Source of the DNA: Asticcacaulis excentricus
GTDB lineage: Bacteria; Pseudomonadota; Alphaproteobacteria; Caulobacterales; Caulobacteraceae
Direction of reading: 5' to 3'
Length of the DNA: 64,000 bases
Assembly: GCF_003966695.1 (NCBI RefSeq)
Contig: NZ_AP018827.1
Coordinates: forward strand, 744,001 to 808,000
Position 1 is the first letter of the stretch, and the number at the start of each line of letters is the position of its first letter. The translations under genes were made by a program, and so were the position numbers. A model generated the notes under the pieces. That model did no database searches. It was not told the origin of the DNA and worked only from the letters and a program-made list of their open reading frames with translations. Positions 1-64,000 of the stretch are shown here, piece by piece.

Positions 1-179
1 ATGGCGAGCGTTTCCGGCGTGGCGAAGACGTGCTGATGACCGGCGCGGGCGTGATCGGCGTGGCCGTGCGTCACGACGGCGCGTTCGACCGGCTGCATGG
101 GGTCGATAAAGAAGTCACCGGGCCGGCACCATACGCCTTGCGGCCGCACTTCGATCCAGTCACGCGGGTGGGTCACTGA
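1..179 (+). CDS. C-terminal end of an unrecognised protein (5' truncated by window edge)
   Basis: An open frame enters from the left edge with its first full codon at base 3 and stops at TGA 177-179, giving about 58 residues that begin GERFRRGEDVLMTGAG and end DPVTRVGH. I do not recognise the family. It does not look like the C-terminus of the ATP-dependent DNA ligase that often precedes the helicase downstream. It is co-directional with the helicase, with about 70 bases between them that contain a small terminator-like hairpin, so it is probably a separate transcript. The frame is chosen because the other forward frames close quickly. Confidence 0.45.
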   Translation, partial: GERFRRGEDVLMTGAGVIGVAVRHDGAFDRLHGVDKEVTGPAPYALRPHFDPVTRVGH

Positions 180-205
180 TCACCCCGGCGGTCCTGAACG
201 TAACA

Positions 206-225
206 GGCGGCATAACTGCCTTTTT
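206..225 (+). terminator. Weak rho-independent terminator candidate
   Basis: A five-pair stem (GGCGG / CTGCC, one G-U pair) with a five-base loop is followed directly by five T residues. It lies between the truncated first gene and the helicase gene. The stem is short, so this is only a candidate. Confidence 0.35.
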
Positions 226-251
226 ATGACCGTTCACGTTAAAAGCGTCCC

Positions 252-2699
252 ATGACGATACCTGATGCCTTCCAGTCGTGGTTTAGTTCGCAAGGCTGGA
301 CCCTGTTGCCGCATCAGCGTGAGATGACGGCGCGCTTTGCTGCCGGGCGCTCGACGCTTCTGACCGCGCCGACCGGCACCGGAAAGACGCTGGCGGGGTT
401 TCTGGGGTCCCTGATTGATATTACGCAGACGCGGCCAAACGGTTTGCATACCCTGTATATTTCGCCGCTGAAGGCGTTAAATTACGATATCGAACGCAAT
501 GTCACGGCAATGATTGAGGCGCTCAGCCTGCCCGTGCGTGTGGAAAGCCGCACGGGGGATACGTCGCCATATCGCCGCCAGCGCCAGCGCGCTAACCCGC
601 CGCATATCCTGCTGACGACACCGGAATCGCTGATGCTGCTGCTCTCCTATCCGGAGGCCGCACAGATGTTCGCTACGCTGAAGGCCGTCATTATCGACGA
701 AATCCATCAGGTGGCGGCGTCGCGTCGCGGCGACCTCATCGCGCTGGCACTGGCGCAGCTTGAGGCCTTCAGCCCCGGCTTTTGCCGCATTGGGTTGTCG
801 GCCACGGTGGCAGAGCCTGAGCGGTTCTGCGACTGGCTGGGGCACGAGGATAACGCCGTTGACCCTCTCGACAGCCGCACCCTGGGCATGGCCGAGGCCG
901 CACCGGAGGTCACCATACTGCCTACGCACAAAGCGCCGCCCTATAATGGCTTCATGGCGCAATACGCGGTGCCGGAAATCCTGTCCGAAATCGCAAAGGC
1001 GCGCACCGCCATCGTCTTCGTCAATACCCGCGCGCAAGCCGAACTGTTGTTTCAGTTCCTGTGGGAGGGCAATGAAGAGGCGCTGCCCATCGCTATCTAC
1101 CACGCCTCGCTGACGCGCGAGATGCGCCTGAAGACCATCAGCCTGATGGCCGCCGGCAAGTTGCGGGCATTGGTCGCCACCTCGGCCATCGAACTGGGCA
1201 TCGACTGGGGCGATGTCGATCTGGTCATACAGGTCGGGGCACCCAAGGGCGTCAGCCGCCTTTTGCAACGCATCGGCCGGTCAAACCACCGCGTCGATGT
1301 GCCGTCAAAGGCCTTTCTGTGCCCGGCCAATCGCTTTGAGGTGCTGGAATGCGAAGCGGCCATTGCCGCGATCCGCGCCGGGAAACTCGACGGCGATGTC
1401 CCCCAGCCGGGGGCGCAGGACGTACTGGCGCAATTCATCCTCAATGCGGCGTGCAGCGCACCGGTGAGGCCCGAAGCCCTCTATGCCATTGTCCGGACTG
1501 CGTGGTCCTATCGCGACCTGAGCTATGCGCAGTTCGAGACCCTGTTCCGCTTTGTCGTCGATGGCGGCTATGTGCTGCGCAATTACGATCGCTGGCACCG
1601 CCTGAGCGAAACCGAACAGGGGTGGATACCGGCCTCCGCCCAGATCGCCCGCCGTCATCGCCAGAATATCGGCGTCATTATCGAGGCCGGAAAGCTCAAG
1701 GTGCGGCGTCTGCACGGGCGCGGCGGGAAATATCTGGGGGAAATCGAGGAACAGTTCGGACAGTCCATGCGACCCGGCGATACCTTCTTCTTCGCCGGTG
1801 AGGTGCTGGCCTTTGAGCGCATCCACGACATGACGCTCGATGCCCGCCCCAGTGCCGCCAAAGAACCATTATTGCCCACCTATTCCGGCGGGCAGATGCC
1901 GCTTTCGACCTTCCTGGCCGACGGGGTGCGCGGCCTGTTGCAGTCGGAGGCGACGCTTGGCGAATTGCCCGGCGAGGTGCGCGACTGGCTGAGGCTGCAA
2001 ACGCGCTTTTCGCGCCTGCCCGACCGTCAGGAGCTGTTGATCGAGAGTTTTCCGCGCGGCAAGCTCTATACGCTGGTCCTCTATACGTTTGAGGGCCGAC
2101 GCGCCAATCAGACGCTGGGGATGCTCCTGTCGCGACGCATGGAGCGCTACCAGCTTCATCCCTTGAGTTTCACCGTCACCGATTACGGGCTGGCCATCAA
2201 CAGCGTCGAACAGGTGACCGACGGCATGATCCATGACCTGTTTTCAACCGATATTCTGGCCGACGAGCTGGAGGAATGGCTGGCGGACTCGCCCATGCTC
2301 AAACGCTCCTTCCGCCGCGTGGCGACCATTGCAGGCCTTGTCGAACAGAATAACAATGCGGCTCGCAAGACGCTGAAACAGGTAACCTTTTCGACCGATC
2401 TCATCTATGATGTGCTGCGCAAGTATGAGCCAGATCATGTCCTTTTGCGGCTGTCGCGCGCCGATGCCGAACGCGAACTTCTGGACCTCGACCGTTTGAC
2501 CGACCTCATCCTGACCTTCCGCGACCGGATCGCCTTTTGCGACCTGCCCCGTCCCTCGCCCCTGTCCCTGCCCGTTATTCTGGATGTGCGGACCGAGCGC
2601 CTGCCCGGTGGCGGTATCGAGGCCCTGTTGCAGCAGGAAAGTGCCGAAGCGGCGGCCGAGCGCCTGATGCAGGAGGTGGTCGATGGCCTCGACGGCTGA
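252..2699 (+). CDS. Ligase-associated DEXH-box DNA helicase (Lhr-core type)
   Basis: This is a superfamily 2 helicase of 815 residues, the usual length for the Lhr-core helicases encoded beside DNA ligase/exonuclease/PdeM modules. Motif I (APTGTGKT) is at about residues 39-46, the Walker B/DEXH motif reads DEIH near residue 149, motif III is SAT, and motif VI QRIGRSNHR is near residue 340. The Lhr winged-helix and C-terminal domains follow. The family is an ATP-dependent 3'-5' DNA translocase implicated in DNA damage response. The ATG at 252 begins just ahead of the conserved HQREM region. The gene overlaps pdeM by 17 bases, which indicates translational coupling. The ligase and exonuclease partners are not seen upstream in this window. 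Confidence 0.93.
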   Translation: MTIPDAFQSWFSSQGWTLLPHQREMTARFAAGRSTLLTAPTGTGKTLAGFLGSLIDITQTRPNGLHTLYISPLKALNYDIERNVTAMIEALSLPVRVESRTGDTSPYRRQRQRANPPHILLTTPESLMLLLSYPEAAQMFATLKAVIIDEIHQVAASRRGDLIALALAQLEAFSPGFCRIGLSATVAEPERFCDWLGHEDNAVDPLDSRTLGMAEAAPEVTILPTHKAPPYNGFMAQYAVPEILSEIAKARTAIVFVNTRAQAELLFQFLWEGNEEALPIAIYHASLTREMRLKTISLMAAGKLRALVATSAIELGIDWGDVDLVIQVGAPKGVSRLLQRIGRSNHRVDVPSKAFLCPANRFEVLECEAAIAAIRAGKLDGDVPQPGAQDVLAQFILNAACSAPVRPEALYAIVRTAWSYRDLSYAQFETLFRFVVDGGYVLRNYDRWHRLSETEQGWIPASAQIARRHRQNIGVIIEAGKLKVRRLHGRGGKYLGEIEEQFGQSMRPGDTFFFAGEVLAFERIHDMTLDARPSAAKEPLLPTYSGGQMPLSTFLADGVRGLLQSEATLGELPGEVRDWLRLQTRFSRLPDRQELLIESFPRGKLYTLVLYTFEGRRANQTLGMLLSRRMERYQLHPLSFTVTDYGLAINSVEQVTDGMIHDLFSTDILADELEEWLADSPMLKRSFRRVATIAGLVEQNNNAARKTLKQVTFSTDLIYDVLRKYEPDHVLLRLSRADAERELLDLDRLTDLILTFRDRIAFCDLPRPSPLSLPVILDVRTERLPGGGIEALLQQESAEAAAERLMQEVVDGLDG

Positions 2700-3351
2700 G
2701 GTAGAGTTTGCGGGCCACAAGATGGTGCTCGATGCCGAACTGGCCCTGTGGTGGCCGACGCACAACTTGCTGGCCGTGTCGGACCTGCACTTTGAAAAAT
2801 CGACCTTTCTGGCGCAGTTCGGATCGCCCATCGCGCCTTACGATACGCTGGACACGCTAACGCGCGTCGAAGCGCTGATTGTGCGTTATCAGCCACGCAC
2901 CCTTGTCCTTTTGGGCGACAGCTTCCACGATCGCGGTGCGTGGCAAAGGCTGGAGGCCCACACGCGAACCCATCTGCTGAGCCTGTGCGGCGCGGTCGAG
3001 TCGTGCCTGTGGGTTGAGGGTAATCACGATGTCGGCCTGATCCGCGACCACAGCCTGACCTTTGTGGACGATCATGTGGTGGAGGGCATCGCCTTTCGCC
3101 ACGAGGCGGAACCCACGGACCAGCCGCAGATCATCGGCCATTTCCACCCCAAGCTGACCACGCGGGTGCGCGGTCACAAGGTCAGCGGCAAATGCTTTGC
3201 CCTCAACCGCAAACGCCTGATCCTGCCAGCCTTCGGCAGCTTTACCGGCGGGCTCGATATCCAGCATGAGGCCCTGAGCGAGGTGGCGCAGGGTGAGGCC
3301 TTCACCCCTTATCTGATTTATGGGCGGACCATCCTGCCTATCCGCACATGA
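2683..3351 (+). CDS. pdeM: Ligase-associated metallophosphoesterase/endonuclease PdeM
   Basis: A 222-residue calcineurin-like metallophosphoesterase of the type linked to Lhr helicases. The metal-binding motifs are in order: DLHFEK (Asp34, His36), GDSFHD from residue 78, GNHD at 113-116, and GHFHP near 152. These are the expected ligands of a two-metal phosphoesterase, and the protein is at full family length. It has no signal peptide, so it acts in the cytoplasm, presumably processing DNA ends with the helicase. The start lies inside the end of the helicase gene. Assignment rests on motifs plus gene pairing. Confidence 0.92.
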   Translation: MASTAEVEFAGHKMVLDAELALWWPTHNLLAVSDLHFEKSTFLAQFGSPIAPYDTLDTLTRVEALIVRYQPRTLVLLGDSFHDRGAWQRLEAHTRTHLLSLCGAVESCLWVEGNHDVGLIRDHSLTFVDDHVVEGIAFRHEAEPTDQPQIIGHFHPKLTTRVRGHKVSGKCFALNRKRLILPAFGSFTGGLDIQHEALSEVAQGEAFTPYLIYGRTILPIRT

Positions 3352-3420
3352 ACCTCACGCACCGTCGGATCGCATCCTTATACGTCCACTGGCACACTGA
3401 CTGAAGACATGGAGACCCCA

Positions 3421-3984
3421 ATGAAACCGCGCAACTACGCCCTGCCCCTCGCCCTCGCCTCGGCCGCCCTTCTGACCCTCAGCGCTCAGGCCGTCACCGC
3501 CATGCCGGTAGGCAATCCGAACGTGCCGCAACCGGCCAAGCCGGTGGAACTGACGCGCTATCTGGGCCTGTGGTATGAACTGGGGCGCTATGAGAACCGC
3601 TTTGAGAAGGACTGCGATCAGGTCACGGCGCAGTACAGCCTCGCCGAAGATGGCAAGATCAACATTCTCAACACCTGCGGCTGGCGCAAGGGCGAACCGG
3701 GCAAAGCGTCCAAAGGCAAGGCGAAGATCGTCAGCGACAGCGGCAATGCCAAGCTGAAAGTCTCCTTTTTTGGCCCGTTCTATATCGGCGATTACTGGGT
3801 GCTGGATCACGCCGAAGACTATAGCTGGTCCATCGTCGGTGAGCCGTCGGGCAAGTATCTGTGGATTCTGACGCGCGCGCCGTCACCGGCCGTCAAGGTG
3901 CGCGAAGACCTGCGTAACCGCGCGCGTGAGCTGGGCTACAATACCGACCTTATCCGCTGGACCGCCCACACGTCGCCCAAATAA
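3421..3984 (+). CDS. Secreted lipocalin family protein (Blc-like)
   Basis: A lipocalin of about 187 residues. A signal peptide (about 27 residues, ending in AQAVTA) precedes the lipocalin signature GLWYELGRY near residue 50. The strand pattern and the closing LTRAP motif match the bacterial Blc branch, which binds lipids or hydrophobic ligands in the cell envelope. Unlike E. coli Blc there is no lipobox cysteine, so a soluble periplasmic form is expected. I prefer ATG 3421 over the upstream in-frame ATG 3409 because GGAG at 3411-3414 is well placed for 3421 and would lie inside the longer frame. The gene converges on the LysR gene with 10 bases between them. Confidence 0.85.
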   Translation: MKPRNYALPLALASAALLTLSAQAVTAMPVGNPNVPQPAKPVELTRYLGLWYELGRYENRFEKDCDQVTAQYSLAEDGKINILNTCGWRKGEPGKASKGKAKIVSDSGNAKLKVSFFGPFYIGDYWVLDHAEDYSWSIVGEPSGKYLWILTRAPSPAVKVREDLRNRARELGYNTDLIRWTAHTSPK

Positions 3985-3994
3985 GATACGGTCG

Positions 3995-4882
3995 TCAGCG
4001 CCCAGACCCCGAATGGCGGCCCGACGACGGCGTACCGTGATCAAGGCAATCCATAATATGGCGCGCCAGCATCTGCCCTACTTCGCCCAGTTCGGGTTGC
4101 GCCAGAAGGGCAATCTCCGCATCCGGCAGGCTGGGCAGATCGAAGGCGCGATCAACGATGCGGACGTCGGCCGGAATCATATTGGCCGGCAGCACGCCAA
4201 TGCCCAGACCGGAGCGTACCGCCGCCAGAGTGCCGGTCAGGCTGGGGCTGGTATAGGCGATACGCCAGTTGCGCCCCTGCTGATTCAGCGCCAGCAGGGC
4301 GCGCGCCCGGTAAATACAGGGCGAGGGCGACAGAACGAGCGGCAAAGGCCCGGAATGGGGCGCTTCACCCCCGGCGACCCAGACCAGAGGCTCACGCCAC
4401 ACCCGCACGCCCCCCGTTACCGATTGCGGGTCACGCTTGAGCAGCACGATGTCATACAGGCCTTTTTCATAGGCCGACATCAGGTTCAGCGTCAGATCAC
4501 AATTGACGTTCAGATGCACCCGCGGGTGCAGGCTGCGGAAGGTCGCCAATACCCCCGGCAGGTAGTGGGTGGCAAAATCTTCGGGCGTCCCCAGCCGGAT
4601 TTCCCCCTCGACCTCCGGCTCAGACAGGCGCGACCACGCCTCCCGTTGCAGGTCGATCAGCCGTCGCGCATACCCCAGAAACACCTCACCGCTCTCGGTC
4701 AGGCGGACATTGCGTTGATTGCGCAAAAACAGGCTGTGCCCCAGCGTGTCCTCCAGACGACGGATCTGCACGCTCAGCGCCGACTGACTTCGCCCGACCC
4801 GCTCGGCCGCCCTGGTAAAATGCAGGGTTTCCGCCAGAGCGACGAAGGCGCGCAGGGTATGGAAATCGGTATCAAAGGACAT
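3995..4882 (-). CDS. LysR-family transcriptional regulator
   Basis: A 295-residue LysR-type regulator: a winged helix-turn-helix at residues 5-65 (FTRAAERVGRSQSALSVQIRRLED) followed by a type 2 periplasmic-binding effector domain. Length is typical. It is transcribed divergently from the SbtA-type permease gene at 4971, with an 88-base AT-rich gap. LysR proteins commonly control the divergent neighbour, so regulation of the permease is the natural inference. The effector is unknown, although the pairing with a bicarbonate permease suggests a carbon or anion signal. Confidence 0.9.
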   Translation of the reverse strand: MSFDTDFHTLRAFVALAETLHFTRAAERVGRSQSALSVQIRRLEDTLGHSLFLRNQRNVRLTESGEVFLGYARRLIDLQREAWSRLSEPEVEGEIRLGTPEDFATHYLPGVLATFRSLHPRVHLNVNCDLTLNLMSAYEKGLYDIVLLKRDPQSVTGGVRVWREPLVWVAGGEAPHSGPLPLVLSPSPCIYRARALLALNQQGRNWRIAYTSPSLTGTLAAVRSGLGIGVLPANMIPADVRIVDRAFDLPSLPDAEIALLAQPELGEVGQMLARHIMDCLDHGTPSSGRHSGSGR

Positions 4883-4921
4883 TAATTCATATTTTCGATT
4901 ACAGAGATTAAACTAATTCAT
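4883..4921. promoter_or_regulatory. Direct repeat TAATTCAT in the lysR/permease divergent promoter region
   Basis: The octamer TAATTCAT occurs at 4883-4890 and 4914-4921. The starts are 31 bases apart, close to three helical turns, in an AT-rich stretch between two divergent genes. Helical phasing fits binding by a LysR tetramer. No experiment supports it, and short AT-rich octamers can recur by chance. Confidence 0.35.
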
Positions 4922-4946
4922 TTTATAAATTTAATGCGACCTCGTA

Positions 4947-4970
4947 AAGGCCTCCCCCAATGGAGGCCTT
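4947..4970 (+). promoter_or_regulatory. Hairpin enclosing the ribosome binding site of the SbtA-type permease
   Basis: A perfect nine-base inverted repeat (AAGGCCTCC at 4947-4955, GGAGGCCTT at 4962-4970) with a six-base loop ends on the base before the ATG at 4971. The right arm carries the only good Shine-Dalgarno sequence (GGAGG 4962-4966). If transcribed, the mRNA would hide the ribosome binding site in a GC-rich stem, so expression may depend on opening it. No T-run follows, so it does not look like a terminator. Confidence 0.6.
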
Positions 4971-5933
4971 ATGACAACGTTTGTTTCTCTCTCGCAAAAC
5001 TTCCTCACCGCACCGGTCCTTTTTTTCGTTCTGGGGGCGGCGGCTGGCATTGTGCGGTCGAACCTGCACTTCCCGAAGGGCGTCGTGCAGTTTTTATCCA
5101 TCTATCTGATGATGTCGATTGGCCTGAAGGGGGGGATTGCCGTGTCAGGGACCGGGACCCTGACGACGGCCCTGCTGATCCTGATCGGTTGTGGTCTGGT
5201 GTACGGACTGCTGCAACCGGTTATTGGCTACTGGCTGTTGAAATTCACCACCCCGCTGGATCGCCCGACCCGCGCCGCGGTCAGCGCCCATTACGGCTCA
5301 ATCAGCGTCGTGACCTTCGCCGCCGCCGTGAGTTGGCTTGATTCGCGGCATCTGCCCTATGCCGGTGTCGTGGTGGCCATTGTCGCCCTGATGGAGGCCC
5401 CGGCCATTGTGTCCGGCCTGATGCTGGCGCGTGAAAACAATAAAAACCATTCGCCCTTACACATTCTGTCTGAGACCCTGACCAATGGTGCCGTCTTTCT
5501 GCTTCTGGGGGCCTTCATCATCGGCGCGCTGATCGGACCGCAGCAGGCCGAAAAGCTGAAAGGCTTTGTCTTTGAGCCGTTTCAGGGGCTGTTGTGTCTC
5601 TTCCTGCTGGAAATGGGGCTGACGGTCAGCCGCAATCTGAAGCAGCTTTCAAAGTTCACCCTGCCGCTTCTGGCCTTTGGTATCTACATGCCTCTGATCG
5701 GAGCCGCACTGGGGATCGTGACGGGCAAGGTGCTGGGTCTGGATCACGGCACGGCCTATCTGTTCACGGTGCTGTGTGCCTCGGCCTCCTACATCGCCGT
5801 CCCGGCGGCCATGCGCACGGCCCTCCCGGAGGCCGACCCGGCGGTCTATGTGCCCCTCAGCATTGGCGTGACCTTTCCGTTCAACATCCTGATCGGTCTA
5901 CCGCTCTACGGCTGGCTTTTGACGGCCGCCTAG
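4971..5933 (+). CDS. Sodium-dependent bicarbonate transporter family permease (SbtA-like)
   Basis: A 320-residue polytopic membrane protein with about ten hydrophobic segments. The N-terminus carries the SbtA-family signature: a short helix, then PKGVVQFLSIYLMMSIGLKGG. The second half repeats the topology, as in SbtA's inverted-repeat fold. SbtA in cyanobacteria is a Na+/HCO3- symporter; proteobacterial members are annotated by homology and their substrate is not proven. No SbtB-like PII partner is adjacent. Control probably involves the divergent LysR gene and the hairpin over its ribosome binding site. Confidence 0.87.
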   Translation: MTTFVSLSQNFLTAPVLFFVLGAAAGIVRSNLHFPKGVVQFLSIYLMMSIGLKGGIAVSGTGTLTTALLILIGCGLVYGLLQPVIGYWLLKFTTPLDRPTRAAVSAHYGSISVVTFAAAVSWLDSRHLPYAGVVVAIVALMEAPAIVSGLMLARENNKNHSPLHILSETLTNGAVFLLLGAFIIGALIGPQQAEKLKGFVFEPFQGLLCLFLLEMGLTVSRNLKQLSKFTLPLLAFGIYMPLIGAALGIVTGKVLGLDHGTAYLFTVLCASASYIAVPAAMRTALPEADPAVYVPLSIGVTFPFNILIGLPLYGWLLTAA

Positions 5934-6028
5934 AGACCGGCGGGGTGAGGTGCCGACGAATCCGGGTATAGGCCGTTGAATTGTGGAGCGAATGACTCTA
6001 ACCTGCGGTCTATGGAACCGTTTTTGCC

Positions 6029-7045
6029 ATGAGCGACACCCTCCCCGCCAAAGTCAAGATGACCGACATTGCGCGTCTGGCCGAAGTGTCTCTGGCCACC
6101 GTGTCACGAGCCCTGGCCGACAGTCCGCTGGTGCCGGAGCCGCAAAAGCAGCGCATCATCGCCATCGCCGAAGCGCATGGCTACGCCGTCAATCAGGCCG
6201 CGCGCAATCTGCGTATGCAGACAACGCGCACCATCGGTCTGGTCCTGCCGCTGGGCCACGAAACCGGTCAGCAGATGACCGACCCGTTCCTGCTCGAACT
6301 GGTCGGTTACCTGTCCGAAGAGGTGTTTCGTCGCGGCTATGACCTGCTGTTCTCCAAGAATCTCTCACCACAAAGCGGTTGGCTGAATTCTTTGGTGAAG
6401 TCGCACCGCTTCGATGCCATGCTGGTTCTGGGGCAAAGCGATCAGCACGACGAAATCAACGCCATCTCGACGCACTATAACCCGATGGTGGTGTGGGGCG
6501 AGCGCCTGTCGGATCAGGGCTACTGCTCGGTCGGTGTGGACAATGTTCACGGCGGACGGCTGGCGGCGGAGCATCTGCTGAGCAAGGGGCGCAAGCAAAT
6601 CCTTTTCCTTGGGCCCGCTCAGGTGCCCGAAGTGGCGGCGCGTCTCAAAGGCTTTGGCGAGGGGCTGGCTCTGGCCGGGCAGAAAGTCACGCCCTCACAG
6701 ATCATCGAGACGCACTTCACGCCGGATTCAGCCTATGAGACGGTGAAGGGGCTGGTCGCTTCGCGTCGGCGCTTCGATGCCATCTTTGCGGCGTCGGATG
6801 TCATCGCGGTGGCGGCGATCAACGCGCTGATTGATGCCGGACGGCGCGTGCCGGAAGACGTGGCCGTTTGCGGTTTCGACGACGTGGCCATGTCCAAAAC
6901 CATGTCTCCGGCCCTGACCACCGTAAAGCAGGACCTGCGGTTGGGGGCGCAACTGATGGTCGATCTGCTGTTCCGGCGCCTGGCGGGGGAAAAGACCTCC
7001 TCCGCCGTTCTGGCCGCCGGGTTGATCGAGCGGGCCTCGACCTGA
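6029..7045 (+). CDS. LacI-family transcriptional repressor of the sucrose locus
   Basis: A 338-residue LacI/GalR regulator. The N-terminal helix-turn-helix (MTDIARLAEVSLATVSRALADS) and hinge (QAARNLRMQTTRTIGLVLP) are followed by a periplasmic-binding-protein-like sensor domain. Its stop codon directly abuts the stop of the convergent MFS gene. The position beside an MFS carrier, TonB receptor, amylosucrase and fructokinase mirrors SuxR in the Xanthomonas sux cluster. The likely target is the palindrome at 11047-11060 before the receptor gene. The identity of its inducer (sucrose or a product) is inferred from context. Confidence 0.92.
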   Translation: MSDTLPAKVKMTDIARLAEVSLATVSRALADSPLVPEPQKQRIIAIAEAHGYAVNQAARNLRMQTTRTIGLVLPLGHETGQQMTDPFLLELVGYLSEEVFRRGYDLLFSKNLSPQSGWLNSLVKSHRFDAMLVLGQSDQHDEINAISTHYNPMVVWGERLSDQGYCSVGVDNVHGGRLAAEHLLSKGRKQILFLGPAQVPEVAARLKGFGEGLALAGQKVTPSQIIETHFTPDSAYETVKGLVASRRRFDAIFAASDVIAVAAINALIDAGRRVPEDVAVCGFDDVAMSKTMSPALTTVKQDLRLGAQLMVDLLFRRLAGEKTSSAVLAAGLIERAST

Positions 7046-8275
7046 TCAGTACTCGGCATTGAGCGCTTTCAGACGCTCACCGGCCGGGTCTCGGCGGTGG
7101 TTGAAGACCAGCGCCACAAACAGGATCAGGGACAGACCGGTGGCCAGAACAAACCCGTACTGCGGCCCGCCAAAGACATCCGACACCGCGCCCATGGCCA
7201 GAGGGGCGACGACGGCGCTGAGGCAGGTGAAGAACAGAATCACGCCGCCGGCCGCGCCGTGCTGCGCCTTGCGGAAGCCGGATATGCCCTTGGAATTGAT
7301 CGTCGGGTACATGACCGACATGAACAGGCCTGACAGGGGCAGGCTATAGACCGCCACCGCCTGCCCGCCGATCAGGGCCGCCACGAAGCAGGCCAGAATG
7401 GCCCCGGCGCACAGCAGCAGCACCAGCGTCCATTTCAGGCGCGCCAGCATCCACACCCCCAGAAAACGCCCGGCGGCGCGCAGCACAAAGAAGACGCTGA
7501 GGGCATACAGCGCCAACCATACGGCCGGTCCCTGATAGCCTTTGAGCAGGGTCGGCATCCACACATAGATAGCGGTTTCCACCCCGACATAGAGCATGGC
7601 GAGCGCCGAAAAGGCCAGGGCATAGGGATCACGCACCAGACCCAGCGAAGCTTTCAGGCTAAAAGTCTCGCTCGCGGCCGTCTGCCGCTCGGGATAGCGC
7701 ACCACAAAGGCCGTTATGATCAGCAGTGTACACAGCGTCCCGGCAATCACATAGAGCCACTTCCACGACGCGCCCGACACCAGAAGCTGCGTGACGATCA
7801 GCGGGCCGATGATGGCGCCCACGCCGAAAAAGCCCTCGACCATATTCATGACGCGCGTATGGCTTTCGGTGGAGGTGGAGATGTCGCCAATCAGGGCCAG
7901 GGCTCCGGTTTTGAACACCCCGATGGCCAGACCTGAAATGAACAGCAGACAGGCAAAAAAGAGAAAATCATTACCGACGGCAAACAGGAACGAATTCAGC
8001 GCAAACAGGCTCAACCCCAGAATGATCGTCCATTTACGCCCCAGACGATCGGCCAGAAATCCCAACCCCAGACCGGCAATAGCGATGCCGCCCATGGTGG
8101 CGTAATGAAACGCCCCCGCCTCGGTCATGCTCAGGCCGTAGTCGCGGATGACTTCGGGAATGATGACCCCCACCGCGTCGGTCGTCATGGCGAACATCAT
8201 GAACATCAGATAGGTCAGCCCGGTAATCAGGGCGATATTAGCCGGACGGGCCAGATGAGGCGCAGATGTCGTCAT
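7046..8275 (-). CDS. MFS transporter, probable inner-membrane sucrose/sugar carrier
   Basis: A 409-residue major facilitator with twelve hydrophobic segments. The characteristic loop 2-3 motif appears as GFLADRLGRKW. It probably carries the sugar imported by the TonB receptor across the inner membrane, the role of SuxC in Xanthomonas. It is on the same strand as the receptor but is separated from it by a strong terminator and tandem repeats, so it likely has its own promoter just upstream of 8275. Substrate is inferred only from context. Confidence 0.88.
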   Translation of the reverse strand: MTTSAPHLARPANIALITGLTYLMFMMFAMTTDAVGVIIPEVIRDYGLSMTEAGAFHYATMGGIAIAGLGLGFLADRLGRKWTIILGLSLFALNSFLFAVGNDFLFFACLLFISGLAIGVFKTGALALIGDISTSTESHTRVMNMVEGFFGVGAIIGPLIVTQLLVSGASWKWLYVIAGTLCTLLIITAFVVRYPERQTAASETFSLKASLGLVRDPYALAFSALAMLYVGVETAIYVWMPTLLKGYQGPAVWLALYALSVFFVLRAAGRFLGVWMLARLKWTLVLLLCAGAILACFVAALIGGQAVAVYSLPLSGLFMSVMYPTINSKGISGFRKAQHGAAGGVILFFTCLSAVVAPLAMGAVSDVFGGPQYGFVLATGLSLILFVALVFNHRRDPAGERLKALNAEY

Positions 8276-8323
8276 GGAGCGGTTCCCTGTGTTTTGTTGT
8301 TATACGTCCAGAAGCCGTAAGCG

Positions 8324-8370
8324 AGAAAAAAGAACGGGAGCGGGCCGCAGAGGGGGTGCGACCCGCTCCC
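8324..8370 (-). terminator. Rho-independent terminator downstream of the sucrose TonB receptor
   Basis: On the minus strand a nine-base perfect stem (GGGAGCGGG / CCCGCTCCC, 8362-8370 and 8336-8344), with a further inner CGCA/TGCG pairing, is followed by GTTCTTTTTTC. It lies after the receptor stop and before the MFS gene. Confidence 0.75.
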
Positions 8371-8390
8371 GATGCCTTCACGCTAAGGCA

Positions 8391-8500
8391 TTTTTTGACG
8401 CCTCATGTGTATCCCAAAAGTGGTGCCCACTTTTGGGCATGAGGCTTTTTTGACGCCTCATGTGTATCCCAAAAGTGGTGCCCACTTTTGGGCATGAGGC
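8391..8500. repeat. Two tandem copies of a 55-base palindromic repeat
   Basis: 8391-8445 and 8446-8500 are the same 55-base unit, head to tail. Each contains nested inverted repeats: GCCTCATG / CATGAGGC outside and CCCAAAAGTGG / CCACTTTTGGG around a three-base loop. The stop codon of the receptor gene at 8502 follows the second copy at once. A relative is at 60841-60903. This looks like a REP-type dispersed element that was duplicated in place. Confidence 0.85.
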
Positions 8501-8501
8501 T

Positions 8502-10946
8502 TTAGAACCGATACTTCAGGCTGATCGTCGAGGTGCGGCCATTGATGGCGCGGGCGCGCACATAGTTGGTCGCATTGTTGGTGATCGCGCCTTCTTCAAC
8601 CTCGGTGATCCCCAGGACGTCAAAGGCATTGTTGACGTTCAGCGAGACGGTCAAGTCGTCCGTCAGGCTGTAATCGGCAAACAGGTTGGTCTGCACGTAG
8701 CCTGGCATGACCAGTTGGTTGTCGTCCTGCGCGTAAGCGTCGGTGGTGCCGACAAAGTTTGCGCCGAACTCCAGCTTGTCCATCTTGTAGGTCGGCGTGA
8801 ACTGGAACACCCATTCGGCCTGACGGCGCGGACGCTTGCCGACCGCAGTCGGGCTCAGGGCGTCCTTGGTGATCTCGGCCTTGGTGTAGGTGGCCCCACC
8901 GTTGAGGCTGAGATTGCCGATGCGATAGGCGCCTTCAAACTCGATGCCCTTGGCCTCGTACACGCGGTCAAAGAACCTCTGCGAGGTGGCTTCGAAATTC
9001 TGCTCCTCGGTTTCGGCAGCAAAGGCCGTCACAAAGACACTAAGCGGGCCGCTGCGGTACTTCACGCCGGCTTCGGTCTGCTTGACGAAGTCGATGGCGT
9101 CTTCCCGCGAGACCGAACCGTCGTCACGCACCTTACCGAACAGCAGGCGGTCGGCATTGGCGCGCGCGCCCTTCGAATAGCGGGCGAAGTAGGACAGGTG
9201 GTCCGTGGCGCGGTAGTTGGCCCCCAGCGAGTAGGAGGTGTAGCTCCAGTTATAATTGACCGGCTTGGCCGCCGCGTAGTTGACGAACGAGACGCTCTTT
9301 TCCGGATTCGAGATGACGCCGTCACCATTGACGTCGAAATTGGCCATCTGGGTCGAGGCCGCATAGGTGCCGCGGGCCTTGCCTTCATCCTGACGCACCG
9401 AGGCTTCGAGCGTTAGCTTGCCCCATTCGCCGCTGGCGATAACATAGGGGGCCACGATGTCGTACTGCACATCATAATGACGGGTGCAGCAATTGCCCCA
9501 CACCGGCACGCCGTAAGCAAACAAGCCGTTTTGCGACAGGTTGGTGTTGCCGGCATAGAGGTTGAGCAGGCGCGCATTGTCACCGGCCACTTCCATGGCG
9601 TAGCTGTTCCACACCCAGTCCATATTGATCGTCTGCGACGAATTATAGAGACCAAAGGTCAGGTCGATCTTCGAGCCCAGGGCGTCAAACGTCTTTTGCA
9701 GCTTGAGGTCGTTGGCCGAATTGTCGAGGCTGTTCAGGCGCGTATTGAAGGTGTGCATGATCATGGCCAGACCCGTATAGGTCGAACCGGCATTTGGCCC
9801 ATTGGCCACCACAAGGCGCGTCCCCGCTGTGCCGAGGGCTGAATTTATACCCGACACAATCTCCGCCGAAGTACCCACCGTCGCCGGGAAGGGCGCGATA
9901 AAGTTGGCCTCGGTCTTGGCGAAGCGAAACTTGTCGCTCAGCGTCCAGCCGCCGCCGATGTCAAACTGCGCTTCACCGTTGAAGACAAGGCTTTTCGGGG
10001 CCATGCCGTCGCGCACATTGGTCACCGAGCGATTGTTGCTGCCGTTCAAACCGGCGTCCTGCATGAAATAGACCGAGTGGATGGTGTCGGACTTGGCATC
10101 TAGCCCCGGTGCCGACGACCATTTCGGGTCGCCATTGGTGCCCGTCACCTTCATCGGCATGGGCAGGTAACCGATCGACTTGTCATTCAGATATTTGACG
10201 CCCAGACGCAGGAAGCCGTTATCGAACTTGCGCGTAATATTGGCCTTGATCTGCCCGCCCTGATTGGCGGTGTAACCGGCCTTGCGCGGCCCTTCGCCAG
10301 AGCGGTAGAAACCTCCGATATGAAAGTCGATCTTATCCGACAGCGCGCCGCCATATTCAAAATCACCGCGCGTCTGACCGAAGTCGATACCCTGCGTCAG
10401 TTGCAGCGTACCGCCTTCCTTCGCACCGGTCTTCGAAATGATATTGATGATACCGCCCGGTGAATTGGAGGCCAGAGTCGAGGCCGTGCCGCCGCGGATG
10501 GCTTCGACGCGACCGACCGTCAGATCGGTACGCAGGAAGATGTCGGCATTACCAAAGGCGATGTCGCCGAACTCCAGAATGGGCAGGCCGTCTTCCTGAA
10601 GCTGAAGGAACTTGGCCCCGCCGGCCGCGACCGGCAGGCCGCGCACGGCGATATTGGCATTGCCTTCGCCGCCGGTCGATTCGGAGCGCACACCGGGGAT
10701 GTTGCGGAAGACTTCGGCGGCCGAACGCGGCGCGAACTTCTGCATTTCCTCGACCTGAATGGCGCTGACCGAGATCGAGGTGTCGAGCTTGTTGGCCTTG
10801 CGCGCCACACCGGTGACGATCACTTCGGTCACCCCCGAATCGGCGCTGGTATCAGCGGCCTGATCCTGCGCCGAAGCGGGTGAACCCAGAACCGCCATGA
10901 GCGCCACCAACGAAACCCCGCCGGTCGTCCATATCGACTTAGACAT
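8502..10946 (-). CDS. TonB-dependent outer-membrane receptor, probable sucrose uptake
   Basis: A receptor of about 814 residues. A signal peptide (MSKSIWTTGGVSLVALMAVL, cleaved after the alanine in SPASAQ) precedes a TonB-box-like stretch (EVIVTG), a plug domain and a 22-strand-type barrel ending in the required aromatic residue (SLKYRF). The start at 10946 is preferred over the longer frame: AGGAGG lies seven bases upstream and the signal peptide begins there. It corresponds to SuxA in the Xanthomonas sucrose system. A LacI-type palindrome lies about 100 bases upstream of the start. Confidence 0.93.
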   Translation of the reverse strand: MSKSIWTTGGVSLVALMAVLGSPASAQDQAADTSADSGVTEVIVTGVARKANKLDTSISVSAIQVEEMQKFAPRSAAEVFRNIPGVRSESTGGEGNANIAVRGLPVAAGGAKFLQLQEDGLPILEFGDIAFGNADIFLRTDLTVGRVEAIRGGTASTLASNSPGGIINIISKTGAKEGGTLQLTQGIDFGQTRGDFEYGGALSDKIDFHIGGFYRSGEGPRKAGYTANQGGQIKANITRKFDNGFLRLGVKYLNDKSIGYLPMPMKVTGTNGDPKWSSAPGLDAKSDTIHSVYFMQDAGLNGSNNRSVTNVRDGMAPKSLVFNGEAQFDIGGGWTLSDKFRFAKTEANFIAPFPATVGTSAEIVSGINSALGTAGTRLVVANGPNAGSTYTGLAMIMHTFNTRLNSLDNSANDLKLQKTFDALGSKIDLTFGLYNSSQTINMDWVWNSYAMEVAGDNARLLNLYAGNTNLSQNGLFAYGVPVWGNCCTRHYDVQYDIVAPYVIASGEWGKLTLEASVRQDEGKARGTYAASTQMANFDVNGDGVISNPEKSVSFVNYAAAKPVNYNWSYTSYSLGANYRATDHLSYFARYSKGARANADRLLFGKVRDDGSVSREDAIDFVKQTEAGVKYRSGPLSVFVTAFAAETEEQNFEATSQRFFDRVYEAKGIEFEGAYRIGNLSLNGGATYTKAEITKDALSPTAVGKRPRRQAEWVFQFTPTYKMDKLEFGANFVGTTDAYAQDDNQLVMPGYVQTNLFADYSLTDDLTVSLNVNNAFDVLGITEVEEGAITNNATNYVRARAINGRTSTISLKYRF

Positions 10947-11046
10947 ATTATTCCTCCTGATGAAGCGCGTGGCTTCGCATTTTTCATTACGTCCGGACGG
11001 GATATCTGAGTCTCGCTCCAGACCTGCTTCGAAAAACATCATTTGT

Positions 11047-11060
11047 TGTAAACGTTTTCA
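11047..11060. promoter_or_regulatory. Candidate LacI-family operator upstream of the sucrose receptor
   Basis: TGTAAACGTTTTCA is a 14-base palindrome with a central CG and one mismatched pair, the classic form of LacI-family sites. It lies about 100 bases before the receptor start and is the best candidate target for the LacI regulator at 6029. Confidence 0.55.
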
Positions 11061-11204
11061 AGTTAATTCTTTCTAAAAAAGCCGATCCAGGCCTAAAAGA
11101 GTTGGCATTTGGCATTTTTGCCACAGACAAGCCGTTCAAATTCGCCAGATTGGCTAAGCTCAGCAATATTTCACTTGTAATCCTTTTCATTTTGAATGTA
11201 TCTA

Positions 11205-11276
11205 AATACAGGACGCGATTGCGATCCCTCTTCCCTACCCTTGGGCCGCCGTCGTGTGTACGGCGGCCCGCTTTTT
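11205..11276 (+). ncRNA. Possible short transcript (small RNA or attenuated leader)
   Basis: A promoter-like pair (TTGTAA, 18-base spacer, TATCTA) is followed about 40 bases later by a strong intrinsic terminator, with no open frame between. This would yield an RNA of about 65-70 bases: either a small RNA or a prematurely ended leader of the amylosucrase gene. No family is recognised. Confidence 0.25.
11243..11276 (+). terminator. Strong rho-independent terminator upstream of amylosucrase
   Basis: A perfect ten-base stem (GGGCCGCCGT / ACGGCGGCCC) with a seven-base loop is followed by GCTTTTT. It points along the plus strand although no plus-strand gene precedes it, so it must end a short RNA, act as an attenuator for the gene at 11499, or protect that gene from read-through. 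Confidence 0.75.
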
Positions 11277-11295
11277 CAGAACGGGAACTCCTGGA

Positions 11296-11339
11296 GCGCA
11301 ATCCGATAAAGTGGGGACCACTTTTCGGAAAAATTGCGC
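11296..11339. repeat. Palindromic dispersed repeat
   Basis: Nested inverted repeats: GCGCAAT / ATTGCGC outside, and a stem built on AAAGTGG / CCACTTT within. The core resembles those at 8391-8500 and 60841-60903. Confidence 0.6.
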
Positions 11340-11393
11340 GACCAAACAAAAACGTGGAGCCATTCGGCGGCGCATCTTAGCCGACGAATGCTC

Positions 11394-11494
11394 TAGAGCG
11401 TATTTCGTTCAAATTGAATCGAAACATCGCTCTAAATTTTTGATGTTTACGCGCTTTTTTATCCGAAAAGTGCGTTACACTTTTCGGAAAGCGC
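11394..11494. repeat. Compound palindromic repeat before amylosucrase
   Basis: The stretch opens with an AGAGCG...CGCTCT inverted repeat and contains a perfect ten-base stem, CCGAAAAGTG / CACTTTTCGG (11463-11487), around five bases. It ends against the ATG of the amylosucrase gene at 11499, so it also occupies the position where the ribosome binding site should be. Confidence 0.65.
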
Positions 11495-11498
11495 TCTG

Positions 11499-13262
11499 AT
11501 GCCTGATACGATTCATGCCTCTGCTGATCTGTCCTGCGACCCGCTGTGGTGTCAGGCGGAAGCCTGCCTGCGCACGCTTTATGGTGGCGATCCCCGCTTT
11601 GAACACAGCCTCAGCGACCTGAAAGCCCGCGTGGCTGATGCGCGCAGCGCGCGTCCCGCCGCCCTGCGTCACCTCGATATCGTCCGCGCCGATACGCCCA
11701 ACTGGTTCCTCAAACCCGGCCGCCCCGCCTATTGCACCTATATCGACCGTTTCGCAGGCACGCTTGAAGGCACGACGCAGCATCTCGACTATCTCGAAGG
11801 CCTTAAGGTCGGCATCTTCCACCCCCTGCCCCTGCTGAAACCGCGCGAAGGCAATTCGGATGGCGGCTTTGCCGTAGCCGATTACCGCGAGGTCGATCCG
11901 CGTCTGGGGACCATGGAAGATTTGCGAGCGCTGGCGGCTCATCTGCGGGCACGCGATATGTCGCTGGTGCTTGACATGGTGTGTAATCACACGGCGCGCG
12001 AACACCCCTGGGCGCAGAAGATGCTGGCCGGTGAACCGGCCTTTGCCGACTTCTATATCGTGCTCGATTCGGCGAATGAGGTCGCCGAATGGGAAGCAGC
12101 ACTTCAGGACGTCTTCCCGGATACAGCGCCGGGCAGCTTCACCTATGACGCCGAAGCCGGTGGCTATGTGTGGACGACCTTCTATCCGTTTCAGTGGGAC
12201 CTGAATTACGCCAATCCGCGCGTCTTTGTCGAAATGGCCGACAGCCTGTTCTTTCTGGCCAATGCCGGGGTGGAGGGTTTCCGCCTCGATTCAACGGCCT
12301 ACCTGTGGAAGCGCAAGGGCACGATCAGCCGCAACCTGCCGGAAACACACCTGATCCTTCAGGCCCTGCGCGCCCTGCTGACACTGGTCGCGCCTTCGAC
12401 CTTCCTGCTGGCCGAAGCCATCGAATCGCAGGCCTCGGTCCTGCCCTTTTTCGGCACGCCGCAGGCGCGCGAATGCGATCTGGCCTATAATAACGGCGTC
12501 ATGACCGCCCTGTGGGGCGCTCTGGCCGATCAGAAGGCCGATGTGCTCAAAACCACGATAGAGCGCGCCGGAGAAAAGCCGGGGCATGGCCACTGGCTTA
12601 ACTATGTGCGCTGCCATGACGACATCATCTGGCTGGCCCTGTCCGATACGGCCGCGCCGGAACGCCTCAAACACTGGTCCGATTTCTTTGCCGGCAAGAG
12701 CTCCTATGCGAAGGGCGAGGCGTTTCAGGCCCCGGAAGGCTTCCCGGCCTCCGGTTGCGGCATGGCAGCCAGCCTGTGCGGCGGCAAAGACGACCCGCAG
12801 ATGCCCGCGCGCCTCAAGCTGCTTTATGGTGTCACCTACGCACTCGAAGGCGTGCCGCTGCTGTATATGGGCGATGAAATCGCGCTGGAAAATTTCGACG
12901 CCTATCGCGACGATCCGGAGCTTAAGGACGAGGTGCGCTGGCTGCACCGTCCGGTGATGGACTGGGACAGGGCCGAGCGCCGCCACGCCCCCGGCTCTGT
13001 AGAACACGACATGTACGCCTTCCATCGACAACTGGCCGACACCCTGTCGGGGCTCGATTTCACGCCGGGACAGACCGTGCGCACTGAGGCCGAGGAGCGT
13101 CTTGTGATTATCGAACGCCCGCTCGCGGCGGGCCGTTTTGTCTGCGTCGCCAATCTCAGCGGCGAACCCGTCATCCATGCGGTCGCGGGCCGCGTACTGA
13201 TAGGCTCAGACAATGACACCCTGCCCGCCTATGGGCTGCGCTGGTTTATCGAAGAGGCCTGA
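11499..13262 (+). CDS. Amylosucrase-like GH13 glucosyltransferase/hydrolase
   Basis: A 587-residue GH13 enzyme close to amylosucrases, which split sucrose and transfer glucose onto alpha-glucan while releasing fructose. The signature LLKPREGNSDGGFAVADYR is typical. The catalytic set is present: nucleophile Asp in GFRLDST near residue 263, acid/base Glu in LLAEAIE near 305, and Asp in VRCHDDI near 374. It is shorter than the roughly 640-residue Neisseria enzyme. There is no signal peptide, so it works in the cytoplasm. Released fructose fits the fructokinase gene two bases downstream. The start has no good Shine-Dalgarno because a palindromic repeat abuts it. Hydrolysis rather than transfer cannot be excluded. 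Confidence 0.9.
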   Translation: MPDTIHASADLSCDPLWCQAEACLRTLYGGDPRFEHSLSDLKARVADARSARPAALRHLDIVRADTPNWFLKPGRPAYCTYIDRFAGTLEGTTQHLDYLEGLKVGIFHPLPLLKPREGNSDGGFAVADYREVDPRLGTMEDLRALAAHLRARDMSLVLDMVCNHTAREHPWAQKMLAGEPAFADFYIVLDSANEVAEWEAALQDVFPDTAPGSFTYDAEAGGYVWTTFYPFQWDLNYANPRVFVEMADSLFFLANAGVEGFRLDSTAYLWKRKGTISRNLPETHLILQALRALLTLVAPSTFLLAEAIESQASVLPFFGTPQARECDLAYNNGVMTALWGALADQKADVLKTTIERAGEKPGHGHWLNYVRCHDDIIWLALSDTAAPERLKHWSDFFAGKSSYAKGEAFQAPEGFPASGCGMAASLCGGKDDPQMPARLKLLYGVTYALEGVPLLYMGDEIALENFDAYRDDPELKDEVRWLHRPVMDWDRAERRHAPGSVEHDMYAFHRQLADTLSGLDFTPGQTVRTEAEERLVIIERPLAAGRFVCVANLSGEPVIHAVAGRVLIGSDNDTLPAYGLRWFIEEA

Positions 13263-13264
13263 TC

Positions 13265-14152
13265 ATGCCCTATTTCGCAGCCCTTGAGGTCGGCGGCACC
13301 AAGGTCAATGTCGCTGCCGGTTCCGGCCCGGACGACCTTCAGACCCTGCGCATCCCTACGCGCGCCCCGCAAGAGACGTGGCCGGAGGTGCTCCGGGCAC
13401 TGGACACCCTGTCGCAAGGGCGCGCCTTCGACGCCATCGGCATAGCCAGCTTTGGCCCCATCGACGTCAACCCCCAGAGCCCCACCTATGGCCGCTTTCG
13501 CAAGACGCCCAAGCCGGGCTGGAGCGGTTTTGACCTGCTGAGCCCGTTGACCGAGACCTATCCCGAAGTGCCGATTGGCCTCGATACCGACGTTAACGGC
13601 GCGGCCCTCGGTGAAAAACGCTGGGGCGGGGCCAAAGACCTCGACACCTTTGTCTATGTGACGGTCGGCACGGGTCTGGGCGTCGGGCTGGTCGTCGCCG
13701 ATCAGCCGGTGCACGGCCTGTTGCACCCCGAAGCCGGGCATATCCGCGTGCGTCGCCACCCGGACGACACCTATGCCGGCCATTGCCCCTTCCACGGCGA
13801 CTGCTGCGAAGGCTTGAGCTGCGGCCCGGCCATCGAAGCGCGCACCGGGCAGAAGGCCGAGACCCTGCCACCCGACCACGCCGTGTGGGGCATGGTGGGC
13901 GACTATCTGGGGCAGTTGTTCTGCAATCTGGCCCTGATCACGTCGGCTCAGCGGATTCTGGTGGGCGGCGGTGTGGGGTTGAACGAACCGGTCCTTAAGG
14001 CCTCGCGTCAGACCTGCCACCGGCTGCTCAATGGCTATCTGGAGGCGCTGGACTTTGCCGACAGTATGGACAGCTATATTCAGGCGGCGTATCTGGGCGA
14101 CCGCGCGGGGATGCTGGGGGCTATCGAACTGGCCCGCCGGGCTCTGGTTTAG
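13265..14152 (+). CDS. ROK-family fructokinase
   Basis: A 295-residue ROK kinase. The ATP motif is at the N-terminus (ALEVGGTKVNVA), the sugar-binding glutamate region is HPEAGHIRV, and the zinc motif CPFHGDCCEGL follows, as in bacterial fructokinases. It phosphorylates fructose to fructose-6-phosphate in the cytoplasm. It follows the amylosucrase gene by two bases and is surely co-transcribed, which completes a sucrose to alpha-glucan plus fructose-6-phosphate route. Glucokinase activity is a less likely alternative given the context. Confidence 0.9.
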   Translation: MPYFAALEVGGTKVNVAAGSGPDDLQTLRIPTRAPQETWPEVLRALDTLSQGRAFDAIGIASFGPIDVNPQSPTYGRFRKTPKPGWSGFDLLSPLTETYPEVPIGLDTDVNGAALGEKRWGGAKDLDTFVYVTVGTGLGVGLVVADQPVHGLLHPEAGHIRVRRHPDDTYAGHCPFHGDCCEGLSCGPAIEARTGQKAETLPPDHAVWGMVGDYLGQLFCNLALITSAQRILVGGGVGLNEPVLKASRQTCHRLLNGYLEALDFADSMDSYIQAAYLGDRAGMLGAIELARRALV

Positions 14153-14233
14153 AACCCCTTTTAGCTACACATACCTTTAGCCCAAAGCTCCACGCATGGA
14201 GGTAGCGGAAAGCGCCTATCCGCATTCTGTATG

Positions 14234-17200
14234 CTACACCTTGCGGTCCAGCATTTCGCGCACCCGCGCCGCCAGTTCCTCGATACTGAACGGCTTGCCG
14301 ATCAGTTCGACCCCGGCATCGACCACGCCATTGTGCACGACGGCATTGCGCGTATAGCCGGAGGTAAAGAGGACTTTCAGATCAGGTCTTGCCTTCTGGG
14401 CTGCATCGGCCAGCTTGCGGCCATTGATTTCCGGCATCACGATGTCGGTAAACAGCAGCCGGATTTCCGGATTGGCGTCCAGAAGCCGCAACGCCGCCGC
14501 CGCCGAGTCGGCCTCCAGCACACGGTAGCCCAGTTCGGTCAGGGCATCGCAGCTAAAGCGACGCACCACGGCCTCATCATCGACCACCAGAATGACATCG
14601 CGCGCTTCCCCCGGCAAAAGCACGCCCTCGGCCGGCCCGTTGTCAGGCGCGACCACATCCACGCCGCTCAGTCGCGGCAGATAGATCTTGACCGTCGTGC
14701 CCTGCCCCGGCTCCGAATAGATGCGGACGTGGCCGTTCGACTGCTTGACGAAGCCATAGACCTGACTGAGGCCCAGCCCGGTCCCCTTGCCGACGCCCTT
14801 CGTGGTAAAGAAGGGGTCGAAGGCACGGGCGATAACGTCCGGCGGCATCCCGCAGCCTGTATCGCTGACGGCGATCAGCACATACTGACCGGTCGCCACG
14901 CCGATCTCTTCGGCCACATAGCGTGAATCGAGGTGGGCGTTCTGGGTTTCGATGGTCAGCCGCCCGCCGTCGGGCATGGCATCGCGGGCATTGACCCCCA
15001 GATTGAGCAGGACGTTTTCTAACTGGTTGGGATCAACATGCACCGGCCACGCCCCGGCGGCCAGCACGGTTTCAAGCTGAATGGCCCCGCCCAGCGAATG
15101 GGCCAGCAACTCCGACATACCCCCCACCAGCCGATTGACATTGACCGTTTCGGGCCGCAGCGGTTGCTGACGCGAAAAGGCCAGCAGGCGCTGGGTCAGG
15201 TTGGCGGCGCGCTTGGCCCCCTCCAGACCTTGCGTCACATAGTGACGGGCGCGCACATCTTCGGTGCCGATACGGCGGTTGAGCAGTTCAAGCGACCCCA
15301 TAACAACAGCCAGCATGTTATTGAAATCATGTGCAATACCACCGGTTAGCTGACCCACCGCCTCCATCTTCTGCGACTGCCGCAACTGCTCCTCAAGCTG
15401 ACGCTTAGCCGTCACGTCGATACCAACCCCTGTGCGCCGCATCGGCAATCCATTTTCAAAATAGGTATGGCCGCGCGACAACACCCAGTGCACTGAGCCA
15501 TCCGGGTGGATCAGGCGATATTCCAGTTCGATATCGCCGTGGCGAGTCAGGCCTTCGGCCATAGTGGTGCGCAAGGCCGCCCGGTCATCGGGATGCACGT
15601 TGGAGAGAAACACCTTGCGGCTGACGCCGCTCACGCCCGCTTTGGGATCGAGCGCATAGACGCTGGCAATACACTCATCATAGTGAAAGAGGTCGCTGGC
15701 CACATCATAGGTCCACACGCCGATGCCATCGACGGCCCCCAGCGCCAGACGGGCAAAATCGCGGCTGTCCTCCAGTTCGCGGGCGCGCCGGATGTCGTCG
15801 CTAATGTCGCGCGCCACGCAATAGACAAGGCCGTTTTCCTCGTTCGCTGTCCACGAAAAGGTTCGATAGCGGCCGTCGCGATCCCGAAGCCGGTTCTCAA
15901 AGCGCCACGTACTGCCACCCGCCGCCAGAGAGCGCAGTTGCGTGCGCGTCTTGTCATGATCGTCGGGGTGTTCAAGCCACTGCGCGGTCTGACCGATCAG
16001 TTCCTCGTCCGTCCAGCCCAGCAGACGGGTCCAGGCCGCACTGACCTTCAGCCAGCGGCCTTCACTGTCGGTAATCAGGAACGGGTCCTGCGACAGGGAC
16101 CACAGCCGGTCGCGCTCCTCAAGCTCGCGCACGGTTTGCAGCAGGAGGACGTCCTGCTCCAGTCGCTGCGTCACGTCATAAGCAAACTGATAGGCACCGA
16201 TAATCTCGCCATCGAGCCCGTACAGCGGGGCGGCGCGGATTTCATAGGCCCGGCGCACCCGCGTCTCTTCGCCAAACTCTTCTATCGTGAGTACGGATTC
16301 ACCCGACAGCGCCTGATCCCACAGGGCCCGCACATGGGTCACGGCGTCGGGGTGATCGGCCAGCCGTTCCAGCAGGTTGTCGCCAACGCGCGGCGTAATG
16401 CCGAACAGACGCTGAAACTCGGCAACGGTGGCACGATTAATAGCGCGCCAGTTATAGTTGGTGTCGATGACATGGATGAAGGCTTCGGTCGCTTCGACCA
16501 CATCGGCCAGTATCTTGCGCTCGGCCAGAGCGTGCGTCACCCGGTCTTCCAGAGTCACATTGAGCGCCTTCAGGGCGTCTTCGGCGCGCTTGTGCTCCGT
16601 CACATCATAGCCGCCGACGAAGATGCCCGTCACCGCGCCCTTGTCGTCGAAGACGGGCTGATAGATGAAATCGATATAGCGCGTCTCGCTCTGGTTGGAG
16701 AGGTTGACCGGAAAACTGCGCGAGGTGAAGGGCTGCCCACTGCGGTACACCTCGTCCAGCAGTTCGTAAAAGCCCTGATCCGCCACTTCGGGAAACAGTT
16801 GCCGCACACTGTGCCCAAGATAGTCGCGCTCACCGGCAATGGTGCGATAGGCCTCATTGACATAGGTAAAGACGTGGTCCGGCCCTTCCAGCGTCGCCAC
16901 AAAACCCGGCATGTGGCGCAATGACCGCGCCTGACTTTCACGCTCGGCGGTGGCGGCGCGTTCCGCCAGAACCTTGCGTGTCGTTTCGACCACGATGGCC
17001 AGAATACCGGCCGGGCTTCCGCCCTCATCGCGCACCGGCGAATAGTCGATATCAAACCAGATGTGTTCCGGCTGTCCCGACCGGTTGAGTTCAAAATGCA
17101 CGTCGCGATAGGCCAGCGTCTGACCCGCCAGCCCGGTCCGGACAACATTATCATTGAAGTCTGACGCCTCCGGCCACGCTTCGCGCGCCCCCATTCCGAG

Positions 17201-17479
17201 GATTTGCGGATGTTTGCCCGCCGCAATCTGCGCATAGCCGTCATTATACAGCAGTATCCCTGCTTCACCCCACAACAGGGCCATAGGTACGTGCGAGGCG
17301 ACGATCAGGCTGACGCAGGTCTTCAGGCAGGCGGGCCACGTTTCGATGTCGCCCAGTTCGCTCTGCGACCAGTCTTTTTCTGCAATCAGGCGTCCGCACG
17401 CCCCGCCGATGGACAACAGACTGCGGGCATAGCCGCCAGCGGATAGGGGCGCAAAGCGTGCGTCATCACGGGCGGACAT
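14234..17479 (-). CDS. Multi-PAS hybrid histidine kinase with C-terminal receiver
   Basis: A 1081-residue sensor kinase without clear membrane spans. At least four PAS-type sensor modules fill residues 50-690. They are followed by the H-box [10 protein letters not shown] (His near 715), a GHKL ATPase domain ([22 protein letters not shown]) and a receiver domain with phosphoacceptor Asp in [10 protein letters not shown] near 1010. This cytoplasmic multi-PAS type is common in Alphaproteobacteria and senses unknown small signals or redox state. It stands alone, between the convergent fructokinase gene and the divergent GH53 gene, so no partner is indicated. Confidence 0.92.
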   Translation of the reverse strand: MSARDDARFAPLSAGGYARSLLSIGGACGRLIAEKDWSQSELGDIETWPACLKTCVSLIVASHVPMALLWGEAGILLYNDGYAQIAAGKHPQILGMGAREAWPEASDFNDNVVRTGLAGQTLAYRDVHFELNRSGQPEHIWFDIDYSPVRDEGGSPAGILAIVVETTRKVLAERAATAERESQARSLRHMPGFVATLEGPDHVFTYVNEAYRTIAGERDYLGHSVRQLFPEVADQGFYELLDEVYRSGQPFTSRSFPVNLSNQSETRYIDFIYQPVFDDKGAVTGIFVGGYDVTEHKRAEDALKALNVTLEDRVTHALAERKILADVVEATEAFIHVIDTNYNWRAINRATVAEFQRLFGITPRVGDNLLERLADHPDAVTHVRALWDQALSGESVLTIEEFGEETRVRRAYEIRAAPLYGLDGEIIGAYQFAYDVTQRLEQDVLLLQTVRELEERDRLWSLSQDPFLITDSEGRWLKVSAAWTRLLGWTDEELIGQTAQWLEHPDDHDKTRTQLRSLAAGGSTWRFENRLRDRDGRYRTFSWTANEENGLVYCVARDISDDIRRARELEDSRDFARLALGAVDGIGVWTYDVASDLFHYDECIASVYALDPKAGVSGVSRKVFLSNVHPDDRAALRTTMAEGLTRHGDIELEYRLIHPDGSVHWVLSRGHTYFENGLPMRRTGVGIDVTAKRQLEEQLRQSQKMEAVGQLTGGIAHDFNNMLAVVMGSLELLNRRIGTEDVRARHYVTQGLEGAKRAANLTQRLLAFSRQQPLRPETVNVNRLVGGMSELLAHSLGGAIQLETVLAAGAWPVHVDPNQLENVLLNLGVNARDAMPDGGRLTIETQNAHLDSRYVAEEIGVATGQYVLIAVSDTGCGMPPDVIARAFDPFFTTKGVGKGTGLGLSQVYGFVKQSNGHVRIYSEPGQGTTVKIYLPRLSGVDVVAPDNGPAEGVLLPGEARDVILVVDDEAVVRRFSCDALTELGYRVLEADSAAAALRLLDANPEIRLLFTDIVMPEINGRKLADAAQKARPDLKVLFTSGYTRNAVVHNGVVDAGVELIGKPFSIEELAARVREMLDRKV

Positions 17480-17560
17480 GGAAACCTTGGGGAACAGAGC
17501 CAGTATATCCCTTGGCTAAACGGCAGAGTATAAGTTTTCAATAATTCCTATATGACGCAC

Positions 17561-17595
17561 AGCGGCGGAAAAGACCGCGCGCTTCATCTTGGTTA
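17561..17595 (+). promoter_or_regulatory. Predicted ECF-sigma promoter before GH53 galactanase
   Basis: AGCGGCGGAAA, nine bases, then GCTTCATCTTGG followed by TTA. The same two blocks with the same nine-base spacing occur before the TonB receptor (20825) and a weaker copy before the sigma gene (19211). GGAAA matches the usual -35 of FecI-group sigma factors. The ATG is about 25 bases downstream. Confidence 0.6.
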
Positions 17596-17620
17596 GGGAC
17601 AGTCCTTTCTGGAGTTTCTC

Positions 17621-19000
17621 ATGCCCCTTGCCCACCCGCTCCGCGCCCTGCCCGCCGCCCTACTGCTGATGCTGGGCACCCTGCCCGCCGCCGAGGCCCG
17701 CGAAGGCCGCGCCTACTACTTCGGCAGCGACCTGTCCTATGTGAATGAGATGGAAGATTGCGGCGCGACCTACAGCCGCGACGGCAAGCCAGAGGACGTC
17801 TACGCGCTGTTCAAGTCGTCCGGGGCCAATCTGGTGCGCCTGCGCCTGTGGAATGATCCCAAATGGACGCCCTATTCCAATCTCGCCGACGTGACCAAAG
17901 CCATGAAACGGGCTAAGGCCGCCGGTCTGCCCGTCCTGCTCGACTTCCACTATTCCGACGACTGGGCCGATGGCGACAAGCAACTGGTACCCGCCGCCTG
18001 GGCTAATCTCAGCACCGATCAGCAGGTCGAAGCCCTGTATAAATTCACCTACGACACGCTGATGACCCTCAACGCGCAAGGGCTGATGCCGGATCAGGTT
18101 CAGGTCGGCAATGAAACCAATGGCGAGATGATGGGCTCGGTGACGTGGAAACAGGGCGATCCGGTCAAGCCGATCAACTGGGAACGCAATGCCCGCCTGT
18201 TCAATGCCGGTATCCGCGCCGTGAAGGACGCAGGCCTCAAGGCGGGCAAAACGCCGCGCATCATGCTGCACATCGCTCAGCCGGAAAACGTCGAGGGCTG
18301 GTTCCTCAAGGCGACCAAAGCCGGGATCGAAGGCTATGACCTGATCGGCATCAGCTATTATAAAAAGTGGTCGAAGATGGACATGGCGGGCCTTGGGGCG
18401 GTTATCAATCGCCTGCGCCACACCTATCCGGGTAAGGATATTGTGGTGGTCGAAACCGCCTATCCCTATACCGACAAGCATATGGACGAAAACGTCAATC
18501 TGATGGGCGAAGATTCGACCTTCCCCGCCTATGGCTTTTCGCCCGAAGGTCAGGCGCGCTACCTGCTCGACCTAATGCAACTGACGCTCGACAATGGCGG
18601 CGCGGGCGTTGTCTATTGGGAACCGGCGTGGGTGTCCACCAAATGCAAAACGCGCTGGGGCAGCGGCTCCAACTGGGAAAACGCCACCTTCTTCGACTTT
18701 GCGGGCAAGGCCTTGCCGGCGCTGGACTGGCCCAAAGCCGATTACGTCTATCCGGTCGAAATGACTTTCCGGGTGAAGGACGAAGGCCAGTCGGCCCTGT
18801 TCGTTAGCGGCGACTTCACCGGTGGTCTGGCCGTGCCGATGACGCGCGAAAACGGCTGGTTCGTCTACCGCAGTTGGCAGCGCCCCGGTTCGACCCTGCT
18901 GGCCGGGGCCGCCACCACCCCCGAAGCCCTGAAAGACGCGCCAGCCTCGGAAATCACCGTGCCGGCGAAGGCCGCCGTGGCGACCCTATCGACAAAATAA
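17621..19000 (+). CDS. Secreted arabinogalactan endo-beta-1,4-galactanase (GH53)
   Basis: A 459-residue GH53 enzyme that cuts beta-1,4-galactan. A signal peptide ends at AAEA. The GH53 core begins YYFGSDLSYVNEMEDCG, with the acid/base Glu in QVGNETNGEM near residue 164 and the nucleophile Glu in VVVETAYP near 278. A C-terminal stretch after residue 370 is outside the core and resembles a small beta-rich accessory domain. GGAG lies six bases before the ATG. It starts the galactan locus and has a predicted ECF promoter. It probably acts in the periplasm or outside the cell. Confidence 0.93.
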   Translation: MPLAHPLRALPAALLLMLGTLPAAEAREGRAYYFGSDLSYVNEMEDCGATYSRDGKPEDVYALFKSSGANLVRLRLWNDPKWTPYSNLADVTKAMKRAKAAGLPVLLDFHYSDDWADGDKQLVPAAWANLSTDQQVEALYKFTYDTLMTLNAQGLMPDQVQVGNETNGEMMGSVTWKQGDPVKPINWERNARLFNAGIRAVKDAGLKAGKTPRIMLHIAQPENVEGWFLKATKAGIEGYDLIGISYYKKWSKMDMAGLGAVINRLRHTYPGKDIVVVETAYPYTDKHMDENVNLMGEDSTFPAYGFSPEGQARYLLDLMQLTLDNGGAGVVYWEPAWVSTKCKTRWGSGSNWENATFFDFAGKALPALDWPKADYVYPVEMTFRVKDEGQSALFVSGDFTGGLAVPMTRENGWFVYRSWQRPGSTLLAGAATTPEALKDAPASEITVPAKAAVATLSTK

Positions 19001-19023
19001 TCACACACCGCCGTCTGCGCGTA

Positions 19024-19051
19024 TTTTATCATACAAATATCTGGTCAAAAA
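19024..19051. promoter_or_regulatory. Shared AT-rich motif upstream of the sigma/FecR/receptor operon
   Basis: TTTATCATACAAATA followed by TGG and an A-run. About 22 of 27 aligned positions match a site before lacZ at 26561. The core partly mirrors itself (TTTAT...ACAAA), as GntR/FadR-type sites do. No GntR gene lies in the window. Confidence 0.45.
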
Positions 19052-19095
19052 CGCGCGGACGTGTTTACTCTGTGAGACAACCCCGCCTGTGGGCA

Positions 19096-19129
19096 GGTGA
19101 CGAAAATGGGGAAACCGGTTTTCGTCACC
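19096..19129. repeat. Inverted repeat upstream of the sigma gene
   Basis: Perfect eleven-base arms GGTGACGAAAA / TTTTCGTCACC flank a twelve-base loop. It may be a terminator for the GH53 gene (no T-run) or another dispersed palindrome. Confidence 0.55.
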
Positions 19130-19210
19130 GGCTGAATCGCTAGAGACGGGGGACTCAGGGAGTACCACCGTGCGTATTGAAACCGGCTTTTGCCAAAAAA
19201 AGCGCGCTGA

Positions 19211-19242
19211 CGCGGCGGAAACGCGCCGCTCGTGCATTTTAT
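19211..19242 (+). promoter_or_regulatory. Weaker copy of the predicted ECF promoter before the sigma gene
   Basis: GCGGCGGAAA is followed by nine bases and then TGCATTTTAT, resembling the TTCATCTTGG block of the two better copies. It lies about 30 bases before the sigma ATG and would give autoregulation. Confidence 0.4.
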
Positions 19243-19273
19243 ACCGTAGAGGCGTCTGCCGGGCGGGGCTGTT

Positions 19274-19843
19274 ATGAGCGCGCACGACGAACGTCTGGCT
19301 TTCATCGGGACGCACATCCTGCCGCATGAGGCGGGGATGCGACAGTGGCTGTCGCGCGCCGGGCTTTCGCCGTCGGAGCGGGACGATCTGGTTCAGGAGG
19401 TCTATTACCGCCTGCTGCGCCAGACCAGCTACGCCCATATCACCGATCCGCGTGCCTATCTGTACAGGATAGCGCGCAATCTGATGCTGGAGCAGATCAG
19501 GAAAAACCGCGTCGTGTCGATCACCACTGTTCAAAACCTCGATGAACTGGGCCGGGCCGATCTGTCGCCCACACCGGAGCAGGCCGTTTCGGCGCGCCGC
19601 GAGCTGTCGCGCGTCATGGCCTTTATCGAGAGCCTGCCCGCCCGCTGCAAGGCGGTGTTTGAGCTGCGTAAGGTGCACGGCCTGTCTCAGGCCGAAACCG
19701 CCGCGCGGCTCGGCCTGAGCGAGAACGTGGTGGAAAAGGAAACGGCACGCGGCCTCACCCTGATCCTGAAGCAGGTCGCCGAAGGCGATGCGCCCGCTCT
19801 GGTGCCGATGCAACCCGCCCGGACCCGGCATGTCGGCCATTGA
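19274..19843 (+). CDS. FecI-type ECF RNA polymerase sigma factor
   Basis: A 189-residue ECF sigma factor. Region 2 includes SERDDLVQEVYYRLLRQ and DPRAYLYRIARNLMLEQIR; region 4 includes RCKAVFELRKVHGLSQAETAARLGLSENVVEKETARGL. The next gene, overlapping by 14 bases, is a FecR, and the one after is a TonB receptor with an STN domain, the standard cell-surface signalling trio. It should direct transcription of galactan genes when the receptor binds substrate. Three copies of a spaced GGAAA-containing motif in the locus are its probable targets. Confidence 0.93.
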   Translation: MSAHDERLAFIGTHILPHEAGMRQWLSRAGLSPSERDDLVQEVYYRLLRQTSYAHITDPRAYLYRIARNLMLEQIRKNRVVSITTVQNLDELGRADLSPTPEQAVSARRELSRVMAFIESLPARCKAVFELRKVHGLSQAETAARLGLSENVVEKETARGLTLILKQVAEGDAPALVPMQPARTRHVGH

Positions 19844-20798
19844 CGAACAGGCTGCGGCCTACATAGCGGCACGCGCCGCCGGGCGCTGGGATGAGGCCGA
19901 TCAGGCCGCGCTTGAGGCGTGGCTGGCGGCCGATACGCGGCATCAGGGTGCCTTTTTTCGCGCCGAAGCCGCCTGGGCCATGCTGGATCGCGCCAGCGTG
20001 ATGGGCGCAGGCATCGCCGCCGATACGGTCCATACGTCTCCTTTTCGGGCCTTGACTCCCCGCCCGCCTACCCTCACCCGTCGCCAATGGCTGGCCGGGG
20101 GCGGCCTGATCGCGGCGTCGGTTGCCGGCGCGGCCCTGATCCTGCCCGCATTGACCCATCAGCGGCTTCAGACCGAGGTGGGTGAACTGCGCAAGGTGCC
20201 GCTGAAAGACCAAAGCATCGCCAGCGTCAATACCGATACCACGCTCGATGTCGCGTTGGGGGCCAAACGCCGCGACATCCGCCTGATCCGTGGCGAGGCG
20301 TGGTTTCAGGTCGCCAAGGACAAGGCCCGCCCCTTTGTGGTCGAAGCCGATACGGTGCGCGCCCGCGCGGTCGGCACGGCCTTTGGTGTACGCCGCTACC
20401 CCGACGGGGCCGAGGTCATGGTCAGCGAAGGCGTGGTCGAGGTGTGGAACACGCAGGCACCGGACACCCCTACACGTCTTGAAGCCGGGGGTCGCATCTT
20501 TGTACCCTATGCGCCGCAGCCGATCCGCGCGGAATACGCCCCTGAAACCGTCGATCGTCGTCTGGCGTGGCGCGAGGGGCAGATCGCGCTCGATAATGAC
20601 AGCCTGACCCACGCCGCCGCTGAGTTCAACCGCTACAACAGCCGCAAGATCGTGATTGCCGATCCGGCGCTGGGGGACGAGAAGCTGGTGGGCTGGTTCC
20701 GCGCCGATCAGCCGGACACCTTTGCCCGCTCGGTGCATCTGGCGCTCGACGTGCCGGTGCGTATCGACGACACCCGCATCGTCATCGGCGCGGAATAA
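19830..20798 (+). CDS. FecR-family anti-sigma factor
   Basis: A 322-residue FecR protein. A cytoplasmic DUF4880-type N-terminal domain (residues 1-50, binds sigma) precedes a single membrane segment near residues 90-110 and a periplasmic FecR domain with a C-terminal STN-interacting portion. The membrane span is preceded by TRRQWL. The start at 19830 overlaps the sigma gene's end by 14 bases and is preferred to the longer frame from 19788, which lies wholly inside the sigma gene. It relays the signal from the receptor to the sigma factor. Confidence 0.92.
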   Translation: MSAIDEQAAAYIAARAAGRWDEADQAALEAWLAADTRHQGAFFRAEAAWAMLDRASVMGAGIAADTVHTSPFRALTPRPPTLTRRQWLAGGGLIAASVAGAALILPALTHQRLQTEVGELRKVPLKDQSIASVNTDTTLDVALGAKRRDIRLIRGEAWFQVAKDKARPFVVEADTVRARAVGTAFGVRRYPDGAEVMVSEGVVEVWNTQAPDTPTRLEAGGRIFVPYAPQPIRAEYAPETVDRRLAWREGQIALDNDSLTHAAAEFNRYNSRKIVIADPALGDEKLVGWFRADQPDTFARSVHLALDVPVRIDDTRIVIGAE

Positions 20799-20824
20799 AT
20801 AAATAAGATAAAAATATGAAATGA

Positions 20825-20859
20825 AGCGGCGGAAAGCGTTTCGGGCTTCATCTTGGATA
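20825..20859 (+). promoter_or_regulatory. Predicted ECF-sigma promoter before the galactan TonB receptor
   Basis: AGCGGCGGAAA (20825-20835), nine bases, GCTTCATCTTGG (20845-20856), then ATA. The blocks and spacing equal those before GH53. It lies about 90 bases before the receptor ATG and lets the receptor be expressed apart from sigma/FecR. Confidence 0.6.
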
Positions 20860-20949
20860 ACAGGAGGGGTGACTGCCGCCAGAGCGGCACACCCGATAAA
20901 AAGCAACCGCAGTCCCACTCCACGGCGCGGTCCTACGGGAAACACCATA

Positions 20950-23853
20950 ATGATCCAATTCTCCGGTGCCTCACGAGCCGCCCTGATTGCCGCGCTGAGC
21001 GTCAGCGCCGCCTATAGCGCCCCTGCCTTTGCGCAAAACAAGGCCTTCGCCATCCCGGCGCAACCCGCCGCCAAAGGCGTGCAGGCCTTCGCCCAGCAGT
21101 CCGGCCTTCAGGTGCTGGCCAGCGCCGATGACCTCAATGGCCTGCGCACCAACGCCGTTGAAGGCACCCTGCCGGTCGATAAGGCCCTTGCTCAGTTGAT
21201 CAGCGGCACCGGCCTCAGCCTCAAATCGAACGATGGCCGCGCCGCCGTACTGGTACGCGCCTCTGCCGCCAGCATCGAGCGCACCGCCGACACCGCGCAG
21301 GCCGAAGCCCCCGCCGACGAGCCGGAAGAGGTGACGGTCGTCGGTATCCGCAAGTCGCTGCGCGACGCCATCGACCAGAAGCGTTCCAGCGCCGGGGTCG
21401 CCGAATTTATCTCGGCCAAGGAAATCGGTGTGCTGCCCGACGTCACCATCGCCGAATCTCTGGCGCGCCTGCCGGGCGTGACCACCTCGCGCGACCGTGG
21501 CAATGACAGTCAGGCCTCGATCCGTGGCATCGGCCCGCGCATGGTGCTGGGCACGGTCAATGGCCGCGAAGTGGCCACCTCCGAGCCCGACCGCAACGTC
21601 CGCTGGGAAATCTATCCGTCCGAAGTTGTCGCCGGGGCTGCCGTCTATAAATCCTCCGAAGCGCGTCTCCTGTCGGGCGGTATTTCGGGCACGGTCGATC
21701 TGCAAACCATCCGCCCCCTCGCCTATTCGGGGCCGCAATTCGTGGCCCGCGCCGGGGCCGTCTATTACGACGGCGGCAAGGCGTTTCCGGGCTATGACGG
21801 CCTCGGCTGGCGCGCCTCGGGCTCATGGGTGAAGAAGGTCAATGACCAGTTCGCCTTCGTTATCGGCCTGACGGGTCAGAAGCAGAAGAACGGCTATGAG
21901 AGCTTCCGTGGCTGGGGCTTCAATGACGACTCGATCCGTGCCGGTAACTCGACCGGCCCGGTCGTCGCGGGCGGCCCCAAGGTGCCGACGCCGTGGGGCG
22001 CGGGGTCCGAAGCCAAGTTCCTCGATGCCGACCGCTATTCGGCCTCGCTCGGCGCGCAATACCGTCCGAACGCGCAGTTCGAACTGACCTACGATCTGCT
22101 CTATTCGAAGTATAAGATCAAGGAAGACCAAAACCAGACCTGGTATGGTGAAAACAACTGGGGCAACTGGGCCGGCGGCAATACGGGCAGCTTCAGCAAT
22201 CCGGTCATCGTCAATGGTGATCTGGTCGGGGCGACGACAGCCTGGTCGCGTCTGATGCCGGTCGTGGCACGCTATGCCGAAGACAAGTCGCTGCTGGTCA
22301 CCGGTCTGAACGGCAAGTGGACCAGCGAAAAGTGGACCGTCACCGCCGATCTTTCCTACTCGAATGCCGAGCGTGAAAACACCTGGCGCGCCATCAAGAT
22401 GGAATATTATCCGTCCAGTATGACGTGGCTTTTGAGCGAAGACCCGTTCATCACCGTCACGCAGCAGCCGGAGACGGCCACCCTGTCCACCGTGGCCGGG
22501 ACCAATGATGTGGGTAAGGTCAAGGACGAACTGACGTCGGCTCAGCTCGATTTCCGCCGGGAATTCAGCGGTGACTTCTGGACCTCGTTGCAGTTCGGCG
22601 CCCGCTATGCCGACCGCACCAAGTCCGAAGCCACCGGCTATACGCAGGCCGCGGGCCCCGTTACGGCCAGCCTTAACGCCTCGACCCTGACGGCCTATAA
22701 GCTGGAGAATTTTAACGTTCCGGCCATGTTGAAGGGCGATTTCGATGCCCTGCGCACGCAGGTCTATGGCCCCAACGCCTTCAGCCTGTCACCGGATCAG
22801 ATCGCCTACAATTCCGAAGTCTCGGAAAAGGTTGGCGAAGCCTATGTGCAGGGCAATTTCGCCTCGACCTTTATCGACGCCCCGGTCACGGGCAATGTCG
22901 GCCTGAGGGTCGTCAATGTCGATAGCCAGTCGTCGGGCGACTCACGCACCAGCGTCTGGGTCGAAGCCACTCCCGGCAACTGGGTTGAGCGTGTGACCCT
23001 GACCCCCACCACGGGCGGCGTCAGTTACACCAAGGTCCTGCCCTCGGCTTCGGTCAAGGTGCAGGTGATCGACAATGGCTTCCTGAAACTCGGTCTGGCC
23101 CGCGTCATGTCGCGCGCGCCGCTGAATGAGCTGAAGGCCAATCGCGCCATCTCGACCTCGGCCCCCTATACGGGTTCGGCCGGCAACCCCTATCTGAAGC
23201 CGTTTGAGGCCGATCAGATCGACGTCTCTTATGAATACTACTTCCGTCCGGACTCGCTGTTCGCGGTGGCGGGCTATTACAAGAACGTCAAGAACTATGT
23301 CGGCTATAACCAGCGCACCGAAACGATCAACGGCAATGTCTATACCCTGACCTCGCCGATCAATTCGAGCAAGGGCGGCTTCATTTCGGGCGTCGAATTC
23401 ACCTTCCAGACGCCGTTCGACACCTTCCTGCCGAATGTGTCTTGGCTGGACCGTTTCGGCATCTATTCCAACCTGGCTCTGGTCAATTCCAACATCAAGG
23501 AATTCGTCCCGGCGGGTAACCCGCTGCCGATGAACGGTGTGGCCGACACCACGGCCATTCTTGACCTGTGGTATTCGGACAAGAAGTTCGAAGCGCGTCT
23601 GGGGGCCAAGTACCATTCGGAATACACCGCCATCCTCGGCTGGGATTCGACCAATCTGGTGCGCGTGATGCCGGAAACGACGCTCGACTTCTCGGCGGGC
23701 TATAATATCAACTCCAGCGTCTCGCTGCGCTTCCAGGCGGGCAACCTGCTGGATACGCCGATGAAGGTCTATACGGACTATAAGTCAAACCGCGTGGGCG
23801 ACATGTCCTATTATGGCCGTCGCTTCCTGTTCGATCTGACCTACAAATTCTAA
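20950..23853 (+). CDS. TonB-dependent receptor with STN signalling domain (galactan locus)
   Basis: A 967-residue transducer receptor. After a signal peptide (ends APAFAQ) comes an STN domain at about residues 30-105, which contacts FecR, then a TonB-box region (EVTVVGIRKSL), the plug (PGVTTSRDRGNDSQASIRGIG) and a barrel ending DLTYKF. It belongs to the large Xanthomonas/Caulobacter oligosaccharide receptor class. The ATG at 20950 begins a proper signal peptide. An in-frame GTG at 20869 follows AGGAGG too closely to be a normal start. It likely imports galacto-oligosaccharides made by the GH53 enzyme. Confidence 0.93.
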   Translation: MIQFSGASRAALIAALSVSAAYSAPAFAQNKAFAIPAQPAAKGVQAFAQQSGLQVLASADDLNGLRTNAVEGTLPVDKALAQLISGTGLSLKSNDGRAAVLVRASAASIERTADTAQAEAPADEPEEVTVVGIRKSLRDAIDQKRSSAGVAEFISAKEIGVLPDVTIAESLARLPGVTTSRDRGNDSQASIRGIGPRMVLGTVNGREVATSEPDRNVRWEIYPSEVVAGAAVYKSSEARLLSGGISGTVDLQTIRPLAYSGPQFVARAGAVYYDGGKAFPGYDGLGWRASGSWVKKVNDQFAFVIGLTGQKQKNGYESFRGWGFNDDSIRAGNSTGPVVAGGPKVPTPWGAGSEAKFLDADRYSASLGAQYRPNAQFELTYDLLYSKYKIKEDQNQTWYGENNWGNWAGGNTGSFSNPVIVNGDLVGATTAWSRLMPVVARYAEDKSLLVTGLNGKWTSEKWTVTADLSYSNAERENTWRAIKMEYYPSSMTWLLSEDPFITVTQQPETATLSTVAGTNDVGKVKDELTSAQLDFRREFSGDFWTSLQFGARYADRTKSEATGYTQAAGPVTASLNASTLTAYKLENFNVPAMLKGDFDALRTQVYGPNAFSLSPDQIAYNSEVSEKVGEAYVQGNFASTFIDAPVTGNVGLRVVNVDSQSSGDSRTSVWVEATPGNWVERVTLTPTTGGVSYTKVLPSASVKVQVIDNGFLKLGLARVMSRAPLNELKANRAISTSAPYTGSAGNPYLKPFEADQIDVSYEYYFRPDSLFAVAGYYKNVKNYVGYNQRTETINGNVYTLTSPINSSKGGFISGVEFTFQTPFDTFLPNVSWLDRFGIYSNLALVNSNIKEFVPAGNPLPMNGVADTTAILDLWYSDKKFEARLGAKYHSEYTAILGWDSTNLVRVMPETTLDFSAGYNINSSVSLRFQAGNLLDTPMKVYTDYKSNRVGDMSYYGRRFLFDLTYKF

Positions 23854-23873
23854 TCGATTTCAGAGACTTTAGG

Positions 23874-23906
23874 GGCCGGGTTTTCGCTTGAAGACCCGGC
23901 CTTTTT
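23874..23906 (+). terminator. Rho-independent terminator after the galactan receptor
   Basis: A GC-rich stem (GGCCGGGT... / ...ACCCGGCC) with an apical loop is followed by TTTTTATTT. It ends the receptor transcript before the GH2 gene at 23943, so that gene depends on read-through or its own promoter. Confidence 0.8.
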
Positions 23907-23942
23907 ATTTGTAAGATAATTGCAAAACCAGAGGGAACCGTC

Positions 23943-26423
23943 ATGACCGATCTTAACCGTCGCCGCCTGCTGCAAACCGCTGCCGTCACCGGGGCGGCCC
24001 TGACGGCACCGCACGCCGTAGCGGCACCGAAGGCGACCGAGCCCGTCATCGACTTTTTCCCACAGGACGACCTCGGCCCGCGTGAGCGGGTATCGCTCGA
24101 TCTCGACTGGCGCTTCACCTTTGGCCACGCCAGCGATATGAGCCGCGATTTCGATTACGGGCTGGCGCTACGTACCCACGCCAAGCAGGGCGCGCGCGTC
24201 GCCACCTGCGTCGGCGCGGATTTCGATGATTCCAACTGGCAAAAGATCGACGTACCGCACGACTGGGCCGTCGCCCTGCCCTTTGCGCAAGGCGCCAAAG
24301 GCCCCATCGCCAATGGCGAGGATGAGCCGGACATGCTGGCGGCGCACGGCTATAAACCCATCGGACGCGACTTCCCCGAAACCTCTATCGGCTGGTATCG
24401 CCGGGCGGTGCCGGTGTCGCCGGCGGATAAGGGCAAGCGTCTGTGGATCGAGTTCGACGGCGTGTTCCGTAACGCGCTGATTATCTTCAATGGCTTCATC
24501 CTGAAACGCCATGAGAGCGGCTACACCTCGTTTCAGGTTGATATCACCGACTTTATCAATACGGACGACAAGCCCAATATCCTGACCGTGCGCGTCGATG
24601 CGACCGAAGGCGAAGGCTGGTTCTACGAAGGCGCGGGCATCTATCGCCACGTCTGGCTGGTGAAGACCCATGCCGTGCATATCCCGCAATGGGGCGTCTG
24701 CGTGCGCGGAAAGACCGACGGCACGGTCGAGATTGAAACCACGGTGCGCAATGCCTCCGCTCAGTCGCGCAGCGTCAAACTGACCTCGGCCATCGGGGGT
24801 AAGGAAGCGCAGGACGGGGCCACGGCTGAAGTGGCGGCGGGCGAGTCCGCCACCGTGCGTCAGACGCTGAAACTGGCCAACCCCATCCTGTGGTCGGTCG
24901 ATACACCGCACCTCTACCGGCTGGAAACAACGGTTGATGCGGACGACGGCGCTCAGGACAGGGTGGTGACGTATTTCGGGCTGCGCGATATCCGCTTTGA
25001 CGCCGAAAAAGGCTTTCTGCTCAATGGGAAGCCGGTCAAACTTAAAGGGACCAACAACCATCAGGACCACGCGGGGGTCGGGGCCGCCATCCCCGATGCC
25101 TTGCAAGTCTGGCGGTTGCAGCAACTGAAAGACATGGGCTCAAACGCCTATCGCTGTTCGCACAATCCACCGACGCCCGAAGTGCTGATGGCCTGCGACC
25201 GGCTGGGCATCCTCGTTATCGACGAAACGCGCAAGATGTCGTCGTCGGAAGACGGTCTCTATCAACTCGACGGCATGATCCGCCGCGACCGCAACCATCC
25301 GTCGGTCATCGCCTGGTCGATCTGCAACGAAGAACCGCTACAGGGCACCGAACGTGGCATCGAAGTCGCCCAAACCATGAAGGCCCTGTGCAAGCGCCTT
25401 GACCCCACCCGCCCGGTGACGGCGGCGCTCGACAATTCTTACGGCAAAGGCATCACCTCGGTCGTCGATGTGCTGGGCTTCAACTATCGCCATCACCTGA
25501 TGGAAAAGTTCCACGCCGACTATCCGAACATCCCCATCTATGGCTCGGAAACCGGCTCAACGGTCTCAACGCGCGGCGAATACGTCAATGACCCGGCGCG
25601 CTCCGTACTGCGGGCCTATGATACCGAGCATCCGTGGTGGGCCTCGACCGCCGAAGCCTACTGGCCGCTGTTCGATGAGAAGGCCTTTATTGCTGGCGGC
25701 TTTATCTGGACCGGCTTCGATTATCGCGGGGAGCCGACGCCCTATAACCGCTGGCCGGCCATTTCGTCGCAGTTCGGCATTCTCGACACCTGTGGCTTCC
25801 CGAAGGACAATGCCTTCTATTACCGCGCCTGGTGGAAGAATGAGCCGCTTCTGCACCTGTTCCCGCACTGGAACTGGGAGGGCAAGGAAGGGCAAAATAT
25901 CCCCGTCTGGGTGCATTCGAATCTCGATGCCGTCGAACTGTTCGTCAATGGTAAGTCGCAGGGCAAGAAGACCGTCGTTAAAAACCGCCACCTCGAGTGG
26001 GATGTGGCCTATCAGCCGGGCAAGATTCAGGCCTTTGGCTATAAGGGTAACAAGGTGGTGATGAAGGCCGTGCGCGAAACCGCCGGACCGGCGACGAAGC
26101 TGGTCCTGACGGCCGATCGCACCACGCTCAAGGCCGATGGCCGCGATGTGGCGGTGTTCAAGGTCGAAGCCTTTGACGCCAAGGGCCGTCCGGTGCCGAA
26201 AGCCGATAATCTGGTGAAATTCTCGCTGTCCGGTGGCGGGGCGGTGATCGGCGTGGGCAATGGTAATCCGGCTAGCCACGAGGCCGACAAGGCTTCTGAA
26301 CGCAAGCTGTTCAACGGTCTGGCACAGGCCATTGTGCAAACCGGACGTTCGTCCGGGCGGATCACGGTGACGGCCTCGGCAGAGGGGTTGAAACCGGCGA
26401 GCGTGACCCTGATTACCGCTTAG
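23943..26423 (+). CDS. GH2 beta-galactosidase, Tat-exported (GalB type)
   Basis: An 826-residue GH2 enzyme. A twin-arginine leader (NRRRLLQTAAVTG) suggests export in folded form. A sugar-binding domain and an immunoglobulin-like domain precede the TIM barrel. The acid/base Glu is in WSICNEEP near residue 462 and the nucleophile Glu in IYGSETGS near 535. Extra C-terminal beta domains (residues 600-826) match the GalB-like subgroup, which differs from E. coli LacZ. It probably trims galacto-oligosaccharides in the periplasm. Specificity (beta-galactose versus other sugars) is inferred from the locus. Confidence 0.9.
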   Translation: MTDLNRRRLLQTAAVTGAALTAPHAVAAPKATEPVIDFFPQDDLGPRERVSLDLDWRFTFGHASDMSRDFDYGLALRTHAKQGARVATCVGADFDDSNWQKIDVPHDWAVALPFAQGAKGPIANGEDEPDMLAAHGYKPIGRDFPETSIGWYRRAVPVSPADKGKRLWIEFDGVFRNALIIFNGFILKRHESGYTSFQVDITDFINTDDKPNILTVRVDATEGEGWFYEGAGIYRHVWLVKTHAVHIPQWGVCVRGKTDGTVEIETTVRNASAQSRSVKLTSAIGGKEAQDGATAEVAAGESATVRQTLKLANPILWSVDTPHLYRLETTVDADDGAQDRVVTYFGLRDIRFDAEKGFLLNGKPVKLKGTNNHQDHAGVGAAIPDALQVWRLQQLKDMGSNAYRCSHNPPTPEVLMACDRLGILVIDETRKMSSSEDGLYQLDGMIRRDRNHPSVIAWSICNEEPLQGTERGIEVAQTMKALCKRLDPTRPVTAALDNSYGKGITSVVDVLGFNYRHHLMEKFHADYPNIPIYGSETGSTVSTRGEYVNDPARSVLRAYDTEHPWWASTAEAYWPLFDEKAFIAGGFIWTGFDYRGEPTPYNRWPAISSQFGILDTCGFPKDNAFYYRAWWKNEPLLHLFPHWNWEGKEGQNIPVWVHSNLDAVELFVNGKSQGKKTVVKNRHLEWDVAYQPGKIQAFGYKGNKVVMKAVRETAGPATKLVLTADRTTLKADGRDVAVFKVEAFDAKGRPVPKADNLVKFSLSGGGAVIGVGNGNPASHEADKASERKLFNGLAQAIVQTGRSSGRITVTASAEGLKPASVTLITA

Positions 26424-26560
26424 CGGACGCTCACTTGCCTGACCTTTACACATCACCATCTGAGACTGGTCAAACAACAATCCCCTAAAACAGGCCGTTG
26501 CACGCCCTTTTTTGCCTGCAACCACACTTTTTGCTGGCCACGCCGTGAGTCTGACGCCAT

Positions 26561-26590
26561 AATTTATCAGACAAATAAATGGACGAAAAA
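26561..26590. promoter_or_regulatory. Shared AT-rich motif upstream of lacZ-type gene
   Basis: TTTATCAGACAAATAAATGG followed by an A-rich tail; it aligns with the site at 19024-19051. It ends about ten bases before the ATG at 26601, a position suited to repression. Confidence 0.45.
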
Positions 26591-26597
26591 AGGGTAA

Positions 26598-29750
<3,153 letters not shown>

Positions 29751-30134
29751 GGGTCAAGATGCAGGGGCCGCAAGGCCCCTGCACCCCGATGTATGTGGCA
29801 TGAAGCCATTATATAGTTACCGCAGGCGTGCCGCTCTGACACACGAAACGCTCGCCTTTCCCCAAAGGGAAGAAAAGACATTTTCTCAAATAAATACATG
29901 TATTAAGTCGACACACCCTAAGGTTATCACCGCCTTAAGAGATGTGATTTTCAATTTCTTAATAATCGCAAGATCAGGTGAAACGAATCTTTATTAAATA
30001 TTAATTTCTCCTGAACAGTGGTGTTTTAATTGTTTATTTACTCAATTTAAAAATGAAAGATTAACTACATTTACCGGCCTGTCTATTGCTGATCTTCTGT
30101 GGCCCGTTTGGGGGCAAATACACAGGAGACTGAG
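29751..30134. other. AT-rich intergenic region before the holdfast locus
   Basis: A 384-base gap with no convincing gene. A perfect nine-base GC hairpin with a GCAA loop opens it (29761-29782). From about 29870 the sequence is far more AT-rich than the rest of the window, as expected for a strong promoter region. TTAA-containing stretches near 30026-30040 (TTAA, seven bases, TTTA) and 30061-30075 weakly resemble CtrA boxes. Confidence 0.6.
29761..29782 (+). terminator. Perfect hairpin after the lacZ-type gene
   Basis: GCAGGGGCC and GGCCCCTGC pair fully around a GCAA tetraloop, 11 bases after the stop. No T-run follows, so it may be an mRNA-stabilising 3' hairpin or an atypical terminator. 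Confidence 0.55.
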
Positions 30135-30740
30135 ATGAAATATCTTTCCCTAATCGCCGTCGCCGGTCTGGTTCTGGCCGGTTCGGCTCAGGCGCAAACC
30201 GCCTCGAACAATCAGAACAACTCGTCCAACATCAAGGCGCAACTGAACGCCAAGATCGACAATGTCACCAATGACGTATCGGCGACCGCTGCCGCCATCG
30301 GCAACAGCTTCACCGCCGAAGGCTCGAGCCTGAACGGCCTCAACAACTATCAGCGCTTCTTCGGGGACGCGACGTCCAACCTTTCGACGACCATCACCAA
30401 TGTGACGGGCGATGTCAGCGCCACTTCGGCCGCCATTGCCAACACGGCGACGGTGAAAGCCGACTGGTCGGGTGCCGTGTCGAACACCCAGTACGTCAAT
30501 TACGACCCGTCGGCGGTGCTGAACGCCACGGTCTATAATGTGGACAAGTCGGTCAGCGCCACGGCGGCGGCCATCAGCAACTCGGCCAGCTTCACCACCG
30601 ACTTCAGCAGCCTGAACTCGACCCAGGTCAATACGGCTGCGGTCAATGCCTATGCCAACACCACCATCGCGGGCGTGGCGGGCAAGGTGGACGCCACGGC
30701 GGCGGCCATCGGAAACACCCTGACGGTCAAGGGTTTCTGA
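30135..30740 (+). CDS. Secreted protein with four ATAAAIGN-type repeats (candidate curlin-like holdfast component)
   Basis: A 201-residue protein with a signal peptide (cleaved at AQA-QT) and low-complexity Asn/Thr/Ser/Ala content. Four imperfect repeats, spaced roughly 45 residues apart, share a VSATAAAIGN-type core (VSATAAAIGN, VSATSAAIAN, VSATAAAISN, VDATAAAIGN). HfaA, encoded next, carries a related ATATAIGN segment. I do not recognise a named family. Position before HfaA and two CsgG-type genes makes it a likely exported, self-assembling envelope or holdfast-anchor protein, possibly filling the role of HfaD, which is not seen here. AGGAGAC lies before the ATG. Confidence 0.8.
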   Translation: MKYLSLIAVAGLVLAGSAQAQTASNNQNNSSNIKAQLNAKIDNVTNDVSATAAAIGNSFTAEGSSLNGLNNYQRFFGDATSNLSTTITNVTGDVSATSAAIANTATVKADWSGAVSNTQYVNYDPSAVLNATVYNVDKSVSATAAAISNSASFTTDFSSLNSTQVNTAAVNAYANTTIAGVAGKVDATAAAIGNTLTVKGF

Positions 30741-30752
30741 TGATCCGGAAGG

Positions 30753-30780
30753 GAGCCCGCCGCGCAGGCGGGTTCCTCTT
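30753..30780 (+). terminator. Terminator/attenuator between the repeat protein and hfaA
   Basis: A nine-pair stem (GAGCCCGCC / GGCGGGTTC, one G-U) with a five-base loop is followed by a pyrimidine run CTCTTT. It should reduce read-through, giving more of the first protein than of HfaA and the CsgG-type proteins. Confidence 0.65.
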
Positions 30781-30801
30781 TCCCGTTATGGAGCCATAGA
30801 C

Positions 30802-31224
30802 ATGCGAACATCCGTCCTTCTCACCGGCCTCGTCTTTACCGGCCCGTTACTGGCCCTGCCCGCCGCCGCTCAGACCTCGGACCTGCGCGCGCTGGAAAAC
30901 GGCTATGGCAATGGCCGACGGCTGGAAAACCAACCTTTCACCCCCACCACGCGCGATGCCAATGGCAACCGCCTGATCGTCAACGGTATCATCCAGTACG
31001 ACGACGCCAATAGCCGCTACAGCCAGTCGAGTTCCAACGGCGGCAGCCTTCTGTCGAACAATAGTCTCCTGACGCCGCAGGGGACGGCCACGGCCACGGC
31101 AATTGGCAACCTGTTGTCGGTCACGGTCAGCGGCAGCCACAACACGGTCATTCTCAACAGCCGTCAGGACAATTCCGGCAATGTGTCCGCCGTCCTGAAC
31201 GGTCGCAAAACGACCGGTGAATAA
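30802..31224 (+). CDS. hfaA: Holdfast anchoring protein HfaA
   Basis: A 140-residue exported protein. After the signal peptide (ends AAAQT) it has the stretch TRDANGNRLIVNGIIQ that I associate with HfaA, then a curlin-like tail (ATATAIGNLL, GSHNTVILNSRQDNSGN). HfaA is a small curli-like subunit that helps fix the polysaccharide holdfast to the cell pole in stalked Caulobacterales. It is followed, with a slight overlap or a short gap depending on the start used, by CsgG-family genes, as in hfaAB. Identity rests on recalled sequence features and context. Confidence 0.8.
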   Translation: MRTSVLLTGLVFTGPLLALPAAAQTSDLRALENGYGNGRRLENQPFTPTTRDANGNRLIVNGIIQYDDANSRYSQSSSNGGSLLSNNSLLTPQGTATATAIGNLLSVTVSGSHNTVILNSRQDNSGNVSAVLNGRKTTGE

Positions 31225-31261
31225 CACCTCCCCGCTTTCACCCCTACCCGGATACGCGCAG

Positions 31262-32107
31262 ATGCCCCCCACCCTTCGCCTCTTCTTCGCCCTGAGTTGC
31301 GCCGCAGGCTCGCTATCGCCGGGTCTGGCCACCGCGGCACCTCCGCTTGCGGAGGTGACTCTCAATGAAACGCCGGTGACGCCCGCCTTGCGCTGCCTCG
31401 CCCACCGCCCGTCTCTGAACGGCCTGCCGCGACTGGCCGTCGGGCGCATCGGCGACCTGACGGGCAAGGTCGATTTCGATACCGGCGCCAAGATCACGCA
31501 AGGTGCGTCGTTGTTTGCCGTCAGTGCGCTGGGCTATGCCGGGGTCCCGGTGGTCGAGCGTCTCGACAATTCCGTGGCCGAGATCGAACTGAACTATGCG
31601 CGGCAAAAGCTGCTGTCGGATACGCCGGAGCGCGCCGGGCAAAGCGGCGACAATTTCCGCCCCATTCTGGCCGGGCAGATCGCCGGGTCGCGCTATTACA
31701 TCGTCGGCGGCATTACCGAACTGAACTACAATATCCGCTCCGACGGCTACGACGCGGCTATCGGATCGCAGGCCCTGCCCGGCGTGCAGGGGCAGATCAG
31801 CGGCCGCACCTATGTGCTCAATGTCGCCGTCGATCTGCGGCTGGTCAACACGCAGACCCAGCAGGTGGTGGACACCGTCACCTTTCAGAAGCAGGTGATC
31901 GGCGTCACCAACGACCGTCGCCTCAATGGGGGCAGTGAGGATATCGGCCTGCTGCTGCAAGGCGGCAACAGCCGTCAGGAGCCGCTTCAGATGGCGGTGC
32001 GCGAACTGGTCGAACGCTCGGTCTATCACCTGATCGCGCCGCTATGGACCGCCACTGACGCCCGCGCCTGCCTTAGCGAGGCCGGTCTGACAGCGGTGCA
32101 GCCGTGA
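31262..32107 (+). CDS. CsgG-family protein, first tandem HfaB paralogue
   Basis: About 281 residues. The CsgG-like core includes LAVGRIGDLTGK, DTGAKITQGASLF, NFRPILAGQIAGSRYYIVGGITELNYNIRSDG and a conserved C-terminal ELVERSVYHL. CsgG/HfaB proteins form outer-membrane secretion pores. The ATG at 31262 begins directly with a signal peptide and is preferred over the GTG at 31217 inside hfaA. The leader has a cysteine (ALSCAAG), but the lipobox is poor, unlike its lipoprotein neighbour. It overlaps the second paralogue by four bases. The two share their motifs block by block, so they arose by duplication. Confidence 0.85.
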   Translation: MPPTLRLFFALSCAAGSLSPGLATAAPPLAEVTLNETPVTPALRCLAHRPSLNGLPRLAVGRIGDLTGKVDFDTGAKITQGASLFAVSALGYAGVPVVERLDNSVAEIELNYARQKLLSDTPERAGQSGDNFRPILAGQIAGSRYYIVGGITELNYNIRSDGYDAAIGSQALPGVQGQISGRTYVLNVAVDLRLVNTQTQQVVDTVTFQKQVIGVTNDRRLNGGSEDIGLLLQGGNSRQEPLQMAVRELVERSVYHLIAPLWTATDARACLSEAGLTAVQP

Positions 32108-33048
32108 AACGCCTGATCTTTTGCCTACCCCTGCTGCTTTCGGCCTGCGCCAGCGTCACCGCCGACCCGCAGACGGGCCTCTACGCCACGCCTGTGGGCA
32201 ATGCCCCAGCCACGCCCAACCTGACGCCCTACAGCGCCGATCTGACCTGTCTTCAGCAGGCGGCGCTGGTCACGCACAAGCCCCTGCCGCGCGTGGCTGT
32301 GGGCCGTATCGAGGACCTGACCGGCAAACGCGACTTCTATACAGGGGCCAATATCACGCAGGGCATCGCCCTGTTCGCCCAGTCGGCCCTGTCGCGTGTC
32401 GGCCTGCCACAGGTCGAGCGCGGTGATCGCGACATCTCCGACTATGAACTGAAGGCCGCCATGGACCACGTCCTGTCCGACACGCCGGATCAGGCGGGCA
32501 ACGATCCGGACAATTTCCGCAAGGTCTATGCCGGACAGATCGCCGGGTCCGACTACTACATTTCCGGCGGTCTGACGGAACTGAATTACAATATCCGCTC
32601 GGACGGGGTCGATCTGCGCGCCGGGGGCACGGGCAGCGATGATCCGGCGGGCAGCTTCGTGTCGCGACGCTTTGTGATGAATATCGCGCTTGACCTGCGC
32701 CTGATCGACACGCGGTCTCAGGAGATCCGGCGCGTCACCGCCTATCAGAAGCAGATTGTGGGGCGTGAGGTGAAGCCCGGCCTCTTCACCCTGCTCGACG
32801 GGACCATGCTCGACCTGTCGGGCGGGTTCAGCGAAATGGAGCCCATCCAGTTGAGCGTCCGCACCCTGGTCGAACGCAGCGTCTATGACTTCGCTGCCGG
32901 GCTTTACGGTATAGACCCGTCGGTTTGCCGCAATGGCGGCGTGGCGACGACTCAAAGCCCGGACAGTCTTAACGCTGTCGAACCCCGCCCGCCCTATCAG
33001 GGGCCCTATCTGGATCGCCGCCGCTGGAGCCGCGAATCCGCCCGATAG
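32104..33048 (+). CDS. hfaB: CsgG-family outer-membrane lipoprotein HfaB
   Basis: A 314-residue CsgG-family lipoprotein with a clear lipobox (LLLSAC). The core matches its upstream paralogue: VAVGRIEDLTGK, YTGANITQGIALF, NFRKVYAGQIAGSDYYISGGLTELNYNIRSDG, and TLVERSVYDFAAGLYG. HfaB is the presumed secretion pore for holdfast anchor proteins. The C-terminal 45 residues are proline- and arginine-rich and absent from the first paralogue. The four-base ATGA overlap shows translational coupling. Confidence 0.85.
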   Translation: MKRLIFCLPLLLSACASVTADPQTGLYATPVGNAPATPNLTPYSADLTCLQQAALVTHKPLPRVAVGRIEDLTGKRDFYTGANITQGIALFAQSALSRVGLPQVERGDRDISDYELKAAMDHVLSDTPDQAGNDPDNFRKVYAGQIAGSDYYISGGLTELNYNIRSDGVDLRAGGTGSDDPAGSFVSRRFVMNIALDLRLIDTRSQEIRRVTAYQKQIVGREVKPGLFTLLDGTMLDLSGGFSEMEPIQLSVRTLVERSVYDFAAGLYGIDPSVCRNGGVATTQSPDSLNAVEPRPPYQGPYLDRRRWSRESAR

Positions 33049-33126
33049 GCCACTCAACCCACCTTAGATCTTTATGATTTTTGGTAGAAACATAATGATC
33101 CAGATTTGTTCAGCCCCTCGCCGGGC

Positions 33127-33141
33127 GGTGGCTTTGCCACC
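33127..33141 (+). repeat. Small hairpin after hfaB
   Basis: GGTGGC / GCCACC around TTT, followed nearby by a second GC hairpin, about 80 bases after the hfaB stop. No T-run, so its role is uncertain. Confidence 0.4.
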
Positions 33142-33186
33142 TTGGCCGCCGCCTCAATGGCGGCTTGAGCGGAATGAGTCCACTAA

Positions 33187-33286
33187 AGCGATGTGCGGAA
33201 AAGTGTGAGCGGCTTTCCGCAAAAAATCGCGACAAAACAATAATTTAGAGCGAAATGGCGTTTCCACCCAAAGTCATTTCGCTCTA
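33187..33286. repeat. Dispersed palindromic element, copy 1 (between convergent genes)
   Basis: A 100-base element nearly identical to 38773-38893. It contains a perfect twelve-base inverted repeat (TAGAGCGAAATG at 33246-33257, CATTTCGCTCTA at 33275-33286). It sits between the 3' ends of hfaB and the response regulator, four bases from the latter's stop, and may act as a bidirectional terminator. Confidence 0.85.
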
Positions 33287-33290
33287 GAAA

Positions 33291-33905
33291 TCATTTCACT
33301 TTAGCCGCCAGAGTCAGGGTTTCGCACAGTTGCACCATGCGCTCGGCCGTGGTTTGCGCGTCGGCCAGTTCGACCTCTTCAGGTTGCGCCAGCATGGATT
33401 TCAGGGCGCGGCTCGACTGTTCCAGCTTTGAAAGCGCCAGCGTCACCGCCTCATCCCTGAGACGGTTCTCTTCCTGAAGCGTGCGCAGGGTCTGACGCAC
33501 CGCCGCCTCTTCGCGCGCGCTTTTCAGCACGTAGGACAACTGATGCGACACCAGCCGCCAGTTCAGCGGCTTGATCACAAACGACGTCGCGCCATTGGCA
33601 AAGGCCTTGTCCACGGCCAGCATATCTTCGCGTCCGGTGGCCACCACCACCGGGACGTGGCGGTGCGTCACATCAGCACGCATCAGGCCCAGCAGCTCAA
33701 AACCGTCCATGCGCGGCATGTCGAGATCGAGCAGCACGATATCATAGGTGGTGCGGCCCATCTTCGTCCAGGCATCGGCGCCGTCTTCGGCCACCTCAAC
33801 GCTGACATTGGGCGTCGCCAGATGCGTCAGGGCAAATTCACGTAAGATAGGGTCGTCATCGACCACCAGGAGGCGCGCCGCTTCGAAGGTGACAAAATAG
33901 CTCAT
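33291..33905 (-). CDS. Response regulator with C-terminal helical extension
   Basis: A 204-residue protein. The receiver domain covers residues 10-130 (LLVVDDDP, phosphoacceptor Asp in VLLDLDMPRMDG, Lys in FVIKPLN). The rest is helical and coiled-coil-like, without a DNA-binding or enzymatic domain. It lies ten bases after the TadG-like gene and is likely co-transcribed. No kinase is adjacent on the same strand. It may act by protein-protein contact. Confidence 0.88.
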   Translation of the reverse strand: MSYFVTFEAARLLVVDDDPILREFALTHLATPNVSVEVAEDGADAWTKMGRTTYDIVLLDLDMPRMDGFELLGLMRADVTHRHVPVVVATGREDMLAVDKAFANGATSFVIKPLNWRLVSHQLSYVLKSAREEAAVRQTLRTLQEENRLRDEAVTLALSKLEQSSRALKSMLAQPEEVELADAQTTAERMVQLCETLTLAAKVK

Positions 33906-33915
33906 CGCAGGCTCC

Positions 33916-35157
33916 CTATTGCGTCAATGCCGGCATGGAACGGTTCGGCCCGACGCCTTCAGGGACGGGCACGCCGGAACCGGCATAGTTTTTGTTGATC
34001 ACCAGTACCGGGTCCCTGCGCAGGATGACGGTGCGCGCCACGATCACGCTCCACGCCGAATCCTGCGCCACGCGCCCGGCGGTTTCGATCTCAAGCGTCG
34101 CATTGGGGATATAGATGGTCCCCAGAAGCTGGCTGACGCGATCCGACTTGATGGTGAAGGTCTGCGTGTTTTCGCGCGACGTCGCCATCAAAAATCCGGC
34201 GAAACGTCCTGATTTACGGGCTGTCAGGCGCACCTCGCCGCGGTCGGAAATATCGATCTTGTCATCGCCGCCAAAGATCAGCACCACATCGTCACCGGTC
34301 AGTTGCGCCATATTCGACATTTGCACCCGCGACATAAAATAGTGCTCACCGGGCATCAGGTGGACGCGGCCTGATCCGCCGATGATAAGCAGGCCGCAAT
34401 GCACCCCCGGCGGCAGGGTGATCGACTGCGTGTTCAGCACATTGATCTGAATCGGCAAACCGATACAGGGATAGGGCGGTTTCAGGTCCAGCGTGGTGAA
34501 GGGGTCGCCGATGGTCATGGCCCCCTCGCCCGCCTGGGGTCGCGTGATGCCGGTGACCTTGCCTGCGGTCTGGATGCGCTCGGCCTCGATCATCGCCGCG
34601 GGTTCGACCGTGATGCTGTGATTGGCGTGGATGGCGCAGCCGGGGGCCTTGATCTGGGCTGTGTTTTGCACGCTCAGGCCACCGTCCTGCGTTTGCAGCA
34701 CGCACAGCGGTGTCTTCTGCATATTTTCGGCGCGCGCCTTTACGGTCAGGGTGGAGGCGAAATCAATGGCGCTGAAGATGGGTTTGCGCTGAGCCACCCC
34801 CGTCACCTCGACCATGCCCTTTGGCAAATCCGCCGTAGCGGTAAACTCCACGGTCAGTCCTTCGGGCAGGGGGTTGGCTTGAAGATAGGCGGTCTGGGTG
34901 GCAAAGGTGGTGACACCGGAGGTATTCTGCCCATAGGTCGCCAGAGTTAGCCGACCGGCCCCGGCCAGCGCCCCGGCGTCCGCGGCATCCTGAAGCCGGC
35001 TCTTGTCGCGGTTGTACGCATTCAGCTCGATCGCCCCGCCGACGGCCAGCATCAAGGGCACGGCCAGCAGCGCAACCGTGATCCCGGCGTGCCCGTCACG
35101 GGCCCCCGGAAAGCGCTTCAGCAAGCGCACATAGCGATCAAACCGGCCTGATCTCAT
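33916..35157 (-). CDS. TadG-like pilus assembly protein
   Basis: A 413-residue protein with an N-terminal transmembrane segment in the TadE/TadG context (GHAGITVALLAVPLMLAVGGAIELNAYNRDKSRLQDAADAGALAGA), then a periplasmic region rich in beta structure. These proteins are minor components or assembly factors of Flp/Tad pili. No tad ATPase, secretin or flp gene is near, so it is an orphan. It pairs with a response regulator in a two-gene operon, an arrangement I cannot explain from known systems. Confidence 0.85.
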   Translation of the reverse strand: MRSGRFDRYVRLLKRFPGARDGHAGITVALLAVPLMLAVGGAIELNAYNRDKSRLQDAADAGALAGAGRLTLATYGQNTSGVTTFATQTAYLQANPLPEGLTVEFTATADLPKGMVEVTGVAQRKPIFSAIDFASTLTVKARAENMQKTPLCVLQTQDGGLSVQNTAQIKAPGCAIHANHSITVEPAAMIEAERIQTAGKVTGITRPQAGEGAMTIGDPFTTLDLKPPYPCIGLPIQINVLNTQSITLPPGVHCGLLIIGGSGRVHLMPGEHYFMSRVQMSNMAQLTGDDVVLIFGGDDKIDISDRGEVRLTARKSGRFAGFLMATSRENTQTFTIKSDRVSQLLGTIYIPNATLEIETAGRVAQDSAWSVIVARTVILRRDPVLVINKNYAGSGVPVPEGVGPNRSMPALTQ

Positions 35158-35307
35158 GTCAGCCTTGTAACACGGGCCTGTTAACAGCCCCTTTCCACAA
35201 CCTAAACGCCTGTATTTTTATGCGTTTTTTATATAACTCCGTGATGCGACAAAAGCGCACGGTAAAACCGGTTTCCCCTTTGGCGAGACATGCTTTAGCG
35301 TCCGTCT

Positions 35308-38300
35308 ATGCGCTCAGACGCCCGAATCAGCACCTCACGCCGACGTCAGCCGGGTTTCCATAGCCGGTTGAACCGGCTGGTTATTGGCTGCGTGCTGCTG
35401 GCCTGTTTGCCGGTCGCGGCGCTGTTTGTGGTCAATGAGGCCCATCGCTATGGCGAAACGCGCTGGTCCACGCTGAAGGCCGCTGCCGACGTGCTGGCGT
35501 CCAGCGCCTCGGAAAGCGTCGAAACGGGCGACGCGCAAGGCGCGTTCCGCGCTTTGCGCGCTGTTACGCGCACGCCCGGTATCGTCTATGCGCGGGTAGA
35601 GACGGCTCAGGGCGTGCTGGCCGAAACCGGGGCCGGGGTGCGGCTGAAATCCGATGTCAGCATCGAAGACAAGGGCAAGACGCCGTCGCTCAGCCACCTT
35701 CTGACCACCGGTTCCATCGAAATCCGCTCGCCCATCCGCCACGAAGGGCGCACGCTGGGCCACGTGGTGGTGGTGCATAAGGCCAGCGGCCTCAGCGCCG
35801 GGCTTCTGAGCACGCTGGCGGGTATCGGCCTGATGGCGGTGGCGGCCGCGGCCATTGCGTTGCTTGTCGCCAACCGGCTGCAACACCGCCTTGTCAAACC
35901 GCTGACCGATCTCACCGAGACGCTCGCCACGGTGACGCAGAGCGGGCAGTTCACGCGCGTCGAGACCGAGGCTGAGGATGAGGTGCGCACGCTGGTGGAC
36001 GGCTTCAACCTGATGGCCGAAGCCATCGACAAGCGCGACCGGCAGATCGAAGCCCACGTGCAGCACCTTGAGGACGAGGTCGCTGCCCGCACCGAAGACT
36101 ACCGCCTGGCCCGCGACGAAGCCAACGCCGCCAACGCCGCCAAGTCCGAGTTTCTGGCCACCATGAGCCATGAAATCCGTACGCCGATGAACGGCGTGAT
36201 GGTCATGGCCGAATTGCTGGCCAGCGAGCCTTTACCGCCCAAGGCGCGCCGTCACGCCGACACCATTGTGCGTTCCGGGCGCAATTTGCTTTCCGTTATC
36301 AACGACATTCTCGACTTCTCCAAGATCGAGGCCGGGCGCATGGACGTCGAAATCAGCGACGTCGATGTGGTGGACCTGATCGACGAGGTGGTGGCCCTGT
36401 TCCACGACCGGGCGCGCGACAAGGGGCTAGAACTGGTGGCTTTTGTGCATCCGGACGCGCCGCGCCGGGTGCCCGCCGATACGGTGCGGCTGGGGCAGGT
36501 CATCGCCAATCTGGCGTCCAACGCCGTTAAATTTACCGAACGCGGACGGGTGACGCTGAAACTGCTGCCCGACCGTCATCCTAACCACTGGCGGCTGGTG
36601 GTCTCTGACACCGGCATCGGCATTGCGGCGGACAAGCTCGACAGCGTGTTCGGCGCCTTCACGCAGGAAGACCAGACCACAACGCGGCGCTTCGGCGGCA
36701 CGGGGCTGGGCCTGTCCATCGCCAAACGTCTGGTCGAGGCCATGCACGGGGCCATCGCCGTCAGCAGCGAACAGGGCAAGGGGACGTCGTTTCATGTGCG
36801 GCTGCCGCGTCAGGCGGACGCCCCGACCGCCGCCCCGCCGCGCCTTACGGCCCCCGCCCGACTGCATCTGGCCGTCGCGGCCCCGGCTCTGGCCCACGCG
36901 CTGAAAGCCCGACTGGAAGCGGCCGGGTTCACCCTCAGCGCCGAAGCCCCCGACCTTATTCTGGCCGATGCCGTGCACCGCGTGTCTCTTGCCACCAAAG
37001 CCGCGCCGCTGGTCCTGCTGGCCGATATCCGCGACGCAGAGGCCGAGTTGTGGCGCCAAGACGGACGCTGCGCGTCGGTGCTGGGTCTGCCCTTGCGCCA
37101 CAGCGATCTTGACCGCCTGATCACCGCCTTTGCCGAAGGCGCGCCTCTGCACGTGGACGCGTCAGACGCCCCTGAAACCGTTGGCGTCCACTACCCTGCC
37201 GCCCGCGTGCTGGTCGCCGACGATGCCGAGGTCAATCTGGAGGTGGCGCGCGAATCGCTCAGCCGCTTCGGCATTGCGTGCGTGACCGCCGCCAACGGCG
37301 CCCAGGCCCTGAGGCAGATGGGGACGCAGGCATTTGATCTGGTGCTAATGGACGGCTCCATGCCGGAAATGGACGGCTTTGAGGCCACGCGGCGCTGGCG
37401 GGCGGGCGAAGGCGACGTGCACCTGCCCATCGTCGCCCTGACGGCACACGTCGTAGGTAAAGCCGCCGAGGAATGGCGGGCCGCGGGCATGGACGCCGTG
37501 CTGCACAAGCCTTTCACGCTGGCCGCGCTCGGCGAGGTGCTGAACCGTTTCCTGCCGCATCTGGCGGTGACCGTTGAAGGACCTATGGCGGAAATGCCGG
37601 TGCCCGATACCACCCCGCTGGCGGCGGGTGAGTGGCTGGGCCCCGGTTTCACCGCCCTGCTGAAAGAGGCCGCTCCCTTCCGCGATCGCGTGGTCGAACT
37701 TTACCGCTCCCACGCCCCGGTCACCCTGAAAACGCTGGTGGCCGCCCTGAAAGACGCAGACGCCCATCAGGTGTCGTCCGCCGCCCACGCCCTGCGCTCG
37801 ATGAGCCTCAATCTGGGGGCGCGGCGACTGGCCGATCTGGCGGGCAGTATCGAGGCGCTGGCGCGTCAGACTCCGCCGGACCTGCGATTGGGGGATGGCG
37901 AAGCGCTGACCGACGCGCTGGCGGCCACGCTGGCCGAAATGGCGCAGCGCCTGCCTTCGCCCGTACCGGTCGCTGCACCCACCTTCACAGATGAGGACGC
38001 GACCCTGCTGCGGCGTCTGGATGCCGTTCTGGCGCATGGGCGGCTGGATGTCGTCTATCAGCCGATCTATGACCGGCTGGGTGAAACCATAATCTCCGCC
38101 GAGTGTCTGGTCCGCTGGCCCGCCGAAGACCCCAACCCCGTCACCCCGGCCCTGTTCGTGCCGCTGGCTGAGCGCAGCGGGCGCATTATCGGGATCGGCA
38201 AGCGCGTGCGTGAAATCGTCTTTGCCGACGCCAGACGGCTGGGCGACCTGCCGCTGGCCATCAATGTGTCGCCGGTCGAGCTTGATCAACCGGAGTTTGA

Positions 38301-38772
38301 GGCCGGTCTGCTGGCGTCGGTGCGTGAGGCCGGACTGCACCCGTCGCGCTTTGTGATCGAGGTGACCGAAACGGCCATCCTCGGTGATCCGGAGCGTATG
38401 AACAGGCTGTTTGAGCGCTTGCGCGCGCACGGCTTCCGACTGGCGCTCGACGACTTCGGCGTTGGCTATTCGTCGCTGACCGCCCTGCACCGCCACCCCT
38501 TCGACAAGATCAAGATTGATCAGGAATTTGTGCGCGGACTGGATGGCGAAGCGCGCAAGGCGCTGGAGGCGCTGGCCATCATTCAGGCCGTGTCCGGTAT
38601 TGGCCGCGCCTTCGGGATGCAGGTAGTGGCCGAAGGGGTCGAAACCGCGACCCAGCATCAGCACCTTAAGGCCGCCGGCGTACACGCCATGCAGGGCTAC
38701 CTCTTCTCGCGCCCTCTGCGTCTGGAGGCACTGGTCGAACGGCTGTCTGCACCTGCGCGTGCGGTTATTTAG
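35308..38772 (+). CDS. Hybrid histidine kinase-receiver-Hpt-EAL fusion
   Basis: A 1154-residue signalling protein. A periplasmic sensor lies between two membrane spans (about residues 20-40 and 170-192), followed by HAMP, H-box ATMSHEIRTPMNG (His near 287), ATPase domain, receiver (Asp in VLMDGSMPEMDG near 680), Hpt (AHALRSMSLNLGA, His near 827) and an EAL domain from about 920. The EAL domain keeps the key residues: Glu of ECL (in place of EAL), NVSP, EVTET, LDDFGVGYSS, KID, AEGVE and QGY, so cyclic-di-GMP hydrolysis is expected. It thus joins a complete phosphorelay to a c-di-GMP phosphodiesterase. The holdfast genes nearby are a plausible process, but the link is inference. Confidence 0.93.
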   Translation: MRSDARISTSRRRQPGFHSRLNRLVIGCVLLACLPVAALFVVNEAHRYGETRWSTLKAAADVLASSASESVETGDAQGAFRALRAVTRTPGIVYARVETAQGVLAETGAGVRLKSDVSIEDKGKTPSLSHLLTTGSIEIRSPIRHEGRTLGHVVVVHKASGLSAGLLSTLAGIGLMAVAAAAIALLVANRLQHRLVKPLTDLTETLATVTQSGQFTRVETEAEDEVRTLVDGFNLMAEAIDKRDRQIEAHVQHLEDEVAARTEDYRLARDEANAANAAKSEFLATMSHEIRTPMNGVMVMAELLASEPLPPKARRHADTIVRSGRNLLSVINDILDFSKIEAGRMDVEISDVDVVDLIDEVVALFHDRARDKGLELVAFVHPDAPRRVPADTVRLGQVIANLASNAVKFTERGRVTLKLLPDRHPNHWRLVVSDTGIGIAADKLDSVFGAFTQEDQTTTRRFGGTGLGLSIAKRLVEAMHGAIAVSSEQGKGTSFHVRLPRQADAPTAAPPRLTAPARLHLAVAAPALAHALKARLEAAGFTLSAEAPDLILADAVHRVSLATKAAPLVLLADIRDAEAELWRQDGRCASVLGLPLRHSDLDRLITAFAEGAPLHVDASDAPETVGVHYPAARVLVADDAEVNLEVARESLSRFGIACVTAANGAQALRQMGTQAFDLVLMDGSMPEMDGFEATRRWRAGEGDVHLPIVALTAHVVGKAAEEWRAAGMDAVLHKPFTLAALGEVLNRFLPHLAVTVEGPMAEMPVPDTTPLAAGEWLGPGFTALLKEAAPFRDRVVELYRSHAPVTLKTLVAALKDADAHQVSSAAHALRSMSLNLGARRLADLAGSIEALARQTPPDLRLGDGEALTDALAATLAEMAQRLPSPVPVAAPTFTDEDATLLRRLDAVLAHGRLDVVYQPIYDRLGETIISAECLVRWPAEDPNPVTPALFVPLAERSGRIIGIGKRVREIVFADARRLGDLPLAINVSPVELDQPEFEAGLLASVREAGLHPSRFVIEVTETAILGDPERMNRLFERLRAHGFRLALDDFGVGYSSLTALHRHPFDKIKIDQEFVRGLDGEARKALEALAIIQAVSGIGRAFGMQVVAEGVETATQHQHLKAAGVHAMQGYLFSRPLRLEALVERLSAPARAVI

Positions 38773-38893
38773 AGCGATGTGCGGAAACGGCGTTCGGCGA
38801 AGCCAAAAGTGTGAGCGGTTTTCCGCAAAAACATCGCGACAAAACAGAAGCTTAGAGCGAAATGGCGTTTCCACCTAACGTCATTTCGCTCTA
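38773..38893. repeat. Dispersed palindromic element, copy 2 (between convergent genes)
   Basis: A 121-base version of the element at 33187-33286, with a 20-base internal insertion near 38784-38803. The perfect twelve-base arms are at 38853-38864 and 38882-38893. It starts on the base after the kinase-EAL stop codon. Its right arm contains the stop codon and last codons of the convergent MFS gene. Likely a bidirectional terminator. Confidence 0.85.
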
Positions 38894-40176
38894 AACGCTT
38901 TCCGGCATGCGACAATTTCCCACAGCATCAGCGCGGCACACAAACACAACCCCGCGGCAGCCGGGGCAGTCATCAAAGTTCTTATATCGGCCAGTGTGTC
39001 GGCGGTCTGTATCACGTTCGGCCTGTAGCCTGTATGTCCCAACCCCAGCCCGAACAGCCCCGCGCCTACCCCCATGGCGATCTTTGAAATCATCCCCGCG
39101 ACGCCAAATACAAACCCATCAGCGCGCACCTGCAGCTTACGTTCGCCATAGTCCACTGTATCGGGCAAAAGCGACCAAAAGGCAAAAAACAGGCCGAGAA
39201 ATCCACTATTGATTACAATCAGAAACGCTATGGTGATCGTCGCATCCGCTGGCACAAAGCGTAAGGCCCCTAACCCGCTCAGGCCCACACAGCAAGCCGC
39301 GATCCATACGCCGCGTCGTCCGATGTGCCGCGCCAGAAGCGTCCACAGAGGGATGACCACCAGACCCGCCATGCCCATTACCGCCAGGGCCAGCGCGCCG
39401 CTGCGGTCATCGTGTAGCTGATATTTGAAATAGTAGAGGACGGACTTGGTGAGGACCGTCCCTGAGACGGCAAAAGCCAGCGCCCCCAGATTGAGCCGCC
39501 AGAAGGCGCGATTGCGCAGCAGGCTGCCGATCAGGGCCTTCAACGCCGGCGGTGGCGCGGTCGTCTGCGGCTCAGGCTCGCGTGTCACCGAAAACACCAG
39601 CGGAAACAGGGCGGTGGCGACGATGGCAAAGGCGACAGCCGTCAGGAAATAGCCGCCCTGCCCGGAGGCCGGGGTGATCAGCGACACCAGAACCGCCGCC
39701 AGAGCCCCGAAAAACATGCGAAATCCGGACAACTGCGCGCGGCGGTCAGGATCGCTGGTGATACGCCCGGACAGGGCCGCATAGGGCACATTGACCAGCG
39801 CATAGAAGGTGCGAAAGACCAGATGCGTGCCCAAAAGACAGAGGGTCAGCATCGTGCCTTCCAGCGGCGGGCGATAATAGAGAAGGCAAAAACTGAGCCC
39901 CAGCAACGGCCCGCCGAACAGCAGATAGGGGCGATAGGCCCCGAACCGTGTGCGCGTCTTGTCCGCCGCCGCCCCGATCAGCGGGTCGATCAGCCCATCC
40001 CACACCGAGGCGATCAGATAGATCAGACCCGCCGTTGCGGGCGGCAGGCCGACCACCTCGGTATAGTAGAACAGCAGAAACAGGCTGAGGCTTTGCCAGT
40101 AGAGGTTACAGGCAAAGTCACCCAGCCCGTAAGCCGCGGCCCCGCCCAAGCCTATCTCGCTGCGTTTTCGCGTCAT
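38881..40176 (-). CDS. MFS transporter of the GPH (glycoside-pentoside-hexuronide) type
   Basis: A 431-residue carrier with about twelve spans. The N-terminal block (AYGLGDFACNLYWQSLSLFLLFYYTEVVGLPPATAGLIY...VWDGLIDPLIGAAADKTRTRFGAYRPYLLFG, shown in parts) is diagnostic of GPH cation symporters for glycosides. It is the last gene of the glucan operon and directly abuts the GH3 gene. Probable role: uptake of glucose or short beta-glucosides into the cytoplasm. Its final codons overlap a palindromic repeat. Confidence 0.9.
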   Translation of the reverse strand: MTRKRSEIGLGGAAAYGLGDFACNLYWQSLSLFLLFYYTEVVGLPPATAGLIYLIASVWDGLIDPLIGAAADKTRTRFGAYRPYLLFGGPLLGLSFCLLYYRPPLEGTMLTLCLLGTHLVFRTFYALVNVPYAALSGRITSDPDRRAQLSGFRMFFGALAAVLVSLITPASGQGGYFLTAVAFAIVATALFPLVFSVTREPEPQTTAPPPALKALIGSLLRNRAFWRLNLGALAFAVSGTVLTKSVLYYFKYQLHDDRSGALALAVMGMAGLVVIPLWTLLARHIGRRGVWIAACCVGLSGLGALRFVPADATITIAFLIVINSGFLGLFFAFWSLLPDTVDYGERKLQVRADGFVFGVAGMISKIAMGVGAGLFGLGLGHTGYRPNVIQTADTLADIRTLMTAPAAAGLCLCAALMLWEIVACRKAFRAK

Positions 40177-42453
40177 TTAGGCTTTCAGCACGAATTCAGC
40201 CGGGGTGCCGCCGACCGCCGAAGGGGCGATCCACACCTTGAACGCGCCCGGCTCGGCGGCGGGCTTCAGATCGGGGTGAACGAAGGCCAGATCGGCGCGG
40301 CTGAGGGTAAATTCCACCCGCTGGCGCTCCCCGGCCTTCAGGCTGATCCGCTTGAAGCCCTTGAGCTGACGGATCGGCTGGACGAGGCTCGCCACCCGGT
40401 CATGGATATAGAGCTGTACCACCTCATCGGCGTCGCGCGTGCCTGTATTGGCGATTTCGGCGCTGACCGTCAGGGTGGCGTCCCAGCCCAGTTCCGTGGT
40501 GCTGACCGTGGTCGGGCCGTATTCAATCGTTGAATAGGTCAGGCCGTAACCAAACGGATAAAGCGCCTCATTAGTGACTTCGCGGTAGCGGGTCTTATAT
40601 TCCTTCACCTTCGGATCAAGCTGCGGACGACCCGTGATGCGGTGATTGTAATAATAGGGCTGCTGACCCGAGGCTTGCGGGAAGCTGACCGGCAGGCGGC
40701 CAGAGGGGGCGTAGTCACCGAACAGAATATCGGCAATGGCGTTGCCCGTCTCAGACCCCAGGAACCACGTCGCGAGGATGGCGTCGGCCTCACGTGCCGC
40801 GCCGGTGAGCGCCAGCGCCCGCCCGTGACGCAGCAGCAGCACGGTCGGCTTACCCGTCGCCTTGACCGCTTCGATCAGCGCTAGTTGCGGTGCGGGCAAG
40901 GAAATATCGGTGCGCGCCTGCGCTTCGCCTGACATGTTCTCGGCCTCGCCCATAGCCAGCACCACGATGTCAGCGGCTTTGGCCGCCGCGACGGCCGCGT
41001 CGATGCCGCCCGGAATGGCCGCTTCGAAGTCCACGCCCTTGACCACCGTGATCGCCGCCGGATCCTTCACCACGGCGCGCAGACCTTCCTCAATGGTGAC
41101 GCCCTTGGCGCGGTCCGGGAAGACCGACCACGGGCCCGGCAGGTTGTGGCGATCCGCGCCCAGAGGCCCGATCAGAGCGATCTTCTGGCCCGTTTTGGCG
41201 AGCGGCAGAAGGCTGCCTTCGTTGCGCAGCAGCACGATCGAGCGGCGGCCCGCTTCGCGCGACAGGGCGACGATCTCGGCGCTGCGCACATCGGCCTTTT
41301 CGCGCCTGGCGTCCATCGAGCGGTACGGATTGTCGAACAGGCCCAGCGCCTTCTTGACGCGCAGGACGCGGCGTACCGCCTCATCCAGCACCGCCTGAGG
41401 CACTTCGCCATCCTTCACAAGCGATGGCAGGTGTTTGAAATAAAGACCTGATTGCATGGACATATCACACCCGGCCATAATGGCTTTTTTGGTGGCGTCA
41501 CGTCCATCGGCGGCATAGCCGTGCAGGATCAGTTCTTCTTCGGAGGTGTAGTCGGATACCACCAGCCCTCTAAAGCCCCACTGCTCGCGCAGAATTTCGG
41601 TCAGCAGGTGGCGGTTGGCCGTGGCGGGCACGCCCGAAATGTCGTTGAAACTCGACATCACTGACAAACACCCGGCGTCCAGCCCGGCCTTGAACGGCGG
41701 CAGGTGGGTTTCCCACAGGGTGGTTTCGGGGATATCGACCGTGGCATATTCCATGCCGCCCTGCACCGCGCCATAGGCAGCAAAGTGCTTGAGGCAGGCC
41801 AGCATATTGCGCCCGTCCTTCAGGTCATTGCCCTGAAAACCCTTGACGCGGGCGACGGCCAGCACATTGCCGAGATAGGTGTCTTCGCCCGCCCCTTCGA
41901 CAACGCGGCCCCAACGCTGATCGCGGGCAATGTCCACCATCGGCGCAAAGGTCCAGTGCAGGCCGACGGCGGTCGCCTCAATAGCGGCGGCGCGTGCCGT
42001 GCGGTAGGCCAGATCGGCGTCCCACGCCGCCGCCTCGCCCAGCGGCACCGGGAAGGTGGTACGCAGGCCGTGGATGATATCGGCGGCAAAGATCAGCGGA
42101 ATCTTGTGCGGCGATTCCTCGACCGCTACCTTTTGCAGTTCGCGCGCCCCGGCAACACCGATCCCATTGAACAGACCGGTGATTTCGCCGCGACGGATGC
42201 GCGCCTTCACCTCGTCCCTGGTCTGGGCGACGGCGGCCGGATTGACATTGCCGAAGTCCGGCCGCGTCAGGTCGGCATAGAGGCTGAGCTGCCCGGCCTT
42301 TTCTTCGAGCGACAGCGACGCGATCAGTTTTTCGATAAAGGGGTCCGGCGCGGCCACGCCCTTGGCGAGGCCGGGGGCGACGACGGGAAGGAAGGCGGCC
42401 GTAGCTACGGCACCCTTGAGGAAGAACCGGCGTGAAGGCGTGAAAGCGGTCAT
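40177..42453 (-). CDS. GH3 beta-glucosidase (BglX type), Tat-exported
   Basis: A 758-residue GH3 enzyme. The leader SRRFFLKGAVAT is Tat-like. The nucleophile Asp is in GLVVSDYTSEE near residue 300, and the C-terminal part carries the GH3 (alpha/beta)6 sandwich and fibronectin III-like domain (TRDADEVVQLYIHD). BglX homologues remove glucose from the non-reducing end of beta-glucans, including beta-1,2-linked oligosaccharides. Next to GH144 this suggests breakdown of sophoro-oligosaccharides in the periplasm. Confidence 0.92.
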   Translation of the reverse strand: MTAFTPSRRFFLKGAVATAAFLPVVAPGLAKGVAAPDPFIEKLIASLSLEEKAGQLSLYADLTRPDFGNVNPAAVAQTRDEVKARIRRGEITGLFNGIGVAGARELQKVAVEESPHKIPLIFAADIIHGLRTTFPVPLGEAAAWDADLAYRTARAAAIEATAVGLHWTFAPMVDIARDQRWGRVVEGAGEDTYLGNVLAVARVKGFQGNDLKDGRNMLACLKHFAAYGAVQGGMEYATVDIPETTLWETHLPPFKAGLDAGCLSVMSSFNDISGVPATANRHLLTEILREQWGFRGLVVSDYTSEEELILHGYAADGRDATKKAIMAGCDMSMQSGLYFKHLPSLVKDGEVPQAVLDEAVRRVLRVKKALGLFDNPYRSMDARREKADVRSAEIVALSREAGRRSIVLLRNEGSLLPLAKTGQKIALIGPLGADRHNLPGPWSVFPDRAKGVTIEEGLRAVVKDPAAITVVKGVDFEAAIPGGIDAAVAAAKAADIVVLAMGEAENMSGEAQARTDISLPAPQLALIEAVKATGKPTVLLLRHGRALALTGAAREADAILATWFLGSETGNAIADILFGDYAPSGRLPVSFPQASGQQPYYYNHRITGRPQLDPKVKEYKTRYREVTNEALYPFGYGLTYSTIEYGPTTVSTTELGWDATLTVSAEIANTGTRDADEVVQLYIHDRVASLVQPIRQLKGFKRISLKAGERQRVEFTLSRADLAFVHPDLKPAAEPGAFKVWIAPSAVGGTPAEFVLKA

Positions 42454-42484
42454 GGGTTATCCTTGGTATCTGCGGGGGAAAGAT

Positions 42485-43216
42485 TCAACGTTTATGTTTG
42501 AGCAGCCACGCATAGAGGCTGGGGGTGGCATAGGCGGCGTCCCAGGCATTATGATTGCCGTCGGGATAGAGGGTGTAGTTGACCTCACCGCCACAGGCGC
42601 GGACGGCATCGGCAAACTGGTCTTCGGGCTGATAGAGGACGATATCGTCCTTTGCGCCGTGAAAGGCCCACACCGGCACATTTTTCAGGGCGCAGGCTCC
42701 GTCGCGATAAAGCGAATCTCCGGACACCGGCGCAATGGCGGCAAAGCGTCGCGGATAGGCAATCGCCCAGTTCCACGTGCCCCGCCCGCCGCGCGACAGG
42801 CCGGTCAGGTACAGACGGCTATGGTCGGCAGGCAGGCCTTTCAGGGCCTGGGTCAGCCATTCCTCCAGCGTCACCGGGTTCCATTCGACCTTCTCGCTCA
42901 GTTGCGGTGCCAGAATGATGAAGGGCGCCTTGTCCGGGTTGGCGCGGCTATAGGCCCACGGCCCGTGCACCGTCGTCAGTTTAACATCCGTCCCGATCTC
43001 CCCCGTGCCGTGCAGGAAGACCAGCACCGGGGCCTTGCCCTTCAGGTTCGACGGCAGAGACTGCATATAACCGATACGGGTGCCGTCTTTCAGCGTCAGG
43101 GATTTGGGCGTCTCGCCGCGCGGCTGGTCCGTCGCCGGCAGGCTGGCGCAGGCGGTGAGGGCAAAGAGACTAAGAAACACGACAAGGGCCTTTGAGGGAA
43201 ACCATGTGAAGATCAT
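42485..43216 (-). CDS. Secreted alpha/beta-hydrolase (esterase-like lipoprotein)
   Basis: A 243-residue alpha/beta-hydrolase with a lipobox (LFALTAC). The catalytic triad is visible: Ser in GLSRGG, Asp in GAKDDIV, His in PDGNHNAW. It resembles the polyhydroxybutyrate-depolymerase/feruloyl-esterase-like group often found in glycan loci. It may remove ester substituents (for example acyl or succinyl groups) from the glucan. The four-base overlap with the upstream gene shows coupling. The true substrate is unknown. Confidence 0.82.
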   Translation of the reverse strand: MIFTWFPSKALVVFLSLFALTACASLPATDQPRGETPKSLTLKDGTRIGYMQSLPSNLKGKAPVLVFLHGTGEIGTDVKLTTVHGPWAYSRANPDKAPFIILAPQLSEKVEWNPVTLEEWLTQALKGLPADHSRLYLTGLSRGGRGTWNWAIAYPRRFAAIAPVSGDSLYRDGACALKNVPVWAFHGAKDDIVLYQPEDQFADAVRACGGEVNYTLYPDGNHNAWDAAYATPSLYAWLLKHKR

Positions 43217-46200
43217 GCGCCATCTCCCAGAATAATTTCAGCTTTTGCCGTTTTGATGATCACTTCCCCGTCTCGGAGTGTCACGAGTTTGCCATCCACC
43301 CGCACACGGGCATCCCGTCCCATCAGGGAGGAGACGTCAATCACATAGCCTCCGGTCGGTGGGGCATCCGAGTCAATATTGATTTTCAGTCCTGAACCCG
43401 CCCTGGTGACCGTCATCGACAGCGTGCCCCACGGCGTGTGCAGCCGCTCCAGCCGCGTCTCCCCAAGCTCGGCCCATTGGGCGTCAAAGCCTGACAAAAG
43501 GACCATCTGCGCCGTCTCGGCCCGCTCATAGGCGAACATGTCGAGCGCCACGCGCAAATAGTCGGATTCGACCCAGCCATGCGGCAGGTCACCAATAAAC
43601 AACGGTTGACGATCAGGGACGGTGACCACCTCCCCCCACTGAAACCACGCTCTGGGGGCCTGATTGGCAAAGAACATCGTGAGCGCCTGACGCGCGCGTT
43701 CGGGCTGTTTCAGCCGCAAAAAGGCCCCGACATTGCGCAGTTCGTAGGGCGTATAGCTGTTGGGCGTCTGACGGCGGCGCATCAGAATATCCGTCCAGTA
43801 GCGCTCAAAGGTCTGACGCTTCAACGCCTCAGGGATGTCGTCCGTATGCGCGCCGGAGGTGAGCCCCATGGTCGTCGAGGTCGGGTCGAAATCCCCGCGG
43901 TCGGCGGCTCCGGCCACCACGTCCTGCCCATAGTGCGCCGCCGTGGCGAGGATCGAGGCTTTCAGGTCACTCGCAAAGGCCTCGCCCTGCGCGGTGAGGC
44001 GCGCCGCCTCCGCCGCCTTGCCAAGCGCCTGTGCCGTGACCGCCGCCCCGCGATAGCCTTTCAGGGCCCAGAAATTATCCCAGTAGCTATAGGCCGCCTT
44101 GTCCGAATAGCCCTCATGGCTAATCGACGGCGGCATCAGGCCGCGATAGCGCGCCTCGGTTTGCGGCGTCAGATTGGCCTGACGCAGGCCCTCCTGATAG
44201 GCGATGGCGGCGGATACCTGCGGCCAGTAGGGCGCGATCTCAGCGGGCGCGACGCCAAAGCGGATCAGTTCTCCGGCCAGCCACGGCAATTGCCCGTTGG
44301 AGTCGTTTTCCGGCGTCGGATCGGCCCCGCGCGCATCGACGCAGCACGGCACCTTGCCTGTTTCAAAGCTCATCGGGGCATAGGCCTTGAAATAGGCCAG
44401 CGCCTCCCTGTGCAGGCCCATACGCAGCAGGCCTTCGGACATCATGGCCCCGTCGCGTATCCACGACCGGTCGTAAGACCGCGCACCGGGCTTCAGCCAG
44501 TCGCCATCGAGCAGGATCAGTTGATAGGCGAGCGCCAGACGCGCGCTGTCGGCAATGGGCGGCGCACCGGCCGGCAGGACAAGCCGGGTATCCCCCAACC
44601 GCTGTCGCCAGTCGGCCCTGACGCTTTCGGCCTGTCCTTCGGCCCACTTCACCACATCCCCGGTGATGACCGGGCGCGCCGTCTGCCCGCCCAACGGAAA
44701 GGCGACAATGACGCTCTGCGCCTCGCCCGGTGCGAGGTTCAGGTCATAACCAATCACGCCGGACGCCAGACCATCCGTGTCGGAGGCACTGGCCCCCTGC
44801 GGCCCGCTCAGGAAGCCCGCTGCCGTAAAATCCTTGGGCGGCGTCAGCAGCCACAGCGGCTGATCATCGACGTTCACCGTATCGCCGTCACGACTAAGGC
44901 GACGGATCGGCGCATAGCCCCCCGGCCGCGTCAGGAACTGCGTCGGCGGATTGACCTGCATCGGCTGCACGTGCAGCTCCAGCCGCACCGTCTGCGCCGT
45001 GTCGGAGCGCACCTCGTAACGCACCAGCGCATAGGGGGCCTTGCCCTCGCCAAAGGCCAGAGGCGCGACGCGCATCTGAACGCCCTCCCCCTGCCATTCG
45101 ACCGTCGGCAGCGGCAGGCGTTCGGCGTCCATACCCTGTTTGACCGTGGCCTGCGCCCAGGTCAGACGCTTGCCGCCTACCGTCAGCACGGGCATCAGCG
45201 ACGGGCGTTCCGGCCCCAGTTCGACCGCCCCGTCTTCGGAAAGCAGCGCCGCCCGCGGGCCGCCATGCGCCACGCCCACCACGGTCCAGTAGGCCTGCTC
45301 CGTAAAGCCGCGCGGATAGTCGCCGCGCGGCGCGGTGCGCGCCAGTTCGCTCAGCAGGGCGTTCGGCTTAAGCCCCATCTCAAGCGGCAGCAGGGCGGCC
45401 TCATTGAGTTGCCCCTGTCCGTTGATGCGGACATAGCGCGCATCGACCTCACCCAAGGTGACATAGTCCGTCCCGCCGTCGGAGCCCTGCACGCGACGCA
45501 ATTCGTGGAAAGCGCGCCCGTCGTCGGAGGCAGCCACTGTGTAAAGGGTGGGCACCCGGCCCCAGTCGAGTTTCAACCCGCCAAAAGCCCGCACTCGCGA
45601 CAGATCAAGCGTCACTGACGCCGCACCGATGCCGGTGCGGGCATCGCCGTCCACCGCCGCCGTCACATCGGCCTTTATAGGCGCTTCGGTCTTCGGTTCC
45701 GGAGCCTCGGCGCGCCAGCGGATCGGCCCGACCTCCAGCCAGCCGGAGGCCGCACCCCTGGCGGTCTTGACGACCACGACCTCCATGCGCTTGCCACCCC
45801 GGAAGGTGCGATCCTTCGTCGGTCCCCAGGCAAAGTCGATATGACGCGGACGAATGCGCAGCACCGTACCCTGCGGTGTCGGCACAAAGGCCGGGCGCGT
45901 CACCCACCACACATTGTCGCCGGAGGCATCAGTGAACTTGATCTGAAGATCATTACCCGCCCCCTCACCCTTTACCGGGATGTCGATGACGAAGTTATCG
46001 GGGACCGCAAAGTCGAGTCCATGCACCATAAAGGCATAGCCGGCCCCTTTGAACCCATAGTCCAGCCGGGCAGTGTCGCCGCCTCTGGCCTTTGAGGTCA
46101 CGCTTTCGGAGGCCCCCGCAGTCCACGGCGTCGGCGCGATCAGGGCGGTTTGCGCCGCCACAGGCGTCGCCAGCAGCCCGGCGGCCAGTATCAGCGCCCC

Positions 46201-46221
46201 TATGGACAGATGACGACGCAT
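43213..46221 (-). CDS. Large secreted putative glycosidase with (alpha/alpha)6-type catalytic region, family unassigned
   Basis: A 1002-residue exported protein (signal peptide ends PVAAQT). Residues 25-170 look like a beta-sandwich carbohydrate-binding region, 180-290 like a discoidin/F5-8C domain. A further beta-rich domain precedes a helical region from about 560 that recalls six-hairpin glycosidases (SYDRSWIRDGAMMSEGLLRMG, ENDSNGQLPWLAGELIRFG, SYWDNFWALKGYRGA). The Asp in WIRDGA and the Glu/Asp in PENDSNG are catalytic candidates. I cannot assign a CAZy family. It shares one base with the GH144 gene and four with the esterase gene, so it belongs to the beta-glucan operon. Confidence 0.8.
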   Translation of the reverse strand: MRRHLSIGALILAAGLLATPVAAQTALIAPTPWTAGASESVTSKARGGDTARLDYGFKGAGYAFMVHGLDFAVPDNFVIDIPVKGEGAGNDLQIKFTDASGDNVWWVTRPAFVPTPQGTVLRIRPRHIDFAWGPTKDRTFRGGKRMEVVVVKTARGAASGWLEVGPIRWRAEAPEPKTEAPIKADVTAAVDGDARTGIGAASVTLDLSRVRAFGGLKLDWGRVPTLYTVAASDDGRAFHELRRVQGSDGGTDYVTLGEVDARYVRINGQGQLNEAALLPLEMGLKPNALLSELARTAPRGDYPRGFTEQAYWTVVGVAHGGPRAALLSEDGAVELGPERPSLMPVLTVGGKRLTWAQATVKQGMDAERLPLPTVEWQGEGVQMRVAPLAFGEGKAPYALVRYEVRSDTAQTVRLELHVQPMQVNPPTQFLTRPGGYAPIRRLSRDGDTVNVDDQPLWLLTPPKDFTAAGFLSGPQGASASDTDGLASGVIGYDLNLAPGEAQSVIVAFPLGGQTARPVITGDVVKWAEGQAESVRADWRQRLGDTRLVLPAGAPPIADSARLALAYQLILLDGDWLKPGARSYDRSWIRDGAMMSEGLLRMGLHREALAYFKAYAPMSFETGKVPCCVDARGADPTPENDSNGQLPWLAGELIRFGVAPAEIAPYWPQVSAAIAYQEGLRQANLTPQTEARYRGLMPPSISHEGYSDKAAYSYWDNFWALKGYRGAAVTAQALGKAAEAARLTAQGEAFASDLKASILATAAHYGQDVVAGAADRGDFDPTSTTMGLTSGAHTDDIPEALKRQTFERYWTDILMRRRQTPNSYTPYELRNVGAFLRLKQPERARQALTMFFANQAPRAWFQWGEVVTVPDRQPLFIGDLPHGWVESDYLRVALDMFAYERAETAQMVLLSGFDAQWAELGETRLERLHTPWGTLSMTVTRAGSGLKINIDSDAPPTGGYVIDVSSLMGRDARVRVDGKLVTLRDGEVIIKTAKAEIILGDGA

Positions 46222-47642
46222 CAGGCTACCGCCTCAAACCCGGCCAGTTTCAGGCCGCGCTGAAGCGGCGCGCAGCCCTTCATCAGCCGCCAGAACAGGC
46301 CTGTGCGCAGGTTTTCGATACTGCACAGGATCGGCCCCTGGTCTATGCCGATATAGTCGTTGGACACCCAGCCGGCGCGTTGGGTCTGATGGCCTTCGCG
46401 CGACGGATAGTCGGTCACAAAGGTCGGGTTGAAGCTATCGAAAAAGCCATAGTGGCCATAGATATCCGAGCCGTAGCGCGCCTGCATGGCCCTGGCGGCG
46501 GCCAGAGATTCCACCGGCGTGAACATGATAGAGCCCAGCGCGGCGGTGGGCGCAATCGTGCCATCGTCGAACGGGTGCAGATCGCCCGGCCCGCGCGCCG
46601 AATAGCTGCGGAATTGCCGCTCGACGCCGTCGATCACCAGCTTGACATCCGCCGGGCCGTCGCACGCCGTAAAGCCCCAGATGTCCGGGCCATAGTCTCT
46701 GAACCCCATGGGGTTCTGAATGGCATAGTTGCGCTGGGCCAGCGTGGCACGGCGGGAATTTTCAAAATAATCCAGACCTTTGGCGCGCATATAGGCGTCG
46801 GCTATGCCGCGATAGTCGATCCAGACGTGGTTATACTGATGGCCGAACAAAGCGTGGAAGCCCAGATGCGGCTCTCCGTGATTGGGGCCAAAGGTCTCAT
46901 CATAGGTCGAGCACCACACCTGATAGGCCTTTGGGTCAATCGGGTGGGTCGGTGAGGCCATAGCCAGCAGATAGACCATCATCCCTTCGTTATAGCCGCG
47001 CCATTCGGCCTTGATGAAGCCATCTTCGGGGTGCCAGCCCATGGTCTGCCGCCCTGACGGGCGCATCATGAAGGTCCAGTCCACGCGCTCATAAAGGGCG
47101 GTGGACAGGCGGCGGATATCGCGTTCAACAGGCGTATCGCGGTCGAAATACTGCCCGGCGCACAGGGCCCCCATCAGCAGAAGCGAGGTGTCGATGGACG
47201 ACAGTTCGCAGGTCTTATAGCGCGTGCCGTCTTCGAAACGCAGGAAGTGATAGAAATAGCCCTTATAGCCCGCCGTGCCCGAAGCGGCCTCGCCCTGCGG
47301 CAGGTTATACAGGAAATTCAGGGTGTTAAAGGTACGCTCCGCCGCCTGTTCGCGGCGGATATAGCCGGACTCCGCGCCGATAATATAGGCGTTGAAGGCA
47401 AAGCCGATGGCCGCCACCGACGAAAAGGTGCGCGTGGGCCAGCGATCCGGCGTCAGGCCGGTACGGTGATCGGTCACGTCCCAGAAGAACTGAAACGTCC
47501 GCCGGTGCAGATCGCTCAGGAGAGGGTCATGGCCCGGCGCGCCTGAAGGAAAAGGCAGAGATGCACAGGCCCCCAGCGGCAACAGGCTAAGGCCAAAAAG
47601 ACCCTGACCAAAGGCGCGGCGGGACGGATGTGACAAGGTCAT
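46221..47642 (-). CDS. GH144-type endo-beta-1,2-glucanase (glucoamylase-fold lipoprotein)
   Basis: A 473-residue protein of the Pfam 'Glycoamylase' group that includes GH144 endo-beta-1,2-glucanases. Features: RTFQFFWDVTDHRTGLTPDRW near the N-terminus, GPNHGEPHLGFHALFGHQYNHVWIDYRG, and TAALGSIMFTPVES. The start at 47642 follows GGGAG and is preferred to a longer frame. The leader combines RRAF and the lipobox LLPLGAC, so it is probably a Tat lipoprotein. It should cut beta-1,2-glucan to sophoro-oligosaccharides. Exact specificity is inferred from the family. Confidence 0.85.
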   Translation of the reverse strand: MTLSHPSRRAFGQGLFGLSLLPLGACASLPFPSGAPGHDPLLSDLHRRTFQFFWDVTDHRTGLTPDRWPTRTFSSVAAIGFAFNAYIIGAESGYIRREQAAERTFNTLNFLYNLPQGEAASGTAGYKGYFYHFLRFEDGTRYKTCELSSIDTSLLLMGALCAGQYFDRDTPVERDIRRLSTALYERVDWTFMMRPSGRQTMGWHPEDGFIKAEWRGYNEGMMVYLLAMASPTHPIDPKAYQVWCSTYDETFGPNHGEPHLGFHALFGHQYNHVWIDYRGIADAYMRAKGLDYFENSRRATLAQRNYAIQNPMGFRDYGPDIWGFTACDGPADVKLVIDGVERQFRSYSARGPGDLHPFDDGTIAPTAALGSIMFTPVESLAAARAMQARYGSDIYGHYGFFDSFNPTFVTDYPSREGHQTQRAGWVSNDYIGIDQGPILCSIENLRTGLFWRLMKGCAPLQRGLKLAGFEAVA

Positions 47643-47700
47643 AAAAACTCCCTTCGACACGGTGTCTGCGGGTGACACCGACGGTCCCTCAGGGACACCC

Positions 47701-47742
47701 AAAAAAAACCGGGGGCTCCAAACGGGAGGAAAAGCCCCCGGT
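47701..47742 (-). terminator. Strong rho-independent terminator after the Oar-like receptor
   Basis: On the minus strand ACCGGGGGCT pairs with AGCCCCCGGT and is followed by eight T residues. It separates the receptor transcript from the GH144-to-MFS operon. Confidence 0.9.
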
Positions 47743-47870
47743 ATAAGGCAAGTCAGCGCCGCATAAGCCGAGGAAGTGAGGCTGGCGGGCAGATGTCCGG
47801 CGGCGCGTCAGGGGATGAGACACCGCTGGGCATGGGGAGCGGCGCGGCGGAAACCACCGCGCCGAAAGCG

Positions 47871-50765
47871 TTACCACTTATAGGTCAGGCCCACTTGGAA
47901 GGAGCGCGACGGACCGATCTGAGCGTTATCGTCGGGACGGAAGGACGCGCCCATGCCGTTATTGAAGCCACCGGTCCAGCCGGAGTAGCGATAATTGATC
48001 GTATCGAACAGGTTGTAGACCTGCCCATCCAGAGTGACGACATTACCGTTCGGCAGGTTGAAGTCCTTGGAGATGCGCAAATCCACCTGACGGAAATCAC
48101 GCTTCGGGAAGAAGGCCGCATCAATGATGCGCAACGCCGGGCCCGTATCGTCGATGGAGGCAAAGGGCACACCCGAAGCGCGGGTCGCGATCGCAGAAAT
48201 ACGCGTATCCCACGGCCCTGAGACGATGAAGGTCCCGACGAAGCGCCACTTGTCAACGCCCTCCGCCGCGTGCCACCCGGTGTCGCGGGGATTGGCGTAG
48301 TCAAAGATGAACTGATCATTGTGACCCGTCATCTTGGCATCCGTCATGGTCAGGGTGGCGGAGAAGCCGTACTTCGTGGCTGGCGTCCACGCCTTGTCAG
48401 CGGTCAGGTAAATCGCGTTATACTTGGCCTCGCGGTCGCTGACCGAGACGATAATGTTGCCATAACCCGGTGCACCGTTGGCCTCACCCCAGGGCTGGCA
48501 GGCATATTGTGAGCCAAACTGGCACCATGACCCGTCGGCACGGCGGTTACCGAGCACGTAGTTGAAAAGATTCTTTGACTTGATGTGCGATACCGAAGCC
48601 GAGGTGTTCACATCGCCGAAGCGTTTACGAACGCCAAGATTGAACTGATCGGAATAGGGAACCTTCACATCGTTGTTGAGCAGAATCAACTCGCCCTTGA
48701 GGTTCTTCGCCGCCGCAAGATCGACCAGCGCCTGCGGATTGCCGAAATAGCTGGGGTTCCACGGGGTCGTGCTGTTGAAGTCGATCTGCGCCACGTAAAG
48801 GCGGGTGCGGCGTTCTTCCAGTTGTGCCGAGTCAAAAATGTTGCGGTCATAATAGCGACCGGCACCACCAAAGATGACCAGATCACGGTCGCCATTGACG
48901 TCATAGGCAAAGCCCAGACGCGGCTGGAAGGCACCCTTGAACGATTCACGGTTGGAACCGGTCGAGATATAGTCGTTGACGTTAAAGGCCTTGTTGAAAC
49001 CGACAGCGGCCTTGAGCGCCGTGACAGCGGCCTGAGGCGTGACGTACTTGTTGTTGAGCATATTGTCTTCGTAATCCCAGCGCAGGCCGAGATTGAAGGT
49101 CCAGTGCTCATCCAGCGTCCAGTCGTCCTGAATATACAGGCCGTACTGCATGTTCTCAGACGTGATGCGCGGGTCCCCCGACGCAATCTTCACCGCATAC
49201 GGCGTGTTGGTGCCGCCCAGCGTGTAGGTAGCCGCATTATAGAAGTATTCCGGGTTCAGACGGCGGTCATTTTCTTCGGCGACGTATTCGTACTTGGCCA
49301 CCTTGATGCCGGCCTTGATAACGTGCGTGCCGTTCCATTCCACACCCGAAAAGGTGATGTCATTCTTGAAGGTCGTGTTTTTCTGCGACTTTTCCTGCGA
49401 ATAGGGCACGCCCCCAAAAGTGGCGCGGACATCGCCGATATTGGTGCCGTTCGTCAGGGTAATGGCCGGCGTCGTCGTCAAGGGGCTGTTGCGCCACTGA
49501 ACATCCTGATAGTCCAGCGACATCTCGTTGAGGACATTGCCACTGCGCATCTTCCACTTCAGCGTGGCACCCTGAATCTGCTGATTGAGCGTATTGCCAC
49601 GTGTCTGCGCCGTGGCGCCGCCAAAACCACGCACATCGTCTTCCTTACGATCGCGCACGATCAGATCGACTGTGTTGTTTTCATCGACAAACCACGTCAG
49701 TTTGCCGAACCACATGTCCTGCTTGAAGTCCTTCGGGAAGCTGCCGTTGTAGGCCAAGGCCAGGGCTGAGGCGAGCGCCGTATTGCCGCCCAGACGGTCA
49801 GCGGCCGGCATGGTGACGGCGTCGGTCGGACGCGAGTCTTTGCGGCCTTCATAGGACACGTAGACGTGCAACTTGTCGCGGATGATCGGGCCGCCGATGT
49901 CGAACCCGTATTCTTCGTTCTTGTAGTCTTTCTTTTCGCCCGTCTCATAATAGGGCTGACCGATCATGTCCTTGGTTTGAAGCGTGCCAAACACCGTCCC
50001 GTGGAATTCGGTGCCGCCGGTCTTGGTAACGGCGGTGATGATGGCCGAACCGGCCTGCTCATATTCGGCCTTGAAGTTCTGGGTCGAAACCTTGAACTCC
50101 TGCACGGCCAGTTGCGGGAACGGGTTGCCGCGCGAGGCGTCCTGCCCTGCGACACCGCCTTGCAGCACCTGATTCTTCTGGCTCATGCCGTCAATAAAGA
50201 CGTTGACCTGATTGGCGCTGGTGGCGCCGGCCTGAAAGGTCTTGCGCTCGGGGTCATTCGAAACCGAAACGCCGGGGGCCAGAGCGGCAAAGTTGAGGAA
50301 GTTGCGGCCATTCTGCGGCAGGTTTTCGATCTGGGCGCGCGAAATGGAGGTGGAGACTTCCGACTGACGCGGATTGTTGCGGCGCGAGGCGACGACGGTG
50401 ACTTCCTGCACCGGCGCTTCGGCGGTGGCGAGATCGGTATCGACTTCGATCGTTTGGCCGACGGGCAGTACGGCCTGCTCGGTGCGCGTTGTGCCGTCCG
50501 GTGCGCGGAAGGTGACCGTATAGGTGCCCGGACGCAGACCGACGATCACGTAGCGGCCATCGGCACGCACGGTGGCGGTAGCCTTGGCCCCCGTATTGGC
50601 GTCAGTCGCGGTGACCACCGTCCCCGCCGGAGCCGCCGAAACGCGGCCCTGAAGCGTGGCGTCGGATTCCGCGGCGAAGGCCGGGGCCGCCATGACGAGG
50701 GCGGCCGCCAGGGCGAGGCCCGAAACACCGAGGCTCAGGCCCCGCGTGCGAGACATATGAAGCAT
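47871..50765 (-). CDS. Oar-like TonB-dependent receptor with N-terminal regulatory-like domain
   Basis: A receptor of about 964 residues. The signal peptide (ends PAFAAE) is followed by a carboxypeptidase-regulatory-like beta domain (residues 35-115; GRVSAAPAGTVVTATDANTGAKATATV in parts), a TonB box region (VQEVTVVASRRNN), plug and barrel ending VGLTYKW. The start at 50765 has GGGAG upstream. This Oar/CarboxypepD class is common in Caulobacterales and Bacteroidota for large substrates. It likely imports beta-glucan oligosaccharides. It lies between a LacI gene and the glucan operon. Confidence 0.92.
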   Translation of the reverse strand: MLHMSRTRGLSLGVSGLALAAALVMAAPAFAAESDATLQGRVSAAPAGTVVTATDANTGAKATATVRADGRYVIVGLRPGTYTVTFRAPDGTTRTEQAVLPVGQTIEVDTDLATAEAPVQEVTVVASRRNNPRQSEVSTSISRAQIENLPQNGRNFLNFAALAPGVSVSNDPERKTFQAGATSANQVNVFIDGMSQKNQVLQGGVAGQDASRGNPFPQLAVQEFKVSTQNFKAEYEQAGSAIITAVTKTGGTEFHGTVFGTLQTKDMIGQPYYETGEKKDYKNEEYGFDIGGPIIRDKLHVYVSYEGRKDSRPTDAVTMPAADRLGGNTALASALALAYNGSFPKDFKQDMWFGKLTWFVDENNTVDLIVRDRKEDDVRGFGGATAQTRGNTLNQQIQGATLKWKMRSGNVLNEMSLDYQDVQWRNSPLTTTPAITLTNGTNIGDVRATFGGVPYSQEKSQKNTTFKNDITFSGVEWNGTHVIKAGIKVAKYEYVAEENDRRLNPEYFYNAATYTLGGTNTPYAVKIASGDPRITSENMQYGLYIQDDWTLDEHWTFNLGLRWDYEDNMLNNKYVTPQAAVTALKAAVGFNKAFNVNDYISTGSNRESFKGAFQPRLGFAYDVNGDRDLVIFGGAGRYYDRNIFDSAQLEERRTRLYVAQIDFNSTTPWNPSYFGNPQALVDLAAAKNLKGELILLNNDVKVPYSDQFNLGVRKRFGDVNTSASVSHIKSKNLFNYVLGNRRADGSWCQFGSQYACQPWGEANGAPGYGNIIVSVSDREAKYNAIYLTADKAWTPATKYGFSATLTMTDAKMTGHNDQFIFDYANPRDTGWHAAEGVDKWRFVGTFIVSGPWDTRISAIATRASGVPFASIDDTGPALRIIDAAFFPKRDFRQVDLRISKDFNLPNGNVVTLDGQVYNLFDTINYRYSGWTGGFNNGMGASFRPDDNAQIGPSRSFQVGLTYKW

Positions 50766-50815
50766 ATCCTGTTCTCCCAAAGAACTGTTTTATTTGTATA
50801 AAACGCGATACTCGC

Positions 50816-50833
50816 AGCGTTTGCAGAAACGCT
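50816..50833. promoter_or_regulatory. Inverted repeat between the LacI gene and the receptor gene
   Basis: AGCGTTT and AAACGCT flank GCAG, directly after the LacI stop codon and about 50 bases before the receptor start. It may be a hairpin at the end of the LacI message or a protein-binding palindrome at the receptor promoter. Confidence 0.4.
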
Positions 50834-51841
50834 TTAACGGCGGCGGCTGGACGCCCGCACCACCAGTTCTGGCCGCACGATCAGGCTGGCGGCCGAGGCC
50901 GAAGCCTCCGCTGAACCCCGCTCGATCAGGGCGGAAAGCAGCTCAAGACTGCGCCGGCCGATGTCGAAGACTCCGGCGCGCAGGGTTGAAATGGGCGGCG
51001 AGGCGTAGCGCGTCACCGGTATGTCGTCGAAACCGATGATGGCGATATCGTCCGGAATCGACACGCCTGCCTCACGCAGGCCCAGGGTTGCCCCCAGCGC
51101 CATCATGTCATTGGCGGCAAACAGGCCGTCGGGCATCTGTTCCTGCGCCAGAAGGGTCTGCACGGCGGCATAACCCGCAGCATCGGTAAAATCGCCAGGC
51201 AGCACCTGCGGCGACAGCCCCGCCTCTTTCAGACCATCGAGATAGCCGCGCAGGCGGTCCTGCGCCTCCAGATTGCTCTCCGGCCCGGCAATGTGCGCGA
51301 TGCGGCGACAGCCCTGTTCGTGCAGGTGGCGCACGGCCTCCAGCGCCCCAAAATAGTTGTCAACGACAAGGCTCGGCAGATCGGCCTGACCGCCCACCCC
51401 GCCCATCATGACCAGCGGCAGGTTGAACGGCAGCTTACCCGACAGGTCGTCGGCCTCAGCATAAGGAGCCATGACCAGCAGACCATCAACGCGACCGGCC
51501 ATGGCGCGCGCCGCCTTGACGGCTTCTTTCACGTCGCCGTGCGATCCCGACACCAGAATGTGCAGACCGCTGGCGCGCGCACCGACATCAATGCCGCGGA
51601 TGATCTCCGAAAAGAACTCGCCATAGATATCCGGCAGGATGACGCCGATGGTATTGGTGCGGCTCATGGCCAGAGCCCGCGCCGCGCCGTGCGGCACGTA
51701 TTTCAGCTTGCCGGCAGCCGCCAGAACGCGCTCACGCACCTCTTCGGTGACGTTGTCGAGGCCATTAATGGCGCGTGAGGCCGAGGCGATGGACACCCCC
51801 GCCGCCTTGGCTACGTCATTGAGCGTTACACTTGCCGCCAT
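50834..51841 (-). CDS. LacI-family transcriptional regulator of the beta-glucan locus
   Basis: A 335-residue LacI/GalR protein: helix-turn-helix VTLNDVAKAAGVSIASASRAINGL, hinge ARALAMSRTNTIGVILP, then the sugar-sensing domain. Three perfect 14-base palindromes with central CG sit upstream of its own start, so it almost surely represses itself, and probably the receptor and glucan operon downstream on the same strand. The inducer is presumably a sophoro-oligosaccharide or glucose-containing product. Confidence 0.93.
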   Translation of the reverse strand: MAASVTLNDVAKAAGVSIASASRAINGLDNVTEEVRERVLAAAGKLKYVPHGAARALAMSRTNTIGVILPDIYGEFFSEIIRGIDVGARASGLHILVSGSHGDVKEAVKAARAMAGRVDGLLVMAPYAEADDLSGKLPFNLPLVMMGGVGGQADLPSLVVDNYFGALEAVRHLHEQGCRRIAHIAGPESNLEAQDRLRGYLDGLKEAGLSPQVLPGDFTDAAGYAAVQTLLAQEQMPDGLFAANDMMALGATLGLREAGVSIPDDIAIIGFDDIPVTRYASPPISTLRAGVFDIGRRSLELLSALIERGSAEASASAASLIVRPELVVRASSRRR

Positions 51842-51865
51842 GAAAGTCTGTACCCTGTTATCCTA

Positions 51866-51879
51866 TGTAAGCGCTTACA
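51866..51879. promoter_or_regulatory. LacI-family operator, copy 1
   Basis: TGTAAGCGCTTACA, a perfect 14-base palindrome 25 bases upstream of the LacI start codon. Confidence 0.85.
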
Positions 51880-51895
51880 GCGTCGTTTGGCGTTG

Positions 51896-51909
51896 TGTAA
51901 GCGCTTACA
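51896..51909. promoter_or_regulatory. LacI-family operator, copy 2
   Basis: Second identical 14-base palindrome, 30 bases from the first, close to three helical turns, so proteins on both would face the same side. Confidence 0.85.
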
Positions 51910-51929
51910 ACAGCGCTGTCAATTCATCA

Positions 51930-51943
51930 TGTAAGCGCTTACA
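51930..51943. promoter_or_regulatory. LacI-family operator, copy 3
   Basis: Third identical palindrome, 34 bases from the second, 40 bases before the 3' end of the LOV-kinase gene. Confidence 0.85.
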
Positions 51944-51982
51944 AAAGGTGCGACATTCGCGCCACACTCCGAAAAGAGCCGG

Positions 51983-53773
51983 TCAGCCCCCGTGATCGTC
52001 CTTGCGATTCAGCACGCCGCGCACCCGCGTGGACAGTTCGTCGGGCATGTAGGGTTTGTAGATGGTTTCAAACTCACGCGCATTGGTGTGGCCGTGCACA
52101 TCGTCGGCAAAGCCCGTGGTAATCAGGATCGGCAGGTCGGAAAACAACTGCCGCACCTCCTTGGCCAAGGCGACGCCGTTCATCTTGCCCGGCATGACGA
52201 TGTCGGTGAACAGAAGGTCCACCCCATCCGGCCCTTTGAGATAATCGAGGGCCGCCGAAGCGTTTTCGCGCGCCACCACCTCATAGCCATCGGCCTCCAG
52301 TATCGCGCAGGCCAGTTCGCGCACTTCGCGATTATCCTCGACCAAAAGCACGCGCTCGCCCTTGCCCCGCGTCTGAGAGGTGCGCTCAGGCACCAGAGCC
52401 TTGTCATCGGCGCCCGACACCACCGGGAAATAGAGGTGGATCGTGGCGCCCTGACCCGGCGTGCTATCGACCTCAAAGCCGCCATCAGATTGCTTCACGA
52501 AGCCATAGACCTGAGCCAGCCCCAACCCCGTCCCCTTGCCCACCTCCTTGGTGGTGAAAAAGGGTTCGGTGATGCGGCTCAACACTTCCGGCGGCATCCC
52601 TTCGCCGGTGTCGCTGACCGACAATTCGACCTGATCGCCCTCCGGTCCGGAGCGGTTGGCGGTGCGAATCGTCACGCGCCCCCCTTCGGGCATGGCGTCG
52701 CGAGCATTGGCGAGAATATTGATCAGCGCCATTTCAAGCTGCACCGTATCAATACGGGCATTGGCCAGATCAGGATCCAGATCAAGCTCGATCTCGATAA
52801 AGCTGCCCAGGGTACGCGACAGCAGGTCGTTCAACTCACTAACCACGCGGTTGAGGTTGACGACGCGCGCCTCCAGCGGCTGCTTGCGCGAAAAGGCCAG
52901 CAATTGCTGAGTCAGGACGCGCGCCTTTTGCGCCGCCTGCATCACCGCCTCGTGGTAGCGATTGAGCTTGTCCGGCTGCTCCGTGACGGTGCGCGCCATC
53001 TGAAGATTGCCGATGATCACCTGAAGCAGGTTGTTGAAATCGTGGGCAATACCGCCGGTCAGTTGGCCGATGGCCTCCATCTTCTGCGCCCGGCGCAGCG
53101 CCATTTCCGCTTCACGCCGACGGGTGACATCGAGCTGCGAGCCGAAATAATAGAGCAGCTTGCCGTCGCGGTCGAAGATCGGACTGACGAACAGCGCGTT
53201 CCAGAAGGCCGTGCCGTCCTTGCGGAAATTCTGGATTTCCACCGCAATGTCGGTGCGGTCGCGGATGGCGCGGCTGAGGTTGGCGATCATTTGGGGGTCG
53301 GTCCCCTCGCCCTGGAGAAAGCGACAGTTACGCCCCAGCACCTCATCCATCTGGTAGCCTGTGGTGTTGAGGAAGGCCTGATTGGCAAAGACGATGGGGT
53401 TGTCGGGCCGGTTGGGATCGGTGACGATCATCGGCATCCGCGTCATTTCGATCGCGGCAAAAAACAGGTCGTGGCGGTCGCTCGACCCCACGACGCCGTG
53501 GCGGGCCGCTATGCGTACAGGCGAATCCGAAATATCGCCTTCGGTGTCGCGCCTATCCGCATGTGCCAGCTTTTCGAACACAAAGCTCTGAACGTTTTCC
53601 AGACTTTGCAACGCTGTCTCGGCAATACGCAGGCTTTTCGGGTCGTCCTTGTGCCGCATCTGCATCAGTTGCAGGCTGCCCTTGGCCGCACCGAACATAT
53701 TGTTCAGATCATGCAGGGTCTGACGGTCTAAACCGGCGTGGGGCGCGTTTTTGGGGGTATGATCGTCCGACAT
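51983..53773 (-). CDS. LOV-domain hybrid histidine kinase with receiver (blue-light sensor)
   Basis: A soluble kinase of about 596 residues. The LOV domain (residues 95-215) has the flavin-binding signature GRNCRFLQG with the photoactive Cys near residue 148, plus [11 protein letters not shown]. Then come H-box [13 protein letters not shown] (His near 244), ATPase domain ([22 protein letters not shown]) and receiver (Asp in [10 protein letters not shown] near 522). An N-terminal segment ([18 protein letters not shown], His21) resembles the H-box. The start at 53773 has GGATGG upstream; the longer open frame has an unlikely composition. It should respond to blue light and pass the signal internally; no output partner is adjacent. 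Confidence 0.93.
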
Positions 53774-53885
53774 ATATCCATCCGCCGGACTCCAAACAAA
53801 TCCGGGCGTTACACTTCTTCCAGTGTTCCGTTCTGACCGGATGGAGATAAGGAAAAAATATGAGTCGCGGCTGCTGAGATGTGGA

Positions 53886-55634
53886 TCAGGGCAGAGGACG
53901 ACGGCTTCGTTCCACTGCCCACAACACACCACTGACCAGAAGCCACCCGAGGAACCATGGCCAGGCGGTACCACGACGGCCCTCGCCGTTTGTCTCTGCC
54001 GGTCGCGCGTCGTCAGCCACCAGCGCCTGAGTGGCTTCGCGCGCCTCCAGCGCCTGCACGCCCGGCAAGGCCTTGTCCGAAAGGACGTGGAAAGGCACGG
54101 CCTGCACCGTATCCGAGGTCGTCACACGCAGCACATGCCAGCCGGCCTGTGTGGACCAGACGGCCGCGCAACGCGCCTCCCCCGTGGCCGTATCGACGAC
54201 GGGGTGGCTAACGCCGCCTTGCGGGTCCAGCACCTCAGCCGCGCCGCTCAGGCCGCACAGGCTGACGCGCTGATGCACACGGGCATGGCTCACGGTCGGC
54301 AGGGCCGCGGTTGAACGGCGAACCAGAGTCGAGAAAAGACCGCTCCACAGGGCCTGATGCCGCCCGGCCTCGCCGCTGAGCGTCAGGGCGAAACTGTCGG
54401 TCACGCTCCACAGGCCGACCCGCCCACGCCCTTCGGCCCGCCACAATCCCAACGACTGCCCTTTATTGTCCACGGCCAGTGGCACCGCATCGGCGCTGTC
54501 GAGGCGCAGGTTGAGCCGCGTCACGGTGGGGGCCTTGTCCTTACTGCCCGAGGGCACGGGCAGGGTCACCGTCTCCGGATCACCGGTGCCGCTGAGCCGC
54601 AGGCCCAGCGCGGCCCACTGGGCGCGCGTCGCCTCCGACGGCAGGGCTGTGGGCCGCAGCAACAGGCCCATACCGCCGCGCACAGCGCTGATCACCGCCG
54701 CCCGCCCGCCATCGCCCAATCCGTCCCACCCACGCTCATCTATGACCAGCAGATCGGTCTGGCTCAGCGTGGCGGCATTCAGGGGCTGCGGCGCATCGCC
54801 CGCCGCCACACCGCCGCCCAGCGCGAATTGCGCCTGCATGTCGATACCGGCATCGGCGGCCCAGCGGCGCAGATATTTGATCTCCGGCCCCGGCGCGCCG
54901 CCAATCACCCGCACCCGCGCCGTCAGCGCCTCATCGACCCACACCGGCGCTTCGGCGGTTTCCACCACAGCTTTTGTGGCATCACGCACCCGCACAGAGA
55001 AAGACACCGGCCCTGCCGCCTTGGCCGTGCCCGTGAGGACGGCCAGACCGCTGGCATCCGGCGTTTGCGTATCGACCACCGCGCCCGCCGGATCGAGCAG
55101 TTCGACCAAGCCCCCCTTCACCCCATTGACCGTCACGCCGATCTGAAACGCGCCACCGGGGGCCACCCGCTCCGGCGTATCGAGGCGCACCACGCCGCGC
55201 GGCAGGGCTGATGGCACAAAACGCAAGGCTCGCCCTTCGACTGCCGGGCGGTCGCGCGGCGTCAGCCCTTCACCGACTACGGTCAGCCGCGTCGCTTCGG
55301 GGTGCAGACGCAACGCTGTGGCCAGATCGGGCACGCGCTCAGCCCCCGGCACATGCGCTTCCGGCAAGGCGACGACGCGGTCGCCCGCCTGCGCATCGAC
55401 GGCCTGCGCCCCGCGCGTGGCAACGATCAGCGTGCCGGGCGCAGCGGCCAGACGCGGCGGAAACAGGGTCAGATACAGCAACAGCGCCGACAGCGGCGTC
55501 AGGGCCAGAAGGATCACAAGCCGCGGCAGGGAGCGTTCGGCCGCCTCGGCCTTTCGCCACCACAGACCCAGCCGTGCCGTGGATAAAACCACGGCAGCCA
55601 GAAGCATCAAAGCCACGATCACAGACGGGGTCAT
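53886..55634 (-). CDS. Membrane protein at the end of the MoxR/DUF58 operon
   Basis: A protein of about 582 residues with two N-terminal membrane spans (residues 3-20, 36-58), a large beta-rich extracytoplasmic part, and a C-terminal span (WPWFLGWLLVSGVLWAVE). A middle segment (LLVIDERGWDGLGDGGRAAVI) recalls the amidotransferase-like fold seen in BatA-associated membrane proteins. I assign no enzyme activity. The start at 55634 overlaps the DUF4175 stop by four bases. It is the last gene of the operon. Confidence 0.82.
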   Translation of the reverse strand: MTPSVIVALMLLAAVVLSTARLGLWWRKAEAAERSLPRLVILLALTPLSALLLYLTLFPPRLAAAPGTLIVATRGAQAVDAQAGDRVVALPEAHVPGAERVPDLATALRLHPEATRLTVVGEGLTPRDRPAVEGRALRFVPSALPRGVVRLDTPERVAPGGAFQIGVTVNGVKGGLVELLDPAGAVVDTQTPDASGLAVLTGTAKAAGPVSFSVRVRDATKAVVETAEAPVWVDEALTARVRVIGGAPGPEIKYLRRWAADAGIDMQAQFALGGGVAAGDAPQPLNAATLSQTDLLVIDERGWDGLGDGGRAAVISAVRGGMGLLLRPTALPSEATRAQWAALGLRLSGTGDPETVTLPVPSGSKDKAPTVTRLNLRLDSADAVPLAVDNKGQSLGLWRAEGRGRVGLWSVTDSFALTLSGEAGRHQALWSGLFSTLVRRSTAALPTVSHARVHQRVSLCGLSGAAEVLDPQGGVSHPVVDTATGEARCAAVWSTQAGWHVLRVTTSDTVQAVPFHVLSDKALPGVQALEAREATQALVADDARPAETNGEGRRGTAWPWFLGWLLVSGVLWAVERSRRPLP

Positions 55635-57739
55635 CTCGGTCGCTCCAGGGCATCCAGATAACGGCCACCGGACGCCGTCACCGCTGGGCTGCGCGTGACA
55701 CCGGCGGGCGGGCGGGTCAGGACGCGCCACAACTGCCCCCGCAGCGTCTGACGGCACGCGGCACAGCCGGGATCGGCGCGCACCGCCTCGACCGCCGCCA
55801 GCAGCGACAGCGGATCGCTGACCCGGCCTTCATTGGCACGCAGCCAGCGATCGAGCGCCTCCAGCGGCAGATCGGTCTTTGCCCCCGGTGCCTCGCCCAG
55901 AGCCGTCCACAGGGCCACGACGGGGGCATCGGGCGACGGGGCCGCCGTCACCGCGAAGGGCACGGGCGCAATGCCCTCACGCTTGCCCGTCATGCGGCGG
56001 TTGTTGTCGATGGGCGGCAGTTCCGGCCCGACGCGCGACAGGAAGATGCGCGTCGCCTGCTGCACCTCCTTGATGTAGCCCAGCGCCTTGTAGGCGTGCG
56101 GTAGGGCGGTTTGCGGATTCCCCTGTCGCAAATGCAGTTCCGACTGCCACATCTCATCCAGCGCCTTTTTCAGCGTGGCGCGCGTTTCCGGATCGAGGAG
56201 GGTCGCCGCTTCGGGCTCATCGTGCGTATGGCCGTACTCCGCCGTCACATTGCCACCATCGCCAAACACCGGTGCGGCATCGGGTTTGGCGGCCTGCCCC
56301 CCATGATCATGTCCCCCATGATCGTGGCCGTCGTTTTCGGAATGCCCCTCTTCAAGGCCCGGCGGGGCTTCGCGTTCGCCCTCGGCCTCTTCGCCCAGAA
56401 ACTGCCCGTAGCGCAGGCGCAGCAGGCGCTGATCGACGCCTATGGAGTCCGAGCGGCTGAGGAAGGTATCGGGTTTGAGGCGCGGCTTCTCCTTCAGCAG
56501 GGCTTCGATGTCGATAATGATCTGCCTCTGGCTGCGGAAATAGGCCGGCAGGGTCTGGCGCGCCAGCGCCTCCAGCCCCGTGCTTTCGGCCCCCAGATCG
56601 GACGGCCAGCGCAGGATCAGGCTGGGGGAGCGCGCCTCCTGCGGCGACGGGGCGCGATTGTCGTGCACGGTCAGTTGCACGATCAGGTCGTCGCCCACGG
56701 CAAAACCGAGTGATTTGAGGTCGAGCCGCGTGGCAAAGCGCTTATCCGCCGCGCCGCCCGTGCCGCTTAGGGACATCGTCCGCTCGCGGAAGGTAATGTT
56801 TTCGCCCTGCCCCTGCGCCTGAATGATGCGCAGTTCGGCGGTGGGGGCTACGCCGTAATCATCGCTGGCGGCAAAGACCAGCGGCCACTGGGTCTGGCCC
56901 GGCGTGACCAGAGTCAGGGCGCGATCGGGCAGCACGGCCTCGACCTTTGGCGGCGCATCGGGGGTGACTTCCAGCCGGTGCAGCGGTTGCGGCGGCATAC
57001 CATCGGCAGCAAGGCGATAGAGCCGCGACCGCTCCGCGCTCAGGGTAGCGGTCCATGCGCTGCCATCGCGGCGCAGGGCCACGCTCTGACCATCGTGGAA
57101 GACCAGCCGCACATTGGCAGCGTCCGGCGCAAAGCGCAGTCGCCAAGTCAGCCGGGTGTTTTGCGGCACCTTGAGATCGAGTGTCGTTTCCTTATGCGCC
57201 GCCTGCCGGGTATAGGCGGGTGGGGTGACGGTGACCTCGGCGGAGATCAGTTTGGGCGCGCCCGCTTCAGCGTGTCTGGACGCATCCGGCGTCACGCGAA
57301 TTTGCGGCCACCAGACAAGCGTCGCCGTCAGGGCAGCGATGGACAGCCCCGCCGCCAGTGAAAACCCCAGCGGCTTCCAGCGCCAGGGGGGCGTCAGCAC
57401 CGCCGGAGACGGCAGACGCTCAATCAGGCGTTGCCGTTGCAGGGCCTGCAAGGGATTGAGGTCTTCGGCGGGCGCAAATAACAGATCGGCACTGTCTTCC
57501 ATATCCACGCGGCGAGCATTGAGCGCCGCAATCACCCACGCGCGGTCAAAGCGCTGCAATCGCCAGACCGCCAGCCCGAAGGCGACGAACAGGCCGAGGC
57601 ACAGGGCCATCAAAAGCCCCACCTCTGCGCCTACGGCCCAACCCGCAAAGGCCGCCGCAGCGATCAGCGGCAGGGCCGTCAGCCCGTCGTTCAACAGGCT
57701 GCGCAAACGCGCCGGGCCGGTAAAGCGCTGAGGCGTCAT
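55631..57739 (-). CDS. DUF4175-family membrane protein
   Basis: A 702-residue DUF4175-like protein. Two N-terminal spans (residues 22-58) and one near 125-145 are followed by a long periplasmic region. A histidine/aspartate/glycine-rich segment near residues 470-490 (GHDHGGHDHGG) may bind metal, and a CAAC motif lies near the C-terminus. Role unknown; the family travels with MoxR, DUF58 and BatA genes in Alphaproteobacteria. It overlaps both flanking genes by four bases. Confidence 0.85.
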   Translation of the reverse strand: MTPQRFTGPARLRSLLNDGLTALPLIAAAAFAGWAVGAEVGLLMALCLGLFVAFGLAVWRLQRFDRAWVIAALNARRVDMEDSADLLFAPAEDLNPLQALQRQRLIERLPSPAVLTPPWRWKPLGFSLAAGLSIAALTATLVWWPQIRVTPDASRHAEAGAPKLISAEVTVTPPAYTRQAAHKETTLDLKVPQNTRLTWRLRFAPDAANVRLVFHDGQSVALRRDGSAWTATLSAERSRLYRLAADGMPPQPLHRLEVTPDAPPKVEAVLPDRALTLVTPGQTQWPLVFAASDDYGVAPTAELRIIQAQGQGENITFRERTMSLSGTGGAADKRFATRLDLKSLGFAVGDDLIVQLTVHDNRAPSPQEARSPSLILRWPSDLGAESTGLEALARQTLPAYFRSQRQIIIDIEALLKEKPRLKPDTFLSRSDSIGVDQRLLRLRYGQFLGEEAEGEREAPPGLEEGHSENDGHDHGGHDHGGQAAKPDAAPVFGDGGNVTAEYGHTHDEPEAATLLDPETRATLKKALDEMWQSELHLRQGNPQTALPHAYKALGYIKEVQQATRIFLSRVGPELPPIDNNRRMTGKREGIAPVPFAVTAAPSPDAPVVALWTALGEAPGAKTDLPLEALDRWLRANEGRVSDPLSLLAAVEAVRADPGCAACRQTLRGQLWRVLTRPPAGVTRSPAVTASGGRYLDALERPR

Positions 57740-58869
57740 GGCGCGGCCCTCCTTCGGGCGGCGGTGGCCAGCAGGCGCTCAACCCCGAACAAAATAGCCA
57801 CCAACAGGGCCAGCCACGGCGTCAATTCCTCAGACGGGCGGGTGAAAATAGAGCGCCCCACGACCGGGATCAGGTCGCGCGCCTCGACACGCGCCGGTGA
57901 CGGCGGCGGACTAAGGACGGCGGCCAGTTGATCCGGAAAGGTCGGCTCTAGCAATTCCGGAAAAACCGCCGGATTCAGAGGCCGCGTCAGGCGCAGCCAC
58001 TGTCCCCGCCCCTCGCCCTGCGCCTCCATCAACGGTGCGCCGGTGGCATCGCGCCACACGACACGCCGCTGCGGTGACGCGGGCAAGACCGTCTGCGCCC
58101 CCACGAGGACCGTTCCGCCGGATTTAACGCGCGCCGTAACCGGAGGCGGGACGTCACCTCTGCCCAGCCACACCAAAACCCGATCTTTCGGCGGCAGGGC
58201 AGCATCCGCACCGGCGGCTTCGAACGGCGTCTGCCAAGCGGCAGACACGGCGCGGAACCAGCGCACATCGGCGGCGCGGTCCGGCGCATAGCGCACGCTG
58301 AGAACGGGCAGTTTCGTCGCCGTCGCCTGAGCGGCGGGCATGGCCCCGGCCACGATGCGCCAATCGACGGTGCGGCTGAGTATCGGACGCTCGGCGTCCA
58401 CCCCTTGCAGGGTTTGCGGCACCACCACGGTCAGCTTTACCCCTTGCGGCAGTTGCGCATCCAGTTCACGCAGCAGGCTGTTGAACGATGCGGTCGTTTG
58501 CGGTGCCGGACGCTCGGTCGATGGGAAACCGGGTGCCAGCCAGTGCAGTTGCACCTCATCATCGCCTTCGCGCACCGTCGCCAGATCGAGACCCGGCGTC
58601 ACGGCAATGAAAGGCCGCTCGCTCATCTGCGCGGTCAGAACCGGCCGCGCCAACAGCAGGGCCAGCATCGCGATCAGCAGCAGCCGCACCAGCAACAGCG
58701 GCCATTCGCTGAACCGAATACGCTGGCGCGGTTTGGGGCGCGGATCGAGCCAGCGCAGGGCGGCGAAGACCACCGGACGCAGCTCGTCACGCCGCATCAG
58801 GTGGATGACCAGCGGCATGACCACGGCCAGCAGGGCCGCCAAACCTAACGGGAACAGAAGCGCGGGCAT
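57736..58869 (-). CDS. BatA-like membrane protein
   Basis: About 377 residues. The N-terminal BatA signature (FPLGLAALLAVVMPLVIHLMRR, then RWLDPRPKPRQRIRFSEWPLLLVRLLLIAMLALLLARP, given in two parts) holds two membrane spans; a final span is near the C-terminus (LTPWLALLVAILFGVERLL). The start at 58869 is one base within the DUF58 stop and has GGAG upstream. The Bat proteins work with MoxR ATPases in envelope stress tolerance. Confidence 0.87.
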   Translation of the reverse strand: MPALLFPLGLAALLAVVMPLVIHLMRRDELRPVVFAALRWLDPRPKPRQRIRFSEWPLLLVRLLLIAMLALLLARPVLTAQMSERPFIAVTPGLDLATVREGDDEVQLHWLAPGFPSTERPAPQTTASFNSLLRELDAQLPQGVKLTVVVPQTLQGVDAERPILSRTVDWRIVAGAMPAAQATATKLPVLSVRYAPDRAADVRWFRAVSAAWQTPFEAAGADAALPPKDRVLVWLGRGDVPPPVTARVKSGGTVLVGAQTVLPASPQRRVVWRDATGAPLMEAQGEGRGQWLRLTRPLNPAVFPELLEPTFPDQLAAVLSPPPSPARVEARDLIPVVGRSIFTRPSEELTPWLALLVAILFGVERLLATAARRRAAP

Positions 58870-59828
58870 CAGGCCGTCTCCTTTCCTGATGGCTTTTGGC
58901 CAAAGAGTCGCCACAACGGTGCATCCACCGGCTCATCCAGCCAGTAGTGCGTGTGCCGCACCCCCGCCGCGAACAGCCGCGCCTCAAAGGCCTGACGGGC
59001 GGCGGCAAAGCGCTTGAGGAAATCAGCACGCAGGGCCTTGCCGTCGCCCAGCACCTCAGCCCCGCCTTCCGGATCATCGAAACGATAACCGCCCTGAAAC
59101 GAAAAATCGCGCTCCTCTACGGTCAGGGTCTGCACCATCAGCACATCGCGCCCGGCCGCCGACAGGCGCGTCATCAACTCAGCGCAGCCCTCGTCAAAGC
59201 CGTCGCTGAACACCATAACCATGTCCTGCGCGCGGATGCGGCCCCACACCGGCGACAACTGCGCCAGCGACGGAAACCCGCCCTCGGGCTTCAATTTGAA
59301 TAGCTCCAGCCGCAGCCGGTCGCGCGCCTTCAGCCCCGCCGCAGCCTCGACCACCGCCACGCCGCGATCGCTGAGGGCGATCAGGCCAAAGGCATCCCCC
59401 TGACGCAGGGCCAGTTCGCCGACACAGGCCGCCATAGTCTTCGCCGCCTCAAGGCGGCTCCAACCGGGTTTGAGGGCTTTTTGAGTGGTCGCATTTCCGG
59501 GCGAAAAACCGGTACCCACTTTTTCTGGAAATGCGCCGTCGGTCTGTCCCATCGAGGCCGACAGGTCGAGGACCATCCATACCCGCAGTGGGCTTTCGCG
59601 CTCGGATTCACGCACGAAAAACTTGTCAGAGCGCGCATAGAGCTTCCAGTCGATCTGACGCAGTTCGTCGCCCGGCTCATAGGCGCGGTATTGCGCAAAC
59701 TCCAGCCCCGCCCCGCGCGAACGCGACGCGTGCAGCCCGATCCCCGACGCCCCGGACGCGCGGCGCGCGAACAGGCGCAGGCCTTTCAGCCTGTGGCGCA
59801 CCTCCGGAGGGATCGGGTCATACACCAT
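58869..59828 (-). CDS. DUF58 domain protein with a repeat-encoded insertion
   Basis: A 319-residue DUF58 (von Willebrand A-like) protein. Conserved blocks: GAGLEFAQYRAYEPGDELRQIDWK, and DLSASMG, the MIDAS-like motif. It is usually the client or partner of the MoxR ATPase. Between DLSASMGQTDG and the helix RLEAAKTMAACVGELALRQGD lie about 20 extra residues encoded by a palindromic repeat (59491-59534) whose nucleotide form resembles the intergenic elements. The frame stays open through it, so the gene is probably functional. Confidence 0.9.
   Translation of the reverse strand: MVYDPIPPEVRHRLKGLRLFARRASGASGIGLHASRSRGAGLEFAQYRAYEPGDELRQIDWKLYARSDKFFVRESERESPLRVWMVLDLSASMGQTDGAFPEKVGTGFSPGNATTQKALKPGWSRLEAAKTMAACVGELALRQGDAFGLIALSDRGVAVVEAAAGLKARDRLRLELFKLKPEGGFPSLAQLSPVWGRIRAQDMVMVFSDGFDEGCAELMTRLSAAGRDVLMVQTLTVEERDFSFQGGYRFDDPEGGAEVLGDGKALRADFLKRFAAARQAFEARLFAAGVRHTHYWLDEPVDAPLWRLFGQKPSGKETA
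59491..59534. repeat. Palindromic repeat inserted in-frame in the DUF58 gene
   Basis: GCATTTCC (59491-59498) and GGAAATGC (59527-59534) enclose an inner GAAAAA / TTTTTC inverted repeat with a GGTACC centre, the same architecture as the intergenic palindromes. It lies inside a coding sequence. Confidence 0.75.
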
Positions 59829-59832
59829 GTGC

Positions 59833-60834
59833 TCAGAGCTTTACGGCGCTCAGAATAGCGGCCACGACCGTATCGGGGGCCACGCCCTCGGCCTCAGCCG
59901 CAAACGACATCAGCAGGCGGTGGCGCATGACGGGGGCCGCCAGCGCCATAACGTCTTCGCGCGTCGCCGCCAGTCGCCCCTGCAACAGGGCGCGCGCCTT
60001 GGCCGCCAGCACCAGAGATTGCCCGGCGCGCGGCCCTGCGCCCCATTTGATATAGGTGTTGACGGCCTGAGGGGCGCCCTCACCCGGCCGCGTGGCGCGC
60101 ACCAGCCGCGTGATCCAGCGCAGCAGGTCTTCGCCCACATGCACATCGCGCACCAGCTTTTGCAGCACCAGCACGTCCTCGGCCCCCATCACCTTGGGCA
60201 CGGCCCCGCCGCCCGCGCCTGTGGTCTGGCGCAGGATATCGTGTTCTTCGGATTCCGTCGGGTAATCGACGCGGATATGCAGCAGGAAGCGGTCAAGCTG
60301 CGCTTCGGGCAGCGGATAGGTCCCGGCCTGCTCCAGCGGGTTCTGCGTCGCCAGCACAAAGAAGGGCGACGGCAGGGTGTGCGTCACCCCGGCATAGGAC
60401 ACGGTGCGCTCCTGCATGGCCTCCAGCAGGGCGGCCTGCGTCTTGGGCGGCGTGCGGTTCAGTTCGTCGGCCAGCAGCAGGTTGGTGAAAACCGGCCCCG
60501 GCTGGAAACGGAAATGGCGGTGACCTGTGCCGTGATCCTCCTCCAGCAGTTCGGTCCCTAAAATGTCGCTGGGCATCAGGTCGGGGGTGAACTGCACGCG
60601 GCGGAATTGCAGCTCCAGCGCCTGCCCCAATGAGCGCACCAGTAGCGTCTTGCCCAGCCCCGGCACGCCCTCCAGCAGGCAATGCCCGCCGGCCAGAAGC
60701 CCGATCAGCAGTTGCTCGACCACATCGGCCTGACCGACAATGGCCTGAGCAATGGCCTGACGCAGGTGACCCAGGCGGGCCAGCCTTTCCCTGATCTCGG
60801 TTTCACTGATCGACATGGTATCCGTAATCCCCAT
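59833..60834 (-). CDS. MoxR-family AAA+ ATPase
   Basis: A 333-residue MoxR ATPase. Walker A GVPGLGKT near residue 57, Walker B LLLADELNRTPPKTQ near 122, sensor 1 ATQNPLEQAGTYPLPEAQLDRF. MoxR proteins act as chaperone-like ATPases on vWA-domain partners, here the DUF58 protein encoded four bases downstream. Two starts are possible: ATG 60834 (GAGG upstream, part of a repeat) and ATG 60816, which gives MSISETEI and may be closer to family N-termini. Confidence 0.94.
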   Translation of the reverse strand: MGITDTMSISETEIRERLARLGHLRQAIAQAIVGQADVVEQLLIGLLAGGHCLLEGVPGLGKTLLVRSLGQALELQFRRVQFTPDLMPSDILGTELLEEDHGTGHRHFRFQPGPVFTNLLLADELNRTPPKTQAALLEAMQERTVSYAGVTHTLPSPFFVLATQNPLEQAGTYPLPEAQLDRFLLHIRVDYPTESEEHDILRQTTGAGGGAVPKVMGAEDVLVLQKLVRDVHVGEDLLRWITRLVRATRPGEGAPQAVNTYIKWGAGPRAGQSLVLAAKARALLQGRLAATREDVMALAAPVMRHRLLMSFAAEAEGVAPDTVVAAILSAVKL

Positions 60835-60840
60835 ATTTGA

Positions 60841-60903
60841 GCCTCATCCCGAAAAGTGCCCGCTCGGACCTTGAGCCGCAGCACTTTTCGGATCAGATGA
60901 GGC
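60841..60903. repeat. Palindromic element between the DUF4159 and MoxR genes
   Basis: Outer arms GCCTCAT / ATGAGGC and inner arms CCGAAAAGTGC / GCACTTTTCGG. The same nested layout appears in the tandem copies at 8391-8500. It fills almost the whole gap between the two genes. Confidence 0.8.
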
Positions 60904-60905
60904 GA

Positions 60906-61649
60906 TCAACTCGTCAAAGCATAAATCACAATATTGACGCCGAATTTGGTATTGTCTTCGGCCAGAAAGCGCTTGTTGCGCCAGTCGTAGTCCCACTCGC
61001 AGCCATAGTCCTTGTTGGAATAGAGGACGCCCAGACGGCCATTGATCTCTATGCCTTTCAGATAGTCATGCACCAGATCATCGCCCCAGCCGTTCAACTC
61101 AAACGAGGTATTGGGCGGGCCGTCGAACTGGAAAAAGCTCTTATAAATGGCGTGCGTATTGGGCAGTTTTTTCAGCGCCTGCGGGCCGAAAATCGTCGCC
61201 ATCTGCCGCTCGAACGACTTGGCGAACAGGCCGTCAATGTCGTGATTGCAGTCATCGACAAAGACAAAGCCGCCATTTTTCACATAGGTCTCGAAATTGC
61301 GCCGCTCCGCCGGGCTGAAATCGACCAGCTTGTGCCCGGCCAGATAGCAGAAGGGCGCGCTGAGCATCTTCGGATCGGACAGGTCGATCACGTGCTCCTT
61401 CGGATCGACGCGCAGGGTCGTGTAGTCGATCAGGGAGGTGATCAGATTGGCCGGCATACGCTGATCGACGTCCCAGTCACCGGAGGCGTATTTCAGGCGC
61501 GTGAACCAGAAATCATAGCTGGCCGCCTGCGCCGGACGTGCCAGCGCCGCCGCCAGCCCCCCGGCCAACAGGGACAGAAACGCCGCACGATTCAGCCCCC
61601 GCTCCCTTGGGGGAGAGGGCTGGGGTGAGGGGGGAGTCACAGACGGCAT
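60906..61649 (-). CDS. DUF4159 family exported protein with repeat-derived N-terminus
   Basis: A 247-residue protein. The conserved part (YDFWFTRLKYASGDWDVDQRMPANLI, FCYLAGHKLVDFSPAERRNFETYVKNGGFVFVDDC, both quoted in part) marks DUF4159, which often sits beside MoxR and DUF58. A signal peptide (NRAAFLSLLAGGLAAALARPAQA) follows about 19 residues, VTPPSPQPSPPRERG, encoded by a dispersed repeat. The native start was probably altered by that insertion, and a repeat arm now supplies the purine-rich stretch upstream. Confidence 0.85.
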   Translation of the reverse strand: MPSVTPPSPQPSPPRERGLNRAAFLSLLAGGLAAALARPAQAASYDFWFTRLKYASGDWDVDQRMPANLITSLIDYTTLRVDPKEHVIDLSDPKMLSAPFCYLAGHKLVDFSPAERRNFETYVKNGGFVFVDDCNHDIDGLFAKSFERQMATIFGPQALKKLPNTHAIYKSFFQFDGPPNTSFELNGWGDDLVHDYLKGIEINGRLGVLYSNKDYGCEWDYDWRNKRFLAEDNTKFGVNIVIYALTS

Positions 61650-61714
61650 ACCGAGTCTTTTGACCTCCCCCTCACCCGGCGCGTTGCGCCACCCTCTCCC
61701 TCAAGGGAGAGGGG
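61601..61714. repeat. Long inverted repeat spanning the DUF4159 start codon
   Basis: The left part (61601-61635) and right part (61664-61714) are inverted relative to each other (GGGTGAGGGGG against CCCCCTCACCC, with CTCTCCC-rich flanks). The ATG at 61647-61649 lies in the loop and the purine-rich ribosome binding region lies in an arm. In translation it reads as the SPQPSPPRE peptide, which I know as a common product of a dispersed proteobacterial repeat. Confidence 0.8.
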
Positions 61715-61724
61715 ATGTTTGCAA

Positions 61725-63059
61725 CTACACCGCATCCGACAAGGACGTGAAGGTAAAGTCACGCAGCTTCATCGGCGGGATCATCATCACGAACGGCGAT
61801 TCATCGTCACCGACGCGCACCGGTTTACCCAGCTCTTCGATATTGTTGAGCATGATGACCGGCGACTCGTTGAAGCGGAAGTTCTTGATCGGATACTTGA
61901 TCTGGCCGTTTTCGATATAGAAGGTGCCGTCGCGCGTCAGGCCGGTCAGAAGGACGGTCTGCGGATCGACCATACGGATATACCAGGTGCGGGTGACCAA
62001 AATCCCTTTTTGCGTCGAACGCACAAGGTCCATGGTCGATTTGGTGCCGCCTTCCATGATCAGGTTGCCGGGCGAGGCCTCAGCCGTCTTGCCCTGCTTC
62101 TGCGCCCAGTAGCGGGAATATTCCAGATTGACCACCTTGCCCTTGTCGATGATGGGCAGGCGTTTGCGCGGCAGACCTTCGCCATCCCACGGCAACACGG
62201 CGGCTTCCGGGTGCGCCGGATCGGCATAGAGGGTGACCCGCGGGTCATAGACCTGCTCACCCAGCTTGTTGCCGCCGCCCTTTTTCGACAGGAAGCTGCG
62301 GCCTTCGTCGGCCGAACGCGCGTCAAAATAGTTCATCATGAACGAGATCAGGCCCGCCGAGGCGGCCGGTTCCATGATGACGGTATATTTGCCGGGCTCC
62401 AGCGCCTTGGCGTCGGCGGACTCGGCGGCCTTCTTCATGGCGATCTGGATTTCGGTGTCCGGCTTGAAGGCCGTCACGTCCTGAAGGTTGCGCGCCACCC
62501 AGCCCGAACCGCGACCGTCTTCGGTGCGCACCGTGCAGGTGTAGTCCATCGAGGTCGATTTCTGATAGCCGAAATTGCCGTTGGAATTGGCAAAGGCCTC
62601 AAAACCCTGACCGTCCGACAGGAAGCCCGCGGCGATCAGCTTGGCCTGCTTGCACGGGGTGATCGACTTGGCGGCCACCTCAGCGCGTTGTTCCGGGGTA
62701 ACGGCCGCCGTCGCTTCGCTGAAGGTCTTGGTCGGCGTATAGGTCTGCTTGCCCACGGCCGGCATGAATTCCGGGTTTTCCGGGGCCAGCTTCGCCAGGT
62801 CTTCGGCCCGGCGCACCACCCGCTCCAGAGAGGCGTCGTCAAAGGCGTTGATGGTGGCAATGCCGACGCGCTTGCCGAAGGCCACCTGAACCCCCAGCTC
62901 GGTATTGGTGATGATGCCGCTGGTCGAGACGTTGTTCAGCGCAAAGCGGATATTGCCGTTGATCGATCCCGACAGGGTGGCGGTGCATTCGTCGGCCTTC
63001 GACAGCTTGATAACCTTGTCGAGAATGGCCTTGGCTTCGGCTTCGGTAAGGATGCCCAT
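61725..63059 (-). CDS. TldE/PmbA-like metallopeptidase family protein
   Basis: A 444-residue member of the TldD/PmbA (U62) family, the partner lacking a HExxxH zinc site, which is in the downstream-listed TldD. Typical features include the N-terminal helical domain (EAEAKAILDKVIKLSKADECTATLSG in part) and C-terminal GTKSTMDLVRSTQKGILVTRTWYIRMVDPQT. TldD/TldE work as a heterodimeric protease that degrades unfolded peptides or matures modified peptides. It follows TldD by 24 bases in the operon. Confidence 0.9.
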   Translation of the reverse strand: MGILTEAEAKAILDKVIKLSKADECTATLSGSINGNIRFALNNVSTSGIITNTELGVQVAFGKRVGIATINAFDDASLERVVRRAEDLAKLAPENPEFMPAVGKQTYTPTKTFSEATAAVTPEQRAEVAAKSITPCKQAKLIAAGFLSDGQGFEAFANSNGNFGYQKSTSMDYTCTVRTEDGRGSGWVARNLQDVTAFKPDTEIQIAMKKAAESADAKALEPGKYTVIMEPAASAGLISFMMNYFDARSADEGRSFLSKKGGGNKLGEQVYDPRVTLYADPAHPEAAVLPWDGEGLPRKRLPIIDKGKVVNLEYSRYWAQKQGKTAEASPGNLIMEGGTKSTMDLVRSTQKGILVTRTWYIRMVDPQTVLLTGLTRDGTFYIENGQIKYPIKNFRFNESPVIMLNNIEELGKPVRVGDDESPFVMMIPPMKLRDFTFTSLSDAV

Positions 63060-63083
63060 ATCTGTAATCTCCCAATCGGCCGA

Positions 63084-64000
63084 TTAACCGAGCGAACGCG
63101 CGGTGTTGATGACATTGATGCCGTTGAAACGGCTGGTGGAGGAACCGTGCGACACCGCCGACACCTGACCCGGCTGCCCCTTGCCGTCGAAGAAGGAGCC
63201 TCCCAGACGATAGTCGCTTTCGTCGCAGACCGCCGAACAGGCGTTCCAGAATTCCGGCGTGCGGATCTGATAGGCCACGTCCTCGATCATTTGGGTGATC
63301 TTGCCGTTCTTGATCTCATAGAAGAGCTGCCCGCCAAACTGCGCGTTATAGCGCTGCTGGTCGATCGAGAAGGAACCATCGCCCACGATATAGATGCCGT
63401 TTTCGACGCCCTTGATCATGTCGGCGACGCTGAGCTTTTTCTTGCCCGGCTCCAGCGAGATATTGGCCATGCGCTGGAACTGCACCGACGACCACGAGTC
63501 GGCGTAGCAGCAGCCGTCCGATTCCGTCTTGCCCAGAATGTGGGCCTGATCGCGGATGGCCTGATAATCGACCAGCTTGCCGTCGCGGATGATGTCCCAC
63601 TTCTTCGTCTTGACGCCTTCATCGTCGTACCCGACGAAGCCCAGTGAGCCGAACTGCGTCTTGTCGGCGACGATATTGACGTTTTCCGACCCGTACTGGA
63701 ACTTGGCCTCGCGCTTGTCCAGCGTGGCAAACGAGGTACCGGCGTAGTTGGCCTCATAGCCCAGAACGCGGTCAAGCTCGGTCGGGTGGCCCACCGATTC
63801 GTGGATGGTCAGCCACATATGGCTGGGGTCGAGGACCAGATCGTACTTGCCCGGCTTGACCGACGGCGCTTTGAGCTTTTCGCGCGCCTGTTTGGCACCC
63901 GCGATGGCGTCTTCCTTCATGTCATAGCTGAGGCCATAGCCTGTGACGCCCGCCGGATCGGTGAACTTCTGCTTGGCATCGCCATCCAGATATTCGTAGC
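63084..64000 (-). CDS. TldD-like metallopeptidase (N-terminus beyond window)
   Basis: The open frame runs past the right edge; about 305 residues are visible. The zinc motif HESVGHPTELDR (HExxxH) is complete, so this is the catalytic TldD partner. Further family motifs: GSLGFVGYDDEGV, YADSWSSVQFQRMANISLEPG (in part), and the C-terminal SHGSSTSRFNGINVINTARSLG (in part). An internal ATG at 63920 is not the start, because the family's N-terminal domain must lie upstream. It heads the operon that includes TldE, DUF4159, MoxR and the Bat-like proteins. Confidence 0.9.
   Translation of the reverse strand, partial: YEYLDGDAKQKFTDPAGVTGYGLSYDMKEDAIAGAKQAREKLKAPSVKPGKYDLVLDPSHMWLTIHESVGHPTELDRVLGYEANYAGTSFATLDKREAKFQYGSENVNIVADKTQFGSLGFVGYDDEGVKTKKWDIIRDGKLVDYQAIRDQAHILGKTESDGCCYADSWSSVQFQRMANISLEPGKKKLSVADMIKGVENGIYIVGDGSFSIDQQRYNAQFGGQLFYEIKNGKITQMIEDVAYQIRTPEFWNACSAVCDESDYRLGGSFFDGKGQPGQVSAVSHGSSTSRFNGINVINTARSLG

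Follow-up and report, generated by a model that had tools for sequence, protein, structure and literature searches.

What does a cluster of Hfa-type genes do in a genome of Asticcacaulis excentricus, and why should such a cluster contain two CsgG-type proteins? The window, i.e. the whole 64,000-nucleotide stretch analysed here (C1:744001-808000), belongs to a nearly complete genome and contains four genes, R, hfaA2, hfaB1 and hfaB2, which form a tight cluster on the plus strand in the order R-A-B-B (Table 1). We regard it as an evenly balanced proposition that they constitute a second, self-contained Hfa-type export cassette beside the ordinary anchor operon, with a pore mixed from lipidated and lipid-free subunits.

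Table 1. Features of the R-hfaA2-hfaB1-hfaB2 cassette (positions in the window)
Feature	Position	Strand	Description
Leader of cassette	29751..30134	+	AT-rich, about 45% GC vs about 62% around
R	30135..30740	+	repeat protein of 201 aa; N terminus signal-like; short relative of HfaD; amyloid-type substrate by prediction
hfaA2	30802..31224	+	HfaA-family protein, 140 aa
hfaB1	31262..32107	+	CsgG/HfaB-family protein; no clear lipobox; signal peptide probably of type I
hfaB1 hairpin-2 stretch	31901..31966	+	aligned with CsgG membrane hairpin 2; motif of other HfaB classes absent
hfaB2	32104..33048	+	CsgG/HfaB-family lipoprotein; lipobox LSAC, Cys15; proline-rich C-terminal tail

Assignment of these genes to the Hfa families was clear. 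HfaA2 scored 101.6 bits against the NCBIfam HfaA model (cut-off 50), HfaB1 and HfaB2 reached 371.5 and 405.4 bits against the HfaB model (cut-off 300), and the two HfaBs also matched Pfam CsgG with 45.6 and 38.4 bits (cut-off 20.8). An earlier note on this DNA had described a four-base overlap between the two CsgG-type genes, and they indeed share positions 32104-32107. There is an alternative earlier start for hfaB1, GTG at 31217 (frame 31217-32107), but the ATG at 31262 agrees better with the relative in A. currens. Purifying selection was apparent on all four cassette genes, with dN/dS of 0.05-0.26 in four within-genus comparisons per gene. Upstream of R, the 20-base block CAAATAAATACATGTATTAA at 29887-29906 was identical in all five genomes of the genus that carry the cassette. 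No sigma-70-type promoter was found across 29700-33300. One-mismatch sites resembling the CtrA motif numbered five in the window (four of them upstream of R) against 2.9 expected by chance.

The earlier note had named this a holdfast-anchor locus. The Hfa-family genes agree with that name, but the cassette is an additional one: an intact hfaA-hfaB-hfaD operon lies about 820 kb away in the same genome (L004 5900-8577), containing the third HfaB of the genome and an HfaD that scored 338.5 bits (cut-off 100). This excludes the view that the organism has no holdfast-anchor locus besides the cassette. Likewise, the statement that HfaD is missing holds for a full-length HfaD within the stretch, but not for the genome, whose canonical operon has one, and R itself weakly matches HfaD. 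The canonical regions retrieved from 20 other genomes with a second locus were all A-B-D, and the same order was seen at the canonical locus of the four relatives in the genus that carry the cassette. In G043, G081 and G087 (group g20), by contrast, R-A-B is the only locus with an HfaB match, so that the cassette there is no extra. It is conceivable, if unlikely, that the cassette still serves the holdfast by strengthening or retargeting the anchor, e.g. in different conditions or elsewhere on the cell. The assignment of its proteins to the HfaA and HfaB families and the kinship of R with HfaD favor such a role, which would be compatible with a mixed pore, while the presence of hfaABD in the same genome argues against it.

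R is the 201-residue repeat protein that had been noticed before HfaA, and its N terminus looks like a Sec signal. The motif AT.AAI.N[ST] occurs four times, at residues 50, 96, 142 and 187 (spacing 46, 46 and 45), compared with a mean of 0.0004 and a maximum of one when the mature protein was shuffled 10,000 times; HfaA2 shares the motif, as claimed, in the form ATATAIGN. Against the NCBIfam HfaD model, R scored 26.7 bits (E-value 3.2e-6), which is below the cut-off of 100, yet a weak match to the same model was present in 23 of 23 R proteins scanned (best E-value 4.5e-9). R should therefore be considered a relative of HfaD and not an equivalog. The structural model and the family scans were based on 22 of 31 R stretches plus the R of the window, with most of the long, inverted and single-HfaB-type R proteins set aside. 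The model of R is an all-beta repeat, and among the PDB matches listed the top two were the amyloids CsgA and FapC, with modest scores. A profile of R had no match at an E-value of 10 to the sequences of solved structures, CsgA included, and the Pfam hits of R proteins were weak and mutually inconsistent. An amyloid-like fold of R is a prediction of the model. The earlier suggestion that R is an export substrate appears plausible, with a substrate of amyloid type.

The two HfaBs differ most clearly at their N termini. Only the second had been credited with a clear lipobox, and this was borne out: the ALSC of HfaB1 is borderline and failed the pattern. Distinct sequences of each class were compared with the PROSITE lipoprotein pattern and with a strict lipobox pattern. 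The lipoprotein pattern was found in 2/29 HfaB1 (L140 and L146 pass this looser pattern), 29/29 HfaB2, 72/72 canonical-type, 12/12 Parvibaculum-type and 8/9 single HfaBs, and the strict lipobox in 0/29, 25/29, 65/72, 12/12 and 6/9, respectively. The four HfaB2 proteins that fail the strict pattern include those of L086/L149 (one genome), which pass the loose one; a single HfaB (L060/L158) has a proline in the lipobox and failed. HfaB1 N termini resemble type I signal peptides when judged by reading. HfaB2 is therefore best described as a predicted lipoprotein, and the opposite lipobox states of HfaB1 and HfaB2 have been kept across four genus groups. It is most likely that HfaB1 lost its lipobox in a single old event and that this state was kept since. 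Separately, G262 contains an unpaired HfaB-like protein (L227) that has no lipobox and keeps the hairpin-2 motif.

HfaB1 is also distinct in an N-terminal arm and in the region that corresponds to membrane hairpin 2 of CsgG (hairpin ranges and positions in the mature numbering of CsgG). Phe at CsgG position 191, in the hairpin-2 region, was present in all compared rows of other HfaB classes and in 0/29 HfaB1, and further changes specific to the HfaB1 class occur at positions 192, 197, 201 and 214. An N-terminal arm motif was found in 4/29 HfaB1, compared with 28/28 HfaB2, 72/72 canonical, 9/9 single and 12/12 Parvibaculum-type proteins. In these comparisons the split-domain HfaB2 proteins of L099 and L136, as well as L151 and L153, were left out of the hairpin-2 and arm/alternation analyses and L156 out of the hairpin-2 and lipobox counts; L087, which is cut by a contig end, was left out of the first tree and of the hairpin-2, tail and class lipobox counts, and was treated as a single HfaB in a separate lipobox scan. 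The C-terminal tail has a median of 79 residues in HfaB2 versus 15 in HfaB1, but it is not a marker of lipidation because single HfaBs lack a long tail too. The hairpin-2 region of HfaB1 shows no indel, and its hydrophobic alternation is not weaker than that of HfaB2; in hairpin 1, one strand of HfaB1 is stronger and the other weaker. This test decides little because canonical HfaB scores low as well. An AlphaFold2 model of HfaB1 (pLDDT 79.2, pTM 0.73), made from an alignment of 77 of 101 HfaB stretches plus the window's own protein that included lipidated relatives, has long hairpin strands, and its best match, with the same lipidated relatives in the alignment, was the membrane form of CsgG (6l7c; E-value 1e-15, TM 0.54). 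The CsgG fold with its hairpins is thus predicted to be kept in HfaB1 despite the lost motif.

How widespread is this arrangement? At an E-value of 1e-10, HfaB was matched in 208 of 299 genomes of the family, and R at 0.01 in 44, of which 32 with values below 1e-8 were considered clear R. We read all 32 clear-R loci (31 fetched and the window; L058, at the same place as L106, was excluded from every count). They comprise 21 R-A-B-B tandems, two divergent pairs in which R-A-B is accompanied by an additional HfaB encoded on the other strand, seven loci with a single HfaB and two cut by a contig end; beyond these, L110 and L060 are also R-A-B. The pair occurs, among others, in A. currens DXS10W, C. 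vibrioides OR37, Brevundimonas aurantiaca DSM 4731 and B. mediterranea DSM 14878. Within the genus, R was found in five of 25 genomes, the same five that have three HfaB matches. The scenario in which both paralogues are common and redundant in all relatives does not fit this distribution, nor the divergence of the paralogues. In the order, the R profile (E-value 1e-8) matched 48 of 348 genomes, of which 33 do not belong to the Caulobacteraceae-type family (f1). From nine of these 33 genomes, 12 regions with variable gene order were read and contained 11 HfaBs but no tandem pair (L257 and L259 show no HfaB); ten of the 11 have the lipobox pattern, and the eleventh (L253) has a proline there and fails. 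Because the HfaBs in this nine-genome sample are unpaired and all but one have the lipobox, lipid-free HfaB1 looks like an addition within the family.

Phylogenetic analysis points to an ancient, conserved pair. A tree of 104 HfaB domains set HfaB1, HfaB2 and canonical HfaB apart from the remaining sequences by a single branch each (SH-aLRT 90, 89 and 81), and the lipobox-free proteins of both divergent pairs grouped with HfaB1 (SH-aLRT 99). When four rows were added, three of them very divergent, HfaB1 was still set apart in this way (92), whereas HfaB2 was not, because the long rows fall inside it. Among the sequences in this second tree, both proteins of the pair in G143 (L226) lie on long branches within HfaB2, although the first is nearest to HfaB1 by identity (47%). 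In 19 genomes with all three HfaBs, the tree distances of HfaB1 and HfaB2 correlated at 0.89 (0.83 with only one genome of the window's genus kept), compared with 0.59 for HfaB1 and 0.70 for HfaB2 against canonical HfaB. Of 16 splits, nine were shared by HfaB1 and HfaB2, seven by HfaB1 and canonical HfaB and five by HfaB2 and canonical HfaB, so that topology speaks only mildly for joint inheritance. No flanking gene recurred in more than six of 32 loci (31 fetched and the window, L104 excepted), and recurrences were mostly within the window's genus. Taken together, the correlation and the non-recurring flanks are compatible with transmission of the whole cassette, in part perhaps from one genus to another, and HfaB1 and HfaB2 appear to be separate branches that were largely inherited together.

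It might be argued that the cassette is a redundant or decaying copy of the holdfast-anchor operon with no role of its own, as its patchy spread (clear R in 32 of the 299 family genomes) would allow. We consider this highly improbable: all four genes appear to be under purifying selection, HfaB2 is only 48% identical to canonical HfaB and 46% to HfaB1, the opposite lipobox states have been maintained, and in the three g20 genomes R-A-B is the sole HfaB locus and thus no mere duplicate.

A working model may be outlined as follows. R and HfaA2 would reach the periplasm via the Sec system, be exported by a CsgG-type pore in the outer membrane and form an amyloid-like fibre or an anchor layer on the cell surface. 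The lipidated pore subunit would be HfaB2, and HfaB1 would be a lipid-free paralogue in the same ring, brought into the membrane by the lipids of HfaB2 and altering the pore. We infer the common ring, the cargo role of R and HfaA2 and the fibre as product. The mixed ring is our leading reading because HfaB1 retains predicted hairpins and was inherited with a lipidated partner, and we find it possible, somewhat short of an even chance, that this is a natural hetero-oligomeric CsgG-type amyloid pore, in which lipidated and lipid-free paralogues share one ring, kept across several Caulobacteraceae genera.

The main rival is that HfaB1 forms a soluble periplasmic ring or adaptor docked under a homomeric HfaB2 pore, gathering or gating cargo in a CsgE-like role. 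CsgG is described as a homomeric ring with one lipid per subunit, whose lipidated cysteine is required for outer-membrane insertion, and cysteine-less CsgG as a soluble ring that does not insert (PMC4389571). HfaB1, which has no clear lipobox, lacks the arm motif and is altered in the hairpin-2 region, could behave similarly, and CsgE and CsgF (PF10627 and PF10614) had no match in the window's genome; the control search was positive in E. coli. On the other hand, hairpin 2 of HfaB1 has no indel and an alternation not below that of HfaB2, and its hairpins are predicted, from an alignment holding lipidated relatives. We consider a soluble adaptor rather unlikely.

The earlier note had suggested a variant curli-like export system with either a hetero-oligomeric pore or one pore per substrate. 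Our results uphold a variant Hfa-like or curli-like cassette for export, whose two CsgG-type proteins have diverged. Two separate homomeric pores, one each for R and HfaA2, would suit a gene group with as many pore proteins as candidate substrates, two of each. This option did not survive the synteny comparison, in which seven of the 30 uncut family loci contain only one HfaB beside R and HfaA. One pore is able to serve both substrates in these loci, since they carry both, and where one HfaB is enough, HfaB1 probably provides no private pore for either. As the 11 HfaBs read outside the family are unpaired and HfaB1 lacks the lipidated cysteine required for CsgG insertion, two pores are very improbable, and the mixed ring is retained as the preferred reading.

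CsgG is in use as a sequencing nanopore. With one subunit having neither the lipobox nor the hairpin motif, the conserved pair provides a direct test of how many lipids a CsgG-type ring needs and lets one ask whether mixed rings occur naturally. The cassette also offers a route to understanding how Hfa-type systems diversify past holdfast anchoring, and a small model system for what may be a functional amyloid of Alphaproteobacteria besides curli and Fap. In open-access titles and abstract openings, we found no second hfa locus, CsgG/HfaB pair or mixed pore, which may be published elsewhere.

The known systems differ from this cassette in several respects. Fap is exported through the FapF barrel. 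R has no sequence match to the FapC fibril protein (PDB 9u4u). Curli (CsgA, CsgB, CsgG, CsgE and CsgF) has in common with the cassette the CsgG-family pore proteins and a repeat protein with a predicted amyloid-like fold, but HfaB1 lacks the lipidated cysteine and R has no sequence match to CsgA. Alphaproteobacterial curli systems are reported to lack CsgE and often CsgF, and CsgG to belong to a larger family with likely paralogues, in passages that describe no such pair (PMC3521004). The closest relative is the holdfast anchor HfaA-HfaB-HfaD of C. crescentus (PMC6707917): the cassette has members of the HfaA and HfaB families that score over the curated cut-offs, R is distantly related to HfaD, and the logic of two surface proteins with a CsgG-type pore is shared. 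The cassette departs from it in its order, R-A-B-B instead of A-B-D with the short HfaD-like gene first, in having two HfaBs, one without a lipobox, and in being present besides the canonical operon.

Upstream of R, the repeat protein that opens the cassette of R, hfaA2, hfaB1 and hfaB2, sequence comparison revealed a block, CAAATAAATACATGTATTAA, that is invariant across all five cassette-bearing genomes of the genus. The block, which contains the palindrome TACATGTA and lies in an AT-rich leader, is a possible regulator site. Among the neighbours considered on either side of the cassette (window 23943-29750 and 33291-38772), Pfam identified a beta-galactosidase, a response regulator and a protein with a Tad domain, and from sequence reading alone an 826-aa ORF appears glycosidase-like and a large ORF hybrid sensor-like.

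Coordinates of features around the cassette and of CsgG-type genes elsewhere
Feature	Location	Details
Leader block with palindrome	window 29887-29906	
GH2 beta-galactosidase	window 26601-29750	Pfam
Fourth CsgG-family match, own genome	C1:1147433-1147915 (L267)	
Tandem CsgG-type pair	L226 5834-7761	genome G143, g3 (Brevundimonas-type)
Unpaired HfaB-like protein	L227 7767-8594, - strand	lipobox absent, hairpin-2 motif kept

The fourth CsgG-family match in the window's genome was missed when this genome was searched with the HfaB2 protein. After the unpaired HfaB-like gene comes an ORF of 301 aa whose N terminus is signal-like. Two highly similar HfaB genes lie far apart on one contig of G059 (L228, L229), one of them within a full hfaABD operon and the other with no HfaA or HfaD match nearby.

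At two loci (L108 and L109, the latter on the same contig as L153) the arrangement is divergent: one strand carries a lipidated HfaB, the opposite strand R-HfaA-HfaB; the HfaB of the latter group lacks a lipobox and has a long, tyrosine/glutamine-rich tail. Five g3 loci (L092-L096) carry a second, longer R-type gene, inverted and immediately downstream of hfaB2.

No R or HfaA match was found in the 14 kb examined near the G143 pair. Its first protein lacks a lipobox, its second has one, and the 4-base overlap between the two genes recurs. This pair is much more divergent than that of the cassette.
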